This document shows positions 1 to 64,000 of a stretch of 64,000 nt of DNA, piece by piece. The notes under the pieces were generated by a model that saw only the letters and a program-made list of their open reading frames with translations, searched no databases and was not told the origin of the DNA. The stretch is taken from the NCBI GenBank assembly GCA_937911325.1, contig CALDSD010000054.1, forward strand, positions 1 to 64,000. The letters run 5' to 3'. Made by a program: the position numbers and the translations under genes. How positions within the stretch are numbered: position 1 is the stretch's first letter; every line of letters starts with the position of its first letter. The DNA is from an uncultured Neomegalonema sp. Its GTDB lineage: Bacteria > Pseudomonadota > Alphaproteobacteria > Rhodobacterales > Rhodobacteraceae.

Positions 1-19
1 ACGGCAGTTTTTCGCTCAT
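1..19 (-). CDS. possible start of a CDS leaving the left edge
   Basis: An ATG on the minus strand at 19-17 opens a frame reading Met-Ser-Glu-Lys-Leu-Pro before the window ends. A GAGG sequence lies just upstream. It would follow the porin gene in the same direction, 59 bases after its stop. Six codons are too few to identify anything or to prove that the gene is real. Confidence 0.3.
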
Positions 20-78
20 CAGGCCCTCATATTCACGCGCCGGCGCCGCCGCGCCGACACGTGGTCATATCGCGTTGG

Positions 79-1152
79 CTAGAATTCCAGGCTGTACGTC
101 GCCAGAGCCCCGACCGTATGCGAGTCCAACCCTTCCTCTTCAGCGAATTTATAGCCAAGCCCAAGGCCAAAACCATGGCCTATATCGTACTCGATCGTCG
201 CAGTCGCCAGCTGGTCTGTGTCGACATTCTCGATGTCCCGCACGGTGTATACGGCGGAACCCGTCCAGTCGCCAATCGTGTAGGCGGCCCCGAACACGCC
301 GTAGATCGCGTCGTCCTCGCCACCGCCCGCATTGGACAGCCACACGCCTTCGCCAAGCAGCTCAAGCTCGCCATCACCAACCGCAAAGGCGCGGGTCAGG
401 GCAGCCGAAGCGCCAATTTCATCCTCAGGATCTCCATCGCCAGCGGCAAGACGGCGGAAGCCGAGCGAATAACCGGTTCCTGCGACGTCACCGTCGAGCG
501 CGACAGTGAAGTTCTCCAGAGACTCGGTATTGCCTGCGCCGCCATCCTCCTCATCGAGCTGACCGCGGTCCTGAATAATTGAATCGCTCAGAGCGGTGGT
601 GTCGGCGAAGAAGACGGCTGCGGAAAGAACATGTTCGCTCTCCCCGAGCGCGAGTGGGATCTCGATCCCGCCGCCGATCTGTTCGGTCAGTTCGTAGTCT
701 TCGGCGAAGTCTACTCCGTAGATCCCTGGCGCCGCGTCCCAGCCAATTGCAAAGGCCGGGTTGAATTTGCCGCCTTTCAGAGTTCCCCAGTCCGCATCAT
801 ATTGAGCGAAAAGCTCTGCAGCATACAGGCCGTGGTCTTCGAAGAACACGTCGTCCTCGGGATCGAGAACGGGTTCGAACACCAGGGTCGACCGGACCGA
901 AAAGCTGCGAGTGAACTGTGCGGTCAGCCCCGCTTCGATCGTGGCGAACGTGTTCTCCAGCTCGGCTTCGGAGTCGTCAGCGTCATATGTTGAGTCATGC
1001 TGGACCTCGACGCTGACTTCGCCCGAGAAGATTGAAGAGAAAGGTTCGTCTGCCTTGCCAGCTGGCTCGGCTAACGCTGTCGTCGAGGCTCCAAAAGCCG
1101 CCATAGAAAAAAGGACGGCAACGCCGCCCGAAATACGTAACGTGAGAGACAT
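79..1152 (-). CDS. outer-membrane beta-barrel protein (porin-like)
   Basis: A 357-residue outer-membrane barrel, probably a porin for small solutes. The first 28 or so residues are a Sec signal peptide with a hydrophobic core and an Ala-rich cleavage region ending near TALAEP. The mature part is acidic and made of short amphipathic stretches with aromatic ends. The last residues are YSLEF; a C-terminal Phe is the usual BAM recognition signal. There is no plug domain, so it is not a TonB-dependent receptor. It is the last gene of the minus-strand run hemP, unknown, imelysin, porin, separated from imelysin by 176 bases with two hairpins. A role in iron uptake is inferred only from these neighbours. 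Confidence 0.75.
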   Translation of the reverse strand: MSLTLRISGGVAVLFSMAAFGASTTALAEPAGKADEPFSSIFSGEVSVEVQHDSTYDADDSEAELENTFATIEAGLTAQFTRSFSVRSTLVFEPVLDPEDDVFFEDHGLYAAELFAQYDADWGTLKGGKFNPAFAIGWDAAPGIYGVDFAEDYELTEQIGGGIEIPLALGESEHVLSAAVFFADTTALSDSIIQDRGQLDEEDGGAGNTESLENFTVALDGDVAGTGYSLGFRRLAAGDGDPEDEIGASAALTRAFAVGDGELELLGEGVWLSNAGGGEDDAIYGVFGAAYTIGDWTGSAVYTVRDIENVDTDQLATATIEYDIGHGFGLGLGYKFAEEEGLDSHTVGALATYSLEF

Positions 1153-1253
1153 CGGTCTCGTTGCTCCTTAGCAATGGGAAAAAGGAGGGCTGGCTACGTA
1201 ACGGTCCGGGCACATGATTGAACCGTCGTTCTTCGCTGGCTTAGTTTTGGGAG

Positions 1254-1279
1254 GAGGCGGCGCACCGATACGCCGCCTC
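1254..1279 (-). other. GC-rich hairpin between imelysin and porin genes
   Basis: A perfect 9-bp inverted repeat (GAGGCGGCG and CGCCGCCTC) with an 8-base loop. It is the second of two hairpins after the imelysin stop. No U-run follows in the transcribed direction, so it is not a classical intrinsic terminator. It could slow transcription, protect mRNA ends or set different levels for the two genes. Confidence 0.6.
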
Positions 1280-1289
1280 ACATCCAACC

Positions 1290-1316
1290 CCAAGGAGAGG
1301 AACGACGTCTCCTTGG
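1290..1316 (-). other. hairpin just after the imelysin stop
   Basis: A perfect 9-bp inverted repeat (CCAAGGAGA and TCTCCTTGG) with a 9-base loop, 12 bases beyond the imelysin stop. In RNA one arm contains AGGAGA, a Shine-Dalgarno-like string, but no start codon follows closely. It stands in tandem with the hairpin at 1254-1279. Confidence 0.6.
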
Positions 1317-1328
1317 AGCTGAACTTGA

Positions 1329-2615
1329 TCACTGAAAAACAGCGTTTGGGTTGTCGAGACTGTCAGAGCCTTCGAATTCGATTGCGTCCAGGTTCAATGC
1401 GGCCACTGCACGTTCGATGCTGCGCGTCTGCGTCACCAGCGCGTCGACGGCTGTCGTGATCAGTTCGCCGCCCGCCTCGTTGTTCGGGGCAAGCAACTGA
1501 CCGTATGACCACCCCGCCTCCGCCGTCGATTTGACGGCGCCCAACGCAGCCATTGTCGCATCGAGCTCCACCGACAGCTGCGCGTCGACCGTCGCGTCCG
1601 CGGCGGCAACGAGATCTGACAGCGACGCGCCTTCGACGACGCGACCGTCAATGCGTACGTAACGACCGTGATAGACGTTCCGGATCCCGAGCCCATCGTA
1701 ATAGTGGCTGTTGTGGGTGTTGTCGGCGAAGCAGTCATGTTCTTCCTCTGGGTCGTTCAGGAGAAGACCGAGCTTCATACGCTCGCCAGCCTGTTCGCCA
1801 TAGGAAAGGCTGCCCATGCCGGTGAGGATCGTGACTACGCCGCCATCGTCACCTTTCGCAGCGAGTTCAGCGCGGGCGGCGCCCCCGGGTTTCCAGGCGT
1901 CCGCCATTTCTTGAAGATCCGAGATCAAGAGGTCGGTTGCAGCTTTCAGGTATTCCGCGCGGCGATCGCAGTTGCCACCGGTGCAACCGTCGCCCTGAAC
2001 GTAGTCGGTGTAAGGTCGGTTGCCGGCTCCGGGCCCTGTACCGTTCAGGTCCTGCCCCCATAGCAGGAATTCGATGGCGTGGTAGCCGGTGGCGACATTC
2101 GCTTCGACCTCGTCCACCTCGTGCAACGTATCCGAAAGAAGCGCCGGCGTGATGGCGCTCGCATCGATGGTCTCCCCCGAGAGCGTGAAGCTCGCGTTGG
2201 CGACCACATTGAGGCCCGCGAAGGGGTTTTCGTCCGTCGGTCCGGCCTCGCCATCGACGTAGTCGATCAACCCCTCGTCGAGAGGCCAGGCGTTCACTTT
2301 GCCTTCCCAATCATCGACGATCGCATTGCCGAAGCGATACACTTCCGTCTGCTGATACGGCACACGCGCCTGCAACCAAGCGGTTTTCGCCGCTGACAGC
2401 GTCGCCGGCGACGGAGCGGCGACCAGCGCGTCAATAGCGTCACCCAGCGCCTGAGCGGAGAGCAATGAATCCTCGTATCCAGCCTCTGCAATCGCGGCAT
2501 AGGTCTCGATAACCGCCGACTTCTCGACAGCGAATGCGTTCGGGGCAGACAGTGTCAGCGCAGCTACCGAGGCCAGCAGCCTCGATCTCCAACAAGCGCT
2601 TAGGTGAAAAAACAT
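1329..2615 (-). CDS. imelysin family protein (peptidase M75-like)
   Basis: An imelysin/EfeO-type periplasmic protein (Pfam PF09375) of 428 residues, normal for the family. A signal peptide ending near AFAVEK directs it to the periplasm or outer membrane. The family signature GxHxxE is present as GYHAIEFLLWGQD, and the early PYQQTEVYRFG and WPLDEGLIDYVDG segments are also typical. Imelysins are iron-regulated proteins linked to iron uptake; peptidase activity is doubtful for most members. It starts 29 bases after the unknown protein that follows hemP, so the four genes probably form one iron-responsive transcript. The di-haem peroxidase and second imelysin often found beside it elsewhere are absent. 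Confidence 0.9.
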   Translation of the reverse strand: MFFHLSACWRSRLLASVAALTLSAPNAFAVEKSAVIETYAAIAEAGYEDSLLSAQALGDAIDALVAAPSPATLSAAKTAWLQARVPYQQTEVYRFGNAIVDDWEGKVNAWPLDEGLIDYVDGEAGPTDENPFAGLNVVANASFTLSGETIDASAITPALLSDTLHEVDEVEANVATGYHAIEFLLWGQDLNGTGPGAGNRPYTDYVQGDGCTGGNCDRRAEYLKAATDLLISDLQEMADAWKPGGAARAELAAKGDDGGVVTILTGMGSLSYGEQAGERMKLGLLLNDPEEEHDCFADNTHNSHYYDGLGIRNVYHGRYVRIDGRVVEGASLSDLVAAADATVDAQLSVELDATMAALGAVKSTAEAGWSYGQLLAPNNEAGGELITTAVDALVTQTRSIERAVAALNLDAIEFEGSDSLDNPNAVFQ

Positions 2616-2644
2616 CGTAGATCCCTCTTTCGTTCAAATCATCT

Positions 2645-3169
2645 CTAGTGAAGTCCCCAATTCGAAACGTGCGGACGGTCTATCGCCGTGCTCGCCCGCT
2701 CTGCGATCAGGGTTGGTTCAATCTCCTGCAAAACGTGCGCGGAGATCGGATTCAGGACGCGGCCCAGTTGCGCCGCGGTTTCAACAGTCTCGAAGCGGCC
2801 CGCCGCAAGACCGTGTTGGCCCGCCTGAGTGTAGGCTTCGTCCAAGCCGCCGTAGCCTGCCTTGCAACCCTGCTGAGCCTTTGCGCGCTCGTCTGCGCCA
2901 ACGCAATCGCAAGCTGTTGAGTGGCGGTAGACTTGACGTCTGACATGTTTGGAGATCGCAACGAGATACGCCTCGAACAACGCAAGCGCCGCGTGTCCCG
3001 ACTGACGTCCAGCCTTGGCCGCTAGCGCATTCCAAACAGCCTGCTGACCGCAGACGCTATCGAGCCACCGACGCAGCATCCAGATGAAGAGCCGCTCGGA
3101 ATCGCAGCATCGGTCGAACGCGCCCACGCGGCGCGCTCCTTCTGGCATGTCACGTCTGTCACCGCACAC
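2645..3169 (-). CDS. conserved hypothetical protein downstream of hemP
   Basis: A 174-residue cytoplasmic-looking protein of unknown function. The GTG start at 3169 is preceded by AGGGGG that overlaps the hemP stop, which supports coupling; an in-frame ATG at 3148 is the alternative. The middle has the pattern LALFEAYLVAIS followed by RRQVYRHS and CDCVGADE, which recalls small alphaproteobacterial proteins often found next to hemP. There is no signal peptide or membrane segment. Two Cys-x-Cys type spots (RCCDSE, CDCVG) could bind metal, but this is speculation. The neighbours suggest a role in haem or iron handling. Confidence 0.6.
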   Translation of the reverse strand: MCGDRRDMPEGARRVGAFDRCCDSERLFIWMLRRWLDSVCGQQAVWNALAAKAGRQSGHAALALFEAYLVAISKHVRRQVYRHSTACDCVGADERAKAQQGCKAGYGGLDEAYTQAGQHGLAAGRFETVETAAQLGRVLNPISAHVLQEIEPTLIAERASTAIDRPHVSNWGLH

Positions 3170-3182
3170 CGTCCATGCCCCC

Positions 3183-3395
3183 TCACTTCGTCAGCAAAAG
3201 CTTGTTTTGGCGTGTGAGGCGAAGGACATAGACTTCGCTCGCGTGTCGGATGGCGATCTCCCGCCCGCCTTGAAGAAGGTCATCGATCGCGACTTCGCGG
3301 CGCCCGCCGGCTTCTTGCCTTTCCAGCAACTGGGTCTTCTGCGAGACATCCTGCTTTGTGGATGCAGTCATTGAACTGATGTCCGTAGGCGGCAT
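3183..3395 (-). CDS. hemP: hemin uptake protein HemP
   Basis: A 70-residue HemP protein (PF10636). The C-terminal half carries the family pattern: a basic turn (GGRREVAIDDLLQGGREIAI), then a strand ending in YVLRLTRQNKLLLTK, nearly the consensus ending of HemP. HemP is a small cytoplasmic protein at the head of many haem-uptake operons, reported to help haem transport or to activate its genes. Here it is the first gene of the iron run. The ATG at 3395 gives the longest form; a second Met eight residues on is possible. I found no clear Fur or Irr box upstream. Confidence 0.85.
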   Translation of the reverse strand: MPPTDISSMTASTKQDVSQKTQLLERQEAGGRREVAIDDLLQGGREIAIRHASEVYVLRLTRQNKLLLTK

Positions 3396-3664
3396 CTCGC
3401 CGTCAGAAAAAAAACGTCGAGCATCCTTTCAATCCGCCAACTACAAAAGCCGTCGCAAGCGTCGCACTCTGACAAACACTCCCGGCAAACATTTAGGACC
3501 CCGTTGAGATCGCCATTCGAATGGTGCTCTCCAGCCAGGTTTCGCATTGGGACGCCCCTCGATAGTGGGATAGCCCTGGCTGGCGCGAGGCGCTGGCTTG
3601 GACGAATATGACGCGACTCACCGCGACACCTGCATAATAACCGAGCTTTTTAGTCGGAAAAGAG

Positions 3665-3689
3665 ATTTCTGACTGAAACAGTCAGAAAT
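3665..3689. repeat. perfect 11-bp stem hairpin
   Basis: ATTTCTGACTG and CAGTCAGAAAT flank a 3-base loop, giving a perfect 25-base dyad in a locally AT-rich patch. On the minus strand it is followed by CTCTTTTCC, a poor terminator tail. It could be an operator or part of a structured RNA. Confidence 0.7.
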
Positions 3690-3715
3690 AACCTCAAGTC
3701 ACATACCCAAGCCTG

Positions 3716-3782
3716 TCCGCTCTTGGAGTTAAGCGGACATACCCGAAGAAAGGGCCGATGTCGGCTTTATCCCAAGAGCGGA
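3716..3782. repeat. inverted-repeat element (TCCGCTCTTGG / CCAAGAGCGGA)
   Basis: Two exact 11-bp arms, 3716-3726 and 3772-3782, enclose 45 bases. A competing 8-bp pair TGTCCGCT/AGCGGACA (3714-3721 and 3732-3739) shares the left arm. The layout resembles dispersed extragenic elements seen in other bacterial genomes, but only one copy is present here. Confidence 0.55.
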
Positions 3783-4218
3783 ACTCACGTAATGCTCTGA
3801 TAGCTTGATCAGTTGGCTACTCCGGGCTCAAAGCCGACGTTCAGCTCGGTGCGAACACGGCATGCTAGCCTAGCTAGTCGACATTGGATTGGCGTTTGGG
3901 TGTGGCGCGGTGATCAAAGGACCCGCTAAGTTCACGCCTAATCTCCCCGTGCTTTGCCTGCGACGGCCGGCTTGGGACAGGGGATGGTTGATCGGTCGAA
4001 GCGACCGCTGGTCCCGAAACATGTTTGGGCGATCAGCGTTAGGCCGGAGATCGCCAAGGCGATCTTGCTCGGAACAATGCCGATCTGTCCGCCCCGCCCG
4101 CCTGGGCGGTTTTGGGCCCGATTTTGCGGATTGGCCGCCGCTCTGGGGGGCAAAATGGGGGACAAAAAATCGCGCCCTCAAATTCCTCCAACGTTTTCAG
4201 CGCCTTGAATCTTGGCGA

Positions 4219-4303
4219 TGGTGCCCGGGGGGGGACTCGAACCCCCACGACCGAAGTCGGCGGATTTTGAATCCGCTGCGTCTACCAATTCCGCCACCCG
4301 GGC
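4219..4303 (-). tRNA. tRNA-Leu (anticodon CAA)
   Basis: The minus strand folds as a leucine tRNA with a long variable arm. The acceptor stem GCCCGGG (4303-4297) pairs with CCCGGGC (4229-4223). The anticodon stem GCGGA/TCCGC encloses the loop TTCAAAA, giving anticodon CAA, which reads UUG. The T arm contains GTTCGAGTC. The 3' CCA (4221-4219) is encoded in the DNA. The protein frames that cross it on both strands are the usual spurious translations of tRNA genes. Confidence 0.97.
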
Positions 4304-4451
4304 CCAGGCTGCGCCAAACGCCAGAAGCGTTGTGTAGGAAGCGTGTGCGGACGGGTCAAGCGTGTCGCTCGGCGCCACACCCTGCGACTTCGCTCGGCGG
4401 AGAACGTCTTGCCCGATGGACAGCGCTCATCCAAGCCCCTAACGAGCGCGC

Positions 4452-5033
4452 ATGATCAGGAATTTGTACGACTGGACGATGCGAAACGCCGAAGGACCAA
4501 ACGCGCTTTGGTTCCTTGCGATCGTCTCTTTCATTGAAAGCTCGGTGTTCCCAATCCCGCCAGACGTCATCATGATCCCGATGATCCTCGCCGCGCCGCA
4601 TAAGGCCTGGTTGATCGCCGGGGTCTGTACCGCGGCCTCGGTCGCGGGCGGCGTCGCCGGTTATGCGATCGGTTATCTGGCGTTCGAAAGCGTCGGCGCG
4701 CCGGTCCTGGATTTCTACGGCAAACTCGACAAGTTCGACGAATTCAGAGCCTACTTCAACGAGTACGGTTTCTGGGCGGTCTCCGGCGCGGGGCTGACGC
4801 CGTTTCCCTACAAGGTGATCACCATCGCCTCAGGGGCGACGCAGCTCGACATGGTCACCTTCATCTTGGCCAGCATCGCAGGCCGTGCGCCGCGGTTCTT
4901 CTTGATCTCCGCGCTGCTGTGGAAGTTCGGGCCGCCCATACGCGACTTCATCGAGCGCTGGCTTGGCCTTCTCGCGACCATCTTTTTCGTGATGCTCTTC
5001 GGCGGCTTCATCGCCATTGGGTATCTGATCTGA
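4452..5033 (+). CDS. DedA/YqaA family membrane protein (SNARE-associated fold)
   Basis: A 193-residue inner-membrane protein of the DedA/YqaA group (PF09335). The segment FIESSVFPIPPDVIMIPM carries the Glu and the Pro-rich re-entrant motif. A second signature, GAGLTPFPYKVITIASG, contains the Pro-Phe and Lys seen in the YqaA branch, and GRAPRFF follows. Four or so hydrophobic stretches surround these. DedA proteins are linked to lipid carrier or phospholipid transport and envelope homeostasis. The dsbB-like gene starts 12 bases downstream, so the two are probably co-transcribed. Confidence 0.88.
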   Translation: MIRNLYDWTMRNAEGPNALWFLAIVSFIESSVFPIPPDVIMIPMILAAPHKAWLIAGVCTAASVAGGVAGYAIGYLAFESVGAPVLDFYGKLDKFDEFRAYFNEYGFWAVSGAGLTPFPYKVITIASGATQLDMVTFILASIAGRAPRFFLISALLWKFGPPIRDFIERWLGLLATIFFVMLFGGFIAIGYLI

Positions 5034-5045
5034 GGGTGTGAACCG

Positions 5046-5540
5046 ATGCTCGCCGAGACGCTCAACGATCCGCGTCGTCTGACCATGCTTGCGCTGATCG
5101 GCGCCGCAGCCGTCTTTATCGCCGCGCTGATCTCCCAGTACGGCTTCGGTTGGCGGCCTTGCGTCCTTTGCCTGTGGCAACGCTATCCGTACGCGATCGG
5201 GGGCGCGCTGGCGCTTGGCGGGCTCGTGCGGCCCGCGCAGGCCCCGCTTCTCTGGGGCCTGGCGAGCATCGCCTTTCTCGCCAACGTCGCGCTCGCGGCC
5301 TTTCACAGCGGGGTCGAGTTCGGGTGGTGGGAAGGATTCGCAAGCTGCTCTGCGCCGGACCCAGGCGCGGTCAGCGCACAGGAACTGTTCGAACGGCTGC
5401 AGGAGGTCTCGCTGGTGCGATGCGACGACCGGACGCCGTTCCTGTTCGAATTGACGATGACGAACTGGAACCTGCTGGTTTGCGCGGGCTTCGCCGCGCT
5501 GCTGGGGCGCGCCGCGATGCTGTCGCCGCGACACTCTTAG
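5046..5540 (+). CDS. dsbB: disulfide bond formation protein B
   Basis: A 164-residue DsbB-type inner-membrane quinone reductase that reoxidises periplasmic DsbA. It has four hydrophobic helices. The first periplasmic loop has the redox pair C39-V-L-C42 in WRPCVLCLWQRYPY. The second loop contains FASCSAPDPG and a distal LVRCDD, giving the second cysteine pair. Length is typical. It follows the DedA gene by 12 bases. Its role fits the cytochrome c maturation genes at 49-53 kb, which also need periplasmic thiol control. Confidence 0.93.
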   Translation: MLAETLNDPRRLTMLALIGAAAVFIAALISQYGFGWRPCVLCLWQRYPYAIGGALALGGLVRPAQAPLLWGLASIAFLANVALAAFHSGVEFGWWEGFASCSAPDPGAVSAQELFERLQEVSLVRCDDRTPFLFELTMTNWNLLVCAGFAALLGRAAMLSPRHS

Positions 5541-5546
5541 CTGCGG

Positions 5547-6161
5547 CTACTCTTCGAGTTCCGCATCCCAGTACAGGTAGTCCATCCAGCTCTCGTGCAA
5601 GAAGTTTGGTGGAAACTTGCGCCCCACGTTCTGAAGCTGCATGGCGGTTGGCCGAATGGGCTTGCGCGCCAGCGTCATGTTCGCTTTCGCGAGCGTCAAA
5701 CTGCCCTTTTTCAAGTTGCACGTCCCACAGGCGGCGACGACGTTTTCCCATGTCGTCTTTCCGCCTTTCGAGCGCGGAACAACGTGATCGAAGGTCATCT
5801 CGCCGCCGGCGCCGCAGTACTGGCAGGTGAACTCGTCGCGCAGGAACAGATTGAAGCGGGTGAAAGCCGGATAAAGCGCCGGCTTGACGTATTCGCGCAG
5901 CGCGATCACGGACGGCAACTGCATCGTCAAGCTCGGGCTGCGGACTTGCTGCTCGTATTGGGCGATGATGTCGACGCGTTCCAGAAAAACGGCTTTGACC
6001 GAGTCCTGCCAGGACCAAAGGGATAGAGGAAAATATGAAAGGGGTCTGTAATCGGCGTTGAGAACTAAGGCGGGGTGGTCTCTGAGGCTCGATGGACTTC
6101 GGACGAAAGCCGGCGTTTCTCCGGAGTCCCTGGGCCTTATCATACTGCCAATTGTCGGCAT
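5547..6161 (-). CDS. HNH endonuclease family protein
   Basis: A 204-residue HNH protein of a type conserved as a single copy in many alphaproteobacteria. The zinc and active-site module is FTCQYCGAGGEMTFDHVVPRSKGG, followed by TWENVVAACGTCN. This gives two CxxC pairs, the catalytic His of the DHVVP strand and the Asn of the second half. An N-terminal 60 residues (VLNADYRPLSYFPLSLWSW) are the usual leader domain of this subgroup. The first Met is used; an ATG six codons in is equally possible. It converges on dsbB with a 6-base gap. The cellular substrate is unknown. Confidence 0.9.
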   Translation of the reverse strand: MPTIGSMIRPRDSGETPAFVRSPSSLRDHPALVLNADYRPLSYFPLSLWSWQDSVKAVFLERVDIIAQYEQQVRSPSLTMQLPSVIALREYVKPALYPAFTRFNLFLRDEFTCQYCGAGGEMTFDHVVPRSKGGKTTWENVVAACGTCNLKKGSLTLAKANMTLARKPIRPTAMQLQNVGRKFPPNFLHESWMDYLYWDAELEE

Positions 6162-6459
6162 CGACTCTTCCCTCCCGACCTGCTCGTTTCGAGCGTCGGA
6201 ACGGGATCATCCATCCCTCCGCTCATCGCCTCATCGTCAAGACCGGATCCCATCATCCCAGTCATTCGCCTCAGTTTTCAGCCAAGACGCTCAAACTATA
6301 TCTCGCTGAGCTTGGCTGTCCAACCCCAACATCAAGGGTCCATGGCGCCTGTGGCGATGTGATACCATCGAGCTGCGACGGAATTACGACAAGCGGCGCA
6401 AGTGAGCCGGCGCGCCGCAACATGTCGTCAACAGCTATAGATGTGCCTGGGTCTCACCT

Positions 6460-7110
6460 TCAATTCAGAACATCTTGTAAGAAGCCCGCGGCAAGCTGCA
6501 GACCATCTTGCGCAATGCCGTGCCCCACACCCTTGCTCACATGCCAACGGACGGCGAAGCCGGCCGCAGCCAGCGCCTCGCGCGCCGAGTGCATCTCAGC
6601 AACCGGGATCATTTCGTCCATATCGCCGTGGATCAGCAAGACGGGCGGCTTGGCGGCGCCGGCCGCCTCCCCGGCAAGGCGGCCAGAGAAACCGACAATG
6701 CCGGCCAACTCCGTCGATCGGCGCGGACCGACATGCAGGCTCATCATCGTGCCCTGACTGAACCCGACCAAAGCGCAGCTGCCTTCGTTCAGACCGTGCG
6801 CCGCAAGCTCCTCGTCGAGGAACGTGTTCAGCGTCTCAACCGCAGCCGCAAAGCCATCCTGCATCGCTTCTTCGCTGGACCCGTCGAGCCACGGAATCGG
6901 AAACCATTGATACCCCATCGGATTGTTGGCGCAGCGTTCCGGGGCGTTTGGCGACACAAAAGCGGTGTCCGGCAGAATCGACGACAGCGGTTGCGCCAAG
7001 CCGAAGAGGTCGTTTCCGTCGGCGCCATATCCATGCAACAGCACAACAAGGCTCTTGGTTTCACCTGAGGCCGCAGGCAGCCTCGGCCCATCGATCTTCA
7101 CCGCCATCAC
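6460..7110 (-). CDS. carboxylesterase/phospholipase family alpha/beta hydrolase
   Basis: A 216-residue serine hydrolase of the YpfH/carboxylesterase group. The oxyanion loop is LHGYGADGND, the nucleophile elbow is GFSQG, the acid lies in HGDMDEMIP and the catalytic His in GVGHGIA, all in the usual order. There is no signal peptide, so it acts in the cytoplasm on short acyl esters, possibly thioesters or lysophospholipids. It lies 7 bases downstream of alkA in the same direction and is likely co-transcribed. No specific substrate can be read from the sequence. Confidence 0.9.
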   Translation of the reverse strand: MMAVKIDGPRLPAASGETKSLVVLLHGYGADGNDLFGLAQPLSSILPDTAFVSPNAPERCANNPMGYQWFPIPWLDGSSEEAMQDGFAAAVETLNTFLDEELAAHGLNEGSCALVGFSQGTMMSLHVGPRRSTELAGIVGFSGRLAGEAAGAAKPPVLLIHGDMDEMIPVAEMHSAREALAAAGFAVRWHVSKGVGHGIAQDGLQLAAGFLQDVLN

Positions 7111-7117
7111 TCAGTCC

Positions 7118-7765
7118 TCATGCTTTGCCGTCCCGGCCTTTCAAATGGCGGTAGTAGGCCCAGAGCATCCGCGCGGCAACCGCGCGCCATGGCGACCACG
7201 GCGCGCCCAGACTGTCGAACACCTTCTCCTTGGGCCTTTCGTCCAGGTCGAAGAGAACCTTGGCGGCCTCTTGCAACGCGATATCGCCGACCGGCAGCAG
7301 ATCGGCGCGCCCCTCGCTGAACATCAAGTAGACCTCCGCCGTCCAGCGCCCAATCCCAGTGACCGCGCAGAGTTCGGCCATCGCGTCCTCGGTGGGCGCG
7401 AGCGCCAGCCGATCGAAACAGATCCGCCCCTCCGCGACCGCGCGGGCGCTCTCGTGCGCGTATCGCGCCTTTGGTCGCGAGAGGCCCAGCGCGCGCAGCT
7501 CTTCCGCGGACCGCCCAAGCGTCGCCTGCGGCGTGACGCACCCGGCCGCCTCGATCCGGGCCCAGATCGCGCGACCGGAGGCGACCGAGACCTGTTGCTC
7601 GACCAAGATCATGAACAGCGCGGCGAACCCGCCAGACCGACGCCGCAGCGGCGGAGGGCCGCCCGCCCGCAGCGCGATCTCAAAGCGCGGCTCGACCGCC
7701 AACAGATAGTCGACGCCCTCCCGAAGGTCGGCCTCACACGTGATGATGCGTCTGGCTTCGATCAT
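7118..7765 (-). CDS. alkA: DNA-3-methyladenine glycosylase II (AlkA type)
   Basis: A 215-residue HhH-GPD base-excision glycosylase that removes alkylated purines from DNA. The helix-hairpin-helix is AVTGIGRWTAEVYLMF, followed by LLPVGDIALQEA, where the Asp of the GD pair is the catalytic residue. The upstream FMILVEQQVS segment is the usual Ile-x-x-Gln-Gln helix of the family. It lacks the N-terminal TBP-like domain of E. coli AlkA, so it belongs to the short form. A Tag-type enzyme at 17 kb covers overlapping lesions. It is divergent from gluQ with an 83-base gap that must hold both promoters. Confidence 0.9.
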   Translation of the reverse strand: MIEARRIITCEADLREGVDYLLAVEPRFEIALRAGGPPPLRRRSGGFAALFMILVEQQVSVASGRAIWARIEAAGCVTPQATLGRSAEELRALGLSRPKARYAHESARAVAEGRICFDRLALAPTEDAMAELCAVTGIGRWTAEVYLMFSEGRADLLPVGDIALQEAAKVLFDLDERPKEKVFDSLGAPWSPWRAVAARMLWAYYRHLKGRDGKA

Positions 7766-7848
7766 GTCGCCTGCATAGCCGTTTCCATCTCGGGCGCGTC
7801 AACCCTGATCGCGTTGCGCTGGCGCCGTCATCTTCTTAAGACCTCGCC

Positions 7849-8760
7849 ATGGGAAGAAACTCAGCCAGCGTGATCGAACGTTTTGCGCCGTCTCCGAACG
7901 GCGCGCTGCATCTGGGGCACGCGTTCTCGGCCTTGACCGCCTGGGATGCGGCTCACGCCGATGGCGGACGCTTCCTTCTGCGGATCGAAGATATCGACCA
8001 GGCGCGCTGTCGCCCCGAGCTTGAAGCGGCGATGTTAGAGGATCTCGAATGGTTGGGGCTGCGTTGGGAAACGCCGGTCCTGCGCCAGTCCGACAGAATG
8101 GGAGCCTACGCCGAGGCGCTGGCGAGCCTCGACGCGCGCGGGTTGCTCTACCCATGCTTTTGCTCGCGGAAGGACATTCAGTCCGTCTTGCAAGCCCCGC
8201 AGGAACAGGCAGGACCGGACGGACCCGCGTATCCCGGCACATGTCGCGACCTTCCCGAGCGCAAGCGTATACAGCGCGAAACCAACGGAGACCCTTTCGC
8301 GCTCAGGCTCAACATGCGCCGGGCGTTCGCCGCGCTCGGCGGCGCTGGAGTTGTGTCAAAGCTCTCATTCATAGCGCTTGGACGGGGTCCGGGAGGCGAC
8401 AGCGGCAAGGTGACGCTCGACCCGTCGTTTCTGATCGACGCCTGCGGCGACGTCGCGCTCGCCCGCAAGGAGATCCCGACGAGCTATCACCTTGCGGTTG
8501 TTCTCGACGACGCGCACCAGGGCGTCACCCACGTCACGCGCGGCGAGGATCTTTTCGCCGCGACGCACGTTCACAGATTGCTGCAAGCCCTGTTGGGACG
8601 GCCGACCCCGCACTATCGCCATCACAAATTGATCCGGGACGAAGATGGCCGACGTCTCGCCAAACGAGACCGGGACGCCGGGATCGCGGAGCTACGCGCC
8701 GGCGGGGCGACGCCAAAGGACATTCGCGAAATGGTCGGATTGCCAGAAGCCCGACCTTAG
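7849..8760 (+). CDS. gluQ: glutamyl-Q tRNA(Asp) synthetase
   Basis: A 303-residue truncated glutamyl-tRNA synthetase paralogue that activates glutamate and attaches it to queuosine in the tRNA-Asp anticodon loop. The class I HIGH-type motif is FAPSPNGALHLGHA and the KMSKS-like loop is RLAKRDRD. The catalytic core is followed directly by the end of the protein; the anticodon-binding domain of GltX is absent, as expected. Cysteines in LYPCFCSRKD and the YPGTCRD segment form the zinc site. It ends in a 4-base overlap with the convergent AbrB gene. Confidence 0.95.
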   Translation: MGRNSASVIERFAPSPNGALHLGHAFSALTAWDAAHADGGRFLLRIEDIDQARCRPELEAAMLEDLEWLGLRWETPVLRQSDRMGAYAEALASLDARGLLYPCFCSRKDIQSVLQAPQEQAGPDGPAYPGTCRDLPERKRIQRETNGDPFALRLNMRRAFAALGGAGVVSKLSFIALGRGPGGDSGKVTLDPSFLIDACGDVALARKEIPTSYHLAVVLDDAHQGVTHVTRGEDLFAATHVHRLLQALLGRPTPHYRHHKLIRDEDGRRLAKRDRDAGIAELRAGGATPKDIREMVGLPEARP

Positions 8761-9824
8761 TCGTCCCAGCGCCTTTGCAGCCAGGCGGCGAAGAACGGCG
8801 TGGCGACCAAGATAAACATGATCCGCGCAAGGTGATGGGTCGCGACGAAGCTCGGATCAGCGTCGACCGCGATCGCGATGATGCTCATCTCGGCGACGCC
8901 GCCCGGAGCGTAAGCGAGCAGAGCCGCAAAAAGATCAACGCCGACAAGGCCCACCGCGACCAACGCGAAAACCGCCGCAATCGCGGACAGCAGAGCCGTT
9001 CCAAGCACGGTCCAGCCCGCGACCGCGAGAAACACCCGAAGCTCCACCCCCTTGAAGCGGCAGCCGATCGCAGCGCCGGTGACGACGAGCGCGATCTTCA
9101 CCAGCCAGGGCGGCAAGACACCGTCGACCACGCCGCTCATTCTGAGGAACGCGCTCGCCAACACGGGTGCGATCAGGAGCGGCAAAGGCACGCCCATCTT
9201 CGTCAAAACCCACGCCATCGCGAAGCTCGTCAAGACGAGCACGAGGAAATCGTCGCCCGCGGCGAGGTCTTCCGGCGTCGTCAAGAGATCCGGTTCGGCG
9301 TACCCCATCACCCCGAAAGCGATCGCCGGCGCGGATAGGACCAGCAGAGTGATCCTGAGGCTCTGAGCCAGCGCGACCTTCCGTGGGTCGCCGCCAAGCT
9401 CTCCGGAGAACAGGATCACCGCCGACAGGCCGCCCGGAACCGCAGAAAACAGAGCCGTAAGCCGATCCATGCGGGCGACGTGATGATAAAACAAGAAGCA
9501 GATCCAGGCGGCGACCGGCACATAGAGCATCGACAGGAGAATTGTGGCGGGCCATTGCATCAGCCGCTCCGCAGCGCCGCTTTCGAACGACTCGCCCAAG
9601 AAGAGACCAACGACGAACAAGCCCGCTGTTCGGAGCTTCATCGGCCCTTCGACAGGAGCGCCCGCGATGCTCGCAATCATGCAGGCGAAGAGGGATCCCA
9701 ACATGAAGGCGAGCGGGACGTTCAACCAGAACGCGACGACGCCGCCCGCGCCGCCAATGGCCAGCGCGAGTCCGACCCGCAGCGTGTAGGGGCGCGTGGG
9801 CATTTGGAACGGCAACCGCATCAT
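8757..9824 (-). CDS. AbrB family membrane transporter
   Basis: A polytopic inner-membrane protein of about 355 residues with two homologous halves, matching the AbrB family (PF05145). It has about ten hydrophobic segments. The first repeat has SAVPGGLSAVILFSGELGGD and the second AYAPGGVAEMSIIAIAVDAD, followed by FVATHHLARI. These Pro-Gly-Gly loops are the family hallmark. E. coli AbrB is proposed to help with ammonia monooxygenase-like functions, but the transported molecule is unknown. No strong ribosome site marks the start; a GTG at 9845 and an ATG at 9803 are alternatives. Confidence 0.85.
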   Translation of the reverse strand: MMRLPFQMPTRPYTLRVGLALAIGGAGGVVAFWLNVPLAFMLGSLFACMIASIAGAPVEGPMKLRTAGLFVVGLFLGESFESGAAERLMQWPATILLSMLYVPVAAWICFLFYHHVARMDRLTALFSAVPGGLSAVILFSGELGGDPRKVALAQSLRITLLVLSAPAIAFGVMGYAEPDLLTTPEDLAAGDDFLVLVLTSFAMAWVLTKMGVPLPLLIAPVLASAFLRMSGVVDGVLPPWLVKIALVVTGAAIGCRFKGVELRVFLAVAGWTVLGTALLSAIAAVFALVAVGLVGVDLFAALLAYAPGGVAEMSIIAIAVDADPSFVATHHLARIMFILVATPFFAAWLQRRWDD

Positions 9825-9896
9825 TGGGCTATGCGCGCCGGTCACCGTTTTGACAAGCCGACTGAAAGCCGCTGCGACACTCGTCTTCCGCCGGGC

Positions 9897-10901
9897 CTAT
9901 AGATCGCTTCGACGGTCTTTGAGCGGACTGACGCCGAAATGTTCGCGATAGACTTTCGAAAAGTGGCTGTGGCTGCCGAAGCCAGACGCCAGCGCGACGT
10001 CGATAACCTTGCTGGGGGTCTGACGAAGCAGGTTGCGAGCGTAGCGCAGTCGAATGTCGCGGTAAAAATCTGTGGGCGACTGGCCGGTATGCTCTCGGAA
10101 AAGCCGATGCAGTTGGCGGCGCGTCAGCCCCACGGTCGTGGCGATCTCGATCATCGAGAGCGGCGCGTCCAGGTTGTGCTCCATCGCTTCGATCGCCTCG
10201 GCCAGAGCGCCCGAGCGCGACTTTGCGCGGAACAGCGCCGCCGACGTCTGCCGATCAAGCGTGGTGCGCACCCGATCGACCAGCATCTGTTCGGCGGCCT
10301 TGGCGGCGATGTCCGGACCCAGGTCGTCAGCGACGATCCGCAAAAACATGTCGACGGTGGCGGCTCCGCCGGCGCAGGTTTGGCGATCCCGGTCGATCAC
10401 ATAGAGCCGATCCGTCAGCGCCACGTCGGGCCACATCTCTTCGAACGCGCCGGCGTATTCCCAATGCACCGCGCACTCATACCCTTCCAACAGGCCCGCG
10501 CGCGCCAGGACGAACGCTCCCGCCGAGATGCCGCCAAGATCGGTGCCGCGCCGCCCAACCTTGCGCAGCCACCCCAAGATCTTGTCATCCGTGACCCGTT
10601 CCGGGTGGAAGCCGCAGACGACAAACAGTTTCCAGGGGCGCGCGGTTTCCTCGAGCGCGCGGTCCGCCTTGATCTCCAGTCGATTGGACGACATCGCCGG
10701 ATCGCCGTCTTCGGTGTAGACGCGAGTAAGGTATCGCCTGCGTCCGGCGAACCGGTTGGCGTGTCGCAGGACATCGATCGCCGAACTCAGCGTGTAGAGC
10801 GCGAAATCGTGAATGAGCAGAAAACCGACTTCCAGAAGTTGGTCGTCATCAGCCAACCGATCGGCCTCGAGCGGTCGCTCGCCGTTTTCAACCGCAGCCA
10901 T
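9897..10901 (-). CDS. GlxA family AraC-type transcriptional regulator
   Basis: A 334-residue regulator with an N-terminal class I amidotransferase-like (DJ-1/PfpI) domain and a C-terminal AraC double helix-turn-helix. The first half contains WKLFVVCGFHPE and GGISAGAFVLARAGLLEGY, with Ser where PfpI enzymes have a nucleophilic Cys, so it senses rather than catalyses. The second half has LSMIEIATTVGLTRRQLHRLF and the terminal GFGSHSHFSKVYREHFG. Relatives control glycine betaine, carnitine or arginine catabolism. The ATG at 10901 is preferred because GAGG lies 9 bases upstream; an ATG five codons earlier has none. No obvious target operon is adjacent. Confidence 0.9.
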   Translation of the reverse strand: MAAVENGERPLEADRLADDDQLLEVGFLLIHDFALYTLSSAIDVLRHANRFAGRRRYLTRVYTEDGDPAMSSNRLEIKADRALEETARPWKLFVVCGFHPERVTDDKILGWLRKVGRRGTDLGGISAGAFVLARAGLLEGYECAVHWEYAGAFEEMWPDVALTDRLYVIDRDRQTCAGGAATVDMFLRIVADDLGPDIAAKAAEQMLVDRVRTTLDRQTSAALFRAKSRSGALAEAIEAMEHNLDAPLSMIEIATTVGLTRRQLHRLFREHTGQSPTDFYRDIRLRYARNLLRQTPSKVIDVALASGFGSHSHFSKVYREHFGVSPLKDRRSDL

Positions 10902-10974
10902 TCGCGTCGACCTCATCTAACTCGGGAGTTGACCGCTTTCCGACGTTAAGCCGATGAGCACGGCGCGCAAGGGG

Positions 10975-11340
10975 TCACTTGAGCGGCGTCGCCAGCTCCA
11001 CGGTTTCGCCGTCGCGCGCCGCCCTGTAGAAACACGACCGCCGGTTGGTGTGACACGCAGGCCCGGTCTGATCGACCAGCAGCAAGAGGCAGTCATTGTC
11101 ACAATCGAAGCGAAAGTCCACCAACCTCTGCGTATGCCCGGAGGTATCGCCCTTTCGCCAGAACTCCTGCCGGGACCGGGACCAGTAGACCACCCGTCCA
11201 TGCGCCAGCGTTTCGCGGATCGAAGCAGCGTTCATCCAGGCCATCATGAGCACTTCGCCCGTGTCATGCTGCTGGGCGATCGCCGGTATCAGGCCATTGG
11301 CGTCATACGCCAGGTCATCTGGATCAAACGGACCATTCAT
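10975..11340 (-). CDS. hisI: phosphoribosyl-AMP cyclohydrolase
   Basis: HisI, the third enzyme of histidine synthesis, opens the purine ring of phosphoribosyl-AMP. The core GEVLMMAWMN and VVYWSRSRQEFWRKG is followed by the metal site DCDNDC and the zinc cysteines in GPACHTNRRSCFY. Length from the chosen Met is 121 residues, close to the family norm of about 130. An ATG at 11376 would add 12 residues. It stands alone, away from other his genes, and is divergent from the Fe-S scaffold gene; that pairing is frequent in alphaproteobacteria. Confidence 0.94.
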   Translation of the reverse strand: MNGPFDPDDLAYDANGLIPAIAQQHDTGEVLMMAWMNAASIRETLAHGRVVYWSRSRQEFWRKGDTSGHTQRLVDFRFDCDNDCLLLLVDQTGPACHTNRRSCFYRAARDGETVELATPLK

Positions 11341-11420
11341 AGAATTCGTCACTTTGGCCTCTTTTCGAGCAGGCATGTCAGAGCTACGTTCCGAGCTAGT
11401 CGGTTCAAAAAGGACGCGCA

Positions 11421-11882
11421 ATGGCGGACGCGGATCTTATCAAGCTTTATTCGGAGCGCATTCTGGCGCTTGCAGCGAACATGCCGCATTCCGAGCGCTT
11501 GGATGCGCCACAGGCTTCAGCGAACAAGCGCTCGCCGCTCTGCGGTTCGACCGTGACGATCGATGTCGCGGTCGAGGACGGACGGCTGTCCGGTTTGGGG
11601 ATGGACGTCAAGGCCTGCGCGCTGGGCCAAGCCTCGGCGGCGGTGCTGGCGAAGTCTGCGATTGGGCTGACCCGTGATCAGATCGCCGACGCTCGGGACG
11701 CGCTCAAGGCGATGCTCAAGGAAGGGGCCGACGCCCCGTCGGGCGCTTTTGCCGAGTTGGAGGTGCTGACGCCCGCCAAGGAGTACAAAAACCGCCACGC
11801 CTCGATCCTTTTGGCCTGGGAGGCCACCGTCGAGGCGATGGACAAGGCTCAGGCAGACGCCAGCGCGATCGAACACGCCTGA
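11421..11882 (+). CDS. iron-sulfur cluster scaffold-like protein (IscU/NifU-N fold)
   Basis: A 153-residue protein of the IscU-like alphaproteobacterial group usually encoded beside folE/hisI/yidD. It has two conserved cysteines, in KRSPLCGSTV and VKACALGQASAAVL, set like the first two cluster ligands of IscU. The third ligand region is replaced by a C-terminal tail (EVLTPAKEYKNRHASILL) typical of this subgroup. It may carry or transfer Fe-S clusters in the cytoplasm; direct evidence for the subgroup is thin. The downstream yidD common in other genomes is absent; 6S RNA follows on the other strand. Confidence 0.85.
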   Translation: MADADLIKLYSERILALAANMPHSERLDAPQASANKRSPLCGSTVTIDVAVEDGRLSGLGMDVKACALGQASAAVLAKSAIGLTRDQIADARDALKAMLKEGADAPSGAFAELEVLTPAKEYKNRHASILLAWEATVEAMDKAQADASAIEHA

Positions 11883-11940
11883 CGCGCATTCCAGCCTGGT
11901 TCTGAACGGTCTTCCGACACGGACGGGCAAAGGCGAAGGC

Positions 11941-12099
11941 GGCGGGACCATCATGGGCCGTGGGATTTTTGTTTCCCGCGGACCTGGCTAACCAGGTGGG
12001 CGCCAGGTGCGTTAGGCCACAGCCAGTCGCAGAGCCAGCTCCCATGCGAGAAATTAAGGCCCCCGGAAACAAGTACCCACGCACCGGACAGAACCCGCC
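11941..12099 (-). ncRNA. ssrS: 6S RNA
   Basis: The minus strand after zapA folds as a long 6S-type hairpin. The closing stem pairs GGCGGG (12099-12094) with CCCGCC (11946-11941). Inside it GTGGG pairs with CCCAC, and GTTTCC with GGAAAC. A large asymmetric internal bulge holds CTTAATTTCTCGC, the promoter-mimicking region that binds the housekeeping RNA polymerase. The apical arm contains CACCTGG...CCAGGT. Length of about 159 nt and a position directly downstream of zapA match alphaproteobacterial ssrS. Ends are estimated from the closing stem. Confidence 0.85.
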
Positions 12100-12169
12100 A
12101 GGGCGATCATATAGGCGGCCTCGCGTTGATGAGAAGTGAAGTTTGACCCGCCGTCGCCCGAGCAAGGCG

Positions 12170-12544
12170 TTAAGCTTTCTCGTCGCGCAGTCTTTCGGCC
12201 ATGCGCTCCATACGATCTGCGGCCAGGTTCAGAAGGTCCGCCGCCTCTTCTTCAGCCCCCTTTTTCGCCTCCGCCGCCTCGATCGCCTGAGCAGCGGCGG
12301 GGTTGTCGGCCTTCAGCGCCGCGTCGAGCGAGCGCAGTTTCGCCTTTGCGTCGGCCAGTTCGTCGCCGCACATCAAGGCGATCATCAGCATGAGCCGGCT
12401 TTCGGGAACATCTTGGGCTCCGGTCCCGAAGCTGCGCGCGTAACCGTCCAGCATCGCCGCCACCTCACGCAACCGGGCTTCCTGGCCTTCCTCACAGGCG
12501 AGCTTGTAGGTTCGGTTCAGAATACTGACTTCAACGTCGGGCAT
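12170..12544 (-). CDS. zapA: cell division protein ZapA
   Basis: A 124-residue ZapA, which cross-links FtsZ filaments at the division ring. The N-terminal globular part begins VEVSILNRTYKLACEEGQEARL, the family signature, followed by the MLMIALMCGDELADAKAKL segment. The rest, about residues 65-120, is a charged coiled coil. It lies 6 bases after a DUF4164 gene and just before 6S RNA, the standard alphaproteobacterial order. A 5-formyl-THF cyclo-ligase gene, often next, is missing here. Confidence 0.93.
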   Translation of the reverse strand: MPDVEVSILNRTYKLACEEGQEARLREVAAMLDGYARSFGTGAQDVPESRLMLMIALMCGDELADAKAKLRSLDAALKADNPAAAQAIEAAEAKKGAEEEAADLLNLAADRMERMAERLRDEKA

Positions 12545-12550
12545 GTCCGC

Positions 12551-12838
12551 TCAGCTCCCGCCGGATGTCGCTTCGTCATCCAGCGCTTCTCGAAGGGCGG
12601 CGATCGCGAAGTCCACCTTCTCGATGGCTTCTTCGCGCAAGGTCGCGTCGCGACGCCGTGCGATCTGCAAGCTGTCGTTCTCCGCCATCAATCGGCCCAG
12701 CTCGTCGCGCATCGCGCCCGCATCATCCGTCGTCGCCGCGGAAATTGATCGGCTCGCCTTCACCGCCGAAGCGCTTTCAAGCGCGTCCAACGCTGTCTGG
12801 AAGCGTCGCTTCGCTTTGTCTAACTCAGAGCCGCTCAC
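12551..12838 (-). CDS. DUF4164 family coiled-coil protein
   Basis: A 95-residue protein matching the DUF4164 group (PF13747), always found just upstream of zapA in this class. It starts with a helix LDKAKRRFQTALDALESA, has a polar linker, then DELGRLMAENDSLQIARRRD, a coiled coil with a ZapB-like look. The protein has no membrane segment. It probably acts with ZapA in division-ring assembly, inferred from synteny. It is divergent from tkt; the 206 bases between should hold both promoters. Confidence 0.88.
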   Translation of the reverse strand: MSGSELDKAKRRFQTALDALESASAVKASRSISAATTDDAGAMRDELGRLMAENDSLQIARRRDATLREEAIEKVDFAIAALREALDDEATSGGS

Positions 12839-13044
12839 CGCGCTCTCTCTCTCGCATACCGCACTCTATGACGCTGGTATTTACCATGAGGTTCTTGCGC
12901 TTCGCCAGCGTGTTGGCCGTGTTTGCGCCGCCATGCGGCCATTCGGCGCCGCTCGGCGGTTGACACGCAGCGCGGGGTTCGAAAACGTCGCGCCGAGTTT
13001 CAGAACCCGATTGTATCGTCAACGCCCCTCCGAAAAGGCCGAAA

Positions 13045-15075
13045 ATGTCGAGTAAACCCTCCCCTCGCGAGAGCCATCCAGGATACTGGAAGATGGCCAG
13101 CGCGATCCGCGCCTTGTCGATGGACGCCGTTCAAGCAGCGAAATCCGGCCATCCAGGCATGCCTATGGGAATGGCGGACGTGGCGACGGTTCTGGTCGAC
13201 AGGCATCTCATGTTCGACCCGGTGGCTCCCGACTGGCCGGACCGGGACCGGTTTGTCCTGTCGGCCGGTCACGGCTCCATGCTGCTTTACAGCCTGCTGC
13301 ACCTCTCCGGCTATGCCGAGATGCCGATCGAGGAGATCAAGAACTTTCGCCAGCTGCATTCGAAAACGGCGGGCCACCCCGAGTTTGGCGAGGCGGCCGG
13401 GATCGAGACGACCACCGGCCCGCTCGGGCAAGGGCTCGCGACCGCGGTTGGAATGGCGATCGCGGAGAAGCTTCAAGCCGCGCGCCTCGGCTCGAAGATC
13501 GCAGATCACAAAACCTATGTGATCGCCGGCGACGGTTGTCTGATGGAGGGCGTCAGCCAGGAGGCGATCACCCTGGCCGGTCACCTGAAACTCTCCAAAC
13601 TGATCGTCTTGTTCGACGATAACGGTATCTCGATCGACGGTTCTGTGTCGCTGTCCGACTCCACCGATCAGCTGAAACGGTTCGAGGCGTCAGGCTGGGA
13701 GGTTTTGAGCATCGACGGCCACGACTACGCCGAGATCGACGCGGCGCTGACGGAAGCGCAGAAAGCCAAAGCGCCGGTTCTGATCGCCTGCAAAACCGTG
13801 ATCGGGTTCGGCTCGCCCGCCAAGGGCGGCACCGCTGGCGCCCATGGGGCCCCGCTCGGCGATGAGGAGATCGCAGTCGTCCGCAAAGAGATCGGGTGGA
13901 AACACAAGCCGTTCGACATCCCCAAAGACGTCTACGAGATGTGGCGGGCTGAGGGCCCCAAACGCGGCGCCGCCGCGCGCTCCGAATGGGAAGGTCGGTT
14001 CGCCAAGCTTTCTGAACGAAAGCGCAAAGAGTTTGAGCGCGCTCTTTCGGGCGAGCTTCCAGGCAAGCTCTCGGCCGCGATCAAGAACTTCAAAAAGCAG
14101 ATTTCAGACGAAAAGCCGTCGGTCGCGACCCGTAAGGCGAGCCAGAATGTGCTGGAGGTGGTCAACGACGTGATCCCTGAGACCATCGGCGGCTCCGCCG
14201 ATCTCACTGGCTCAAACAACACCAAGACCGGCGAGTTGGGCGTCGTCTCGGCGGACAGCTTCGATGGTCGCTACATTCACTACGGCATCCGCGAGTTTGG
14301 CATGGCGGCGGCGATGAACGGCATCGCGCTGCACGGCGGTTTCATTCCTTACGGCGGCACGTTTCTGGTGTTCGCCGACTATTGTCGCCCCGCCATCCGC
14401 CTGTCGGCGTTGATGAAGCAACGGGTCGTTTACGTGATGACCCACGACTCGATCGGTCTGGGCGAAGACGGTCCGACGCACCAGCCTGTCGAGCATCTTG
14501 CGAGCTTGCGGGCGATGCCGAACATCAACGTGTTCCGCCCCGCGGACTCCGTTGAAACCGCCGAGTGCTGGGAGCTGGCGCTTCAAACGACAGACAAACC
14601 GTCGGTGATCGCGCTGACGCGGCAGAACTTGCCGACCGTGCGCGGCGACCACACGACCAAGAACCTGTGCGCGCAAGGGGCCTATGTGCTGGAGGAGGCG
14701 AGCGCGTCGCGCAAGGCGATCATCCTCGCCAGCGGTTCGGAGGTCGAGATCGCGCTTCAGGCGCGCAAGTTGCTGCTCGAGGACGGCATCGGGGCGCGCG
14801 TCGTCTCCTGCCCGTCCCTGGATGTCTTCGCGGAGCAGGACGAGGCGTATCGGCGCCGGGTGCTGCCGCGCGGACCCGTTCGCGTGGCCGTCGAGGCCGG
14901 CTCCCAATTCGGCTGGGAGCGCTGGATCCACGGCGAAGGCGGCGACTACCGCAAGGCCGGGTTCGTCGGTATGGAGAGCTTCGGCGCCTCCGCCCCGATC
15001 AAGGACCTCTACGAGCATTTCGGGATCACGGCAGAAGCGGTGGCTGCGAAGGTTCGCGCGCTCGTCAAAGGATAA
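13045..15075 (+). CDS. tkt: transketolase
   Basis: A full-length 676-residue thiamine-diphosphate transketolase of the pentose phosphate and Calvin-type interconversions. The substrate loop is [18 protein letters not shown]. The TPP/Mg motif begins [13 protein letters not shown] and ends near [10 protein letters not shown]. The pyrimidine-domain motif is [18 protein letters not shown]. The C-terminal regulatory domain ends with [13 protein letters not shown]. The start is supported by AAAAGG just upstream. It sits upstream of gap and pgk as in many alphaproteobacteria, but about 6 kb away here, with an SDR/LysR pair, tag and a secretion pair between. Confidence 0.97.
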
Positions 15076-15127
15076 CGCAAAGGGCCGACGCTCGGCGCCG
15101 GCCCCCCTCTCTCACTCGCCAATGCCG

Positions 15128-15889
15128 CTAGAGCTGCGCGAAGCCGCCATCGGCCTGTATCTCGGCTCCAGTGACGAAACTCGCGGCGTCTGACGCGAGA
15201 AACACCATCGGACCAGCGATCTCCTCGGGGCGCCCAAAGCGGCCCAGCGCGACCCGGCCGCCGACACCCGCGGCGAAGCCTTCAAGCTGCTCTTCCGTCA
15301 TTTCGACCTTGTCGAAGAACGGCGTTTGAACGGGTCCCGGCGAGACCGCGTTCACCCGGACGCCGCGCGGCGCCAGCTCTGCCGCGAAGGTCCGCGCCAT
15401 CGAGCGGACAGCCGCCTTCGTCGCCGAGTAGACTGTGGCGCCGGGAAGACCGGTCACGTTCACGACGCTGGTGGTGAAGATCACCGACGCGCCGTCGTTG
15501 AGATGCGGGATCGCTTTGGCGACCGTGAAGTACGCGCCCTTGTAGTTCACCTCCGAGATCAGATCGAAGTGCGCCTCGTCCACGGCTTCCGCCGGCGCGA
15601 AACGGCCAAGTCCTGCGTTCGCGATCAGCACATCGATCTTCCCATGGTGCTGGGCGACGCTCGCATAAAGCCGCTCCAGATCTTCGATCCTGGTGACATC
15701 GCCCTGAACCGTCGACACGTTGGGGCCCAGCGCGCGCTCAGCTTCGGCGAGCTGATTGGCGTTTCGCGAGAAGATGACAACCTTCGCGCCGGCCTCGACG
15801 AGGGCTTGGCTCGTCGCCAGTCCGATGCCCGAGGCGCCGCCAGTGATTACGGCGAGTTTTCCAGTCAGATCAAAACGTTGGGTGCTCAT
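15128..15889 (-). CDS. SDR family NAD(P)-dependent oxidoreductase
   Basis: A 253-residue classical short-chain dehydrogenase. The cofactor loop is TGGASGIG near residue 17, followed by the NAG motif in ANAGLG. The catalytic set is Ser in FTTSVVNV and Tyr/Lys in YSATK. The C-terminal PGPVQTPFF and the ASFVTGAEIQADGG segments are typical. Arg-Asn after the second strand (FSRNANQ) favours NADP. The start has AAGGAA 9 bases upstream. A LysR regulator is divergent with a palindrome between, so the enzyme is probably its target. The substrate is unknown. Confidence 0.93.
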   Translation of the reverse strand: MSTQRFDLTGKLAVITGGASGIGLATSQALVEAGAKVVIFSRNANQLAEAERALGPNVSTVQGDVTRIEDLERLYASVAQHHGKIDVLIANAGLGRFAPAEAVDEAHFDLISEVNYKGAYFTVAKAIPHLNDGASVIFTTSVVNVTGLPGATVYSATKAAVRSMARTFAAELAPRGVRVNAVSPGPVQTPFFDKVEMTEEQLEGFAAGVGGRVALGRFGRPEEIAGPMVFLASDAASFVTGAEIQADGGFAQL

Positions 15890-15953
15890 TTCTTTGGTTC
15901 CTTCAAGCTATGGCGCTGTCCATCAGCGCCGATGACCTGAAGATGGGCCCTGC

Positions 15954-15968
15954 TTCAAAATTCTTGAA
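15954..15968. promoter_or_regulatory. LysR-type operator candidate
   Basis: TTCAAAATTCTTGAA is a perfect palindrome with 5-bp arms and a T-N11-A core, the form of a LysR binding site. It lies in the gap between the divergent SDR and LysR genes, 65 bases from the SDR start and 31 from the regulator start. This is the usual place for an autoregulatory and target site. Confidence 0.55.
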
Positions 15969-15999
15969 ATGGATAGGCGAAACGTTCGATATTTACCTG

Positions 16000-16914
16000 A
16001 TGAATACTGCTGGGCTGGACTTGAACCTGTTGCGCGTCTTTGACGCCGTCTACCGCGAGCGCAACGCCACGCGCGCCGCACGGCGCGTCGGCCTTTCGCA
16101 GCCGGCGGTTTCAAACGCGCTCTCGCGTCTGCGCGCGCAACTTGGCGACGAGCTGTTTCACCGCGCGCCGGAGGGACTGCGACCGACAGCGCGCGCGGAT
16201 GCTCTCGCGGAACCGGTCCGCGCCGCGCTCGGACTGATCGAGGATGCGCTCGAGGGCCCCGAGTTCTTGCCGGCGTTGACCCGCCGAACGTTTCGCGTGG
16301 CGTCCGTCGACTACGCCGTCGCCGTCCTGATGCCGCGCGTGGCCGCGCGACTGGCGCGGGAAGCGCCCAATTCCCGTCTCGTCGTGCTGCCTTCCATCGG
16401 GCGCACGCTGGATCTGCTCGATGACGGCGAGATTGACGTCGGCCTGCTGATCCGCAGCGCGCCGCCGGAGCGCTTTGAAGCCGAACCGATCCTCCGGGAC
16501 GAATATGTCGTCGTCATGCGCCCGACCCATCCGTTAGCCGAGGCGGAGATGACGCTGGCGGCTTATGCAGAGTGGCCGCACCTGTTGATGAGCCCAACCG
16601 CGGAAGTGCGGGGCGTGGTCGACGAACGGCTGGCCAAACAAGGGTTGACGCGGCGCGTTGCGATGGTGGTCACCCAGTTTCCATCGGCGCCCCCGATCCT
16701 TGAGACGACGGACATGATCCATACCTGCCCGCGCCGCATCGCCGACATCTACGCCAAAAGGTTCGGACTGGCGATCCGGCCGACGCCCTTCGACACGCAT
16801 CGCGGCGCCGGACCCGTCTCGATGATCTGGCGCCGTCGCCTCGGGGAGAGCGCCGCGACCTCGTGGTTCCGGAAGGTCCTTCTTGAAGAGGCCGCGACCG
16901 TGCTTGAGAGCTGA
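16000..16914 (+). CDS. LysR family transcriptional regulator
   Basis: A 304-residue LysR regulator. The winged helix begins LDLNLLRVFDAVYRERNATRAARRVGLSQPAVSNALSRL as a standard LysR reader, followed by the linker helix and a periplasmic-binding-like effector domain (FRVASVDYAVAVLMPRVAARL) as in the NodD/LinR/PcpR branch. The ATG at 16000 puts the helix-turn-helix at the normal distance from the N-terminus; an upstream ATG at 15910 would add 30 unrelated residues and cover the palindrome. It is divergent from an SDR gene, its most likely target. Confidence 0.9.
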   Translation: MNTAGLDLNLLRVFDAVYRERNATRAARRVGLSQPAVSNALSRLRAQLGDELFHRAPEGLRPTARADALAEPVRAALGLIEDALEGPEFLPALTRRTFRVASVDYAVAVLMPRVAARLAREAPNSRLVVLPSIGRTLDLLDDGEIDVGLLIRSAPPERFEAEPILRDEYVVVMRPTHPLAEAEMTLAAYAEWPHLLMSPTAEVRGVVDERLAKQGLTRRVAMVVTQFPSAPPILETTDMIHTCPRRIADIYAKRFGLAIRPTPFDTHRGAGPVSMIWRRRLGESAATSWFRKVLLEEAATVLES

Positions 16915-16973
16915 TCCCTTGCGAATCCGGGCAAAGCCTGAGAGAACGTATTGTGAACAACGTGGAGGCGACG

Positions 16974-17600
16974 ATGAGCGAAGATGGGCTTCTCACTGGC
17001 GCCGACGGCGTGACCCGCTGCTGGTGGTGCGGCGAGGCGCCGGATTACGTCGCCTATCACGACAATGAGTGGGGCCGACCCGTCGCAGACGACGTTCGGC
17101 TGTTTGAAAAGATCTGCCTGGAAGGGTTTCAGTCCGGGCTTTCCTGGCTGACGATTCTGCGCAAACGAGAGAATTTCCGCGCGGCCTTCGCCGGGTTCGA
17201 CTTCGAGAAAATCGCTGAATTCGGCGAGGCGGACGTCGAGCGGCTGTTGCAGGACACAGGCATTGTCCGCCACCGTCGCAAGATCGAGAGCACGATCAAC
17301 AACGCGAAACGCGCGATCGCGCTGCGCGAGGAAACCGGGTCGCTCGCCGCCTATTTCTGGCGCTTCGAACCCGACGACGCCGATCGGCCCGACCGGATGT
17401 GGAAACACAGCGTGCCAGGAGAGACCGCGGCCTCCAAAGCGCTCTCGAAAGACCTCAAGAAACGGGGGTGGAGCTTCGTCGGCCCCACAACCGCCTATGC
17501 GTTCATGCAGGCGATGGGGCAGGTGAACGATCATCTGGAAGGCTGCGCCTTTCGCGAAGAGATCGAAGCGGCCCGGGCGGCGTTCAAACGACCGACCTAG
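16974..17600 (+). CDS. tag: DNA-3-methyladenine glycosylase I
   Basis: A 208-residue Tag glycosylase that excises 3-methyladenine. The zinc-snap ligands are visible: the first Cys and His in RCWWCGEAPDYVAYHDNEWG, and the His and Cys in VNDHLEGCAF. FEKICLEGFQSGLSW and GIVRHRRKIEST are the substrate-pocket and helix-hairpin-helix parts. The ATG at 16974 is chosen because GTGGAGG lies just upstream; a GTG 21 bases earlier is unlikely. It follows the LysR gene by 59 bases in the same direction. Confidence 0.95.
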   Translation: MSEDGLLTGADGVTRCWWCGEAPDYVAYHDNEWGRPVADDVRLFEKICLEGFQSGLSWLTILRKRENFRAAFAGFDFEKIAEFGEADVERLLQDTGIVRHRRKIESTINNAKRAIALREETGSLAAYFWRFEPDDADRPDRMWKHSVPGETAASKALSKDLKKRGWSFVGPTTAYAFMQAMGQVNDHLEGCAFREEIEAARAAFKRPT

Positions 17601-17958
17601 GCGCGCGCCTCGGTTACAACCCAAACCTCGCATGGGGCGCTGTCTTCGTCCGGCTCGTGCAGGAGAAATCACGAAACCAGCATTCCAAGATCCCGCTCGA
17701 CCAAGGCGCCGCCACGCCGTCGAGCCACAGATCGCGAGGGATTTGACGCGCCGTGCGACCTGCCGACACGCGACGCCGCCCCCAAAAATCCGGTCTTATC
17801 GCCAGATAGTAAGCGACGCCTGGCGCGCAAACCTGCCCCGTTTGCGCGCTGGCCCGGCGCGCTCGTTCAACTGCCGCTTGAGTTAAACCCCCTTGCGGGA
17901 TAAATACATATAGATTTGTCGCAATCCCGGCATTAGGCGGGCTGAGTTCCAAAAGAGT
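17601..17958. other. intergenic region upstream of the type I secretion genes
   Basis: No believable gene lies here. The last 80 bases become AT-rich. A possible sigma-70-like promoter for the secretion pair is TTGAGT at 17878-17883, a 17-base spacer and TAAATA at 17901-17906, though the -10 is weak. A minus-strand frame that fills most of the gap has no recognisable features. Confidence 0.4.
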
Positions 17959-19689
17959 ATGAGACGAAAACCAAAACAGACGGAGCGATTGACGCTGCGC
18001 GGGAAGATCTTCCGCCTCCGCTGGCTTTTTTGGTCAGTCGCGCTCTTTAGCGCGCTGGTTAACCTGTTGATGCTGACCGGCCCAATTTTCATGTTGCAGG
18101 TCTACGACCGCGTGCTCACGTCGCGAAGCGAAGCGACGCTGGCCGCGCTCTTCGCCCTCGTCGCCGCTCTGTTTCTGGCGATGGGTTTGCTCGAATACGC
18201 CCGTGGCCGCGTCCTGGCCAGAGACGGAGCGCGCTTTCAAAGCGAACTCGACGAACCCGTTTTCATCCGCACGCTGGCCGTGGCCAAGGATCCAGAGAAC
18301 CAACGCACCCCCGCGACCGGATTGAGAGACTTGGAAGCGATCCAGCGTCTGCTGTCGGGTCCGGCTCCTCTCGCTTTGTTCGACGCCCCATGGGCCGTCG
18401 TGTATCTGACCGCGATCTTTCTGTTTCACCCGTGGCTTGGATGGATGGCGCTGTTCGGGGGCGGCGTCCTCGTCACCTTGGCGCTACTCAACGAGTTCTC
18501 GTCGCGAAAGCCGCAGCGAAACGCGGGCGAAGCAAGAGCGTACGCCGATCTGATCGAGAACGAGTTTCGCCGACACGCAGAGCCCGTGGCCGCGCTCGGA
18601 ATGGTCGACGCCGCGACCAACAAATGGGTTGAGAAACGAGACAAAGCCCTGGAGACACAGATCCTCGCAAGCGACAAGAACGCGGTCTATGGCGCGGCGT
18701 CGAAGACGGTTCGTCTTTTCCTGCAGTCCGCGATGCTGGCCTTGGGCGCGTTGCTTGCGGTTCGCGGCGAGATAACGCCCGGAGTGATGATCGCCGCGTC
18801 GATCCTGACCGGCCGCGCCCTTGCGCCGGTCGAGCAAGCCATCGCCCAATGGTCGCCGTTTCAGAAGGCGCGAGACGGGTGGCGACGGCTGAACAGACTG
18901 CTTGATCAGCCGATGCAGGAGCCGCCTGAAGACGCCTTACCGACGCCGAAGGGAAAGCTCGAGGTCGAAGGGTTGGCCGTCGGTCCGCCGCGCGCGGAAA
19001 AACCCACGCTGCAGGGTTTAACCTTCAAGGTCGACCCAGGAGAAGCCTTGGGCGTCATCGGCCCGAGCGGCGCCGGCAAGTCGACCCTGATCCGGGCGTT
19101 GGCCGGAGTTTGGCCGCCGCGCGCCGGCGAGATCCGCCTCGATGGCGCGACGCTCGGTCAGTACGCGCCCTCCGCCTTGGGACGATCCATCGGCTACCTT
19201 CCGCAACAGATAGACCTTCTTGACGGAACGGTCGCCGAAAACATCGCGCGCCTCGATCCTGACGCGGATCGCGAACGCGTGCGCGCGGCGGCCGACCTGG
19301 CCGGAGCGACCGAACTGATCCTGAAACTGCCCGACGGCTATGAAACGCTGGTCGGCGCGGGCGGCTCTTCGCTGTCAGGCGGCCAGAAGGCCCGTATCGG
19401 CCTCGCCCGCGCGCTTTACGGCGATCCGGCCCTCGTGCTTCTGGACGAGCCGAACGCGCATCTGGACGCTCTTGGGGAGCAAGCCCTGCGCGCCGCCATC
19501 GATGCTGTGAAAGCCCGCGGCGGCGCCGTGGTCATCGTCGCACACCGTCCGAGCGCGATCGCGGTCTGCTCGCGATTGTTGATGCTCGACGCCGGCGCGC
19601 AGCGCGCTTTCGGCGACCGAGACGAAGTGCTCCAGAAAACCGTCGCGAACGCTCCGCAGCTGGTCGCCGGACAAGGAGTGAAGGGTTGA
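17959..19689 (+). CDS. type I secretion system permease/ATPase (PrtD family)
   Basis: A 576-residue half-transporter of the PrtD/HasD group. The N-terminal part has six membrane helices, including ALVNLLMLTGPIFMLQVYDRV, the usual first-helix signature. The ATPase domain has Walker A GPSGAGKST near residue 368, the Q-loop LPQQIDLLDGTVAENIA, signature SLSGGQKARIGLARAL, Walker B LVLLDEPNAHLD and the H-loop VAHRP. It exports an unfolded protein with a C-terminal signal through a TolC channel. The adaptor gene follows with a 4-base overlap. It lacks the C39-like domain of HlyB. No substrate or TolC is in the window. Confidence 0.94.
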   Translation: MRRKPKQTERLTLRGKIFRLRWLFWSVALFSALVNLLMLTGPIFMLQVYDRVLTSRSEATLAALFALVAALFLAMGLLEYARGRVLARDGARFQSELDEPVFIRTLAVAKDPENQRTPATGLRDLEAIQRLLSGPAPLALFDAPWAVVYLTAIFLFHPWLGWMALFGGGVLVTLALLNEFSSRKPQRNAGEARAYADLIENEFRRHAEPVAALGMVDAATNKWVEKRDKALETQILASDKNAVYGAASKTVRLFLQSAMLALGALLAVRGEITPGVMIAASILTGRALAPVEQAIAQWSPFQKARDGWRRLNRLLDQPMQEPPEDALPTPKGKLEVEGLAVGPPRAEKPTLQGLTFKVDPGEALGVIGPSGAGKSTLIRALAGVWPPRAGEIRLDGATLGQYAPSALGRSIGYLPQQIDLLDGTVAENIARLDPDADRERVRAAADLAGATELILKLPDGYETLVGAGGSSLSGGQKARIGLARALYGDPALVLLDEPNAHLDALGEQALRAAIDAVKARGGAVVIVAHRPSAIAVCSRLLMLDAGAQRAFGDRDEVLQKTVANAPQLVAGQGVKG

Positions 19690-21038
19690 TGAGGCTCTGG
19701 TCGAAACGCGACGAGGACGCACCAAAACAGTCAAAGAAGGCGACCTGGCCGGCCTGGCGCCCGCTTTTGTTGGGCGCATTGGTGACGGCCGCCCTTGTCT
19801 ACGGACTGGGGTATTGGGCGAACCAGGCGATGATCTCCGGCGCCGTGATCGCTTCCGGGGAACTTCGGGTTGAGACGCGAAGAAAGGTCGTAAGCCATTT
19901 CGACGGCGGCGTCGTGGCGGAGATCGCCGTGCGCGAAGGCGACACGGTCGAAGCCGGCGACTTGCTCCTTCAACTGGACGCGACGGAGTTGGCGGCTGAT
20001 CTCGAGATACTAGAGGCCGAGCATGATGCGCTGCTGGCGCGTCAAGCGCGACTGACCGCTGAACGTGACGAGCAGCGCGACATCGAGATTGCGCCAGTCC
20101 TCGCCGAGCGGCTGAGGTCTCGCCCTCAGCTTGAGAACGCGATTGCGGGGCAGCGTCGGCTTTTTAAAGCCCGCCGCAACACGCATCTTCAGCAGCAAGC
20201 GCAGTTCCGCGTCCGAAACGAGCAACTGCAAAATCAGATATCAGGCGGCAGAGCTCAAATCGCGGCGCTCGACGATCAGTTGCAACTGATCAAGGAAGAA
20301 ATCGCCGACCAGACCAGCTTGCTGGATCGAGGGTTGACCCCAAAGACCCGCGTCACGGCGCTGTTGCGAAACAAGGCCGGGCTTTTGGGCGAGCGGGGCG
20401 CGCGCGTGGCCGAAAACGCGCGGCTGCGGGGGCAAATCAGCGAAGCGGAGCTACGGCGTCTCGAACTCGTGGCGGAGCGCCGGGAAGCCGCAATCGAAGA
20501 GCTCCGGACAAACGCGGAACGCCGTCGCGCCCTGATCGAAGAACGCGGAGCGCTCGCAGACCGTCTCGGACGCATGACGATCGTCGCTCCTCAGGACGGA
20601 ACGGTCTTCAATCTGACCGCGCATACGATCGGCGGCGTGATCTCGCCCGCGCAGGCGATCCTCGAGATTGTTCCGGGCGCCGAGCGCTTGATCGTGGAGG
20701 CGCGCGTTGAGGCGTTGTTTCGCGACCAGGTTCGAGCCGGACAGGAGGCCGTGGTCAAGTTTCCCGGGTTTAACCAGAACACGACGCCGGAGGTTTCCGC
20801 CGAGGTTCTCAAGATCTCGGGCGACGCGCTTGCAGACCCGAATACCGGCATGAGCTTTTTCGTCGCAGAGCTGGTGATCGCGCAGGATGAACTGGGACGC
20901 CTGCGCAAAGCGATTGGCGTCGATCTGTCTCCCGGCATGCCAGCTGAAGCCTATATCGCGACGGAAGTTCGAAGCGCATCCAGTTGGCTCTTGAAGCCGT
21001 TGCGTGACAGCTTCGACCGCGCCTTGCGCGAGGACTGA
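19686..21038 (+). CDS. type I secretion periplasmic adaptor (HlyD/PrtE family)
   Basis: A 450-residue membrane fusion protein linking the secretion ATPase to an outer-membrane channel. One N-terminal membrane helix (residues about 20-43) is followed by the biotinyl-lipoyl half VVSHFDGGVVAEIAVREGDTVEAGD. A long periplasmic coiled-coil hairpin, residues about 100-285, carries many Arg/Gln/Glu heptads. The second lipoyl half is MTIVAPQDGTVFNL and the beta-barrel ends with the HlyD signature GMPAEAYI. It overlaps the ATPase stop by 4 bases, so translation is coupled. Confidence 0.94.
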   Translation: MMRLWSKRDEDAPKQSKKATWPAWRPLLLGALVTAALVYGLGYWANQAMISGAVIASGELRVETRRKVVSHFDGGVVAEIAVREGDTVEAGDLLLQLDATELAADLEILEAEHDALLARQARLTAERDEQRDIEIAPVLAERLRSRPQLENAIAGQRRLFKARRNTHLQQQAQFRVRNEQLQNQISGGRAQIAALDDQLQLIKEEIADQTSLLDRGLTPKTRVTALLRNKAGLLGERGARVAENARLRGQISEAELRRLELVAERREAAIEELRTNAERRRALIEERGALADRLGRMTIVAPQDGTVFNLTAHTIGGVISPAQAILEIVPGAERLIVEARVEALFRDQVRAGQEAVVKFPGFNQNTTPEVSAEVLKISGDALADPNTGMSFFVAELVIAQDELGRLRKAIGVDLSPGMPAEAYIATEVRSASSWLLKPLRDSFDRALRED

Positions 21039-21187
21039 CCCGCGACCGGGCGGCTGCATTATTAACTGAGAACCTGACGCGGCAAGCGGCCTGAGTGTTG
21101 CTTTCCCGCGATCGGCGAGTAAGAAGCTCAGCAAATCCGTCACATCGCGGGATCGCGCGTCAGCGCAGACAAAGGGAGTTCCTTTCA

Positions 21188-22189
21188 ATGACCGTAAAAG
21201 TCGCCATCAACGGGTTCGGTCGAATTGGCCGCAACGTGCTGCGTTCAATCGTCGAGTCGGGCCGCGACGATGTCCAAGTCGTCGCAATCAATGATCTTGG
21301 TCCGGTTGAAACCAATGCCCACCTGGTGCGCTACGATTCGGTTCACGGCCGCTTTCCGGGCACCGTCACCGTGGACGGCGATACGATCGACGTGGGCCGC
21401 GGTCCGATCCGCGTTACGGCGATCCGCGATCCCAAGGAGCTGCCTTGGAGCGACGTCGACGTCGCGATGGAGTGCACCGGGATCTTCGCAGATCGCGATA
21501 AAGCAGCGATGCATCTGGAAAATGGGTCAAAGCGGGTGATTGTTTCGGCGCCGGCCGGCGGCGCGGACAAGACGATCGTCTATGGCGTCAACCACGACGC
21601 GCTGACGGCTGACGACCTCGTCATCTCCAACGCCTCGTGCACCACGAACTGCCTTGCGCCCGTCGCTTACGTGCTGAACAAGGCGATCGGGATCGAAAAG
21701 GGCTTCATGACGACGATCCATGCGTACACGGGCGATCAGCCGACCCTCGATACGATGCACAAAGATCTCTATCGCGCCCGCGCCGCGGCGACATCGATGA
21801 TCCCGACCTCAACTGGCGCGGCGAAAGCCGTCGGCCTTGTTCTGCCGGAGCTGAATGGGAAGCTGGACGGCGTCGCCATCCGGGTGCCCACTCAGAACGT
21901 GTCGGTGGTCGACTTCAAGTTCGTCGCCAGCCGCGAGACGTCGATGGAAGAGATCAACGGCGCGATCCGTGAAGCCGCCGATGGCGAGCTCAAGGGGATT
22001 CTGGGCTACACCGACGACAAGCTGGTGAGCATCGATTTCAACCACGACTCGCACTCATCGGTGTTCCACATGGACCAGACCAAGGTGATGGACGGCACCT
22101 TGTGCCGCGTCATGAGCTGGTACGACAACGAGTGGGGCTTCTCCAACCGCATGAATGACACGGCGGTCGCCATGGCGAAGCACATCTAA
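21188..22189 (+). CDS. gap: glyceraldehyde-3-phosphate dehydrogenase, type I
   Basis: A full-length 333-residue phosphorylating GAPDH of glycolysis and gluconeogenesis. It opens with [15 protein letters not shown], the NAD-binding loop. The catalytic Cys is in [13 protein letters not shown] and the His in the following THAYTGDQ region. The C-terminal [12 protein letters not shown] is intact. The ATG at 21188 is the normal N-terminus; the frame extends upstream without homology. A GNAT gene starts 20 bases after the stop, then a lipoprotein gene, then pgk. The usual direct gap-pgk pair is thus split. Confidence 0.98.
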
Positions 22190-22208
22190 GCGACGGCTGG
22201 AGACTGCG

Positions 22209-22793
22209 GTGATCCCGCTGCACCCTCCGTTTCGCGTCGCCCGCGCGGGCGATGCTCAGGTCCTCGCCGAGCTGGTGAACTATGCGGGCGAGGGCCTCCC
22301 AGAGTATCTGTGGGGCCAGCTCGCCAGTCCCGGAGAAGACGCCTGGGCGATCGGCGTCGAACGCCAGGTCCAGAAGATCGAAGAGGGGCAGATCGTCGTC
22401 GTCGACGAAGGAGCCGGAGCGATCTCAGCTCTCACTGGATACGCGATTGGCGCCGACCCACAGCCGATAGATGACGACCCGCCGGACATCGTGCGCCCGT
22501 TGATCGAACTTGAGAACCTCGCGCCGAACACCTGGTACGTGAATGTCCTGGCGACGCTGCCAGATCATCGCGGCAAGGGCTGGGGTCGAAAGCTGCTTGA
22601 CGTCGCAGAGAAAATCGCCGCCGCTCAAGACCTGAAAGACATGTCGATAATCGTAGCGGACACCAATGAAGACGCTTGGCGGCTTTATACGCGTGTCGGC
22701 TATCAGGAGGCCGCTCGACGCCCGATCGTAAAAACCGGTTGGGTCTCTTCAGGCAGAGAATGGGTGTTGCTGATCAAAGGCTCGTCGGGCTAG
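22209..22793 (+). CDS. GNAT family N-acetyltransferase
   Basis: A 194-residue GNAT acyltransferase. The start is the GTG at 22209, with GGAG 8 bases upstream and a 20-base gap from gap. The CoA-binding motif A is VNVLATLPDHRGKGWGRKLLDVAE, with the Q/R-x-x-G-x-G/A loop as HRGKGWG. YTRVGYQEA at the end is motif B. The target is unknown. Position between gap and pgk suggests shared expression with glycolysis, but not a functional link. Confidence 0.88.
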   Translation: MIPLHPPFRVARAGDAQVLAELVNYAGEGLPEYLWGQLASPGEDAWAIGVERQVQKIEEGQIVVVDEGAGAISALTGYAIGADPQPIDDDPPDIVRPLIELENLAPNTWYVNVLATLPDHRGKGWGRKLLDVAEKIAAAQDLKDMSIIVADTNEDAWRLYTRVGYQEAARRPIVKTGWVSSGREWVLLIKGSSG

Positions 22794-22868
22794 GAGCGCT
22801 GTGAAGCAAAACCCTGCGCTTGTGTCGAGCGAGCAAGACGTGGCGCCTCTCGAGAGGAAAGGACGAAA

Positions 22869-23213
22869 ATGCGACGCTTATCATTCATCACCGCCATCGC
22901 GTTCTGCGGTGCGATGACGGCGGCCTGCTCAAGCTCTGACGAAGCAGAAGTCGCACCAGCAGTGCGTTCGACGGCCAACTGCGTGCAACCGACCGAGCCC
23001 GATGTGCCAGACGGTCGAACCGCCAGTTTTGACGACATGAGCGCCGCAGCCCGCAGCGTCGCCGAGTATCTTTATGACGCGCAACGCTACAAGGATTGCC
23101 TCGAAGCCGGAGGCGATTTCAACACGGCCGACTCCGTGCAACGCAAGATCGTCTCGGTCGATCAGAGCTTCGACCAATCAAAAGCCGCGTTTCAGCTTCG
23201 CAACGGCGGCTAG
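22869..23213 (+). CDS. small predicted lipoprotein of unknown function
   Basis: A 114-residue protein with a lipoprotein signal: basic MRRLS, a hydrophobic run and the lipobox MTAAC with the Cys at residue 20. The mature part is polar and largely helical (DDMSAAARSVAEYLYDAQRYKDCL). AGAGGAAAGG lies upstream of the start. It would be anchored by its lipid in the inner or outer membrane; the Ser residues after Cys favour export to the outer membrane. I do not recognise the family. It is in the run gap, GNAT, lipoprotein, pgk. Confidence 0.75.
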   Translation: MRRLSFITAIAFCGAMTAACSSSDEAEVAPAVRSTANCVQPTEPDVPDGRTASFDDMSAAARSVAEYLYDAQRYKDCLEAGGDFNTADSVQRKIVSVDQSFDQSKAAFQLRNGG

Positions 23214-23255
23214 CGCCGACACTGCGGTTTCGCTGAATAAACGGGAGCCCCCTGG

Positions 23256-24449
23256 ATGGCCTATAAGACGCTGGATGACATCGACCTCAGCTCAAAAAGG
23301 GTGCTGATCCGCGTCGACATCAACGTGCCGGTGGACAACGGCGTGGTGACCGACGCCACGCGGGTCGAGCGGATCCGTCCGACCGTGCGCGACGTGATGG
23401 CGAAAGGCGGCAAACCGATCCTGCTGGCGCATTTTGGTCGCCCGAAGGGTCGGGTTGCGCCTGACATGTCGTTGAAGGTGACGCTCGGGACGCTCGCGGA
23501 GGTCCTTGGCGCCGACATGCGCTTTTCCGAAAACTGCATTGGCGAAGAGGCCGTCGCCACGTCGAACGCCCTGGCGCCAGGCGATGTTCTGCTGCTCGAG
23601 AATACGCGCTTTCACCCCGGCGAAGAGACGAACGACCCGACCTTTGCAGCGGAGCTGGCAAAATCAGGCGACGTCTATGTCAACGACGCGTTTTCCGCAG
23701 CACACCGCGCGCATGCTTCGACCGAGGGGCTCGCGCGGCTGCTGCCGGCGGCGGCCGGTCGGAACATGCAGGCGGAACTTGAAGCGCTGGAGAAAGCGCT
23801 CGCCTCGCCGCAACGTCCTGTGGTCGCCGTGGTGGGCGGGGCGAAGGTCTCCACCAAGCTTGACCTTCTTGGCAACCTCGTCGCCAAGGTCGATCATCTG
23901 GTGATCGGCGGCGGCATGGCGAACACGTTTCTCGCCGCGCAGGGATATGACGTCGGGAAATCGTTGTGCGAGCATGAGCTTGGCGACACTGCGCGCGAGA
24001 TCATGGACAAAGCGAAAACTGCGGGCTGCGAAGTCGTTCTTCCCGTCGACGTGGTTGTCGCCGGCGAGTTTAAGGCCCATGCCGACAACCACGTTGCGGA
24101 CCTCGAAAGCGTCCCGGCGGATGCGATGATCCTCGATGCGGGTCCGCAGTCGATCGCCGAGATCACGGCGCGCTTTGATCGCGCCAAAACCCTCGTTTGG
24201 AACGGACCTCTCGGCGCCTTCGAGATCGAGCCGTTCAATGCTGCGACCAACGCCGCCGCCCAGTACGCTGCCGAGCGCACGGCTTCGGGTGAGCTTCTGT
24301 CCGTGGCTGGCGGCGGCGATACAGTCGCGGCGCTGAACGCCGCGGGCGTCGGCGACAGGTTCACCTACGTCTCCACTGCCGGCGGCGCGTTCCTCGAGTG
24401 GCTTGAAGGCAAGACCCTCCCCGGGGTCGCCGCATTGGAAGCCGGTTAG
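23256..24449 (+). CDS. pgk: phosphoglycerate kinase
   Basis: A 397-residue monomeric phosphoglycerate kinase, full length. The N-domain has [13 protein letters not shown] and [10 protein letters not shown]. The 3-phosphoglycerate site Arg is in [10 protein letters not shown]. The nucleotide domain has [13 protein letters not shown] and the glycine loop [28 protein letters not shown]-like sequence near the end ([14 protein letters not shown]) is the closing helix. GGGAG lies upstream of the ATG. It follows the lipoprotein gene by 42 bases, and trhO begins 13 bases after it. Confidence 0.98.
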
Positions 24450-24462
24450 TCTGGGTGAAGCC

Positions 24463-25377
24463 ATGGCCCGCCAACTTGTCGCCGCGCTCTATAAGTTCGT
24501 TCCCCTGCCCGACTACGTCGCGTTGCGCGAGCGGGTCCGTCGGGAAGCCGAAGCGCACAATCTGACGGGCTCGCTGCTGCTCGCAGAGGAAGGCGTCAAC
24601 GGCACCATCGCTGGTGAACCCGGACAGCTCCGACATTTCCTCGGCTGGTTGCGCACGGACGCGCGGCTGGCGGACCTTGAATGGAAGGAGAGCTGGGCCT
24701 CCCACCCTCCATTTGGCCGTCTGAAGGTCAGACTGAAGCGCGAAATCGTCTCGATGGGCGCGCCGGACATCGTCTCGAATGAAAGCGTCGGCGCCTATGT
24801 CGAACCGGAAGACTGGAACGACCTGATATCGCAACCTGATGTCGTCGTGGTCGACACCCGCAACGACTACGAGGTCGCGATCGGCCAGTTTGAAGGCGCG
24901 GTGGACCCGAAGACCGCGACGTTTCGAGATTTTCCCGCGTGGGCGCAAGAGGCGTCGGCTCTCGCCAACAAGCCGCGCGTCGCGATGTATTGCACCGGAG
25001 GCATCCGTTGCGAGAAAGCGACCGCCTATCTCCGCGCGCAGGGGTTTGAAGAGGTTCATCATCTGCGCGGCGGCATTCTAAAATATCTGGAGACCGTCCC
25101 CCCGGAACAGAGCTTGTGGCGCGGCGAGTGTTTTGTGTTCGACGAGCGCGTCGCCGTCGGCCACGGCTTGCGCGAAGGCCCTTACGAACTGTGTCGCGGA
25201 TGCCGTCGGCCGATCTCGCCCGAGGACAAACTTCGGAGCGACTATGAGGCAGGCGTGTCCTGCCATTGGTGCGCTGACGAGATCACCGATGAGCAACGTG
25301 AAGGGCGCCGCGAGCGCCAGCGTCAGATCGCTTTGACGACCGCGCGCCAACGTGCGGTCGAGACGCCAAGTCGCTAG
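24463..25377 (+). CDS. trhO: tRNA uridine(34) hydroxylase TrhO (rhodanese domain)
   Basis: A 304-residue TrhO/YceA protein, which makes 5-hydroxyuridine at position 34 of tRNAs using oxygen. The N-terminal acylphosphatase-like part contains LLLAEEGVNGTIAG. The rhodanese domain, about residues 120-225, has VVVDTRNDYEVAIGQFEGA and the active Cys loop YCTGGIRCEKATAYL. A cysteine-rich tail (CRGCRRPIS and CHWCADEI) could bind zinc and is typical of the longer members. The ATG at 24463 fits the family N-terminus. Its stop codon lies in a 15-bp tandem repeat. Confidence 0.93.
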   Translation: MARQLVAALYKFVPLPDYVALRERVRREAEAHNLTGSLLLAEEGVNGTIAGEPGQLRHFLGWLRTDARLADLEWKESWASHPPFGRLKVRLKREIVSMGAPDIVSNESVGAYVEPEDWNDLISQPDVVVVDTRNDYEVAIGQFEGAVDPKTATFRDFPAWAQEASALANKPRVAMYCTGGIRCEKATAYLRAQGFEEVHHLRGGILKYLETVPPEQSLWRGECFVFDERVAVGHGLREGPYELCRGCRRPISPEDKLRSDYEAGVSCHWCADEITDEQREGRRERQRQIALTTARQRAVETPSR

Positions 25378-25431
25378 TCTTTCCGCCGCTAGTCTTTCCG
25401 TCGTTAGCCTTTCGGTCAGTAGCCTTTGAAC
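25372..25431. repeat. four tandem 15-bp repeats across the trhO and GT39 3' ends
   Basis: Four copies in a row: CGCTAGTCTTTCCGC, CGCTAGTCTTTCCGT, CGTTAGCCTTTCGGT and CAGTAGCCTTTGAAC. The first two differ at one base; the later ones diverge. Because 15 is a multiple of three, each copy puts TAG in the trhO frame, giving four in-frame stops. The fourth copy overlaps the last codons of the convergent glycosyltransferase gene. Confidence 0.85.
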
Positions 25432-26912
25432 CCGGCCACCCGCGCGATGAAGTAAGGCTCGGTTCTGTCGACATGGGTGCGGATTTCGCCGCGAGCGACT
25501 TCTTCCACTGTTTCGAACATGCCCGAGTATCGCGCGGCGCGCTCTTGGGAGCCGCGGAGCACCATCAGGAACTCCCGCCGATCGCCCGTCCGCAAACTCG
25601 ACGTGAGTTGGTAGTGATTGCCCGCCCCGGCGCTCCGGTTGAAGATCGCAATTTCGGTGGTGCCGAGACCGCCGACGAACATGCAGTCCGCCAGCAAGCG
25701 CCGATCTGTCGAGAGCAGCGGTTCGTCTGATCGCGCCTCAAGCGCCTTTGCGCAAATCTCCGGGCCCGGCCGCATCTTCTTGAAGGGGTCATAGAGCCTT
25801 GGAAGCTCGGCGTGGCGCGCCGAGTATACGCCGGCCACCCCCCAGAAACCCACAAAGGCCACAACGCCGATGGCGATGCTGGCGATGACCCAGCTTCGCA
25901 TCCGGCGATCCAGCAACCAGGTCGCAACCACCAACGCGCCGGCGATGTATGCCGGCGCCGCCCAGTTTGGATGGGCGCGGGCCAACAGCGCCTGAACCGT
26001 CATGATCACCGGCAAGGGCAGCGTCAGCCACATCAGCAGACGATACTCCCATTCGTCGCGCCACCGCCCTCTCCAGAGCATCAGACCCAAGGCGATCAAC
26101 AGCAGCGGCCCGAAGATCGCCGCCTGTGCGCCAAAGAACTCCAGCGCCTTGTCGGGGTTCAACGCCGCCCCGCCTCCAAGTTTGGTGTTGTCTCCGACAT
26201 GCGTGATCGTGGCGAAGTCGTTCAGCGCATTCCAATAGAGGTTCGGGCTCAGAACGACGACCGCCGCCGCGAACGCCAGCGCCGGACCGCGCCAATCGGT
26301 CACCCGCGCGCCCCAACGTCCCTGACGCGAAAACACCGCATACCCAAGGCACCCGCCGACAAATCCAACCATGGTGTACTTTGCGAGCAGCCCAGCCCCA
26401 ATGGCGGCGCCGACAGCGCCCCACCACAGCAAACCGCTCTTGCCGTCTTGCGTCGCTTGGAGCGCTCGCACCAATGCATACAAGGCCGCCGCCCATGCGG
26501 CCATCATCGGCGGATCCGTGCTCATGACGCCCGCCGACACCGTCACACCCGGAAGCGTGAGATACACCGCGCCCGCCCAGAAACCGGCGCGCGCGTCGAA
26601 CAGTCGGCGACCAGTCGCAAACAGCAGCCACGCGATCCATCCGTGAATCAGCGGCGGGAAGAACCGGACGCCGAACTCGGTGTCGCCAAAGATCTCGGTC
26701 GAGACCCGGATCAGCCATGCGGCCAAGGGCGGCTTCGAATAGTAGCCCAGATCGAGCTCTTCGCCGTATGTCCAGTACTGCGCCTCATCAAAATGCAGCG
26801 GCATGAGCGTGAGCGAGTTCACCAGGATCCGAACCGCGGCCGCGATCAGGATCAGACTGAGAATATGGCTCGTCCATTGCTCGCGGCTGTCATCAAGCAT
26901 TTGACTGTTCAT
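25416..26912 (-). CDS. GT39-type glycosyltransferase (ArnT/PMT-like membrane protein)
   Basis: A 498-residue polytopic protein of the ArnT/PMT (GT-C) superfamily, which moves a sugar from a lipid-phosphate donor to an envelope acceptor. The first periplasmic loop has the catalytic acidic pair in MPLHFDEAQYWTYGEEL, followed by YYSKPPLAAWLIR, the family signature. About ten membrane helices follow, then a soluble C-terminal part of some 110 residues. It stands alone, convergent with trhO and divergent from the metallo-hydrolase. It may decorate lipid A or an O-chain; no lipid A genes are near. Confidence 0.88.
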   Translation of the reverse strand: MNSQMLDDSREQWTSHILSLILIAAAVRILVNSLTLMPLHFDEAQYWTYGEELDLGYYSKPPLAAWLIRVSTEIFGDTEFGVRFFPPLIHGWIAWLLFATGRRLFDARAGFWAGAVYLTLPGVTVSAGVMSTDPPMMAAWAAALYALVRALQATQDGKSGLLWWGAVGAAIGAGLLAKYTMVGFVGGCLGYAVFSRQGRWGARVTDWRGPALAFAAAVVVLSPNLYWNALNDFATITHVGDNTKLGGGAALNPDKALEFFGAQAAIFGPLLLIALGLMLWRGRWRDEWEYRLLMWLTLPLPVIMTVQALLARAHPNWAAPAYIAGALVVATWLLDRRMRSWVIASIAIGVVAFVGFWGVAGVYSARHAELPRLYDPFKKMRPGPEICAKALEARSDEPLLSTDRRLLADCMFVGGLGTTEIAIFNRSAGAGNHYQLTSSLRTGDRREFLMVLRGSQERAARYSGMFETVEEVARGEIRTHVDRTEPYFIARVAGFKGY

Positions 26913-27133
26913 ACATCCCCTCGCTCGCCCGCAGCCAAGCGGGTCGACACCTGGTGCGAACTTTTACCTGACGCGGTTCTGGCCGATCCCGGTCCCTCGG
27001 GCAAGTTTGCGTGTCTCTCGCCAAGCCAGGCGCGCTTGCGATCGCCGCATGGGCTGATAAACAATCTACAATATTCAAATATCTGAAGGCGACTGCTGCG
27101 CGTCGTCACAAGGACCGAGAACAGGGGGCCAAG

Positions 27134-28120
27134 ATGACCCGATCCACCAAGCTGCTTGACCGACGGGACGTTCTGAAGATTGGGGCAGGGGCCGGCGTGC
27201 TGGGCGCGAGCGCACATTTCGGCATCGCAGCGCGCCCGGCGTTCGCCGCCGATTTTGAACAAGCTCCCGGCTTTTTCCGCTTCGCCTTGGGCGAGATGAC
27301 CGTGACGATCGTGTCCGACGGTCATTTGGAGATCCCGGCCAGCGTCGTCGCGAGCAATATCGGCGTTGACGAGCTACGCTCTTACTTGAGCGCGCGATTT
27401 CTCGACACCGACATCAACTACGGTCACACCAACCACGTGTTGATCGAGACCGGTGAAGATCTCGTCCTCGTCGACGTGGGGTCCGGCGAGCGGTTCCAGC
27501 CCACCGCAGGCAAGCTGGTCGAAAACCTCGATCTCGCAGGCTATGCCCCTGAAGACGTCACAAAGGTCGTCTTGACGCACGCGCACCCTGATCATGTCTG
27601 GGGCATGCTCGACGAGTTTGAAGACGACCTCCGCTTTCCCGAGGCGGAGCATATCGTCGGGGCGGCGGAGTTTGATTGGTGGATGGCTGCGGACCGCGTC
27701 GCCTCGTTGCCGGACGATCTGAAGCCCTTCGCTGTCGGCGCGCAAAAGTCTTTCGAACCCATCGCGGATCGGCTGGTCAAGGCCACAGACGGGCTCGACG
27801 TCGCACCAGGCTGTCGCTTGATCGCAACCCCTGGGCACACGCCTGGCCATATGTCGTTGATCGTCGAAAGCGGCGATCAGACCATGCTCGTCGCCGGAGA
27901 CGCGATCAACCACGGCTACGTCGCCTTTGAACACCCGGATTGGCGACCCGCTTTCGACTTCGACAAGGACCTCGCGGTGGCGACGCGAAAGCGCCTTCTT
28001 GAGATGTGCGCGTCGGATCGAATGTTGATTTCAGCGTATCATCTGCCGTTCCCTGGCGTGGGTCACGCGGCGCGGGCGGGTCAGGCATATCGCTATATGC
28101 CTGCTCTGTGGCGCTGGTAG
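27134..28120 (+). CDS. Tat-exported MBL-fold metallo-hydrolase
   Basis: A 328-residue metallo-beta-lactamase-fold hydrolase. The N-terminus has a twin-arginine signal: DRRDVLKIG, a hydrophobic Gly/Ala run and a cleavage site near AFAAD. The metal site is THAHPDHVWGM, then PGHTPGHMSL, the Asp in AGDAI and a late His in SAYHLPFPG, so it can bind two metals. Relatives include quorum-quenching lactonases and other periplasmic hydrolases. GGGGG lies just upstream of the ATG. It is divergent from the GT39 gene; a gap of 221 bases separates them. The substrate is unknown. Confidence 0.9.
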   Translation: MTRSTKLLDRRDVLKIGAGAGVLGASAHFGIAARPAFAADFEQAPGFFRFALGEMTVTIVSDGHLEIPASVVASNIGVDELRSYLSARFLDTDINYGHTNHVLIETGEDLVLVDVGSGERFQPTAGKLVENLDLAGYAPEDVTKVVLTHAHPDHVWGMLDEFEDDLRFPEAEHIVGAAEFDWWMAADRVASLPDDLKPFAVGAQKSFEPIADRLVKATDGLDVAPGCRLIATPGHTPGHMSLIVESGDQTMLVAGDAINHGYVAFEHPDWRPAFDFDKDLAVATRKRLLEMCASDRMLISAYHLPFPGVGHAARAGQAYRYMPALWRW

Positions 28121-28201
28121 GCCCTCCGCACGACAGACGCCTTGAAGACGAAACACACCGGCAAGAAATCGGGACTCAGCCGATGTCAAGCTGATCAAAA
28201 T

Positions 28202-28230
28202 CGAGACTTTTAGAGATTAACTAATATAAT
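28202..28230 (+). promoter_or_regulatory. promoter with consensus -10 (TATAAT)
   Basis: TATAAT at 28225-28230 is a perfect -10 box, which stands out in this GC-rich genome. The -35 region, 17 bases before it, is GAGACT and weak. Transcription would begin near 28237. No protein start follows closely. It fits as the promoter of the small RNA ending at the terminator at 28369-28402. Confidence 0.55.
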
Positions 28231-28236
28231 TTCGCT

Positions 28237-28402
28237 GCAATTGTATCGATGCGGGATAAGACCTTGTGATCGCGCCCGCTCTATCCCATTGTCTTATGAG
28301 CGCGGTGGACGCCGCAAGGAACAGACGAACGACACTCAGGTACGAACTCTCCAACTCTCAACTTTCTTCGCCCCGGCGCACCCGCGTTCGGGGCGTTTTT
28401 TT
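28237..28402 (+). ncRNA. candidate small RNA (about 165 nt)
   Basis: Between a consensus -10 box and a strong intrinsic terminator lie about 165 bases with no believable reading frame. The sequence has nested inverted repeats: GGGATA with TATCCC, ATAAGAC with GTCTTAT, and CGCTC with GAGCG. Some of these compete, which is common in regulatory RNAs. It lies after the metallo-hydrolase gene and before the DUF465 gene. It could instead be the 3' UTR of the hydrolase or the 5' leader of DUF465, but the promoter and terminator argue for a separate transcript. It does not carry the SRP RNA core motif. Confidence 0.5.
28369..28402 (+). terminator. Rho-independent terminator
   Basis: CGCCCCG and CGGGGCG form a 7-bp GC stem with a 13-base loop, followed directly by seven Ts. 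It is the clearest plus-strand terminator in the window. Confidence 0.85.
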
Positions 28403-28518
28403 GTTGAATGCTCGGCTGGTCCGTTCGGCTTGAGCGGGATCAAGTTTCCGTCTTCCAACCTAGGCGATGGTGCTCCAGCCGCCAGGTTGGCGGCGTTGTG
28501 AAACAAACGGTTCCAAAG

Positions 28519-28767
28519 ATGACTCACACACCACATGAACTCACCGAAGCATTCCCCGAGCACGTTGACGCGATCCATCGTCTGAAGATGGAGAATGTCC
28601 ACTTTGCAAAGCTGGCCGACACATATCACGACCTGAACCGCGAGATTCACCGCGCCGAAACCAATATCGAGCCGATGGACGACTTTCACGTCGTCGAGCT
28701 TCGCAAGAAGAGGTTGTCGCTGCTTGACCAGATCCACGCCATGCTCACGCATGGACCCGCTACCTGA
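28519..28767 (+). CDS. DUF465 (YdcH-like) small helical protein
   Basis: An 82-residue all-helical protein of the DUF465/YdcH family (PF04325). It begins PHELTEAFPEHVDAIHRLKMENVHFAKLADTYHDLNREIHRAE and ends VELRKKRLSLLDQIHAML, both parts typical. Members form small coiled-coil hairpins; the function is unsettled. The ATG at 28519 is used because the family starts at this point; upstream sequence in frame has no homology. The likely small-RNA gene ends 116 bases upstream. Confidence 0.85.
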   Translation: MTHTPHELTEAFPEHVDAIHRLKMENVHFAKLADTYHDLNREIHRAETNIEPMDDFHVVELRKKRLSLLDQIHAMLTHGPAT

Positions 28768-28973
28768 GCGGATGCGCCGAAACGCGACCGAGCTCGATCG
28801 ATCGTCAGGTTCCGAAGGGCGATCGGCGTTCAAGATGAACAAAGTCATCAACCAGATCTCTGAACGGGGCGATCGCTCTTGAGTTGACAAGCCGCCGCGG
28901 CTGATGGCCCCTGCTGAAAGCGCGTGAGCCCATAGCGCCGGCTGACGCGCACAAAACCAGACCAGGAGCCGAG

Positions 28974-31616
28974 ATGCTGTCGTTGCGCCCCGAGGACGCT
29001 ACCGCCCTGCCGATGGTGAAGCTCGCCGACTACCAACCGCCGGATTGGTTGGTGGACAGCGTTCACCTGACGTTTTTGCTGCATCCAACGGCGACGCGGA
29101 TCGTCAGTCGGCTTCGACTGCGCCGCAACGCAGATGGCGCGACCAGGCCTGACCTGCGATTGCTCGGGCGAAAACTGACCCTCGTGAGCGCCTCGATCGA
29201 CGGCGTCCCTCTGAAGGACGGCGACTACGCCTTGGACGAAGAAGGGCTCACCGTCAGCAGCGCGCTGCTGGACGGCGACGCAGTTGTCTGGGAGTGCGAA
29301 ACCGAAGTCGACCCCAAGGCGAACACGGCCCTTGAGGGGCTTTACATGTCGCGCGACATGTTCTGCACCCAATGCGAAGCCGAGGGTTTTCGCAAGATCA
29401 CCTATTATCCGGACCGTCCGGACGTCATGAGCGTCTTCGAGGTTCGGATCGAAGGCGACAAGGCGGCCTTCCCGGTTTTGCTCTCCAACGGAAACCGTGT
29501 CGCGGCGGGCGATCTTCCAAACGGCCGCCACTTCGCCGAATGGCGCGACCCGCATCCGAAACCGTCCTATCTGTTTGCGCTTGTGGCCGGCGATCTGGTG
29601 TCGACCGAAGACGCCTTCACCACGGCCTCGGGACGCAACGTAACGCTTCAGATCTTCACGCGGCCCGGCGATGAAACGAAGACCGCCTATGCGATGGACG
29701 CGCTGAAGCGGTCGATGCTCTGGGACGAGCAGGCCTATGGGCGCGAATACGATCTCGACCTCTTCATGATTGTCGCTGTCGACGACTTCAACATGGGCGC
29801 GATGGAGAACAAGGGCCTCAACATCTTCAACTCGAAATACGTGCTCGCCAGCGCGGAGACGGCGACCGACCGCGACTACGAGCTGATCGAGAGCGTTGTC
29901 GCTCATGAGTACTTCCACAACTGGACGGGCAATCGGATCACGTGTCGAGACTGGTTTCAGCTTTGCCTCAAGGAGGGCCTGACCGTCTTTCGTGATCAGC
30001 AGTTCTCCGAAGAGGAAAGGTCGGAAGCAGTCACCCGGATCGACGAAGTGAGAACCCTTCGCGCCCGGCAGTTTCGAGAAGACGCCGGCCCCCTCGCCCA
30101 TCCGGTTCGTCCAGAGCAGTATGTCGAGATCAACAACTTCTACACAGCGACCGTCTACGAGAAGGGCGCAGAGATCGTGCGGTTGCTGCACACGCTGGTC
30201 GGGCCGGAGGGTTATCGGCAGGCGTTGGACCTCTACTTCGAACGGCATGACGGCGAGGCGTGCACCATTGAAGATTTCCGGCGCTGCTTCGAGGATGTCT
30301 CAGGTCGCGACCTGAGCGACTTCGCGCGCTGGTGGAGCCAGGCCGGGACGCCTCGGGTTCACGTCGAGGAGCGTTTTGAGAACGGCGTTTATGAGATCAA
30401 ACTGTCCCAGCATGTCGAGCCGACGCCGGGTCAGCCGACGAAAGACCCCGTCACCATTCCTATGAAGTTTGGCTTGTTGGGCCATGACGGACAGGAACTC
30501 GACGTCGCGGCCGACCTGGCGGGACTGATAGAGCTCGACGCAGCGGAGAAAGTCGTTCGGATCGAGGGGGTGCAGGAAAAACCCACCTTGTCGATCAACC
30601 GGGGGTTCTCCGCTCCGGTGATCATTGACCGCGCGATGAGCCCGGAAGAGCAGGCGTTCTTGCTGGCCCATGACAGCGACCCGTTCAATCGTTGGGAGGC
30701 TGGGCGCGCGTACGCCGTCGACACAATCCTAAAACGGATCGAAAACCCCGGCTTGGATGTGGGCGGTTTCGTCGACGCAATGGGGCAAGCGCTTTGCAAC
30801 GCCGAGCTGGATCCAGCCTTCCGGGCCCTCGTGTGGACGTTGCCAAGCGAAGAAGAGTTGGCGCAGACGGTCGCTGACCGTGGGGGCTTCGCCGACCCAG
30901 ACGCGATTTACGCGGCGCGATTGGGGGTACAAGCCGCGCTCGGAGAAGCGCATTACGACCTCCTTTGGCGACTGCTCGAAGAGATGAAGACGCCCGGGCC
31001 TTACGCGGCGGACGCCGACAGCGCCGGCAAACGCGCGCTCAAGAACATGTCCCTGAGCTATCTGGCGCGGCTCGGAAGAGCCGCGGCGCTGGAGGCCGTC
31101 GAAACCCAGTTTCGCGATGCGGACAACATGACCGACCAGTTGCCGGCCTTGACGTTGCTCGTGCATACCGGCGCGGGAGCGTCCGACCGAGCCCTGGAGG
31201 CGTTCTACGACCGCTGGCGCAGCGACAGTCTGGTGTTGGGCAAATGGTTCGGCGTTCAAGCGACGTCGCCGCAACCAAATGTCCTGGAGCAGGTCGTTGC
31301 GCTGACCGAGCACCCCGCGTTCGAGTGGAAGAACCCAAACAAGTTCCGAGCGCTGATCGGCGCGTTCGCGATGGCGAACCCGGTCGGGTTCCATCGGGCG
31401 GATGGCGGCGGATACCGCTTTTTCACGGATTGGCTGATCCGACTGGATCCCGTGAATCCTCAAACAACGGCGAAACTCACAGGCGCCTTTGAAAGTTGGC
31501 GGCGTTATGACAACGCGCGTCAGTCGATGATGACAACCGAACTGCGGCGGCTTCAGAACACCGAAGGTCTCTCGAAAGACACCAGTGAAATGGTCGGTCG
31601 CCTGTTGGGCGGGTAG
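28974..31616 (+). CDS. pepN: aminopeptidase N
   Basis: A full-length 880-residue M1-family zinc aminopeptidase that removes N-terminal residues from peptides in the cytoplasm. The exopeptidase motif GAMENKGLN lies near residue 277, the zinc motif HEYFHNWTGNRITCRDW near 310, with the third zinc ligand Glu in LKEGLTVFRDQ. The tyrosine of YEKGAEIVRLL completes the site. The C-terminal helical arch of DUF3458 type is present. It converges on the polyamine ATPase gene with 5 bases between the stops. The 206-base gap upstream shows nothing besides a presumed promoter. Confidence 0.97.
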   Translation: MLSLRPEDATALPMVKLADYQPPDWLVDSVHLTFLLHPTATRIVSRLRLRRNADGATRPDLRLLGRKLTLVSASIDGVPLKDGDYALDEEGLTVSSALLDGDAVVWECETEVDPKANTALEGLYMSRDMFCTQCEAEGFRKITYYPDRPDVMSVFEVRIEGDKAAFPVLLSNGNRVAAGDLPNGRHFAEWRDPHPKPSYLFALVAGDLVSTEDAFTTASGRNVTLQIFTRPGDETKTAYAMDALKRSMLWDEQAYGREYDLDLFMIVAVDDFNMGAMENKGLNIFNSKYVLASAETATDRDYELIESVVAHEYFHNWTGNRITCRDWFQLCLKEGLTVFRDQQFSEEERSEAVTRIDEVRTLRARQFREDAGPLAHPVRPEQYVEINNFYTATVYEKGAEIVRLLHTLVGPEGYRQALDLYFERHDGEACTIEDFRRCFEDVSGRDLSDFARWWSQAGTPRVHVEERFENGVYEIKLSQHVEPTPGQPTKDPVTIPMKFGLLGHDGQELDVAADLAGLIELDAAEKVVRIEGVQEKPTLSINRGFSAPVIIDRAMSPEEQAFLLAHDSDPFNRWEAGRAYAVDTILKRIENPGLDVGGFVDAMGQALCNAELDPAFRALVWTLPSEEELAQTVADRGGFADPDAIYAARLGVQAALGEAHYDLLWRLLEEMKTPGPYAADADSAGKRALKNMSLSYLARLGRAAALEAVETQFRDADNMTDQLPALTLLVHTGAGASDRALEAFYDRWRSDSLVLGKWFGVQATSPQPNVLEQVVALTEHPAFEWKNPNKFRALIGAFAMANPVGFHRADGGGYRFFTDWLIRLDPVNPQTTAKLTGAFESWRRYDNARQSMMTTELRRLQNTEGLSKDTSEMVGRLLGG

Positions 31617-31621
31617 GCCGT

Positions 31622-32803
31622 CTAGTCGGCGAGGACGACGACCGCGCCGGCATCCCAGCTCATACGCACCTTGTCTTCCCAGGTGATCGTCTCGGTGAGC
31701 GTTCGGACGCGATTGGTGCGCGCGACTTTTATGATGCGATCCGAGGACAGCCGCACGCGATAGATGGACATGTCGCCGAGATAGGCGATGTCCTCCACGA
31801 CGCCTTCGAGCATGTTCTCCGTCGGAGCTTCAGGCGTATCGGCGCGTTCGATGCGAAGCTTCTCAGGCCGCAGAGCCAACGTCACCGAACCGCCAGGCGC
31901 TCCCTGTTGCGCCCGACTGGCTCGGAAGGGCGTGCTGCTTTCTTCGGACGCGATGACCGCGCCGTCCTCGCCAACGTCCGCGATCACCCCTTCGAAGAAA
32001 TTCACATCGCCCAGAAAGTCGGCGACATAGCGGGTCGACGGCGCTTCGTAGACTTCGTGCGGCTCGCCGACCTGCGCCAAGCGTCCATGATCCATCACCG
32101 CCAATCGGGTCGAAACCGTCATCGCTTCTTCTTGGTCATGGGTCACGATCACGAACGTCAGCCCGAGCTCTTCCTGGATGTTCACCAGCTCGAACTGGGT
32201 CTCTTCGCGAAGCTTCTTGTCCAACGCGCCCAGAGGTTCATCCAGCAGCAAGAGCTTTGGCCGCTTCGCCAGCGCGCGCGCCAGCGCGACGCGTTGACGT
32301 TGCCCACCGGAGAGCTGGTGGGGTCGCCGATGCGCCATCGGCTCGAGCTTCACGAGCGACAGCATCTCATCGACACGGTCCTTCACCGCCGACTTCGCCA
32401 TGCCCTCTTGCTCGAGACCGAACGCGATGTTTTTCGCGACGCTCATATGCGGAAACAGGGCGTAGGACTGGAACATCATGTTGACTGGCCGCTCGTAGGG
32501 CGGAACGTCTGCGATGTCCTGTCCGTCCAACTCGATGCGGCCTTCATCTGGCGTTTCAAAGCCCGCGAGCATCCGCAGCAGAGTCGTCTTTCCACAGCCC
32601 GAAGGACCAAGAAGCGCAAAGAACTCTCGCGCATAGATGTCGAGTGAAATGTCGTTGATCGCGACCGCGTCGCCGAACGTCTTGCGCAGGCCTATGAGCT
32701 TCAGGTGAGGTCGCGCATCGGCATCGAGCCAGGGAGCCGCGCAACCCGTCTTTGATTTTCCTGCGGAGGTCGCAGGCGTGGGCGTGTCGATCGTTTGGCT
32801 CAC
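31622..32803 (-). CDS. potG: polyamine ABC transporter ATP-binding protein
   Basis: A 393-residue PotA/PotG-type ATPase that powers uptake of putrescine or spermidine. Walker A is GPSGCGKTT, the Q-loop MMFQSYALFPHMSV, the signature LSGGQRQRVALARAL, Walker B LLLLDEPLGALD, followed by the H-loop VTHDQEE. The C-terminal TOBE domain (VTLALRPEKLRIERA) is present. The start is taken as the GTG at 32803, which begins in the gap after potF. It follows potF by 83 bases with a hairpin between. No permease gene follows, because pepN converges here. Confidence 0.92.
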   Translation of the reverse strand: MSQTIDTPTPATSAGKSKTGCAAPWLDADARPHLKLIGLRKTFGDAVAINDISLDIYAREFFALLGPSGCGKTTLLRMLAGFETPDEGRIELDGQDIADVPPYERPVNMMFQSYALFPHMSVAKNIAFGLEQEGMAKSAVKDRVDEMLSLVKLEPMAHRRPHQLSGGQRQRVALARALAKRPKLLLLDEPLGALDKKLREETQFELVNIQEELGLTFVIVTHDQEEAMTVSTRLAVMDHGRLAQVGEPHEVYEAPSTRYVADFLGDVNFFEGVIADVGEDGAVIASEESSTPFRASRAQQGAPGGSVTLALRPEKLRIERADTPEAPTENMLEGVVEDIAYLGDMSIYRVRLSSDRIIKVARTNRVRTLTETITWEDKVRMSWDAGAVVVLAD

Positions 32804-32845
32804 TGGCGCCGCCCCAAACCTGAAGAGGAAGAAAAGGTTCAAATA

Positions 32846-32875
32846 AGAGGCGCGCCGGATCCGCGGCGCGCCTCT
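32846..32875 (-). terminator. hairpin between potF and the ATPase gene (possible attenuator)
   Basis: A perfect 11-bp stem (AGAGGCGCGCC with GGCGCGCCTCT) encloses 8 bases, 12 bases past the potF stop. In the transcribed direction it is followed by TTATTT. It may terminate part of the transcripts or protect the potF mRNA, giving more binding protein than ATPase. Confidence 0.6.
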
Positions 32876-32886
32876 GGCGTTGAGCG

Positions 32887-33999
32887 CTACTGCCCTGTCA
32901 CCACTTTGGTCCAAAGACGGGTGACGACCCGCTGCTCTTTCGGACCATAGGCCGTGACCGTGTACAGGTTCTCCAAGGTGGCGTCGTCAGGATAGATCGC
33001 CGTGTCGCCGATCACGTCTTCGTTCAGCAGCGGCTTTGAGGCTTCGTTGCCGTTCGCGTAGTAGACGTAGTTCGACGCTTTCGCCATCACCTCGGGACGC
33101 ATGATGTAGTCGAGGAACGCGTGCGCGTATTCCGGGTTCGGGGCGTCGGCTGGGATCGCCATCTGGTCGAACCACATCAACGCGCCTTCTTTCGGGATCG
33201 CGTACTCGACCGAAACACCGGCGTCCGCCTCCGCTGCGCGATCGCGCGCCTGCAGAATATCGCCCGACCAACCGATGGCGACGCAGATGTCCCCGTTCGC
33301 CAACGCGTTGATGTACTCGGACGAGTGGAACTTCTGCACGTAAGGTCGGACAGCCTGCAACACGGCTTCCGCTTTCGCGATCACTTCAGGATCTTTGCTG
33401 TCGGGATCCTCGCCGATGTAATTCAGGGCCGCGGGGATCAGCTCGGTCGGGGCGTCGAGGAAATGGACGCCGCAGCTTTGCAGTCGTTCCATATTGGCGG
33501 GCTCGAAGACCAGCGAGAGCGAATCAACCGGCGCATCCGCGCCCAACGCGTCGGCCACTTTCTCGACATTGTAGCCGATCCCGGTGGTGCCCCACATGTA
33601 GTTGATCGAGTACTGGCCGCCCGGGTCGTACTTTTCCGTCCGATCGGAAACGACGTTCCACATGTTCTTGAGGTTTGGCAGTTTCGATTTGTCCAGCGGG
33701 GCGAACGCGCCGGCCTGGATCTGACGCGACAGGAACGAGCCGGTGGGAACGACAATGTCGTAACCTGTGCCGCCTGCGAGCATCTTTGTTTCGAGGACCT
33801 CGTTGCTGTCAAAGACGTCGTATTGGACTTTAATGCCCGTCTCCGCTTCGAAATCCGTCAGGATCTCCTCGTCGATGTAATCCGACCAGTTGTAGACGTT
33901 GACAACCTTGTCTTGAGCGAGGGCCGTTGTGGCCGACAAAGCTGCGGCCACCGAAACGCCGACAACCGCGGTCGACGAAAATAGACGGCGAATGTTCAT
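32887..33999 (-). CDS. potF: polyamine ABC transporter substrate-binding protein
   Basis: A 370-residue periplasmic binding protein of the PotD/PotF family. The signal peptide ends near TTALAQD. The mature start VVNVYNWSDYIDEEILTDFEAETGIKV and the later WGTTGIGYNVEK and SGDILQA segments match putrescine-binding proteins; the aromatic and acidic residues of the amine pocket (W in YNWSDY, D in the SGD loop) are present. The ATG at 33999 has GGAG 10 bases upstream. It is divergent from a putrescine-oxidase-like flavoenzyme, which suggests use of putrescine as nutrient. Confidence 0.93.
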   Translation of the reverse strand: MNIRRLFSSTAVVGVSVAAALSATTALAQDKVVNVYNWSDYIDEEILTDFEAETGIKVQYDVFDSNEVLETKMLAGGTGYDIVVPTGSFLSRQIQAGAFAPLDKSKLPNLKNMWNVVSDRTEKYDPGGQYSINYMWGTTGIGYNVEKVADALGADAPVDSLSLVFEPANMERLQSCGVHFLDAPTELIPAALNYIGEDPDSKDPEVIAKAEAVLQAVRPYVQKFHSSEYINALANGDICVAIGWSGDILQARDRAAEADAGVSVEYAIPKEGALMWFDQMAIPADAPNPEYAHAFLDYIMRPEVMAKASNYVYYANGNEASKPLLNEDVIGDTAIYPDDATLENLYTVTAYGPKEQRVVTRLWTKVVTGQ

Positions 34000-34235
34000 T
34001 CTATGAGCACTCCACAATTCCTGCCCGGTATGACGCCGGGGCGATGCACCGGCCTGCGCGCAAAAGCGTCATCGCCGGATTGGCACAACACTAGACACCG
34101 CAAAGCCGCGTCGCCAAGCGTTTATACGCATCTGACGCGTGTTCGCGCCTCGCCAGCGCTGGATTTGCGCGCGCATCTTCGCCAGAGTGCTCACAACTTC
34201 CGCATTTGCCCCGCCCCTCACACACGCCGCGACAC

Positions 34236-35597
34236 ATGCGCTTCTCCATCGCTCCCCCACAATCAGAGGATCTCTCCAATCCGTCGCGGACGATCCAAAG
34301 CTATTGGACCGAGACGGCGCCGCCGGAGCGACCAGGCGCGCCGCTGGAAGGCGACGTCGAGACCGAAGTTGCGATCATCGGCGGCGGCTATACCGGCCTT
34401 GCTTGCGCGTTGACGCTGGCGCGTGACCACGGGGTGCAGGCGACGGTGCTCGAGGCCGGCGACATCGGATGGGGCGCGTCGGGACGCAACGGCGGGATCG
34501 TGTCGATCGACTGCACCCAGCTGTCGCTGCGAGAGAAACAACGCCGCGTCGGTGAAGCGGAGACCATTCGGTTTTACGCAAGTCAGGCCGAGGCCGTCGT
34601 GAACCTTCGCGCTTTGATCGCCGAAGAAGGGATCGCCTGCGATGCAAGCGGCGCTTCGGTTCTGGAGGTCGCCTCCAGCCCGCGCGGATACGAAGAAATG
34701 GCGCAGCAGGTCTCGTACTATACACAGAAGCTGGGACTGCGAGCCCGGCGGCTGTCCCGGGATGCGTTGCGCGAGGAAAGCTTCGAGAGCCCATACGCGT
34801 TCGGCGCGCTTGAATGCGCCCCGGCTTTTAGCGTGCATCCGCTGAAACTGGTCTTGGGCATCGCCGCCGCGGCCGTAAGGGGCGGCGCGGTCCTGCACCC
34901 CAACAGCGCCGTTCGTTCCTGGCGACGCGAAGGACGCCGCCACCTTCTGGAAACCGACCGAGGAACCGTTCGCGCCCGGTTCGTCGCGTTGGCCACGAAC
35001 GGCTTTCCACCGACGCGGCTGCAACCGAGCGTCACCAGCCGCGCCCTTCCCGTCTTGTCCAACATCATTGTGACGCGTCCGCTGAGCGACGAGCAGCGCG
35101 AGGCGCATGGATGGCGCGATCACCGCCCGATGTATGACGACCGAAACCTTCTGCGCTATTTTCGGATGTTGCCCGACGGGCGCTTTCTCTTGGGCGCGCG
35201 CGGCGACGTCTGGGGCACGGAGACGGGCGCGAAGGCTATGCGACAGGCGTTGCTGCGCGACCTTGAGGCCATGTTTCCCGCCTGGGCCGACGTTCCGATC
35301 ACTCATTTCTGGCGCGGCCCGATCTGCGCCACCTTGTCGAGAGCTCCGTCGATTGGCCGGTCTCAGGACGATCCGACCGTCCTTTTCGCATTCGGATACC
35401 ACGGCACGGGAGTGAACAGCGCGACCTGGTGCGGCGCGGCGCTGGCGCGGCTTATCGCCGAGGGCGATGACGGCGAAGAGGGCATCCCGTCGCTCTACCG
35501 CGGCCGCCCCCCGCGCGTGCCGTTTCCGGGCCTCAAGCCGTATCTTGTCGGCGCCGGTCTTCTGTGGCGGGGGCTGCGAGATCGCTTGGGTTTTTAG
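34236..35597 (+). CDS. FAD-dependent oxidoreductase (PuuB/OrdL-like amine oxidase)
   Basis: A 453-residue DAO-type flavoenzyme resembling gamma-glutamylputrescine oxidase. The Rossmann loop VAIIGGGYTGLACALTLA is near residue 45, followed by VLEAGDIGWGASGRNGGIV, where this family holds the FAD. The C-terminal HGTGVNSATWCGAALARLI closes the FAD site. The N-terminal QSYWTETAP is typical of the PuuB/OrdL group. It would oxidise an amine made from imported putrescine or a similar compound. It is divergent from potF, with 236 bases between; no puuA, puuC or puuD is in view. Confidence 0.88.
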   Translation: MRFSIAPPQSEDLSNPSRTIQSYWTETAPPERPGAPLEGDVETEVAIIGGGYTGLACALTLARDHGVQATVLEAGDIGWGASGRNGGIVSIDCTQLSLREKQRRVGEAETIRFYASQAEAVVNLRALIAEEGIACDASGASVLEVASSPRGYEEMAQQVSYYTQKLGLRARRLSRDALREESFESPYAFGALECAPAFSVHPLKLVLGIAAAAVRGGAVLHPNSAVRSWRREGRRHLLETDRGTVRARFVALATNGFPPTRLQPSVTSRALPVLSNIIVTRPLSDEQREAHGWRDHRPMYDDRNLLRYFRMLPDGRFLLGARGDVWGTETGAKAMRQALLRDLEAMFPAWADVPITHFWRGPICATLSRAPSIGRSQDDPTVLFAFGYHGTGVNSATWCGAALARLIAEGDDGEEGIPSLYRGRPPRVPFPGLKPYLVGAGLLWRGLRDRLGF

Positions 35598-35618
35598 CCT
35601 TCCAATCCTGCGTCAGGG

Positions 35619-38477
35619 TTACAGCGCGCCGATCCGCTTGACGAAAATCTCCCTGACGCGGCCCCGGGTCGCCGCGAGCCGTTTCTCCAGCGCCTCAAAG
35701 TTCGGCGCGCCCGCGCTGCGCGCGAACAGGTCCTTAAGCGCATCTCCAGACGTTTCAGGATCAAAGGCCTCATCGAGCGCGACGCTTTCAAGTTGGCTCA
35801 AGCCCATCTGCAGATCATAGGCGGCGTTGAGCGCGCCGGCTTCGGCCGCGGAGAGCGCGCCGGCGTTCAGCAACCTCTTGAACGCGTCGTCAGTGGAAAC
35901 CCCGCCGTCGCGACACACGCCCGCGATGAGAAGGCCCGTCTGAGCGATGAACTCGAGGTCGACCAGCCCCCCGGGGCCAAACTTCAGCGACCATAGCCGA
36001 TGCGCCGATTCTGGATGGGCCGCGTCGAGCTTGCCGCGCATCTCGGCGGCGCCCCGGCGTATGTCCGCCGGATCGTGAAACTTGCCAAGCGCGGTGGCGA
36101 CGGCGGCGGCGACATCGCGCGCCAAATCTGTTGGTCCGGCCACGACGCGACCGCGGGTGAGCGCCATCTGTTCCCAGACCCAGGCAGACTCGCTTTGATA
36201 TCTTGTGAAGGCCGCCAGCGATGTCGCCAACGGCCCCGAGCGGCCGGACGGGCGCAAGCGCATATCGACCTCATACAACGCGCCTTCGGAGGTCGGCGCG
36301 GTCAGCGCGGCGGTGAGCCTTTGGGTGAGGCGCGCGTAGTATTGCGGCGCCGCCAGAGGTTTTGCGCCGTCGGACATCTCCGAGACCTCTGCGTCGTAAA
36401 TGATGATCAGATCCAGGTCTGATCGCGACGTCATCTCCCGAGAGCCAAACTTGCCCATCGCCAGCACCGCGGCTCCCCTCCCGGGCGGGCGACCGTGCGC
36501 CGAGGCGAGATCGGCCAGGACATGAGGCCATAGCGCCCGAACACAGACCTCCGCCAAATCGCTGAAAGCGCCTGACGCTTCCCGCGGCGACGCGAGCCCG
36601 CGCAAAAGCCCCACTCCGATTTGAAAGCGCTGCTCCGCCGCCCACCGCCGCGCCGCGTCGAGAACCCGCTCATAGTCGGTTTCCGCCGCCAGGCTCGCCT
36701 CAAGGGCCGCGAGCTGCTTGTCGGCGCTTTCGAACGGCTCGAAGAAGCCGGGATCGAGCACGGCGTCCAAGACCGCCGGTTTGCGCGCGAGATAGTCCGC
36801 CAAACGTGGGGCCAGAGCCGTTATGTCGGTCAAAAGCTTGAGCAAGGCCGGGTTCGCCTCGCACAGGGCGAAGAACTGCACGCCGCTCGGCAGACCAGTC
36901 AAAAACCGATCAAACCGCGTCAGGGCCCGAATTGGGTCAGGCGAGGCCGAAACGCGTTCGAGGATCTCCGGCAGCAGCCGCTCCAGCGCCGCCCGAGCCC
37001 TTGGATGACGCGCTGCGCGCAACCCGCCTGAGAGCCAGCGGTCGACGAACTCCTCGATCCGACCCGGTTCGGCGAGAGACGCGGAGGACGGCGCCAACGC
37101 CTTTCGCGGCGGCGGCGTTTTCTCGTCGAGAACGCCGCTGCTGATCCGACGGACAGCCTCCATATGGGCGCGCGTCTGCGCCACGAAGTCGGCGACGTCG
37201 CGAGACCCCATCAACGCCGCCAGCCGGGAAACGCCTTCGGCGCTCGATGGTATCCTGTGCGTCTGCTGGTCTTCGACCATCTGCACGCGATGCTCGATGT
37301 CGCGCAGGTGGCGATAGGCGCTTTCCAAGGCCGCGTAGTCGTCCTTGGAAATCTCTCCCGCAGCCGAAAAAGCCTTCAGCGCATCGAGTGTTCTCGGCGC
37401 CCGGAACTCGGCGCGACGCCCCCCCATTGTCAGTTGCCGCGTCTGGGCGAGAAACTCGATCTCTCGGATCCCGCCGGCGCCAAGCTTAACGTCCTGGCCC
37501 TCGACGGCTATGTCGGCCCCGCCCTCATGCTGTCGGATCCGCGCGAGCATGTCGGCGGCGTCCTCTATGGCCGCGTAGTCGAGATGCCTGCGCCAGACAA
37601 ACGGCGTCAACCGTTTGAGGTAGGCCTCGCCCGCCTCGATATCTCCGGCGACCGGGCGGGCTTTGATATGCGCAGCGCGCTCCCACGTGCGACCGTAGGA
37701 CTCGTAATACTGCTCGGCTGCGGGCATCGACAGGCAGACCGGGGTCGAGGCAGGATCAGGGCGAAGGCGAAGATCCATCCGCGCCACATATCCATCCCCA
37801 TCGACATCCGAGATCAACTTGACCAAGGCTCTTGTGAGCTGGGCGAACCTGGTTTTCGCCGTCTGCGACGCGTCGTCCGACAATCGATCCGGATCAAAAA
37901 GGACAATGACGTCGACGTCAGACGAGTAGTTGAGTTCCCGCGACCCGAGCTTGCCCATTCCCAGAACGACGAAGCCTGAGCGCTCGGCGTTCAGCCCCGT
38001 CAGTACGCCTTTCCCCTCCTCCTCTCGCAGGAGAGCCTTTACGCCCGCCGCCAGCGACGCCTCGGCAAAATCCGAAAGCGCTCGCGTGGTTTCATCCAGA
38101 GCCCAAACTCTCCCGAGATCCGCAAGAGCGGCCAGGAGGGCGACCCTTCTGCGCGTGCGCCGCAAGACCTGCGACAAGTCCGGGAACCCTTCATGCGACG
38201 AAACGCGATCCAGCTCGGCCTGCAGCGCCGCCTCAGGGGACCTGTCCCAAATTTGACCTAACCACTCCGCCTCGCGGCGGATAAGACGCCGCAAAAAGGG
38301 GGCTTGAAAGGCGGCGAGCAGAAGATCCCGCGCGCCTTTCGGGCCGAACGCCTTGGCGTCGTCGGCGTCGTCCGATGTGACCGGAGCAATCGCGGGCCGA
38401 GGGCTCGCGCCCTGCGCTGAAGTCTCCGAGGCCACGGAAATTCTGGAGATGAAGGCTTCACTTTGCTGGAAGTTCAT
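35619..38477 (-). CDS. glnE: bifunctional glutamine synthetase adenylyltransferase/adenylyl-removing enzyme
   Basis: A 952-residue GlnE, which adds AMP to glutamine synthetase and removes it in response to PII and glutamine. Both nucleotidyltransferase domains are intact. The first (removal) has GSRELNYSSDVDVIVLFD, the second (addition) has GSREMTSRSDLDLIIIYD, each with the G-S-x9-D-x-D site. A GlnD-like helical domain follows each. The ATG at 38477 is chosen because GGAG lies 9 bases upstream; the frame extends 19 codons further without homology. It converges on the flavoenzyme gene. It is divergent from the exopolysaccharide genes. Confidence 0.96.
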   Translation of the reverse strand: MNFQQSEAFISRISVASETSAQGASPRPAIAPVTSDDADDAKAFGPKGARDLLLAAFQAPFLRRLIRREAEWLGQIWDRSPEAALQAELDRVSSHEGFPDLSQVLRRTRRRVALLAALADLGRVWALDETTRALSDFAEASLAAGVKALLREEEGKGVLTGLNAERSGFVVLGMGKLGSRELNYSSDVDVIVLFDPDRLSDDASQTAKTRFAQLTRALVKLISDVDGDGYVARMDLRLRPDPASTPVCLSMPAAEQYYESYGRTWERAAHIKARPVAGDIEAGEAYLKRLTPFVWRRHLDYAAIEDAADMLARIRQHEGGADIAVEGQDVKLGAGGIREIEFLAQTRQLTMGGRRAEFRAPRTLDALKAFSAAGEISKDDYAALESAYRHLRDIEHRVQMVEDQQTHRIPSSAEGVSRLAALMGSRDVADFVAQTRAHMEAVRRISSGVLDEKTPPPRKALAPSSASLAEPGRIEEFVDRWLSGGLRAARHPRARAALERLLPEILERVSASPDPIRALTRFDRFLTGLPSGVQFFALCEANPALLKLLTDITALAPRLADYLARKPAVLDAVLDPGFFEPFESADKQLAALEASLAAETDYERVLDAARRWAAEQRFQIGVGLLRGLASPREASGAFSDLAEVCVRALWPHVLADLASAHGRPPGRGAAVLAMGKFGSREMTSRSDLDLIIIYDAEVSEMSDGAKPLAAPQYYARLTQRLTAALTAPTSEGALYEVDMRLRPSGRSGPLATSLAAFTRYQSESAWVWEQMALTRGRVVAGPTDLARDVAAAVATALGKFHDPADIRRGAAEMRGKLDAAHPESAHRLWSLKFGPGGLVDLEFIAQTGLLIAGVCRDGGVSTDDAFKRLLNAGALSAAEAGALNAAYDLQMGLSQLESVALDEAFDPETSGDALKDLFARSAGAPNFEALEKRLAATRGRVREIFVKRIGAL

Positions 38478-38624
38478 GCGCGTTGTCTCCAAGCGAGGCG
38501 CCCCTGACACGAAGATGCCTTCGCGATATCCCACGCCTGCCGACGCTTTGAGAAACAGGTTACCTTTTCCCAGTAATCGTGAGCAAAGCTTGGCTCAAAG
38601 GCAAACTTGGCGCTGGTTGGCGAG

Positions 38625-38690
38625 CAATTTGCGACATGGCGTTCCATGTCTCATAAGCGTCGGTCGCCGTTTCAAATTGCGACACTGGCG
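38625..38690. repeat. 17-18-bp direct repeats and a dyad upstream of the EPS genes
   Basis: CAATTTGCGACATGGCG at 38625-38641 and CAAATTGCGACACTGGCG at 38673-38690 are nearly identical, in the same orientation, 48 bases apart. A perfect 7-bp dyad GACATGG/CCATGTC (38633-38650) overlaps the first. They lie in the glnE/EPS gap, ending 20 bases before the first EPS start, so they could bind a regulator. Confidence 0.55.
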
Positions 38691-38710
38691 AAACGTAAGG
38701 AACAATCGCT

Positions 38711-39373
38711 ATGGGTCTTGTCGGGTCTGGCACCAGAGTCGAGCGCGTCTTGAAAGGACTGCGGCTGCTCTGCTTGGGTTTTGCTGCAAGCATCGTGGCT
38801 TTGGCGACGCCAATCGACGCATCTCAGAGTGCGAAAGCGCAGTCCGGCGCAATCGACCCGAACGCGAAGGAATATGTTCTTGGCCCGGGCGACACGATCC
38901 AGATTTTCGTCTGGCGCAGCGCCGAGCTGACGGAGACGCTGTTCGTCAGACCCGACGGTCGCATCACCACGCGCTTGCTCGAAGATCTGCAGGCGGCGGG
39001 ACGCACGCCGACTGAACTGGCGCGCGACATTGAGACGGGGCTGGCGGAGTTCGTCCAGACTCCCATCGTCACAGTGATCGTGACGGCCGTCGGGCAGGCG
39101 AACCAACAGAACATCACGGTTCTTGGTCAAGCCACGATGCCAAGCCAATTGCCCTATTTCAACGGCATGACGGTGCTCGACGTCATCGTGGCTGTCGGCG
39201 GATTGACGCCTTTGGCGGACGGCAATGGCTCGATACTGATCCGCGAGCAGGAGAACGCCACAAGAAGCGCAATCGAGTTGAGGCTCGACGATCTTCTGAG
39301 CGAAGGCGATCTGAGCGCCGACATCGACGTTCGCCCCGGCGATACGATCATCATCCCGGAATCCTGGCTCTAA
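38711..39373 (+). CDS. polysaccharide export protein (Wza-like, first copy)
   Basis: A 220-residue export protein with a Poly_export domain (PF02563) and an SLBB domain. A Sec signal region covers residues about 15-45 and has no lipobox Cys, so it is likely soluble in the periplasm. YVLGPGDTIQIFVWRSAELTETLFVRPDGRIT is the Poly_export opening; ITVLGQATMPSQLPYFNGMTVLDVI is the SLBB part; PGDTIIIPESWL ends the protein. It belongs to the short type found in PEP-CTERM/exosortase-associated EPS loci (TIGR03027-like). A second copy starts 21 bases later. TAAGGA precedes the start. Confidence 0.9.
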   Translation: MGLVGSGTRVERVLKGLRLLCLGFAASIVALATPIDASQSAKAQSGAIDPNAKEYVLGPGDTIQIFVWRSAELTETLFVRPDGRITTRLLEDLQAAGRTPTELARDIETGLAEFVQTPIVTVIVTAVGQANQQNITVLGQATMPSQLPYFNGMTVLDVIVAVGGLTPLADGNGSILIREQENATRSAIELRLDDLLSEGDLSADIDVRPGDTIIIPESWL

Positions 39374-39394
39374 TCGCCGCTCCAAGGAGTAAAT

Positions 39395-40012
39395 ATGATG
39401 CGCTTTGCTATTCTGATCGCGGCGATTGCGACCCTAGCCGGCTGTGCGACGCCAAACGCCAACTTGCCCGAGGCGCCCCTAAGCGTCTCAGAGGTTGAAC
39501 TTCAGGGACCAGACTATCGGATTGGACCTGGCGACACCCTGGCGATCGAAGTCTGGCAGTCGCCAGAGCTTTCGGTCACCGCGCCAGTCCGCCCAGATGG
39601 TCGGATCTCCTCGCCGCTGGTGGATGACGTGCTGGCTGCAGGCAAAACCTCGACGGCGCTCGCGCGGGAAATCGAAGGCGCGCTCGCGCCTTATGTTCAG
39701 GATCCCCGCGTGACCGTGCGCGTAGCAGGTCTCGGCAACCGCAACCGTCAAACCGTTCGTGTTCTCGGACAGGTCGGCACCCCGACAGCGCTTCCCTACC
39801 GCGCCGGCATGCGTCTGACCGACGTGCTCACACAGGTCGGTGGTCTGTCGCAATTTGCACAGGGCAACGCAACGCTGTTGATCCGATCTGTCGAAGGACG
39901 CCGCGAAAGCTATCGACTGCGTCTGGACGACCTGATCCGAGGCGGCGACGTGAGCGCCGACCGCCCGCTTCTGCCAGGCGACACGATCATCGTCCCCGAG
40001 CGCTATCTGTAG
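39395..40012 (+). CDS. polysaccharide export lipoprotein (Wza-like, second copy)
   Basis: A 205-residue paralogue of the preceding gene, with the same two domains and ending (PGDTIIVPERYL). Its signal ends in the lipobox LAGCA, with Cys at residue 17, so it is a lipoprotein likely placed in the outer membrane. The Poly_export motif is YRIGPGDTLAIEVWQSPELSVTAPVRPDGRI. AAGGAG lies upstream. Tandem copies with and without a lipid anchor could form a mixed or two-layer export ring; this is inference. Confidence 0.92.
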   Translation: MMRFAILIAAIATLAGCATPNANLPEAPLSVSEVELQGPDYRIGPGDTLAIEVWQSPELSVTAPVRPDGRISSPLVDDVLAAGKTSTALAREIEGALAPYVQDPRVTVRVAGLGNRNRQTVRVLGQVGTPTALPYRAGMRLTDVLTQVGGLSQFAQGNATLLIRSVEGRRESYRLRLDDLIRGGDVSADRPLLPGDTIIVPERYL

Positions 40013-40233
40013 CAAGGCGACGGCGACAGGCGGGCTGTCTGGTAGGATTGCCCGCTCGTTCCGGGGTGTTTGTCGCTTCAACGCAACAAGGACGCGCAAA
40101 ACATGGATAATCGCCGTTAACCTGCGCTGAGGACTTCCCTGATACGCTGACGAGAGCGTTTTTGGAATTGAGCCGCCGCTCGCATTCTCGAGCGATGAAA
40201 TCGTGGCGGTCGATGAGTTGAGAGGGGCGCCAA

Positions 40234-41802
40234 ATGCTGTTTGGTGATGCGGTCCTTGCGGACCTGAGGAAACGTCGATCAGCGACCCTTCTCGTGACAG
40301 CGTGTTGCGCTGCGGCGCTTTTGGCTCCCGGGCACTCTCTCGCCCAAGAGACGGCGAGCGGCGACGGAGCGGCGACGGCGACCCAAAATGGCGGCGATGA
40401 CGCGCCTGGAGCCGCCAATCCGGTTGCTGGCCAAGACGAATTGACGGCCGGACTAACGGTCGGCAGCGGCGGTTGGGTGACCACAGTCCGGCCATTCTTC
40501 GAGCAGGCAGTCACCTTCTCGGACAATATCGACCTCGACCCCGACGACGAGGCTGTAGAAGACTACATTTCCACAAGCACGGTCGGCGTCGATTTCAATG
40601 CGGATACGGCGCGCCTTAAGACTGATGGCGGTCTTTCAATCTCTTATGACGCTTCTCTCGGCGGCAATTCAGACGACGAGACACGGATAAACTCGGATGT
40701 CGAAGCTGTCGCTGCGTTTGTTCCCGATCGGTTTTTTGTCGAGGCCTTCGCCGACATCAGAGAAGAACTGGTCAACGAAAACAGCGGGTCTTCGGGCAAC
40801 GACACAGCCGGGCAGGATGGCCGAGAGCGCGAGATCAATCTTGGCGTCGCTCCTTTTGTCATTTATCCGATCGAAGGCTTGGGTGAAGCAGAAGTTAAAG
40901 CTGCGTACTCGACGGTTCTCGAAGAGGGCGACGAGGCCGAAGACAGCTGGACGCAAGTCTATTCTGCGGCGCTGCGCACGGCGCCCCAAGCGCTCGATGG
41001 CGCAACGGTCGAGCTCTCCGGATCGTATACAAATTTCAATAATATCGACGATGAGGACGACAGCCGGGACTTGTGGACCGTCGCTCTGGGCGCCGAGACG
41101 CCGCTCTCTAGCACCTTCGCGATCAACGGGACGGTCGGGTACGATGACGTCTCGCCCGAGACCGATTTCGACAACGAAACCTCTGGACCGTTCGCAAACG
41201 TGGGCTTTCGCTATGTCCCAAGCCAAACACTGAATGCGACTGGTTTTCTTGGCTGGCGCTTTGGTGGCGTCGATTTTGGCGGCGAGGTTTCTTATCAGGC
41301 GACCGATGTTTGGGGGTTCCGAGCCGAGGCCAGTCGGCGACTTGACGCATTCGGGCTCGACGCTCGCCAGCGGCTGAACACGGAAGCAGACTTTGGGGAT
41401 GACGATGACCCAGCGATCCGTGACGAGGTTGTGCTGCAAGCAACGGCGCAAACGGGCAAAACGACACTCAATCTAAATGCCAGCGCGGAGCGCGCTGAAC
41501 TTCAGGGAGACGAAGAAGGCGAAAGCGACGAAATCACGCTGCGCGCAAGCGCGGATTTTGATCGCCAGTTTGGCTTCACCGCTTGGACCTATGGGGCAGG
41601 CGTCGGTTATGAGCACTTCATCGCCGGTGAAGCTGACGATGTCGACACAGATACCGTGGATTTGGGCCTGAAAGTGTCCTATCAGCTCAACAAGAATGTG
41701 AGCATCTTCACGCGCTATGGCTTCACGCAGCGTTTTGCGGACGAAAGCAACGACGAATATATTGAGAACTTCGCGGTAATCGGCATTCGTGGTCAGCTAT
41801 AA
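40234..41802 (+). CDS. outer-membrane beta-barrel of the EPS locus (PEP-CTERM-associated type)
   Basis: A 522-residue outer-membrane protein. After a signal region ending near SLAQET comes a Gly/Asp-rich linker, then a long series of amphipathic strands with even spacing, and the end IGIRGQL. Acidic patches (DDEDDSRD, DFGDDDDPAI) occur in turns, as in calcium- or sugar-facing loops. Position between the Wza-like genes and the PEP-CTERM-type ATPase matches TIGR03016-like proteins, which are thought to be the outer-membrane channel or scaffold of such EPS systems. The 221-base gap before it is without a gene. Confidence 0.8.
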   Translation: MLFGDAVLADLRKRRSATLLVTACCAAALLAPGHSLAQETASGDGAATATQNGGDDAPGAANPVAGQDELTAGLTVGSGGWVTTVRPFFEQAVTFSDNIDLDPDDEAVEDYISTSTVGVDFNADTARLKTDGGLSISYDASLGGNSDDETRINSDVEAVAAFVPDRFFVEAFADIREELVNENSGSSGNDTAGQDGREREINLGVAPFVIYPIEGLGEAEVKAAYSTVLEEGDEAEDSWTQVYSAALRTAPQALDGATVELSGSYTNFNNIDDEDDSRDLWTVALGAETPLSSTFAINGTVGYDDVSPETDFDNETSGPFANVGFRYVPSQTLNATGFLGWRFGGVDFGGEVSYQATDVWGFRAEASRRLDAFGLDARQRLNTEADFGDDDDPAIRDEVVLQATAQTGKTTLNLNASAERAELQGDEEGESDEITLRASADFDRQFGFTAWTYGAGVGYEHFIAGEADDVDTDTVDLGLKVSYQLNKNVSIFTRYGFTQRFADESNDEYIENFAVIGIRGQL

Positions 41803-41938
41803 CGCTGTCGCGCCGCCGGCTTTCGAAGTCCGAAACGCCACCCTCGCAACCATGCTCTGAGGAGCGCGGCGCAAAGCGTCGGCAGACGTTTTGCATACTG
41901 GCTTTCAGGGCCAGTTTACGCCCGCTCTAGGAGTAGCC

Positions 41939-43129
41939 ATGTACGAGGACTTTTACGGACTGAGCGCCTCGCCCTTCAGGTTAACCCCGGACCACAAGTT
42001 CTACTTTGGCTCGGAGGCGCATCGCAAAGCGATGTCCTATCTGAAGTATGGGCTCTATCAGGGCGAAGGCTTCATCGTCATCACGGGCGACGTTGGGCTT
42101 GGCAAGTCGACGATGCTTGCGCAGCTATTTTCGGATCTAGACGAAGGTCAAGTCGTCGCCGCGCAGATCAACACGACCCAGATCGATGCGGACGACGCCA
42201 TTCGAATGATCTGCCGATCGTTTGGTATTGGCGCTCCCGGCGACGATAAATCGGCGCTGCTCAACGCGTTCGAGCAGTTCTTGAAAGAACGAAACTCCGA
42301 GGGCAAACGCGTGCTCCTCGTCGTCGATGAAGCTCAGAACCTGCCCGTTCGGTCGCTTGAAGAACTCCGGATGCTTTCGAACTTCAACGTCGACGGCCAA
42401 CCGCTTTTCCAAGGGTTTCTGGTTGGGCAACCGCAGTTCATGCGGACCCTCGCGCATCCCGACCTAGCGCAACTCAACCAACGCGTGATCGCATCGTTCC
42501 GACTACAGCCCATGTCGTTGGAGGAAACACGGGATTATATCGCCCATCGGCTGGAAACCGTCGGCTGGCAGGGCAATCCCGAGATCGACGCGAGCGCCTT
42601 CGAAGCCGTTTACGAGGATACCGGCGGGGTTCCCCGAAAGATCAACACGCTGTGCAATCGACTGATGCTCTACGGCGCGCTGGAGGAGCTGAAGCACATC
42701 GACCGGGGCGTGGTCGAAACCGTCGTCGCGGACATGAGCGAAGAGGCCCACCGCGCCGACACTGAATTCGACGCGGCGCCCGGGCCGATGTCGGGCGATC
42801 CGAACCATCCGGATCTGCGACCTGCGGGCGCGGCCCTGCCCGCCCAGCCGGGCTCTGGCTACGCCCCGCATCTCGATGAAGACGCGTCGAGCCGGCTCGA
42901 AGCGCTCGGCGCCCGGGTCGAGAGGCTCGAACGCCTCATGGCCGATCATGAGAAAGCGCTGCGTGATCTGATCGACGTCACCGTCAACCAGCTTGCGCCG
43001 ACGGTGACCGCGCAAGACGAGGCGGCGCCCGAAAAGCGCCGCGCGGAAGGCGAGGAAGGCGATGACGAAGAACCGCCGCACTGGTCCTATTTCGATCCAA
43101 ATCCAACGTCGAAAAGCGGCGGCGGCTGA
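41939..43129 (+). CDS. XrtA/PEP-CTERM-associated secretion ATPase
   Basis: A 396-residue AAA ATPase of the ExeA/GspA group, close to the PEP-CTERM-locus form (TIGR03015). It opens with the family signature MYEDFYGLSASPFRLTPDH. Walker A is GDVGLGKST and Walker B is LLVVDEAQNLP. Arg-finger-like GGVPRKINTLCNRLML follows. The last 100 residues are Pro/Asp-rich with a short coiled coil (ARVERLERLMADHEKAL). It would energise polymer export or assembly. AGGAG lies 6 bases before the ATG. It follows the barrel gene by 136 bases. Confidence 0.93.
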   Translation: MYEDFYGLSASPFRLTPDHKFYFGSEAHRKAMSYLKYGLYQGEGFIVITGDVGLGKSTMLAQLFSDLDEGQVVAAQINTTQIDADDAIRMICRSFGIGAPGDDKSALLNAFEQFLKERNSEGKRVLLVVDEAQNLPVRSLEELRMLSNFNVDGQPLFQGFLVGQPQFMRTLAHPDLAQLNQRVIASFRLQPMSLEETRDYIAHRLETVGWQGNPEIDASAFEAVYEDTGGVPRKINTLCNRLMLYGALEELKHIDRGVVETVVADMSEEAHRADTEFDAAPGPMSGDPNHPDLRPAGAALPAQPGSGYAPHLDEDASSRLEALGARVERLERLMADHEKALRDLIDVTVNQLAPTVTAQDEAAPEKRRAEGEEGDDEEPPHWSYFDPNPTSKSGGG

Positions 43130-43314
43130 CGCGATCGACGCCCCAGAACACTCACACCCTCGCGGTCATGCCGTCTGACGCCCTGTCGGTTCCGATCCGG
43201 TCGACGAAACAGATCCTCTCGAAAGTCGAGCGGATCGCGCGGATTTCCCGATCAAAGGTTTGATCAAGTCGCCTTTGCGTAGCACTATCCCCGCAGCGCA
43301 ACCGGGGTTTTGCG

Positions 43315-44598
43315 ATGCTCAAGCCGAGATACAGCTGCCTGTTCCTCGCGAACAGGGTTCCCTATCCGGCGGATCGGGGCGACAAGCTCCGCGCGCTCGC
43401 CTGGCTGCGACGGCTCTCTCTGCACTACGACGTCACTCTCCTCGCGGGCGTGGACACGGTTGAGGACTGGCGGTGGAGAGAACCGCTTGAGGACATCGCG
43501 ATGGAGGTTCGCCTGACGCCTGCCGGCGGACTGCGAGGAAAAATGCGCGGCGCGCCCCAACTGATCCAAGGCAAGCCGCTCACTCCAGCTTACTTCCGCA
43601 ACCCAGAGACCGCTCGAAAACTTCAAGAGGAAACATCCGACAAGCGGTATGATCTCGTGTTCGTCTACACGTCGGGCGCCGCGGCGTATCTCGACGATCT
43701 GAGAACGCCGCCCCGCGCGACGATCGTTGATTTCGTCGATGTCGATTCCGCGCGATGGGAAGCGCTCTCTCACGCGCAAAGCGGGCCGATGAGCTGGATT
43801 TACGCGCGCGAGGGCGCAGCGCTGAAAATCTTCGAGGCGGAGCTCGCGCGCCGAGCCGACGTCTCCCTGTTCGCGACAGAGGCCGAAGCCGCTTTGTTCT
43901 CAGCGCGCAGCGGCGTCTCTCAGGGCGTCCGCGTGCTCGGGAACGGGGTCGACGTGGCGTACTGGGGCGCCGCCGCCGAGCAGCCGTCCCCTTACGCGGA
44001 TGATAAACCAACGCTCGTCATCACCGGGTCAATGGATCAGACGCCGAATGTCGACGCCGCCCTTTGGCTGCACGACCAAGTGTTGCCGCTGATCCGGCGC
44101 GAAGAGCCGGAGACGCGGTTCGTCGTGGCGGGGGCGAGACCTGCGCCCGAGTTGACCGCCCTCGCAAGCCACATGAACGTCGTCACCGGGGACGTCGACG
44201 ACCTCAGGCCCTATCTCGGTCACGCCACGGTCGCGGCGGCGCCAATGCGCGTGGCCAGAGGCATTCAGAACAAAGTCCTGGAGGCCATGGCCGCCGGGGC
44301 GCCTCTTTTGGCGAGCCCTCAGGCGGTCTCGGGCCTCGATCTGCGAGCCGGCGATCATGTCTCGATCGCGGACGGCGCTGACGCGTTCGCCGCTGAAGCG
44401 CTTCGACTTTTGCGAAGCCCCGAAACGCGCGAGACGATTGCGAAAGCCGCTAAGGCGCATGTCGCAGAGCACTGCGATTGGGCGGGGAAGCACGCCGAGC
44501 TCGACCATCTCGCACAGACGCTTCTGGCCGGCGATGGTCCCGAAGCAGACGACGAGGCGCCAGACGCCGCGGATCCGACAAAGGTGAACGCCGACTAG
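43315..44598 (+). CDS. PEP-CTERM/exosortase-associated sugar transferase (GT4-like)
   Basis: A 427-residue GT-B glycosyltransferase of the TIGR03087 type. The N-terminus YSCLFLANRVPYPADRGDKLRALAWLRRL is diagnostic. FVDVDSARWEALS and GNGVDVAYW are conserved inner segments. The C-half has VITGSMDQTPNVDAALWL and the donor-site region MRVARGIQNKVLEAMAAGAPLLASPQAVSGL. It adds a sugar during EPS repeat-unit assembly on the cytoplasmic side. The gene follows the ATPase by 185 bases and ends 13 bases from the convergent TPR gene. Confidence 0.93.
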   Translation: MLKPRYSCLFLANRVPYPADRGDKLRALAWLRRLSLHYDVTLLAGVDTVEDWRWREPLEDIAMEVRLTPAGGLRGKMRGAPQLIQGKPLTPAYFRNPETARKLQEETSDKRYDLVFVYTSGAAAYLDDLRTPPRATIVDFVDVDSARWEALSHAQSGPMSWIYAREGAALKIFEAELARRADVSLFATEAEAALFSARSGVSQGVRVLGNGVDVAYWGAAAEQPSPYADDKPTLVITGSMDQTPNVDAALWLHDQVLPLIRREEPETRFVVAGARPAPELTALASHMNVVTGDVDDLRPYLGHATVAAAPMRVARGIQNKVLEAMAAGAPLLASPQAVSGLDLRAGDHVSIADGADAFAAEALRLLRSPETRETIAKAAKAHVAEHCDWAGKHAELDHLAQTLLAGDGPEADDEAPDAADPTKVNAD

Positions 44599-44611
44599 GC
44601 GTCGTCGCGGT

Positions 44612-47380
44612 TCACCTCAACTCCGCCAGCAGCGCCTCCGCCGCCTCGCGCGCGCCAAAGTCGGTCGCAACGTCCAGCGCCGTGCGCAGCGTCTCCACCG
44701 CCAGATCCCGGTCGCCGCTGCTCTCAAGCGCCACCGCGTAGTAAAACAGAACATCGCCGTCCGTGGGCAGTTTGGCGGCGGCCAACCGCAACAGTCGCAC
44801 CCCCCTGAGAGCTTGGCCGCCAGCGACCAGCAACCGCCCGAAGGTCGCCGCGACGCGGGGATCGCCCGGCGCGGCGCGATAGGCTCGTTCAGCGAACTCC
44901 AGGGCGCCGGGCCTTTGCAACTCGGCCAAGGTCCAAGCGTAGTTGTTCAACGCCGCCGGGGTTGGGGAACGCTGGATCGCGGCCTGCAGAACCAACGCAG
45001 CCTCTTCGAGCCGCCCGAGGCTCAACAACGCGCTTCCCTTTGCGCTCAAAGCGGCCGCGTCCTCCGGGTTCTCCGCCAACCACGCATCCATGGCTTCGAA
45101 GGCTTCCGCGTCTCGCGACGCCGCGATCCGCAACGCAAAGAGATCCAGCGCGATCGCCCCGGTCGGCGTCGTCTCCATTGCAGAGGCCAGCAAGGTCTCA
45201 GCTTCGTCGTTTCGGCCAGCCGCGCGCAGAACCGACGCCCGCAGCCGTGTCGACGCCCGGGGGTGGTGCCGGGCGAGTTTTTCACCGACGGCCAGCGCGG
45301 CGTCGATCGCGCCGACCGAAGCTTCAAGCTCCATCAGCGCGCCTGACAGATCGATGCTCCGCGGATCGGCCGCGACAGACCGCTCCAGCGTCTTTCGGGC
45401 GGCGTCGACGTCGTTTTGAGCAAGCTGCGCGCGAGCAACCAACAGAAACCCGCGACTGTCTTCCGGCAGCAGCGCGGTCACTCTGCGGGCCGCGGCGACG
45501 GCGTCAGCGCCTGCGCCCGCGGCGATCAACGCGTTCACGCCAAACACCAAGGTGTCGAGATTTTGGTCCGAGTTGACGCTCAGGCGTTTGATCGCTCGAA
45601 CGGCGTCCTCACGACGATCCGCCTGCAAGAGCATGCGGATATAGGCGCGCCCTATAAGGGCCTCTCCAGCGGCTTCAGCGAAACGTCCTTTGAGCAGCTC
45701 CACTGCGTCGTCGGGCCGCTCCGCCGCCAGATACGCTTGCGCCGAGCGAAGCGCCAACCACTCACTGGTCGGGTTGGCGCGCAGAAGGGTCTCCAAGCGC
45801 GTGATGATGCTCTCCGGCGTGTTCTCGCTCCGATCAAGCGCGTCGAGGTTGTCATGCGCCGCGACGAATTCCGGATCAATCGACAGCGCCTTCTCAAAGC
45901 TCGCACGCGCCGCGTCCGGACGGTCTTCGGCCAATTCGAGCTCGCCCATCAGTTCGAACAGCACCGGATCTTGGGGCGCCTCGGCGATGAGGGCTTCCAG
46001 CATCTCACGGGCTTCAACCAGATCTCTGCGACCCAAACGATCGAGCACGCCCAGCACCGAGTGCGCAAAGTCAGGCTCGACCGGGCGCGCAGGACGCCGC
46101 GACGTCAGATCCAGCGGCGCGCCCAACGCGGTGAGCGCGGCGCCCCCGACCCGTCCGCCGCCTCGACCCAAACTCGGTCCAGCCTCTCGGCGCATGCTCT
46201 GAAAGAGACGCCCAGCCGCCTCATAAGCGTTGCTGCGCACCAGGGCGCTGGCGAGAAGGCGACGGTCTTGCGGCTTTTGATCCCCCGGAGCCAGCGAGCC
46301 GATGACGTCCGCCGCTTCGACAGGACGCTCCGCCGCCAGCAGCAACGCTGCCAAAGCACGCCGAACCGTGACATCGTTTGGCCGCCTCTCGAGCTGCGCT
46401 TGCAGGATCTCCGCCGCACGGTCTCGTTGACCGAGGCGCTGCACGACAAACGCCTCCAACAGGAGCGCTGGCTGATAGTCCGGGTGAGTCCGGCGCAGGC
46501 GCCCCATGTCCTCCCCGGCCACGTCATTATAGCCCAAAGCGTAAGCCTGAGCCGCTGTCAGATAGTCGGCCATCGGGCTGCTTGGCGCGATCTCGACGAC
46601 GCGCAGCACATCGTCGCGCGCTTGTTCGGGTCGGTCGACCGCGAAGAGCGCCAGAGCCCGCAAGGACAGCAGCCCCACGTCCTGCGGCGACCTGTCGATC
46701 GCTTCGTCGAAGAAGGAGAGCGCCGCGACGCCGCCCTCAGCCGCCCGCCCGAGCGCGATCATTCCTTTCATCGCCCACGCCGGGGCGAAGTCAGCGTCCT
46801 GCTCCAAGAGCCGGTCCAAGCCGTCAACGGCCTCTATGACCTCGCCCTCAGCGTATGCGACGCGCGCCAGACCAAATTGGGCGCGCGGATCGCCGGGCTC
46901 GAGATCGATTGCGGCGAGAAAACTCTGACGCGCGAGCGCAAGACGGTCCTGCGCAAACTCGATCGCGCCGCGCAGGGCCAGCCGCCTTGCATCGACCGAG
47001 TCCGGCAAAGCCTGCAAAGCGGCGTCGTAGCGGCCGGCCTGCAAAAGTGCTTCCGCGCGCAAGGTCGCGGCGTCGATGGCGACCGAAGCGTCTAGTTCCT
47101 CAACGGCGAGAACCTGCGTCAGCGCGGTCTCAGCCGCCCCGAGGTCGCCCTGACGCAATCGCAGTTCACCCAAAAGCAATCGGGCCTGAACGTTGGCGGG
47201 GTCCAGATCGAGGCTCTGCAAAAGCGCCTCGACCCCGCGGTCGACGTCGCCATCCTCAAAGCGCTCGACCGCCTGCGCGTAGGCCGCTTCAGACTCAGCG
47301 CTGGCCGCCCAGGCCTCAGCCGGTTCCTCCACGGCCCAAAGACCGCCCACGATCCCAAGGATTGCCGCCAGCCGTTGCAT
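44612..47380 (-). CDS. large TPR-repeat exported protein (PEP-CTERM EPS type)
   Basis: A 922-residue protein of tandem tetratricopeptide repeats (34-residue periods with paired A/G/Y-rich helices), resembling TIGR02917, the TPR lipoprotein of PEP-CTERM EPS loci. The signal region MQRLAAILGIVGGLWAVEE ends near AWAAS. There is no lipobox Cys, so this member is probably soluble in the periplasm. The ATG at 47380 has TAAGG 6 bases upstream; a Met 20 codons earlier is less likely. It would act as a scaffold for export parts. It is on the opposite strand to the other EPS genes. Confidence 0.85.
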   Translation of the reverse strand: MQRLAAILGIVGGLWAVEEPAEAWAASAESEAAYAQAVERFEDGDVDRGVEALLQSLDLDPANVQARLLLGELRLRQGDLGAAETALTQVLAVEELDASVAIDAATLRAEALLQAGRYDAALQALPDSVDARRLALRGAIEFAQDRLALARQSFLAAIDLEPGDPRAQFGLARVAYAEGEVIEAVDGLDRLLEQDADFAPAWAMKGMIALGRAAEGGVAALSFFDEAIDRSPQDVGLLSLRALALFAVDRPEQARDDVLRVVEIAPSSPMADYLTAAQAYALGYNDVAGEDMGRLRRTHPDYQPALLLEAFVVQRLGQRDRAAEILQAQLERRPNDVTVRRALAALLLAAERPVEAADVIGSLAPGDQKPQDRRLLASALVRSNAYEAAGRLFQSMRREAGPSLGRGGGRVGGAALTALGAPLDLTSRRPARPVEPDFAHSVLGVLDRLGRRDLVEAREMLEALIAEAPQDPVLFELMGELELAEDRPDAARASFEKALSIDPEFVAAHDNLDALDRSENTPESIITRLETLLRANPTSEWLALRSAQAYLAAERPDDAVELLKGRFAEAAGEALIGRAYIRMLLQADRREDAVRAIKRLSVNSDQNLDTLVFGVNALIAAGAGADAVAAARRVTALLPEDSRGFLLVARAQLAQNDVDAARKTLERSVAADPRSIDLSGALMELEASVGAIDAALAVGEKLARHHPRASTRLRASVLRAAGRNDEAETLLASAMETTPTGAIALDLFALRIAASRDAEAFEAMDAWLAENPEDAAALSAKGSALLSLGRLEEAALVLQAAIQRSPTPAALNNYAWTLAELQRPGALEFAERAYRAAPGDPRVAATFGRLLVAGGQALRGVRLLRLAAAKLPTDGDVLFYYAVALESSGDRDLAVETLRTALDVATDFGAREAAEALLAELR

Positions 47381-47566
47381 CCGTCGCCTTACTCCGTTGC
47401 TGCGCCCATCTGTGTTCCCGGTGTCGCCGGCGGCGGTCAAAGCCGCATCGCACGACCGCGAATGTTCCTGTTGGTCCTTATTTTGCCCTATAGCGCATCC
47501 GAAACACGGAAAACCTGTTTTGGCGTCACAAGACGCCCTGCGTGATCAAAAGAAGACGTAATCGAC

Positions 47567-48379
47567 GTGACGACCCTCGCCGCCAAGATCTCGACGCTTG
47601 AAACGCTCCTTCGCTTTGCGGCGCTTCAAGTTTCGGCGGCGGTCTTCGGGATCGCGTTGCTGGCGCTGATCGCACTGTCTCATCTGTTTTGGCCCGAAAG
47701 CGCGCCGATTGATCGGTACGACGCACTGTTCATCGCCGCGGTGTTGATCCAAATCGCCCTGCTGGCCGCCAAATGGGAGACATGGGACGAGGCCAAGGTG
47801 ATCATCGTCTTTCACCTCGTCGGCACGGTCATGGAGCTCTTCAAGACGGCGGCGGGCGCATGGATCTACCCAGAGGAGAGCATTCTGAGGATTGGCCAAG
47901 TCCCGCTGTTCACCGGGTTCATGTATTCGGCGGTCGGAAGCTACATCGCGCGCAGCTGGCGCTTGTACCAGATGACGCTGGAGGGATATCCGCGGCAGCT
48001 CTACGCCGGGCTTCTTGCAGCGGCGATATACGTGAATTTCTTCGCGCATCACTATGTCTGGGACTGGCGGCTGCTGCTTTTCGCGGCCACGGTCCTCCTG
48101 TTTGGGCGGTGCTGGGCGACGATCCGCGTCGCCAACCGAAGCGCCCGCTTTCCCTTGCTGGTTCTGTTCTTGAGCGTCGGCGTGCTCATCTGGGTTGCGG
48201 AGAACATCGCCACCGCCGCGAACATCTGGCTGTACCCGTCGCAACAAAACGGATGGACGCCTGTCTCGAGCGCGAAGATCGGAAGCTGGTTCCTCCTGAT
48301 GATCATCAGCTTTGTCCTCGCCAGCACGCTGCATCACCGCACCGAGCTTTCAGATCAGGATGATCAGCCGGGCTCGTAG
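47567..48379 (+). CDS. DUF817 family membrane protein
   Basis: A 270-residue polytopic protein matching DUF817 (PF05675). It has about seven hydrophobic helices. The segment KWETWDEAKVIIVFHLVGTVMELFKTAAGAWIYPEE is the family core, and the motif FMYSAVGSYIARSWR follows. FFAHHYVWDWR has a His-His pair. Function is unknown. The GTG start at 47567 has AAGAAG upstream. It is divergent from the TPR gene with a 186-base gap, and its end overlaps the trypsin-like gene by 16 bases. Confidence 0.88.
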   Translation: MTTLAAKISTLETLLRFAALQVSAAVFGIALLALIALSHLFWPESAPIDRYDALFIAAVLIQIALLAAKWETWDEAKVIIVFHLVGTVMELFKTAAGAWIYPEESILRIGQVPLFTGFMYSAVGSYIARSWRLYQMTLEGYPRQLYAGLLAAAIYVNFFAHHYVWDWRLLLFAATVLLFGRCWATIRVANRSARFPLLVLFLSVGVLIWVAENIATAANIWLYPSQQNGWTPVSSAKIGSWFLLMIISFVLASTLHHRTELSDQDDQPGS

Positions 48380-49086
48380 CACTCGACACGCGCGAGAAAA
48401 CGGGAAGCGGCTTCGCTGAAGACCTGGCGCGACGCTACGTTCGTCCCCTCGCTCAGCTCCAGACCTTGCGCCTCCAGAAAGCGCACGACCAGCGCGGGAT
48501 CGACCGCCAGGCCGAAATCGGGGGTTTCATCCGTCGCCTCGACCGAGGCGTCGAGCGCCTGGATCGCGACGCCGACGACCCAGCCATCGTCCGAAAGCAC
48601 CGGCGCCCCGGAGTGTCCCGGCCGCACGACGCCCTCAAGTCCGATCCGGCGGCCAATCGGCGCGCGGGGATCGTACCGGGCCGTGACAACGTCTACGACG
48701 GGCGCCTCGACGCGGCCTGGATATCCGATGAGTTGCAGTTGCGCTCCCTCCTCAGGTCGGCTCGCAGCGATCCGCGCCGCGCCGTTGGCCTGTGTCGGGG
48801 TGCGAAGAAGCGCGAGATCCGCCGAGCCGTCGATCGCCCGGATTTGCGCAAAGACAGGGTCGCCGAGTTCTGGGCTCACCAGGATCGCCGCGCAGTCTGT
48901 CACGCCGTGCGCGGCCGTCAGCCAATGCCCGTCCTGGCTGACGGCGAACCCCGTGCTGATGCGATCCGCTTCCGTCCCCTCGCCGAGACGATCGATCGCA
49001 CAGGCCGAGAGCGCGAACGCCAGGCAAGCGCCAAGGGCGGCCCGCTGGGGAACTGAGCGCAGAAGTCTCGCGCCGCCGGGGGTCAT
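48364..49086 (-). CDS. trypsin-like serine protease, lipoprotein
   Basis: A 240-residue trypsin-fold protease. The signal ends in the lipobox LSACA, Cys near residue 29. The triad is visible: His in LTAAHGV, Asp in GSADLALLR and Ser in RPGHSGAPVL. The oxyanion Gly is replaced as G-H-S-G, common in DegP-like forms. There is no PDZ domain, unlike DegP. It starts 1 base after the ccmH stop and is thus the last gene of the cytochrome c maturation operon, where rhizobia carry degP. It may police periplasmic cytochrome folding. Confidence 0.88.
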   Translation of the reverse strand: MTPGGARLLRSVPQRAALGACLAFALSACAIDRLGEGTEADRISTGFAVSQDGHWLTAAHGVTDCAAILVSPELGDPVFAQIRAIDGSADLALLRTPTQANGAARIAASRPEEGAQLQLIGYPGRVEAPVVDVVTARYDPRAPIGRRIGLEGVVRPGHSGAPVLSDDGWVVGVAIQALDASVEATDETPDFGLAVDPALVVRFLEAQGLELSEGTNVASRQVFSEAASRFLARVECYEPG

Positions 49087-49087
49087 T

Positions 49088-49600
49088 CTAGTCCTTCAGC
49101 AGCGCATTGAGCCGCGCCTGCTCTTCCGGGGTCAACGGTTTCGCACCCGCCTCCATGGACGCGCCGGCGACCGAGACAACGGGCTCGGACGGAGCGCCCG
49201 GGAACCGACCGGTGCGACGAAAGTACCACCCCAACCCGATCAGCAGGGCCAGCGGGGCGGCCGCCCAAATGAAGAAGTTCTCCAGCGAGAAACGCGGCGT
49301 CAACAGCACGTAGTCGCCGTAATACTCCACCATGCGGTCTAGCACCTGCCGATCCGTGTCGCCTTCGACAAGTCGCTCACGCACCAGGCGACGCATATCC
49401 GCAGCGATATCCGCATCGCTGTCGTCGATTGATTGGTTCTGGCAAACGACGCAGCGCAGCCCTTTTGAGATCTCGCGGGCCCGCTCTTCGAGCTGGGGAT
49501 CGGACAGCATCTCTTCGGGTTCGAGCGCGAGCGACCATCCGCCGCCAAGAACAGCGCCGCACAAGACGACCGCGACCACAAGGACAAGGCGCTTCAACAT
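49088..49600 (-). CDS. ccmH: cytochrome c maturation protein CcmH
   Basis: A 170-residue CcmH, the periplasmic thiol protein that reduces apocytochrome c before haem attachment. A signal peptide is followed by GLRCVVCQNQSIDDSDADIAADMRR, with the Cys-Val-Val-Cys pair and the full family motif. A membrane helix (FFIWAAAPLALLIGLGWYF) and a short cytoplasmic tail follow. The longer fused CcmI part of E. coli CcmH is absent, and no ccmI gene is in the window. The start lies 15 bases after the ccmF stop. Confidence 0.95.
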   Translation of the reverse strand: MLKRLVLVVAVVLCGAVLGGGWSLALEPEEMLSDPQLEERAREISKGLRCVVCQNQSIDDSDADIAADMRRLVRERLVEGDTDRQVLDRMVEYYGDYVLLTPRFSLENFFIWAAAPLALLIGLGWYFRRTGRFPGAPSEPVVSVAGASMEAGAKPLTPEEQARLNALLKD

Positions 49601-49615
49601 CCTGGAACTCCGTCC

Positions 49616-51610
49616 TTACTCGGCGGGCGTCGCCGCAGCACCGGCCGCTGGCGCTTTCTTCGCCGACGGCGCGCCGACCCGATGGCGTCGATCGCTCAAG
49701 CTGATGAGACCGCCAATCGACATCGCCAAGGCGCCGAACCAAATCCAATTCACGAACGGCTTCACATAGACGGTCACCGCCCATTGCCCGTCCTCGCGAC
49801 GTTCGCCGAGATACAGATAGACGTCATCCCAAAGACCTTCGCGCAGCGCCGTTTCGGTTGTCGTCGTGCTTTGAACCGGGAAGAAACGTCTCTCCGGCGT
49901 CAGAACGCCCTCCAGGTCGCCGTCATCGAAAATCTCGAAGCGGGCGACGTCGGCGCGGTAGTTGTTGATCAAAGGACGGCGCTCGATGTCGAGGAAATGA
50001 ACGCCGTAGCCTCCCACCTCCCATCGATCGCCCGGTTTGGCGAGGCGGATCTCCTCGGTTTCCAATGCTGTGACCAGCGTGATGCCGAGAACCGACATCC
50101 CAAGCCCAGCATGGCCGAGCGTCTTGCCCCATTCCGAGCGCGGAAGCCCGACAAGGCGGCTCCAACTGTTGGCCCACGCGATCTCGCCCAGTCGGATCCG
50201 GGTCCCGACGTCCCACATGGCGCCGAGGATCAACCAGACCGCCAACGTGACGCCAAGCGGGGCCAAGAAGCCACCGCCCTTGAAGTACGCGTACGCCCCG
50301 CCGCCCAAGACAAGCGCGAGCCCGGCGGCGACAGCAAGGCGTTGCAGCACCGGGCCAAGATCGCCGCGTTTCCAGGGCAGCATGGCCCCGACAGGCAGGG
50401 CCAAAATCAGCGGCAACATCAACAACCCGAAGACCCAATCAAAGAAGGGCGCGCCCACCGTCACCGTCCGACCGAACGCTTCGTAGACCAGCGGCGCCAT
50501 GGTTCCGGCGAACACCGCGATCAACGAGACGATCAGCAGAACGTTGTTGAGCAACAGCGCGCTCTCGCGGCTGATCGGCGCAAAGACGCCTCCGGACGCC
50601 AACTGGTTGGCGCGGTGCGCGAACAGCCACAACGAGCCTCCCACGGCGATCGCGAGGATCAAGAGAATGAAGACCCCACGGCTGGGATCAGACGCGAACG
50701 CGTGGACGCTGGTCAGCACGCCGGAGCGCACGATGAATGTGCCCACAAGGCTCAGCGAGAACGCCAGGATCGCCAAAAGCACGGTCCAGCTTTTGAGCTC
50801 GCCGCGTTTCTCGACGACAATCGCCGAGTGCAAGAGCGCGGCGGCCGCCAGCCACGGCATGAAGGACGCGTTCTCAACCGGGTCCCAGAACCACCAACCG
50901 CCCCAGCCGAGCTCGTAATAGGCCCAGTACGACCCCAGCGCGATGCCGATGGTCAGAAACACCCAGGCCGCCAACGTCCAGGGGCGCACCCAGCGCGCCC
51001 ACGCCGCGTCCACACGTCCTTCGATCAACGCCGCCATGGCGAACGAAAACGCGGTCGAGAGGCCGACATAGCCGAGGTAGAGAAATGGCGGATGAAACGC
51101 GAGCCCCGGGTCCTGCAGCACAGGGTTCAGATCGGCGCCGTCCGCAGGCGTCGGAAAGAGCCGCGTAAACGGATTGGACGTGAAAAGAATAAACGCAAGA
51201 AACGCGACGCCGATCATGCCCTGAACAGCGATCGTACGCGCTTTCAGGCCGATGGGCAGGTTTCGCCCGAACCAGGCGACCATGCCGCCAAACAGCGCCA
51301 GCACCAGCACCCACAACAGCATCGAGCCTTCGTGGTTCCCCCAAACGCTGGTGAACTTGTAGATCAACGGCTGTGTCGAGTGCGAATGCTGCGCCGCCAG
51401 CGCCACCGAAAAATCCGAAGCGACGAACGCATAGGTGAGGGCCGCATAGGATATGCCGACCAAAGCGAATTGGGCTGTCGCGGCCGGTTCAGCCACGCGC
51501 ATGTAATCGGCCCAGCCTTTCTGAGCGCCGAGCAGCGGCAACGTCGACTGCACAATGGCCGCGAACAACGCGAGCACCAGGGCGAAATGTCCAAGCTCGG
51601 CGATCATCAC
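49616..51610 (-). CDS. ccmF: haem lyase subunit CcmF
   Basis: A 664-residue polytopic protein, the core of the haem-apocytochrome ligase. About 14-15 membrane helices. The tryptophan-rich WWD domain is WGGWWFWDPVENASFMPWL, near residue 230. Periplasmic His-containing loops are present, for example SVWGNHEGSMLLW, FVIRSGVLTSVHAFA. Full length for the family. It follows a phzF-type gene by 28 bases and precedes ccmH by 15 in the same operon. Confidence 0.97.
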   Translation of the reverse strand: MMIAELGHFALVLALFAAIVQSTLPLLGAQKGWADYMRVAEPAATAQFALVGISYAALTYAFVASDFSVALAAQHSHSTQPLIYKFTSVWGNHEGSMLLWVLVLALFGGMVAWFGRNLPIGLKARTIAVQGMIGVAFLAFILFTSNPFTRLFPTPADGADLNPVLQDPGLAFHPPFLYLGYVGLSTAFSFAMAALIEGRVDAAWARWVRPWTLAAWVFLTIGIALGSYWAYYELGWGGWWFWDPVENASFMPWLAAAALLHSAIVVEKRGELKSWTVLLAILAFSLSLVGTFIVRSGVLTSVHAFASDPSRGVFILLILAIAVGGSLWLFAHRANQLASGGVFAPISRESALLLNNVLLIVSLIAVFAGTMAPLVYEAFGRTVTVGAPFFDWVFGLLMLPLILALPVGAMLPWKRGDLGPVLQRLAVAAGLALVLGGGAYAYFKGGGFLAPLGVTLAVWLILGAMWDVGTRIRLGEIAWANSWSRLVGLPRSEWGKTLGHAGLGMSVLGITLVTALETEEIRLAKPGDRWEVGGYGVHFLDIERRPLINNYRADVARFEIFDDGDLEGVLTPERRFFPVQSTTTTETALREGLWDDVYLYLGERREDGQWAVTVYVKPFVNWIWFGALAMSIGGLISLSDRRHRVGAPSAKKAPAAGAAATPAE

Positions 51611-51638
51611 ACTATCCCTGTCGAACCGGATCTCTGTC

Positions 51639-52526
51639 TCAAAACGAAATCTCTCCGCGCATCACCACGACGCCTTGTCCGGCGACGCGTATGCCTTCGA
51701 TCTTATCGCGTGGGCCGTCGATGGCTACCTGTGCGACGCCGGGTCGCTCCATCCAGTGGCCCTGCTCCGCGCGAAAGCGAGGGCGCTCAAGATGGCCACG
51801 CGCCCAAAGATAGGCGGCGAGACACCCCGTGGCGGACCCTGTGAAAGGATCTTCGGGGGGTTCCGGCGGCGGCAGCAACAGACGCGAAAACGTATCGCCT
51901 TCCTTGGTGACCCCTTGCGTCGTCGCGAGAAACGGTTCGGCGAAATCGCAATCGGGTCGCTTGCGCATCGCCAGCAGCGCCGGCGCATCGAGAGCTGCTC
52001 GGCGAAGCGCCTCATGCGTCCGCAACAACGTCACACAGAACTTTGTGCCGCCGATATCGACCGTTTGCGGCGCGTCGACGATGTCAGACGCCTCGATCCC
52101 ATAGAGACCCGCGATCTTCGCGGGTTCATGCTCGCGACCAAATCGAGGCTTTGGCTGGGTCATTTCGATGAAATCCGGACCGCCGTCCTCATCGATGTCG
52201 ACGGAGATCGGGAGCACGCCCGCGCCGACCTCGAGCGTCACATCGCTTGGGGTTTTGACCAGACCGCTCTGGATCAACGCGGTGACGGTGGCCACCGTAG
52301 GATGGCCGGCCATCTTGATCTCGCCCGACGCCGTGTAGTAGCGCGCGCCGAAGTCGGCGGTCTCAGAGCGTTGAACAAACGCGCATTCGCTCAATCGCGT
52401 CTCGCGCGTGAAGGCGATGCGGTCCTTTGTCGAGATCGGGTCGGCTGCGAAAACCACGGCGCAAGGATTTCCGCCAAAACGCCTGTCCGTAAAGGCGTCG
52501 ACCCAGATCAGGCCGTGCTTGGTCAT
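51639..52526 (-). CDS. PhzF family isomerase/epimerase
   Basis: A 295-residue PhzF-fold enzyme (PF02567). The N-terminus VDAFTDRRFGGNPCAVV, the Glu in TRLSECAFVQ and ARYYTASGEIKMAGHPTVAT are the standard motifs; the C-half has EDPFTGSATGCLAAYLW. These enzymes isomerise or epimerise small acids; the substrate is unknown here. Its ATG overlaps the ccmE stop as ATGA with GGAAAG upstream, so translation is coupled. It sits between ccmE and ccmF, an unusual place for this family. It could be a passenger or could serve the periplasm-linked pathway; nothing shows which. Confidence 0.93.
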   Translation of the reverse strand: MTKHGLIWVDAFTDRRFGGNPCAVVFAADPISTKDRIAFTRETRLSECAFVQRSETADFGARYYTASGEIKMAGHPTVATVTALIQSGLVKTPSDVTLEVGAGVLPISVDIDEDGGPDFIEMTQPKPRFGREHEPAKIAGLYGIEASDIVDAPQTVDIGGTKFCVTLLRTHEALRRAALDAPALLAMRKRPDCDFAEPFLATTQGVTKEGDTFSRLLLPPPEPPEDPFTGSATGCLAAYLWARGHLERPRFRAEQGHWMERPGVAQVAIDGPRDKIEGIRVAGQGVVVMRGEISF

Positions 52527-52972
52527 TCGGCTTTCCATTGCCCTGTGTCACGGATCGCGTCAGCGACCTCGCGCGGCATGTACTGCTCGTCGTGCTTCGC
52601 CAAGATGATCTCCGCTTCGAACATCTCATCGCGCCAGTACCCTTCAGCGACCACTCCTTGTCCTTCGCGGAACAGGTCCGGCAGCACGCCTTCATAAACA
52701 ACCGCAACCGTCGTTTCATTGTCGGTGACCTGAAAGCGGATCGCCTCTTCCTGACCGCGGACGATCGAGCCCTCTTCAACGAGCCCGCCCAGCCGCAGTC
52801 GCTGGTTTGGCGGCGCTTCCCCCGCCTGAGCCTTCGCGACAAGCTCTGTCGGCGCGACGAAAAAGACGATAGAGTCCTTGAACGCGAGCCCGACAAGCAC
52901 CGCGGACAAGACCAAGGCCGCCGCGCCAAACATGATCAATTGGATCCGTTGTCTCTTACGCAGTCCCGCCAT
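52523..52972 (-). CDS. ccmE: cytochrome c maturation haem chaperone CcmE
   Basis: A 149-residue CcmE, which carries haem covalently to CcmF. A basic N-terminus and one membrane helix (IMFGAAALVLSAVLVGLAF) lead to an OB-fold. RLRLGGLVEEGSI and VVYEGVLPDLFREGQGVVAEG are typical. The haem-binding His is in AKHDEQYMPRE. The ATG at 52972 has AGGGGAG 8 bases upstream; it overlaps the end of the YihY gene by 17 bases. No ccmABCD genes are present. Confidence 0.95.
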   Translation of the reverse strand: MAGLRKRQRIQLIMFGAAALVLSAVLVGLAFKDSIVFFVAPTELVAKAQAGEAPPNQRLRLGGLVEEGSIVRGQEEAIRFQVTDNETTVAVVYEGVLPDLFREGQGVVAEGYWRDEMFEAEIILAKHDEQYMPREVADAIRDTGQWKAE

Positions 52973-54122
52973 CGACGGTCTCCCCTTGCGCGGGCGTAGG
53001 ACGCGGTTTTTCCGCGGGGCCGCCCGGGTCTTGTCCTTTGGGTCCGGCGGGCTCTGGTTCGGAACACACCCCGCCGCCACACAAATAATACCAAAAGCGC
53101 GCCAACGAGCCTTCGGGATGATCCGCAGTCAGCACCTGATAAGCAGGGTCGCCCAGCGGATCGTAGCCCTCGGGTCGGAAGGTCTGCGGGTGCGGCCAAA
53201 CCGGCTTGCCGTCCGCGTCCAGCGTCGCAATAGCGATGTTGACCTGCGCGCCGAGGAAAATAATCGCCGAGGACATGTAGAAGAACAAAAGCGTCGCGAC
53301 CACCCCGGCGAGACCACCATGTTTGCCTTCAAGTGATAGAATTGTTGAAAGAGCGATCGAAAAGCCAATCGCGCCGATCAACCAAAGCACGGCCGAAACA
53401 ATGACGCCCGGCAGAACCCGAACGCGCAAAGGGCGCGCGTCCCATGTCTCGTCCTGCGCCCAGAGATACAGGCTCCAGTTCTTGGCGTATCCCCTCGGCA
53501 GGGTCAGGTGAATGCCAACGAGCAGCACAAGAAACAAAGGCGCGCCCAACAGCGCCGGAACCAGCGCGAAGGCAATGCCCTGGCTCTCCTCGCCGTCAGC
53601 GACCCCGACAACCCCGAGACCGATGGTGGTCAGGACGATCGAGATCGTCATCAGGATGAACAGCGTCGCCATAACCGCCGCGAGAAAGAGGGTTTGGAAC
53701 CGCTTTGCAGGCAGCTTGCGCTCGTCTCGCACGTCATAGGCCTCGTTGAAGCCTTTGCGCGCGCTCTCGAACGCGTTGGATCCCGCCCAGAGCCCGACGA
53801 GACCGGAGACGATGAGCAGAAGCGTGTTGTCGCTTTTCGTGGGATCGTCCTTCGCGACGGCGTCGACGACGTTGAGGAGCACATCCGCCATGTTGTCCGG
53901 CACCAGCATGCCCTGCCGCATCGCCTCGATCATGCCCTTCAGGCTGTCGACGGAATTTGGAACCAACGCCTCTGCGGCCAGGATCAAACAAACGATGAAG
54001 GGCCCGAACGACAACAACAGTGTGAACGCGAGATGGCCCGCATAGGACAGTTGATCGTCATTATCAAAACGCCGCAGCGCTTCTTTCACGACGCCAAACG
54101 TATAGCGAATGCTCTGTGTCAT
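52956..54122 (-). CDS. YihY/BrkB family membrane protein (second in tandem)
   Basis: A 388-residue YihY/BrkB protein (PF03631) with six to seven membrane helices. Family motifs are [62 protein letters not shown] and FYMSSAIIFLGAQVN. The tail of about 80 residues is Pro/Gly-rich, including WYYLCGGGVCSEPEP. Function is uncertain; some members have been linked to stress tolerance or were misnamed RNase BN. It lies 104 bases after a paralogue in the same direction, and ccmE overlaps its end. Confidence 0.92.
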   Translation of the reverse strand: MTQSIRYTFGVVKEALRRFDNDDQLSYAGHLAFTLLLSFGPFIVCLILAAEALVPNSVDSLKGMIEAMRQGMLVPDNMADVLLNVVDAVAKDDPTKSDNTLLLIVSGLVGLWAGSNAFESARKGFNEAYDVRDERKLPAKRFQTLFLAAVMATLFILMTISIVLTTIGLGVVGVADGEESQGIAFALVPALLGAPLFLVLLVGIHLTLPRGYAKNWSLYLWAQDETWDARPLRVRVLPGVIVSAVLWLIGAIGFSIALSTILSLEGKHGGLAGVVATLLFFYMSSAIIFLGAQVNIAIATLDADGKPVWPHPQTFRPEGYDPLGDPAYQVLTADHPEGSLARFWYYLCGGGVCSEPEPAGPKGQDPGGPAEKPRPTPAQGETVDGGTA

Positions 54123-54226
54123 AACGGATCTCGGCCTTTTCGCGCGGCCCTGCGCGCCCCAGAAGCCCTAACTTGCCCTTTAACTCGGCGGGAATAAAGG
54201 CGCCAAGCGGGCGGACCGCCGCCGAT

Positions 54227-55309
54227 TTAACGCGGGATCTTCAGGATGTCCTTCACCGATGTGGTCTCCTGGTAGTCTTCGCCTTCGGGCATCTCTTCGC
54301 CTTTGACGCTCCGCTTTCGGCGCAGTTCTTCCCGGGCGATGTTGATCTGTGCGCCAAGAAACAGGATCACCGCGCTCATGTAGAAGAACAACAGCGTGAT
54401 CACGACGCCCGCCATCGCGCCGTAATTCCCCGCGAAGGACGGCGCATACCGCAGGTACATTGAGAACGCCGTCGCGCCAATGAACCAGAGGATCGTCGAG
54501 GCGATCACCCCCGGCAGCACAGAGATGCGCCAGTCTTCGCCAGCTTCAGTCCTCACCAGTAGAAATACGCCCTGTCGACGCCCCCTTGGCAGGGAGAGGT
54601 GCAAGTTCATCAGCAAGAAAACGAACATCGGAAGGCCGATGCCGTACCGCATGAAGTAAAACAGATCGAAGCCGAGCGACGTGTCGCCCTGCGCGGCGAT
54701 GAGGCCGGAGATCAAAGGCCAGAGCACGATCAGGAACGCCAGCGCGACAAAGACACAGGCGGCCAACGCCGCCAGCTGCAGGCGCTGCACACGGCGCCGC
54801 AGAAAATGCCGATCATCCTTGACGTCATAGGCGAGGTTGAACCCAATCCGCGTCGCCTCAAAAGCGTTCGATCCGGCCCATAACCCGACCATCGCTGCGA
54901 CGACGGCCAGAAAACCTGTCTTGCTTTCGATGATCGCAAACAGGATCGGTTGCAGGGTCTCGCGCACTTGCTCTGGCGTCACAGAAAACATCTGGCGCAC
55001 TATCAATGCGCTCTCTGTCTCCCCGACGAGGAAAGACCCGCTGACCACCAGCAAAACCATGAACGGAAAGAACGACAGCAGCCCGGTGTAGGCGAGATAG
55101 CCCGCCAGCGCGAAGCTGTTGTCTTCTCCGAACCGGCGCCAAGCGACGCTGATAAGCTGAACAAACCAGATCCTGGAGACGGCGGAACCGATCCGCTGCG
55201 CCCGCCATCGAGCCGCTTCGGCCTTCAACCTCAGGGACTCGGCTTTTTTCTTCAGCGTCTCGGCCCCTTGCTTCAAAGCCGCGCCCGTTTCGCGCAGACG
55301 CTCCTTCAC
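54227..55309 (-). CDS. YihY/BrkB family membrane protein (first in tandem)
   Basis: A 360-residue paralogue of the next gene, with the same core: [59 protein letters not shown] and [15 protein letters not shown]. It differs by a basic, coiled-coil N-terminus ([21 protein letters not shown]) of about 40 residues and a short polar tail. Its ATG overlaps the argC stop (ATGA), so translation is coupled to argC. The function is unknown. The pair probably came from a local duplication. Confidence 0.92.
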
Positions 55310-56328
55310 GGGAAAAGCGGCGCCTGCATGAGGCCCGCAGTCTCTTCCAAGCCAAGAACAAGATTAGCGTTCTGAAGCGCTTGTCCCGAGGCGCCCTTCA
55401 CCAGGTTGTCGAGCGTCGAGAAGACGATCGCCCGTCCCTCCCGGCGATCGGCGACGACGCCCAAATGACAGAAGTTCGAGCCTCGCACATGCCGGGTCGC
55501 CGGCGCGTCGCCGTAGGGCAGAACCTCCAGAAACGGCTCGCGGGCGTATCGGTCCTGCAGCGCCGCATGGATCGCTACGGCGTCGCCCTTCACATAAACC
55601 GAGGCAAGAATACCCCGGTTCTGTGGGAGCAGATGCGGCATGAACGTGCAAGCGACCGCTCTGCCCGCCGCCTTTGAAAATTCCTGCTCGAACTCAGCCG
55701 AGTGCCGATGACCCGTCAACGCATAGGGCCCGGTCCCCTCGGAGACTTCCGCATGAAGCAAGTTCTCTTTCGCCGATCGTCCGGCCCCGGAGACGCCTGT
55801 GACCAAGCTGATCACGATCTCATCCGGGTCGATCACACCGGCCTCGAGCAGCGGAAGCACGGCGTACAATCCCGTCGCCGCGTTGCAGCCGGTGCCGGCG
55901 ACCAGACGGGCGCCCTTGATCGCGTCGCGGTAAAACTCGGTCAGGCCGTAGACGGCGTCTTGCTGAAGATCGAGCGCCGAGTGCTCCCGCCCGTACCACT
56001 GCGCATAGGCGGCCGGATCGCGCAGACGAAAGTCCGCCGACAGATCGACGATCTTGAGATCGCGCGGCAAGGCGCTGACAACCTCCTGCGTGGTTGCGTG
56101 CGGCAGCGCGCAAAAGGCCAGATCCACGGACGCGAAGTCGATCTCGTCGATCTTCACCAGCTTGGGCAGGTTGAGATGCCGCAGATGTGGAAAGACCTCG
56201 GCCATCGACATGCCCGCTTTGCGGTCCGCGCTAAGGGCCGCGATCTTCATCTGCGGATGGGTCGCCAGCATGCGGACAAGCTCCGCGCCCGTGTACCCGC
56301 TGGCTCCGAGAATAGCGACGTTCGGCAT
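55306..56328 (-). CDS. argC: N-acetyl-gamma-glutamyl-phosphate reductase
   Basis: A 340-residue ArgC, the third enzyme of arginine synthesis, reducing N-acetylglutamyl phosphate with NADPH. The Rossmann loop is [12 protein letters not shown]. The catalytic Cys is in [14 protein letters not shown], and [10 protein letters not shown] and the [10 protein letters not shown] His follow. Length and all motifs match the type 1 form. AAGAGG lies upstream of the start. A 10-bp triple repeat begins 17 bases upstream. In many alphaproteobacteria argC is near rpsI-rplM; here about 5 kb separates them. Confidence 0.96.
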
Positions 56329-56344
56329 ACCGGCCTCTTAACCT

Positions 56345-56371
56345 GACTTTGCCGGACTTTGCCGGACTTTG
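56345..56371. repeat. 10-bp tandem repeat upstream of argC
   Basis: GACTTTGCCG occurs twice in full and once as GACTTTG, in direct tandem (56345-56371). The period equals one helical turn. It lies 17 bases upstream of the argC start, in its likely leader or promoter. Confidence 0.8.
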
Positions 56372-56591
56372 GGCCGATGTACGCGCTGCGGGACCGAGCC
56401 GCAAGAACCGGGCGGCGGGCACGGCGCGCCGAACAGTCCGTCGACCATTCGATCGACAAGAGCCATCGCGCGCGTCCATCGGATCTACCCCACACTCACG
56501 CATCGCAGTGAAAACGTAGGAATTTTTTCCTTGTTCTTATTTTGTTCCGATCGTAGGCTCCAATTGGTTTCGAAACTGAAAGGAGTTGCCC

Positions 56592-57140
56592 ATGAACGAT
56601 GAATTCCGAGGAAAATCTCTCGAGGAAGTTGTCGCAAAGGTCGCTGCACGCGCGCGCCCGAGTTTTCAATCGAAGAAGAATGATCCTTGCGACGAAATCC
56701 GCCCTGAAAGACGCAGGCTTTCAAAAGAACTGAAAGACGTAGGTCGAGATTTAGAGAAGAGCGCTGGCGACCTAGAGAAACTTCGAAGAGCTTACGAGTT
56801 GAGCCGAAACGCTGCGGTGGTTGCCGCTCTCACCACCGCCGCCGTACATCTCGCAACCGCGGCGAAAGCCGCTCGCATTGCAAGAAACGCGCTCCGGGGG
56901 AGGGCGCCATCCTGGCGGCAGGCGCTTGAAATGGTTCCGGTTGTGGGCGGCGCTCTTGGCTCCGCAATCGCCGTTCTGGAAGCTATACGCAACGCCAGAG
57001 GCATCTCCGACGAGCTCCGAAAAATAAAAGAGTTGGAGCAGCGACAAAGTTTTATTCGCGGCCTGCTTCAAGACTACCATTATCTGTCCGAGAAGTTCGG
57101 CTGCGATCGCGACCCCGACCAAGTCCACATCTTTAATTGA
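56592..57140 (+). CDS. unrecognised coiled-coil protein with two hydrophobic helices
   Basis: A 182-residue protein of no family I recognise. AGGAG lies 7 bases before the ATG. Order: a polar N-terminus; a coiled coil at about residues 40-70 (RRRLSKELKDVGRDLEKSAGDLEKLRRAYELS); an Ala-rich amphipathic helix (AAVVAALTTAAVHLATAAKAA); a Gly-rich hydrophobic segment MVPVVGGALGSAIAVLEAI; then a second coiled coil and a polar end. VPVVGG-x-GSAI resembles membrane-inserting or pre-toxin hydrophobic helices, but this is weak. Its stop overlaps a convergent gene by 8 bases. The region is AT-rich, which suggests transfer. A possible promoter TTGTTC-17-TAGGCT lies upstream. Confidence 0.7.
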   Translation: MNDEFRGKSLEEVVAKVAARARPSFQSKKNDPCDEIRPERRRLSKELKDVGRDLEKSAGDLEKLRRAYELSRNAAVVAALTTAAVHLATAAKAARIARNALRGRAPSWRQALEMVPVVGGALGSAIAVLEAIRNARGISDELRKIKELEQRQSFIRGLLQDYHYLSEKFGCDRDPDQVHIFN

Positions 57141-57918
57141 CTATCGGCCAGTCGGGAACGGCGTCGAGGCGCCGTTCCAACTTCTCTTCTACAAGCCCCT
57201 CGAAACCACAATCCCGCACGCGCTGATCCCAACGCCGAAATGTAGCCTTCCATCTCTCATGGGTCTCCGGAAGCGAAGAAGAACTGGACTCATCCGAATA
57301 GTCCATTCCGGGATACTCGCGCCGGACATACAAATTTGCTATGTATAAAGACAGGACAGGCTCTCTCCTAAAACTATATTCACAGCGAACGTAGCGATCA
57401 AAACTCATTTCAAACATTAACTTATAGTAACCTAAAGCAATATCGTAAGATACTATCAAAAAATCAAACACAAAGAACTCGTCATCCAAATTGTACCAAA
57501 TATTTTCACGATTATACGCTGCCTCTAGTAAACGAGGTTCAAGGTCGATCTCGTGAATTAATTTCGCCGAAAAAACATGGGACAGCCAATCTGAAATAAA
57601 AACGGGATCGATCCGATAACGATTGTGGCTGCCTATTTGGCTACGGTCGACAAAGCACTGGTCGATATCCAATTCACCCAAGTTACTTAGCACCGACAAA
57701 ACCGCCTCCGGCGTGGTCGGCTCACCCTCAAGCATTAGCACTTGTGAATTCAAGTAAACATCGCAATAACCTCGGGACATAATCACAGAAGGGGCGCCAA
57801 TATGATTGAGAGGACCCAGACTCATAACAACTGGTGACTGATAAAACATGACATAATGAATATAGATGAAAGAAAACCAACCCAAAATCTTGAGAAGGAT
57901 GGTCAAAGCATCGCGCAT
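57133..57918 (-). CDS. unrecognised membrane-anchored protein, AT-rich gene
   Basis: A 261-residue protein of unknown family. The ATG at 57918 has AGGGA 8 bases upstream. One hydrophobic helix at about residues 5-25 (ILLKILGWFSFIYIHYVMF) could anchor it or act as a signal; the rest is polar and aromatic, with many Tyr (YVRCEYSFRREP, SLYIANLYVRREYPGMDY). Base composition in the middle is far below the window average, with codons such as ATA, AAA and TTA that neighbours avoid. It faces the preceding gene tail to tail, overlapping by 8 bases. No homology is visible; a transfer origin is likely. Confidence 0.65.
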   Translation of the reverse strand: MRDALTILLKILGWFSFIYIHYVMFYQSPVVMSLGPLNHIGAPSVIMSRGYCDVYLNSQVLMLEGEPTTPEAVLSVLSNLGELDIDQCFVDRSQIGSHNRYRIDPVFISDWLSHVFSAKLIHEIDLEPRLLEAAYNRENIWYNLDDEFFVFDFLIVSYDIALGYYKLMFEMSFDRYVRCEYSFRREPVLSLYIANLYVRREYPGMDYSDESSSSSLPETHERWKATFRRWDQRVRDCGFEGLVEEKLERRLDAVPDWPIVN

Positions 57919-58003
57919 CACCTGTCCCTATCATTGGCGGAATCGCCAAAAAATAGTGATAATTCCACAGGAACAAGTCAAGAACATCCGCGATTGGCGG
58001 GCG

Positions 58004-58831
58004 TCACGCCGCCTCGAACCTCAACGGTTGGCGATAGAATAAGGTCGCCAGCTCTCCGAACATCACCGGATCACCGGTGGTCAGACATCGGAGCTCGCCT
58101 TGGGTGTCTTCAAATTCCGGGTGACGCTCCAGATAGCGCGCAAGCGAGGCCGCTGCGATATCCGGTTGGGAAAGCAGCTCCGTTTCCGCAGGCAAGCACG
58201 CCCGGAAGTCGTCAAACGCCAGCGGGTAATGCGTGCATCCCAAAACCGCGGCGTCAGGCGTTTCGGAAGATCGGCCGAGCGCGCGCGCGCAAGCCGCCGT
58301 CACCGAGGCGCGCGCCGCGGCGTGATCACCTCGCTCCAACGCTGAGACCAGCTCTGGCGCTGGCTCCGAAATGGCTTCGGCGTCGTGAAGCCGTTTATGC
58401 AGCTCTTCCTGAAACGCGCCTGACGCGACTGTCGCCGGCGTCGCAAAAAACAGGATCCGTCGACGCCCCGCAGGCGCCTGTCCTTTGCTCTGTGGCGTTC
58501 GCACCCAACGCGCGCCGCTGAGCGCTTCGATCATTGGCACGAACACGCCCAGCACCCGACGTTTCTGGGAGCGCGGAAGGCTGTCCTGCAAATCGCGCAG
58601 CGCCAGGGCCGAGGCAGTGTTGCAGGCGAGGATAACGAGGTCGCATCCCTGCTCGAACATCCGCTCAACCGCCGCTCGGGTCAGGCGCTGAACCTCCTCG
58701 CGCGACTTGTCGCCGTAAGGCGCGTTGGCGGTGTCGCCATAATAGAGAAAGGACTGGTTCGGCATCGCACGTCGCAGGACGCGGAGGATCGTCAGGCCGC
58801 CAAGACCACTATCAAAAACACCAATGGGCAT
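58004..58831 (-). CDS. murI: glutamate racemase
   Basis: A 275-residue MurI, which makes D-glutamate for peptidoglycan. It opens PIGVFDSGLGGLTILR, has YYGDTANAPYGDKS and the two catalytic Cys residues in LACNTASALA and LGCTHYPL, with the final His in the latter. AGAGGCAG precedes the start. The tail has a His-Pro-Glu rich stretch. It is the first normal-GC gene after the AT-rich island, with 86 bases between. Confidence 0.95.
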   Translation of the reverse strand: MPIGVFDSGLGGLTILRVLRRAMPNQSFLYYGDTANAPYGDKSREEVQRLTRAAVERMFEQGCDLVILACNTASALALRDLQDSLPRSQKRRVLGVFVPMIEALSGARWVRTPQSKGQAPAGRRRILFFATPATVASGAFQEELHKRLHDAEAISEPAPELVSALERGDHAAARASVTAACARALGRSSETPDAAVLGCTHYPLAFDDFRACLPAETELLSQPDIAAASLARYLERHPEFEDTQGELRCLTTGDPVMFGELATLFYRQPLRFEAA

Positions 58832-58895
58832 GTCTGCCTCTTACGCCGGGCATGCGGACAACAAAAGGCTCAATGGCGCGCCTGCGTCGAAGCGA

Positions 58896-59825
58896 CTAAT
58901 CCCACTGCTTGCCAATTGGCGCCTTGCCCATCGGCGTCGGGCTCAGGCTGTAGACGTGATCACGCAAGAAGCCCATCAACCCTTTCGCATCGCCCTTGAA
59001 ACCCGAGATCACCTCCGGATCGATCGGCTCGCCGATCATGACCTTGACCGGCTCGCCGACGCGATTGTCGAACTCGTTGATCAAAAGCGCCAACCGCAAA
59101 GTATCGGAGAGATGGCTGGCCACTTGAAAGATCCGACTGTTCTGGCCCACGAAGAACATCGGCACCACCTGCGCTCCGGACGACTGGATCAGCTTAGCTG
59201 TGAACGTCTTCCACTCCGGGTCGAAGGCGCGGCGCTCGAACATCTTCGCCGGGGTCGCCACTGCGCCGCCCGGGAACACGCCGATGCATCCGCCGTCCTT
59301 TAGATACCGCAGCGCCGTCTTGCGCGTATCGAGATTGAGCTTCAGCGCTTCGCGCGTTTCCGCGAAATCGATGGGCAGGATGTGCGGCTCAACTTCCGGC
59401 GCTTTCACAAACACCGAATTCGCAAGGATCTTAAAGTCGCCTCGTGTTTCGGACATGATGTGCCCAAAGGTGAGGCCGTCGAGAATTCCAAAAGGATGGT
59501 TTGCGACGCAGACGAGCGGGCCAGACCGAGGAATATTGTCGAGACCTTTTCCAGGGGTGTCGAGCGACAGCTTGTACCGGCTGTACATCACCTCCCAAAA
59601 GCTGCGGCCCTCGGTCATTTCACGCTGGTAATCCAGCGCCATGCGGATCAGCCGCGGCCGGCCGGTGAGGTTCTCGATGCCTTTTATCAGCGTCCGTCCA
59701 GCGCGGGACTTGGCGCCCATGGCGTAGCTGATTTCTTCGGGGCTTTGCGGCCCCTCGAACGCTGAACCGCCCGAGTGCGTTTTTGTCGTCTTAAGACCGT
59801 CAGATTGCGGTGACGGATGGCGCAT
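58896..59825 (-). CDS. lysophospholipid acyltransferase family protein (OlsA/PlsC-like)
   Basis: A 309-residue acyltransferase of the LPLAT superfamily. The acyl-site motif is VANHPFGILDGLTFG and the glycerophosphate loop is CIGVFPGGAVATPAK, with the PPxFFVGQNSR-like segment PMFFVGQNSR and IGEPIDPE near the end. This pattern fits the group that includes ornithine-lipid synthesis O-acyltransferases. It has a polar N-terminal 60 residues and no signal. GAGG precedes the ATG. The region upstream is the decayed stretch. Confidence 0.88.
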   Translation of the reverse strand: MRHPSPQSDGLKTTKTHSGGSAFEGPQSPEEISYAMGAKSRAGRTLIKGIENLTGRPRLIRMALDYQREMTEGRSFWEVMYSRYKLSLDTPGKGLDNIPRSGPLVCVANHPFGILDGLTFGHIMSETRGDFKILANSVFVKAPEVEPHILPIDFAETREALKLNLDTRKTALRYLKDGGCIGVFPGGAVATPAKMFERRAFDPEWKTFTAKLIQSSGAQVVPMFFVGQNSRIFQVASHLSDTLRLALLINEFDNRVGEPVKVMIGEPIDPEVISGFKGDAKGLMGFLRDHVYSLSPTPMGKAPIGKQWD

Positions 59826-60094
59826 GCGTTTCCTCGTTTCGCCGCCTTCTGTCGGACGGCGCCCCTCTCAACTCCGCCGGAAAGCTCCGGCGCGTTCGCG
59901 ACCGTAAACGATACGATCCAAATCGGATATCGGTTCGGAGAGGACGGGTCAAACAGGAACGCGCTTTCTGCATGTCTTCGCACACACTCGAAACCGCATG
60001 ACAAGACAGGCGCGAACGCCGCCCGACCGTTGCCGCCCATCACCGTTCCGCGAACTCTTGGGCAGGCGGCCAACGCTCTCGCCATAAGCGGCTC

Positions 60095-60292
60095 TCAGCA
60101 GTGCGCCTCCTCCAACAGCCACTGAACAAAGGATGAGCGCGCATGTCGATTTGGCGGATCATTGTCGAGGTGAACAACCCAGAACCCGATCGCGTCCTCT
60201 CTCGCAACGGGGCGCACCGCGATACAGCGACCGGAGACGACGTCTTCTTGCGCAATCAGTTTTGGAACGACAAAGCAATCATGTTGATCCAC
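60095..60292 (-). pseudogene. C-terminal remnant of a LysR-type regulator
   Basis: About 65 residues on the minus strand resemble the end of a LysR effector domain: VPKLIAQEDVVSGRCIAV, then FWVVHLDNDPP and SSFVQWLLEEAH, matching the usual 'P-x-x-L-x-x-D-L-x-S-G-R-L', 'Y/F-W-L-V' and 'F-x-x-W-L-x-x-E' features. The upstream DNA in this or nearby frames shows no helix-turn-helix, and no start with a ribosome site is present. It looks like a 5'-truncated gene. Confidence 0.45.
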
Positions 60293-60542
60293 ATCGTGGC
60301 CTTGGGAGCCATGCTTGCCGGAACGATGTCGGCGTGACCTTCATCGCTCCGTTTCAGACTGCCGTCGCCTGCGTACGCCCCCTCTGGCTACGGGCGCACA
60401 CCATCGAAGACGCTTGATCCACAAGAGCGGCGCTGTCCCCTATCGGAAGCGCCCGGTCGAGCGCCGGCGATCCTTCCATCGCTCGTCGAACCGCCTCGCG
60501 AGCCCGCAGTACATGCCGCTGGTTACGCAAACCGGCCGGGCT

Positions 60543-61113
60543 TCAATCCAGCGAGAACTGGCCAAGCAGTCCGAACCGATCGGCCAAAGAGCGGATCGTT
60601 TCTTGCTCGCTTTCTGTGTAGGTTATGCCGCTTGCGCGCTGCTCACTGTGTCGGAGGGTCTCTGGCTGACCAGGCCACATGACGGCGTCAAACCCGGGAC
60701 GAGGTCGGCAACCCTCGATCTTGTCTTTGATTTCCTTCGCCGCGACATCGTAGGTCGGTCGGTCGGCGAGGAATGCGAGATCAATGATCACCATGATCCA
60801 GTTGAGCTCATGCGGGGGGCCCAACGCTGCTCTCGCCATCAGCTCGGCGACAACCGCCAGGGCGCCGCCTTTCGAACCTGCGGACGGCAACATCGCCCCG
60901 CCATCATAAAAGGCTTCGGCGTCAGTGGCGTCATTGCCATGTCGATCGACGATCCAGCCGTCAGGGACGGGCGTCTTGTTGGTTCGATGAACCAGCATCT
61001 TTCCCTGCGCCGTCGCCGCCGTCGCGAAGTCGGCGCTTGCGACTTCGCCGTCACCGATTGGGACGCCAATCGCATAGGGATTGGTGTCGTAGATCCCTTC
61101 GGCTCCGCAAACA
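60543..61113 (-). pseudogene. C-terminal remnant of an Ldh_2 family malate/L-lactate dehydrogenase
   Basis: An intact frame of about 185 codons matches the second half of Ldh_2 dehydrogenases (PF02615): DTNPYAIGVPIGDGEVASAD, then TPVPDGWIVDRHGN, GAMLPSAGSKGGALAVVAELM, and the late GPPHELNWIMVIID. The family is near 340 residues, so the N-terminal half with the catalytic His is gone. The homology begins near 61100-61113 and meets the GntR remnant on the other strand. A GTG or Met at 60998 has no ribosome site. The tail looks undamaged, so the loss is recent or the piece is still constrained. Confidence 0.7.
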
Positions 61114-61507
61114 ACTCGAGACGATCGCCGTAGCGGAGGCGACGGAGCACATCGACAAAGCGACGATCCGGCGGCTCGAAGAGCTCAACGCCGAGATCGC
61201 GTTTCTGGGTGGCGGCGAACAACTCAGCCGCATCAATGAACTCGACCGGGAGTTTCACCATCTGGTTTTTGCCGCCGCGCAGGACGAACCGCGGCTGGCG
61301 TCCATCGAGTTCACACGAAACGCCTTCGCGTTCTATGCGCTTTGGCGCGACAGCGCCCGCGTGGCTGCGTCGGTCAAAGAGCACAACGCCATTCTTCGCG
61401 CCCTCGACAAACGGGATGCAGACGCCGCGGCCAAGGCGCACGGACGGCATTTGGACAGCGGTCTAAAGGCGGCTCTTCGGACTTTGAAGACCAAGGCCAT
61501 GAGCTGA
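61100..61507 (+). pseudogene. FCD-domain remnant of a GntR-type regulator
   Basis: About 135 residues match the FCD effector domain (PF07729) of FadR-type GntR regulators: LRKQLETIAVAEATEHIDKATIRRLEEL, then INELDREFHHLVFAAA with the metal-site Asp and His, and SVKEHNAILRALDKRDADAAAKAH with the later His residues. The N-terminal winged helix is missing; the sequence upstream of the junction is the Ldh_2 remnant read in reverse. Frames that extend it give unrelated residues. It cannot bind DNA as a GntR protein. Confidence 0.7.
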
Positions 61508-61590
61508 CGCTTCGACACTCGGTCAGCGGCAGGCATCCGCCGCGGCTTGGACCGCGTCCGGCGCCGCACAGCACTTGAACGAGCGCATCC

Positions 61591-61630
61591 AAAAAAAGTA
61601 CGGCGCTCCCGCAGAACGGAACCGCCGTAC
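61591..61630 (-). terminator. Rho-independent terminator of rpsI
   Basis: In the minus direction GTACGGCG pairs with CGCCGTAC (8 bp) around a 17-base loop, followed at once by seven Ts. It lies 31 bases after the rpsI stop and ends the rplM-rpsI transcript. Confidence 0.9.
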
Positions 61631-61660
61631 AAATTGGTGATTTTCCGGTGATCTTGTCGC

Positions 61661-62191
61661 TTAACGCTTCGAGAACTGGAAGCTCCGGCGCGCTTTGCGT
61701 TTGCCGTACTTTTTCCGCTCCACGACACGGCTGTCGCGTGTGAGGAAGCCAGCGCTCTTCAACGACGGACGCAGGGTCGGATCGTAAAGCGACAGCGCCT
61801 TCGAAATGCCGTGCTTCACTGCGCCAGCCTGGCCCGACAGGCCACCGCCGGTGACCGTGCACAGCACATCGAATTGACCATCGACATTGGCCACCTCGAA
61901 GGGTTGGCGCACGACCATTTGAAGCACAGGGCGCGCGAAGTACTCGTTCACGTCCTTGTTCTTGCCGGCCGAGACACGGACCTGGATCTTGCCGGAACCC
62001 GGCATGACCCACACTCTCGCCACAGCGTCTTTCCGCTTTCCGGTGGCGTAAGCGCGACCGTACTCGTCCCGCACAGGTTCGCGATTGACTGTTTCATCCG
62101 GAGCGGCCGCGACAGCGTCTGCGGCGACGGCGTCCTTCAGCGCGTCGAGAGACTTTACGTCAGTCGCGGCGTCGGTGGTTTCTTCTGCCAT
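61661..62191 (-). CDS. rpsI: 30S ribosomal protein S9
   Basis: Ribosomal protein S9, 176 residues. The core starts [27 protein letters not shown] and ends with the P-site tail [17 protein letters not shown]. About 45 extra N-terminal residues, acidic and Ala-rich, precede the core; such extensions are common in alphaproteobacteria. It follows rplM by 29 bases in the usual order and ends in a strong terminator. Confidence 0.97.
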
Positions 62192-62220
62192 AATCAGGTT
62201 TGTCCTTAACCGCGGCGCTC

Positions 62221-62688
62221 TTACGAGCGGGTGTTCTTGGTGTTCATCGACTTGACGTCGAAGACTTCAGGTTGCTGCGCTTCGTGCGGGTGCTCGGACC
62301 CAGCGTAAACGCGCAAGTTCGTCAGTTGCTGACGGGTGAGCGGACCACCCGGCATCATCCGTTTAACCGCCCGGAAAACGAGCCGTTCCGGATGCGCGCT
62401 TTCAAGCGTTTGACGCGCGGTGCGCGACTTGATCCCACCCGGGTAGCCGGTGTGCCAGTGGAACACCATCTGCTCGCGCTTGCGGCCCGTCAGTTGAACC
62501 TTGTCGGCGTTCACAACGATAACGTTGTCGCCGCAGTCCATGTGGGGGGTGAATGTGGGCTTGTGCTTGCCGCGGAGCCGCGCTGCGATCAACGAGGCCA
62601 GGCGCCCCAGGACGACGCCCTCGGCGTCGACGATGATCCACTTTTTGCCTGCCGCAGCCTGCTCATGATTGGCGGAGTAGGTTTTCAT
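62221..62688 (-). CDS. rplM: 50S ribosomal protein L13
   Basis: Ribosomal protein L13, 155 residues. [29 protein letters not shown] and [18 protein letters not shown] are the family core, followed by [32 protein letters not shown]. It is the first gene of the rplM-rpsI operon; upstream lie a likely promoter and a perfect palindrome. Confidence 0.97.
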
Positions 62689-62777
62689 CGGTTCTCGAGA
62701 CCTTGCATATTCGACAGCGAGCTGACGCCCCTGCGCAAAACAACGAAACGCGCCCCGAAAGACGCGTCGACAGCAGA

Positions 62778-62806
62778 GGTCTACCGAAACTCATGCAGAC
62801 AATCAA
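62778..62806 (-). promoter_or_regulatory. probable rplM-rpsI promoter
   Basis: In the minus direction TTGATT (62806-62801), a 17-base spacer and TAGACC (62783-62778). It predicts a leader of about 80 nt before rplM. The -10 is imperfect, as is common in this class. Confidence 0.45.
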
Positions 62807-62819
62807 GGCCAATATGGTG

Positions 62820-62838
62820 GAATTTCTTCAAGAAATTC
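62820..62838. promoter_or_regulatory. perfect 19-bp palindrome upstream of rplM
   Basis: GAATTTCTTCAAGAAATTC has two 9-bp arms around one base. It lies 14 bases upstream of the presumed -35 box, in a short AT-rich patch between the thioesterase stop and rplM. No T-run follows on either side, so an operator is more likely than a terminator. Confidence 0.6.
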
Positions 62839-62874
62839 AATGATCTTTGTTTGTGGTAATAGAATACCCCAAGT

Positions 62875-63303
62875 TCACCCGGTGGATTTCGGTGGGATCG
62901 CATAGGTGCACGTGGCGTGCGCCACCGGATCGGGCTTGCCGTCCGACCACAGCGTGACGTCGCCAACCGAAAGCGTCCGCCCCAGCTTGAGGATCCGCGC
63001 CTCTGCGATCATGTCCGCCAGCGCTGGCTTGCGCATGAAGTTGATGTTGAGGTTGGTCGTCACCGTGAGGGGTTCGCGCCCAATCATCCCAAGGGTCGCC
63101 GCATAGAAGGCGACATCCGCGAGCGCGAACATCGCCGGTCCGGAGACCGTCCCGCCAGGACGCAGATGTCGCTCAGCGATCGGCATGCGCATCCGCGAGC
63201 GCATCGACGACAGCTCTTCGACGACGAACTGCCCCCGAACCTGCGGAAAGACGTCATCCAGAAACTCTGAGAGTTCTCTCTCGGTCAGGACCGGCTGTTG
63301 CAT
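62875..63303 (-). CDS. PaaI family thioesterase (hotdog fold)
   Basis: A 142-residue hotdog-fold thioesterase. LRPGGTVSGPAMFALADVAFYAATLG holds the catalytic Asp/Ala helix region typical of PaaI, followed by TTNLNINFMRKPAL and the strand pattern GRTLSVGDVTLW. It hydrolyses acyl- or aryl-CoA. The ATG at 63303 has AGGGAAG upstream; the frame runs on 23 codons upstream without homology. It is divergent from an enoyl-CoA hydratase, so both may act on acyl-CoA. Confidence 0.9.
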   Translation of the reverse strand: MQQPVLTERELSEFLDDVFPQVRGQFVVEELSSMRSRMRMPIAERHLRPGGTVSGPAMFALADVAFYAATLGMIGREPLTVTTNLNINFMRKPALADMIAEARILKLGRTLSVGDVTLWSDGKPDPVAHATCTYAIPPKSTG

Positions 63304-63410
63304 CGCGCTTCCCTGTCTGCTCAAGCATTTCTTTGTGATTTCAGCTGCGCAGGCTATTCCCTCCATCAGCAAATCAAAAGCCGCAAGGCCTCAGCCCAAA
63401 TGGAGACACG

Positions 63411-64000
63411 ATGCCGGATGGAAATACAGTCGCCGCTGCGCCAGTCCTGCTGCGGGAAACGGAAGACCGGATCGCCACGCTCACGCTGAACCGACCCAAC
63501 CAGCTCAACGCGCTCTCTGAAGAGCTGATCGACGCGTTGCAAAGCGAGCTCGACCAGATCGCTGCCGACCGCGAGGTCAAGGTCGTGATCGTTCGGGGCG
63601 CTGGGCGCGCCTTTTGCGCCGGACACGATCTGAAGGAGATGACCGCGGCCCGCGGACGGGGTGACGATCTGGCCTATTTCACCAACCTGTTCGCCAAATG
63701 CGCGAAGATGATGACCAGCATTGTCCGTTTGCCCCAACCGGTGATCGCCGAAGTGGACGGCCTCGCCACCGCGGCCGGGTGCCAGCTTGTCGCCAGCTGC
63801 GATATGGCCGTCGCCGCCCGACGCGCCCAGTTCGGCGTGAATGGCGTGAATATCGGTCTGTTCTGCTCCACTCCGATGGTGGCGCGCAGCCGAAACATCC
63901 CGCGCAAGCATGCGTTCGAAATGCTGACCACCGGCGACTTCATCGATGCGGAGCGGGCGCAGGCTCTCGGGCTCGTCAATCGGTTGGCGCGTGTCGAAAC
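63411..64000 (+). CDS. enoyl-CoA hydratase/isomerase family protein (partial)
   Basis: The first 196 residues of a crotonase-fold enzyme; the gene runs off the right edge. TLTLNRPNQLNALSEELIDAL opens the fold. The oxyanion loops are GAGRAFCAGHDLKEM and ATAAGCQLVASCDMAVA, followed by FGVNGVNIGLFCSTP. GGAG precedes the ATG at 63411. The usual catalytic Glu in the second loop region is replaced by Gly-Cys-Gln, so hydratase activity is not certain. It is divergent from the thioesterase. Confidence 0.92.
   Translation, partial: MPDGNTVAAAPVLLRETEDRIATLTLNRPNQLNALSEELIDALQSELDQIAADREVKVVIVRGAGRAFCAGHDLKEMTAARGRGDDLAYFTNLFAKCAKMMTSIVRLPQPVIAEVDGLATAAGCQLVASCDMAVAARRAQFGVNGVNIGLFCSTPMVARSRNIPRKHAFEMLTTGDFIDAERAQALGLVNRLARVE

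Follow-up and report, generated by a model that had tools for sequence, protein, structure and literature searches.

A probable stand-alone small RNA gene between a hydrolase gene and a DUF465 gene in an uncultured Neomegalonema sp.

Does the intergenic stretch that separates a metallo-hydrolase gene from a small DUF465 gene in this alphaproteobacterium carry a gene of its own, and if so, of what kind? The 64-kb window (the whole stretch of 64,000 nucleotides that was analysed) holds, on its forward strand, a gene for a metallo-beta-lactamase-fold hydrolase (PF00753, assigned by domain match; 27134-28120), and farther on, on the same strand, a gene for a DUF465 small protein (PF04325, likewise a domain match; 28519-28767), which is followed, again on that strand, by an M1-family aminopeptidase gene starting at 28974. 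A sequence-only reading had placed a stand-alone small RNA between the first two. Our analysis favors this answer: positions 28225-28402 probably constitute a stand-alone small RNA gene, whose predicted product of about 165 nt would extend from 28237 to 28402 on the forward strand.

The promoter signals are suggestive as a group. A TATAAT hexamer, taken as the -10 element, is read at 28225-28230, preceded by a weak -35 element, TCGAGA, at 28201-28206; the spacer is 18 bp and the two hexamers together match at 10 of 12 positions, all on the forward strand. The surrounding 51 nt (28190-28240) are 69% AT in a window that is 62% GC, and only 0.26% of the window's 51-mers are as AT-rich. By itself, the -10 hexamer is weak evidence for a promoter because it is present four times in the window, where 1.5 copies would be expected; the earlier description of it as perfect is correct, while its supposed rarity should be reduced to uncommon rather than exceptional. 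Upstream of the -10 element there is also an 11-nt near-repeat, AAATCGGGACT and AAATCGAGACT, whose copies lie 32 bp apart; by our own estimate, about 0.6 such pairs would be expected. A sigma-70-type promoter of this kind would start the transcript near 28237, a position placed 7 nt past the -10 element.

The 3' end is more sharply defined. At 28369-28402, on the forward strand, the window scan and folding identify an intrinsic terminator in which the arms CGCCCCG (28369-28375) and CGGGGCG (28389-28395) form seven perfect GC pairs and are followed directly by seven Ts (28396-28402), just as the sequence-only reading had described. The hairpin has a predicted dG of -20.6 kcal/mol (z = -3.4). 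It is the only terminator of its grade in the window (7-bp perfect stem, at least six GC pairs, at least six Ts), where 0.03 would be expected from random windows of matched composition, and a set of 60 random windows gave no TATAAT with such a terminator in the next 300 bases. The automatic terminator scan overlooks this hairpin, as it accepts loops of at most 8 nt. The reverse complement lacks a T-run, and the terminator is thus directional, predicted to end the transcript at 28402.

What lies beyond the terminator bears on whether this unit is independent of the gene that follows. An FNR/FnrL box, TTGAGCGGGATCAA, is located at 28430-28443; it is the best-scoring FNR-type site in the window and is conserved in DUF465 homologues. 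A box of the form TTGATNNNNGTCAA precedes the gene in nearly all of about 30 DUF465 homologues from other genera, in most cases at a distance of 70-78 nt from the start codon. Since this conserved box follows the terminator, the DUF465 gene has a promoter separate from that of the RNA. The genome also encodes two FnrL-type proteins, each with a CX2CX7CX2C cluster and an E..SR recognition helix. Several observations about this neighboring region stand on their own. The box upstream of DUF465 genes is conserved across the family (28430-28443; loci L114-L142), and DUF465 is named in none of ten FnrL regulon papers from a literature search, so that a conserved member of that regulon may have gone unremarked here. 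Between the box and the DUF465 start, an imperfect hairpin, CCAACCTAGGCGATGG/CCAGCCGCCAGGTTGG, at 28455-28490 overlaps the predicted DUF465 -10 region. The DUF465-pepN order (28519-31616) is shared with another genus (G108), with pepN 69.5% identical, and in that genus no RNA gene precedes DUF465.

The position of this second promoter weighs against reading the RNA as a cis-acting leader, either attenuator or riboswitch, of DUF465 in which alternative hairpins would decide termination. The two elements are on the same strand, the terminator lies 117 nt ahead of the DUF465 start, and mutually exclusive pairings are possible in the RNA. A leader would be expected between the promoter and the start of its gene, whereas here the conserved FNR-type promoter comes after the terminator, which makes a leader unlikely. 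In addition, no anti-terminator is seen against the terminator arm, DUF465 homologues lack such a leader, and no Rfam riboswitch matches; we consider this reading improbable. A more serious rival concerns the other flank. From the end of the hydrolase frame (28120) to 28369 the scan finds no strong terminator, and since the hydrolase gene lacks one of its own, transcription may run on from it into the RNA stretch. The terminator could then belong to the hydrolase, the stretch could be a long 3'UTR of its mRNA, and TATAAT, which is present four times in the window, could be there by chance; a small RNA might even be processed from such a transcript without a dedicated RNA gene, and 3'UTR-derived sRNAs are described as common in Rhodobacter (PMC8625941, PMC9779115). 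Against this, it would be unusual for a 3'UTR of 250 nt to include a stretch that is exceptionally AT-rich and ends in a perfect -10 element, and the hydrolase homologues of the family lack this downstream sequence. A hydrolase 3'UTR is the main rival, and an unlikely one.

It is also conceivable that the region encodes a short protein, for example from the ATG at 28296 or the GTG at 28266. The earlier claim that no protein frame fits here needs a qualification: frames of 86 aa (from TTG 28241) and 55 aa (from GTG 28266) do stay open across the region. Both traverse the terminator hairpin, neither has a ribosome site or a known homologue, and a 6-codon frame at 28249 reads MRDKTL. Within the predicted RNA we found no convincing ORF and no frame with a ribosome site; the substance of the claim therefore stands, and a short-protein gene seems extremely unlikely. 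The promoter and the terminator, together with the FNR-type promoter that the next gene has to itself, give good sequence support to a stand-alone unit of about 165 nt, and the proposal of a stand-alone small RNA is partly borne out; a reservation is the missing terminator of the upstream hydrolase gene.

The predicted RNA folds into three parts in order: a 5' structured domain, a single-stranded linker and the U7 terminator. The 5' domain (28241-28345, forward strand) consists of a closing stem and an inner hairpin at 28262-28319 with a 16-nt loop, and in comparison with shuffled sequences it has no extra stability (z = -0.8). It is followed by a CU-rich, G-free linker, AACTCTCCAACTCTCAACTTTCTTC (28345-28369, forward strand), which is unpaired at about 90% in the predicted ensemble and contains AACTCTC twice. 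G-free runs of at least 24 nt occur seven times in the window, counting both strands and including the linker. The linker is a candidate seed of an anti-Shine-Dalgarno-like type. The competing inverted repeats to which the sequence-only reading drew attention are literally present (28253-28258/28282-28287 and 28256-28262/28291-28297), yet the number of exact inverted repeats, whether 5, 6 or 7 nt long, is reached in 27-33% of shuffles, so that they carry no statistical weight. A structural switch operating through competing hairpins was considered and rejected: imposing the alternative folds carries penalties of 4.5 and 6.1 kcal/mol, and the repeats are not enriched.

Of what kind, then, would this RNA be? 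The genome itself shows the promoter and terminator signals, a unit closed off from the gene that follows, a linker predicted to be accessible, and an Hfq gene (E = 5.7e-33); that the RNA is transcribed, binds Hfq and pairs with targets is what we infer. Several features of an Hfq-dependent sRNA are present at the locus: an intergenic location, its own promoter and intrinsic terminator, a terminator with a long U tail, and a predicted accessible single-stranded seed. The modelled layout of 5' domain, CU linker and U7 terminator is how Hfq-dependent base-pairing sRNAs are built. A trans-acting regulator is the likeliest kind of RNA here, in view of the unpaired CU linker, the U7 terminator and an Hfq gene in the genome. 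The RNA would most likely act as an Hfq-bound base-pairing regulator in which the CU-rich linker (28345-28369) pairs with purine-rich ribosome-binding sites and the U7 tail of the terminator serves Hfq. Tested against 58 start regions predicted in the window, the linker paired no better than shuffled linkers. The original suggestion of a trans-acting or structured regulatory RNA is thus supported in part: the linker, the U7 tail and Hfq favor its first half, the internal repeats are without weight and the whole-RNA fold is close to that of shuffles (z = -1.1).

Searches for relatives were made in a comparison set of 397 genera of the family, in which the genus of this bacterium is represented by this genome alone. 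Neither blastn against the 396 other genera, plasmids and phages nor a covariance model of the RNA, run over the 397 genomes and then with laxer filters over 35, returned a credible homologue. The blastn matches were only 16-38 nt long and were either at chance level or confined to the terminator, and in the ten covariance-model matches that were displayed at the level of single residues it is mainly the terminator hairpin that aligns. The RNA is not found beside homologues of either the hydrolase or DUF465, and synteny is not shared; a scan of viral contigs for the linker pattern also found none. Because the genome is the sole representative of its genus in the set, the absence of homologues says little on function. 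The Rfam search that had been proposed for the candidate (Rfam 15) gave no family at the gathering threshold, and none of the matches at E ≤ 10 reached it either. Elsewhere in the window, 6S RNA (RF00013) is found at 11941-12097 on the minus strand, barely over its Rfam threshold. An ARAGORN tmRNA call at 16466-16693 is a false positive, lying inside a LysR-type gene and without an Rfam match; the real alpha_tmRNA is located elsewhere in the genome (G000:C57:9028-9401).

The strongest Rfam lead is a full-length, sub-threshold match of the 3' half of the RNA to ncS54 (RF02871; 24.2 bits and E = 0.0022 against a gathering score of 43 bits). In the candidate as in this Burkholderia RNA, an unpaired CU-rich stretch precedes a GC-rich terminator that carries a U7 tail, and several sRNAs described with ncS54 have CU-rich unpaired stretches that possibly mask ribosome-binding sites (PMC5688073). 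The 5' domain is unrelated, and Burkholderia belongs to another class of bacteria; we read the likeness as one of design, not descent. Closer to the host are the Rhodobacter sphaeroides sRNAs StsR, PcrZ, RSs0019 and others, some of which are FnrL-controlled (PMC4263372, PMC8307010), small RNAs from what is likely the same bacterial family. StsR, compared here by length only, has 72 nt against about 165 nt for the candidate.

Such examples raise the possibility that the RNA gene has an FnrL-activated promoter and is an FnrS-like sRNA of low oxygen. Close to the class II position lies CTGATCAAAATCGA (28191-28204), which agrees with the FNR box at 8 of 10 positions, the FNR-type DUF465 promoter adjoins, the genome has its two FnrL-type proteins, and FnrL binds 5' of two R. 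sphaeroides sRNAs (PMC4263372). On the other side, the site reaches 6.1 bits, a value equalled at 34 window positions, where the DUF465 boxes have 11-20, and its centre falls near -39.5, not at -41.5. E. coli FnrS is similar in idea only, as an FNR-activated sRNA; here the FNR site is weak and there is no Rfam sequence match. Low-oxygen control of the RNA is therefore a lead only, to which we assign little probability. Still less should be given to the bolder proposal of a lineage-specific, possibly FnrL-controlled RNA, neighbor to an FNR-controlled DUF465 gene, that would use its linker with the repeated AACUCUC as a partial mimic of the ribosomal anti-Shine-Dalgarno sequence to repress many mRNAs at falling oxygen.

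The candidate is a routine annotation lead. It is probably an ordinary, lineage-specific sRNA gene, so far seen in this bacterium only. If this reading is correct, a deep genus of a Rhodobacteraceae-like family, represented by a single genome, would gain one sRNA gene that is not yet catalogued.
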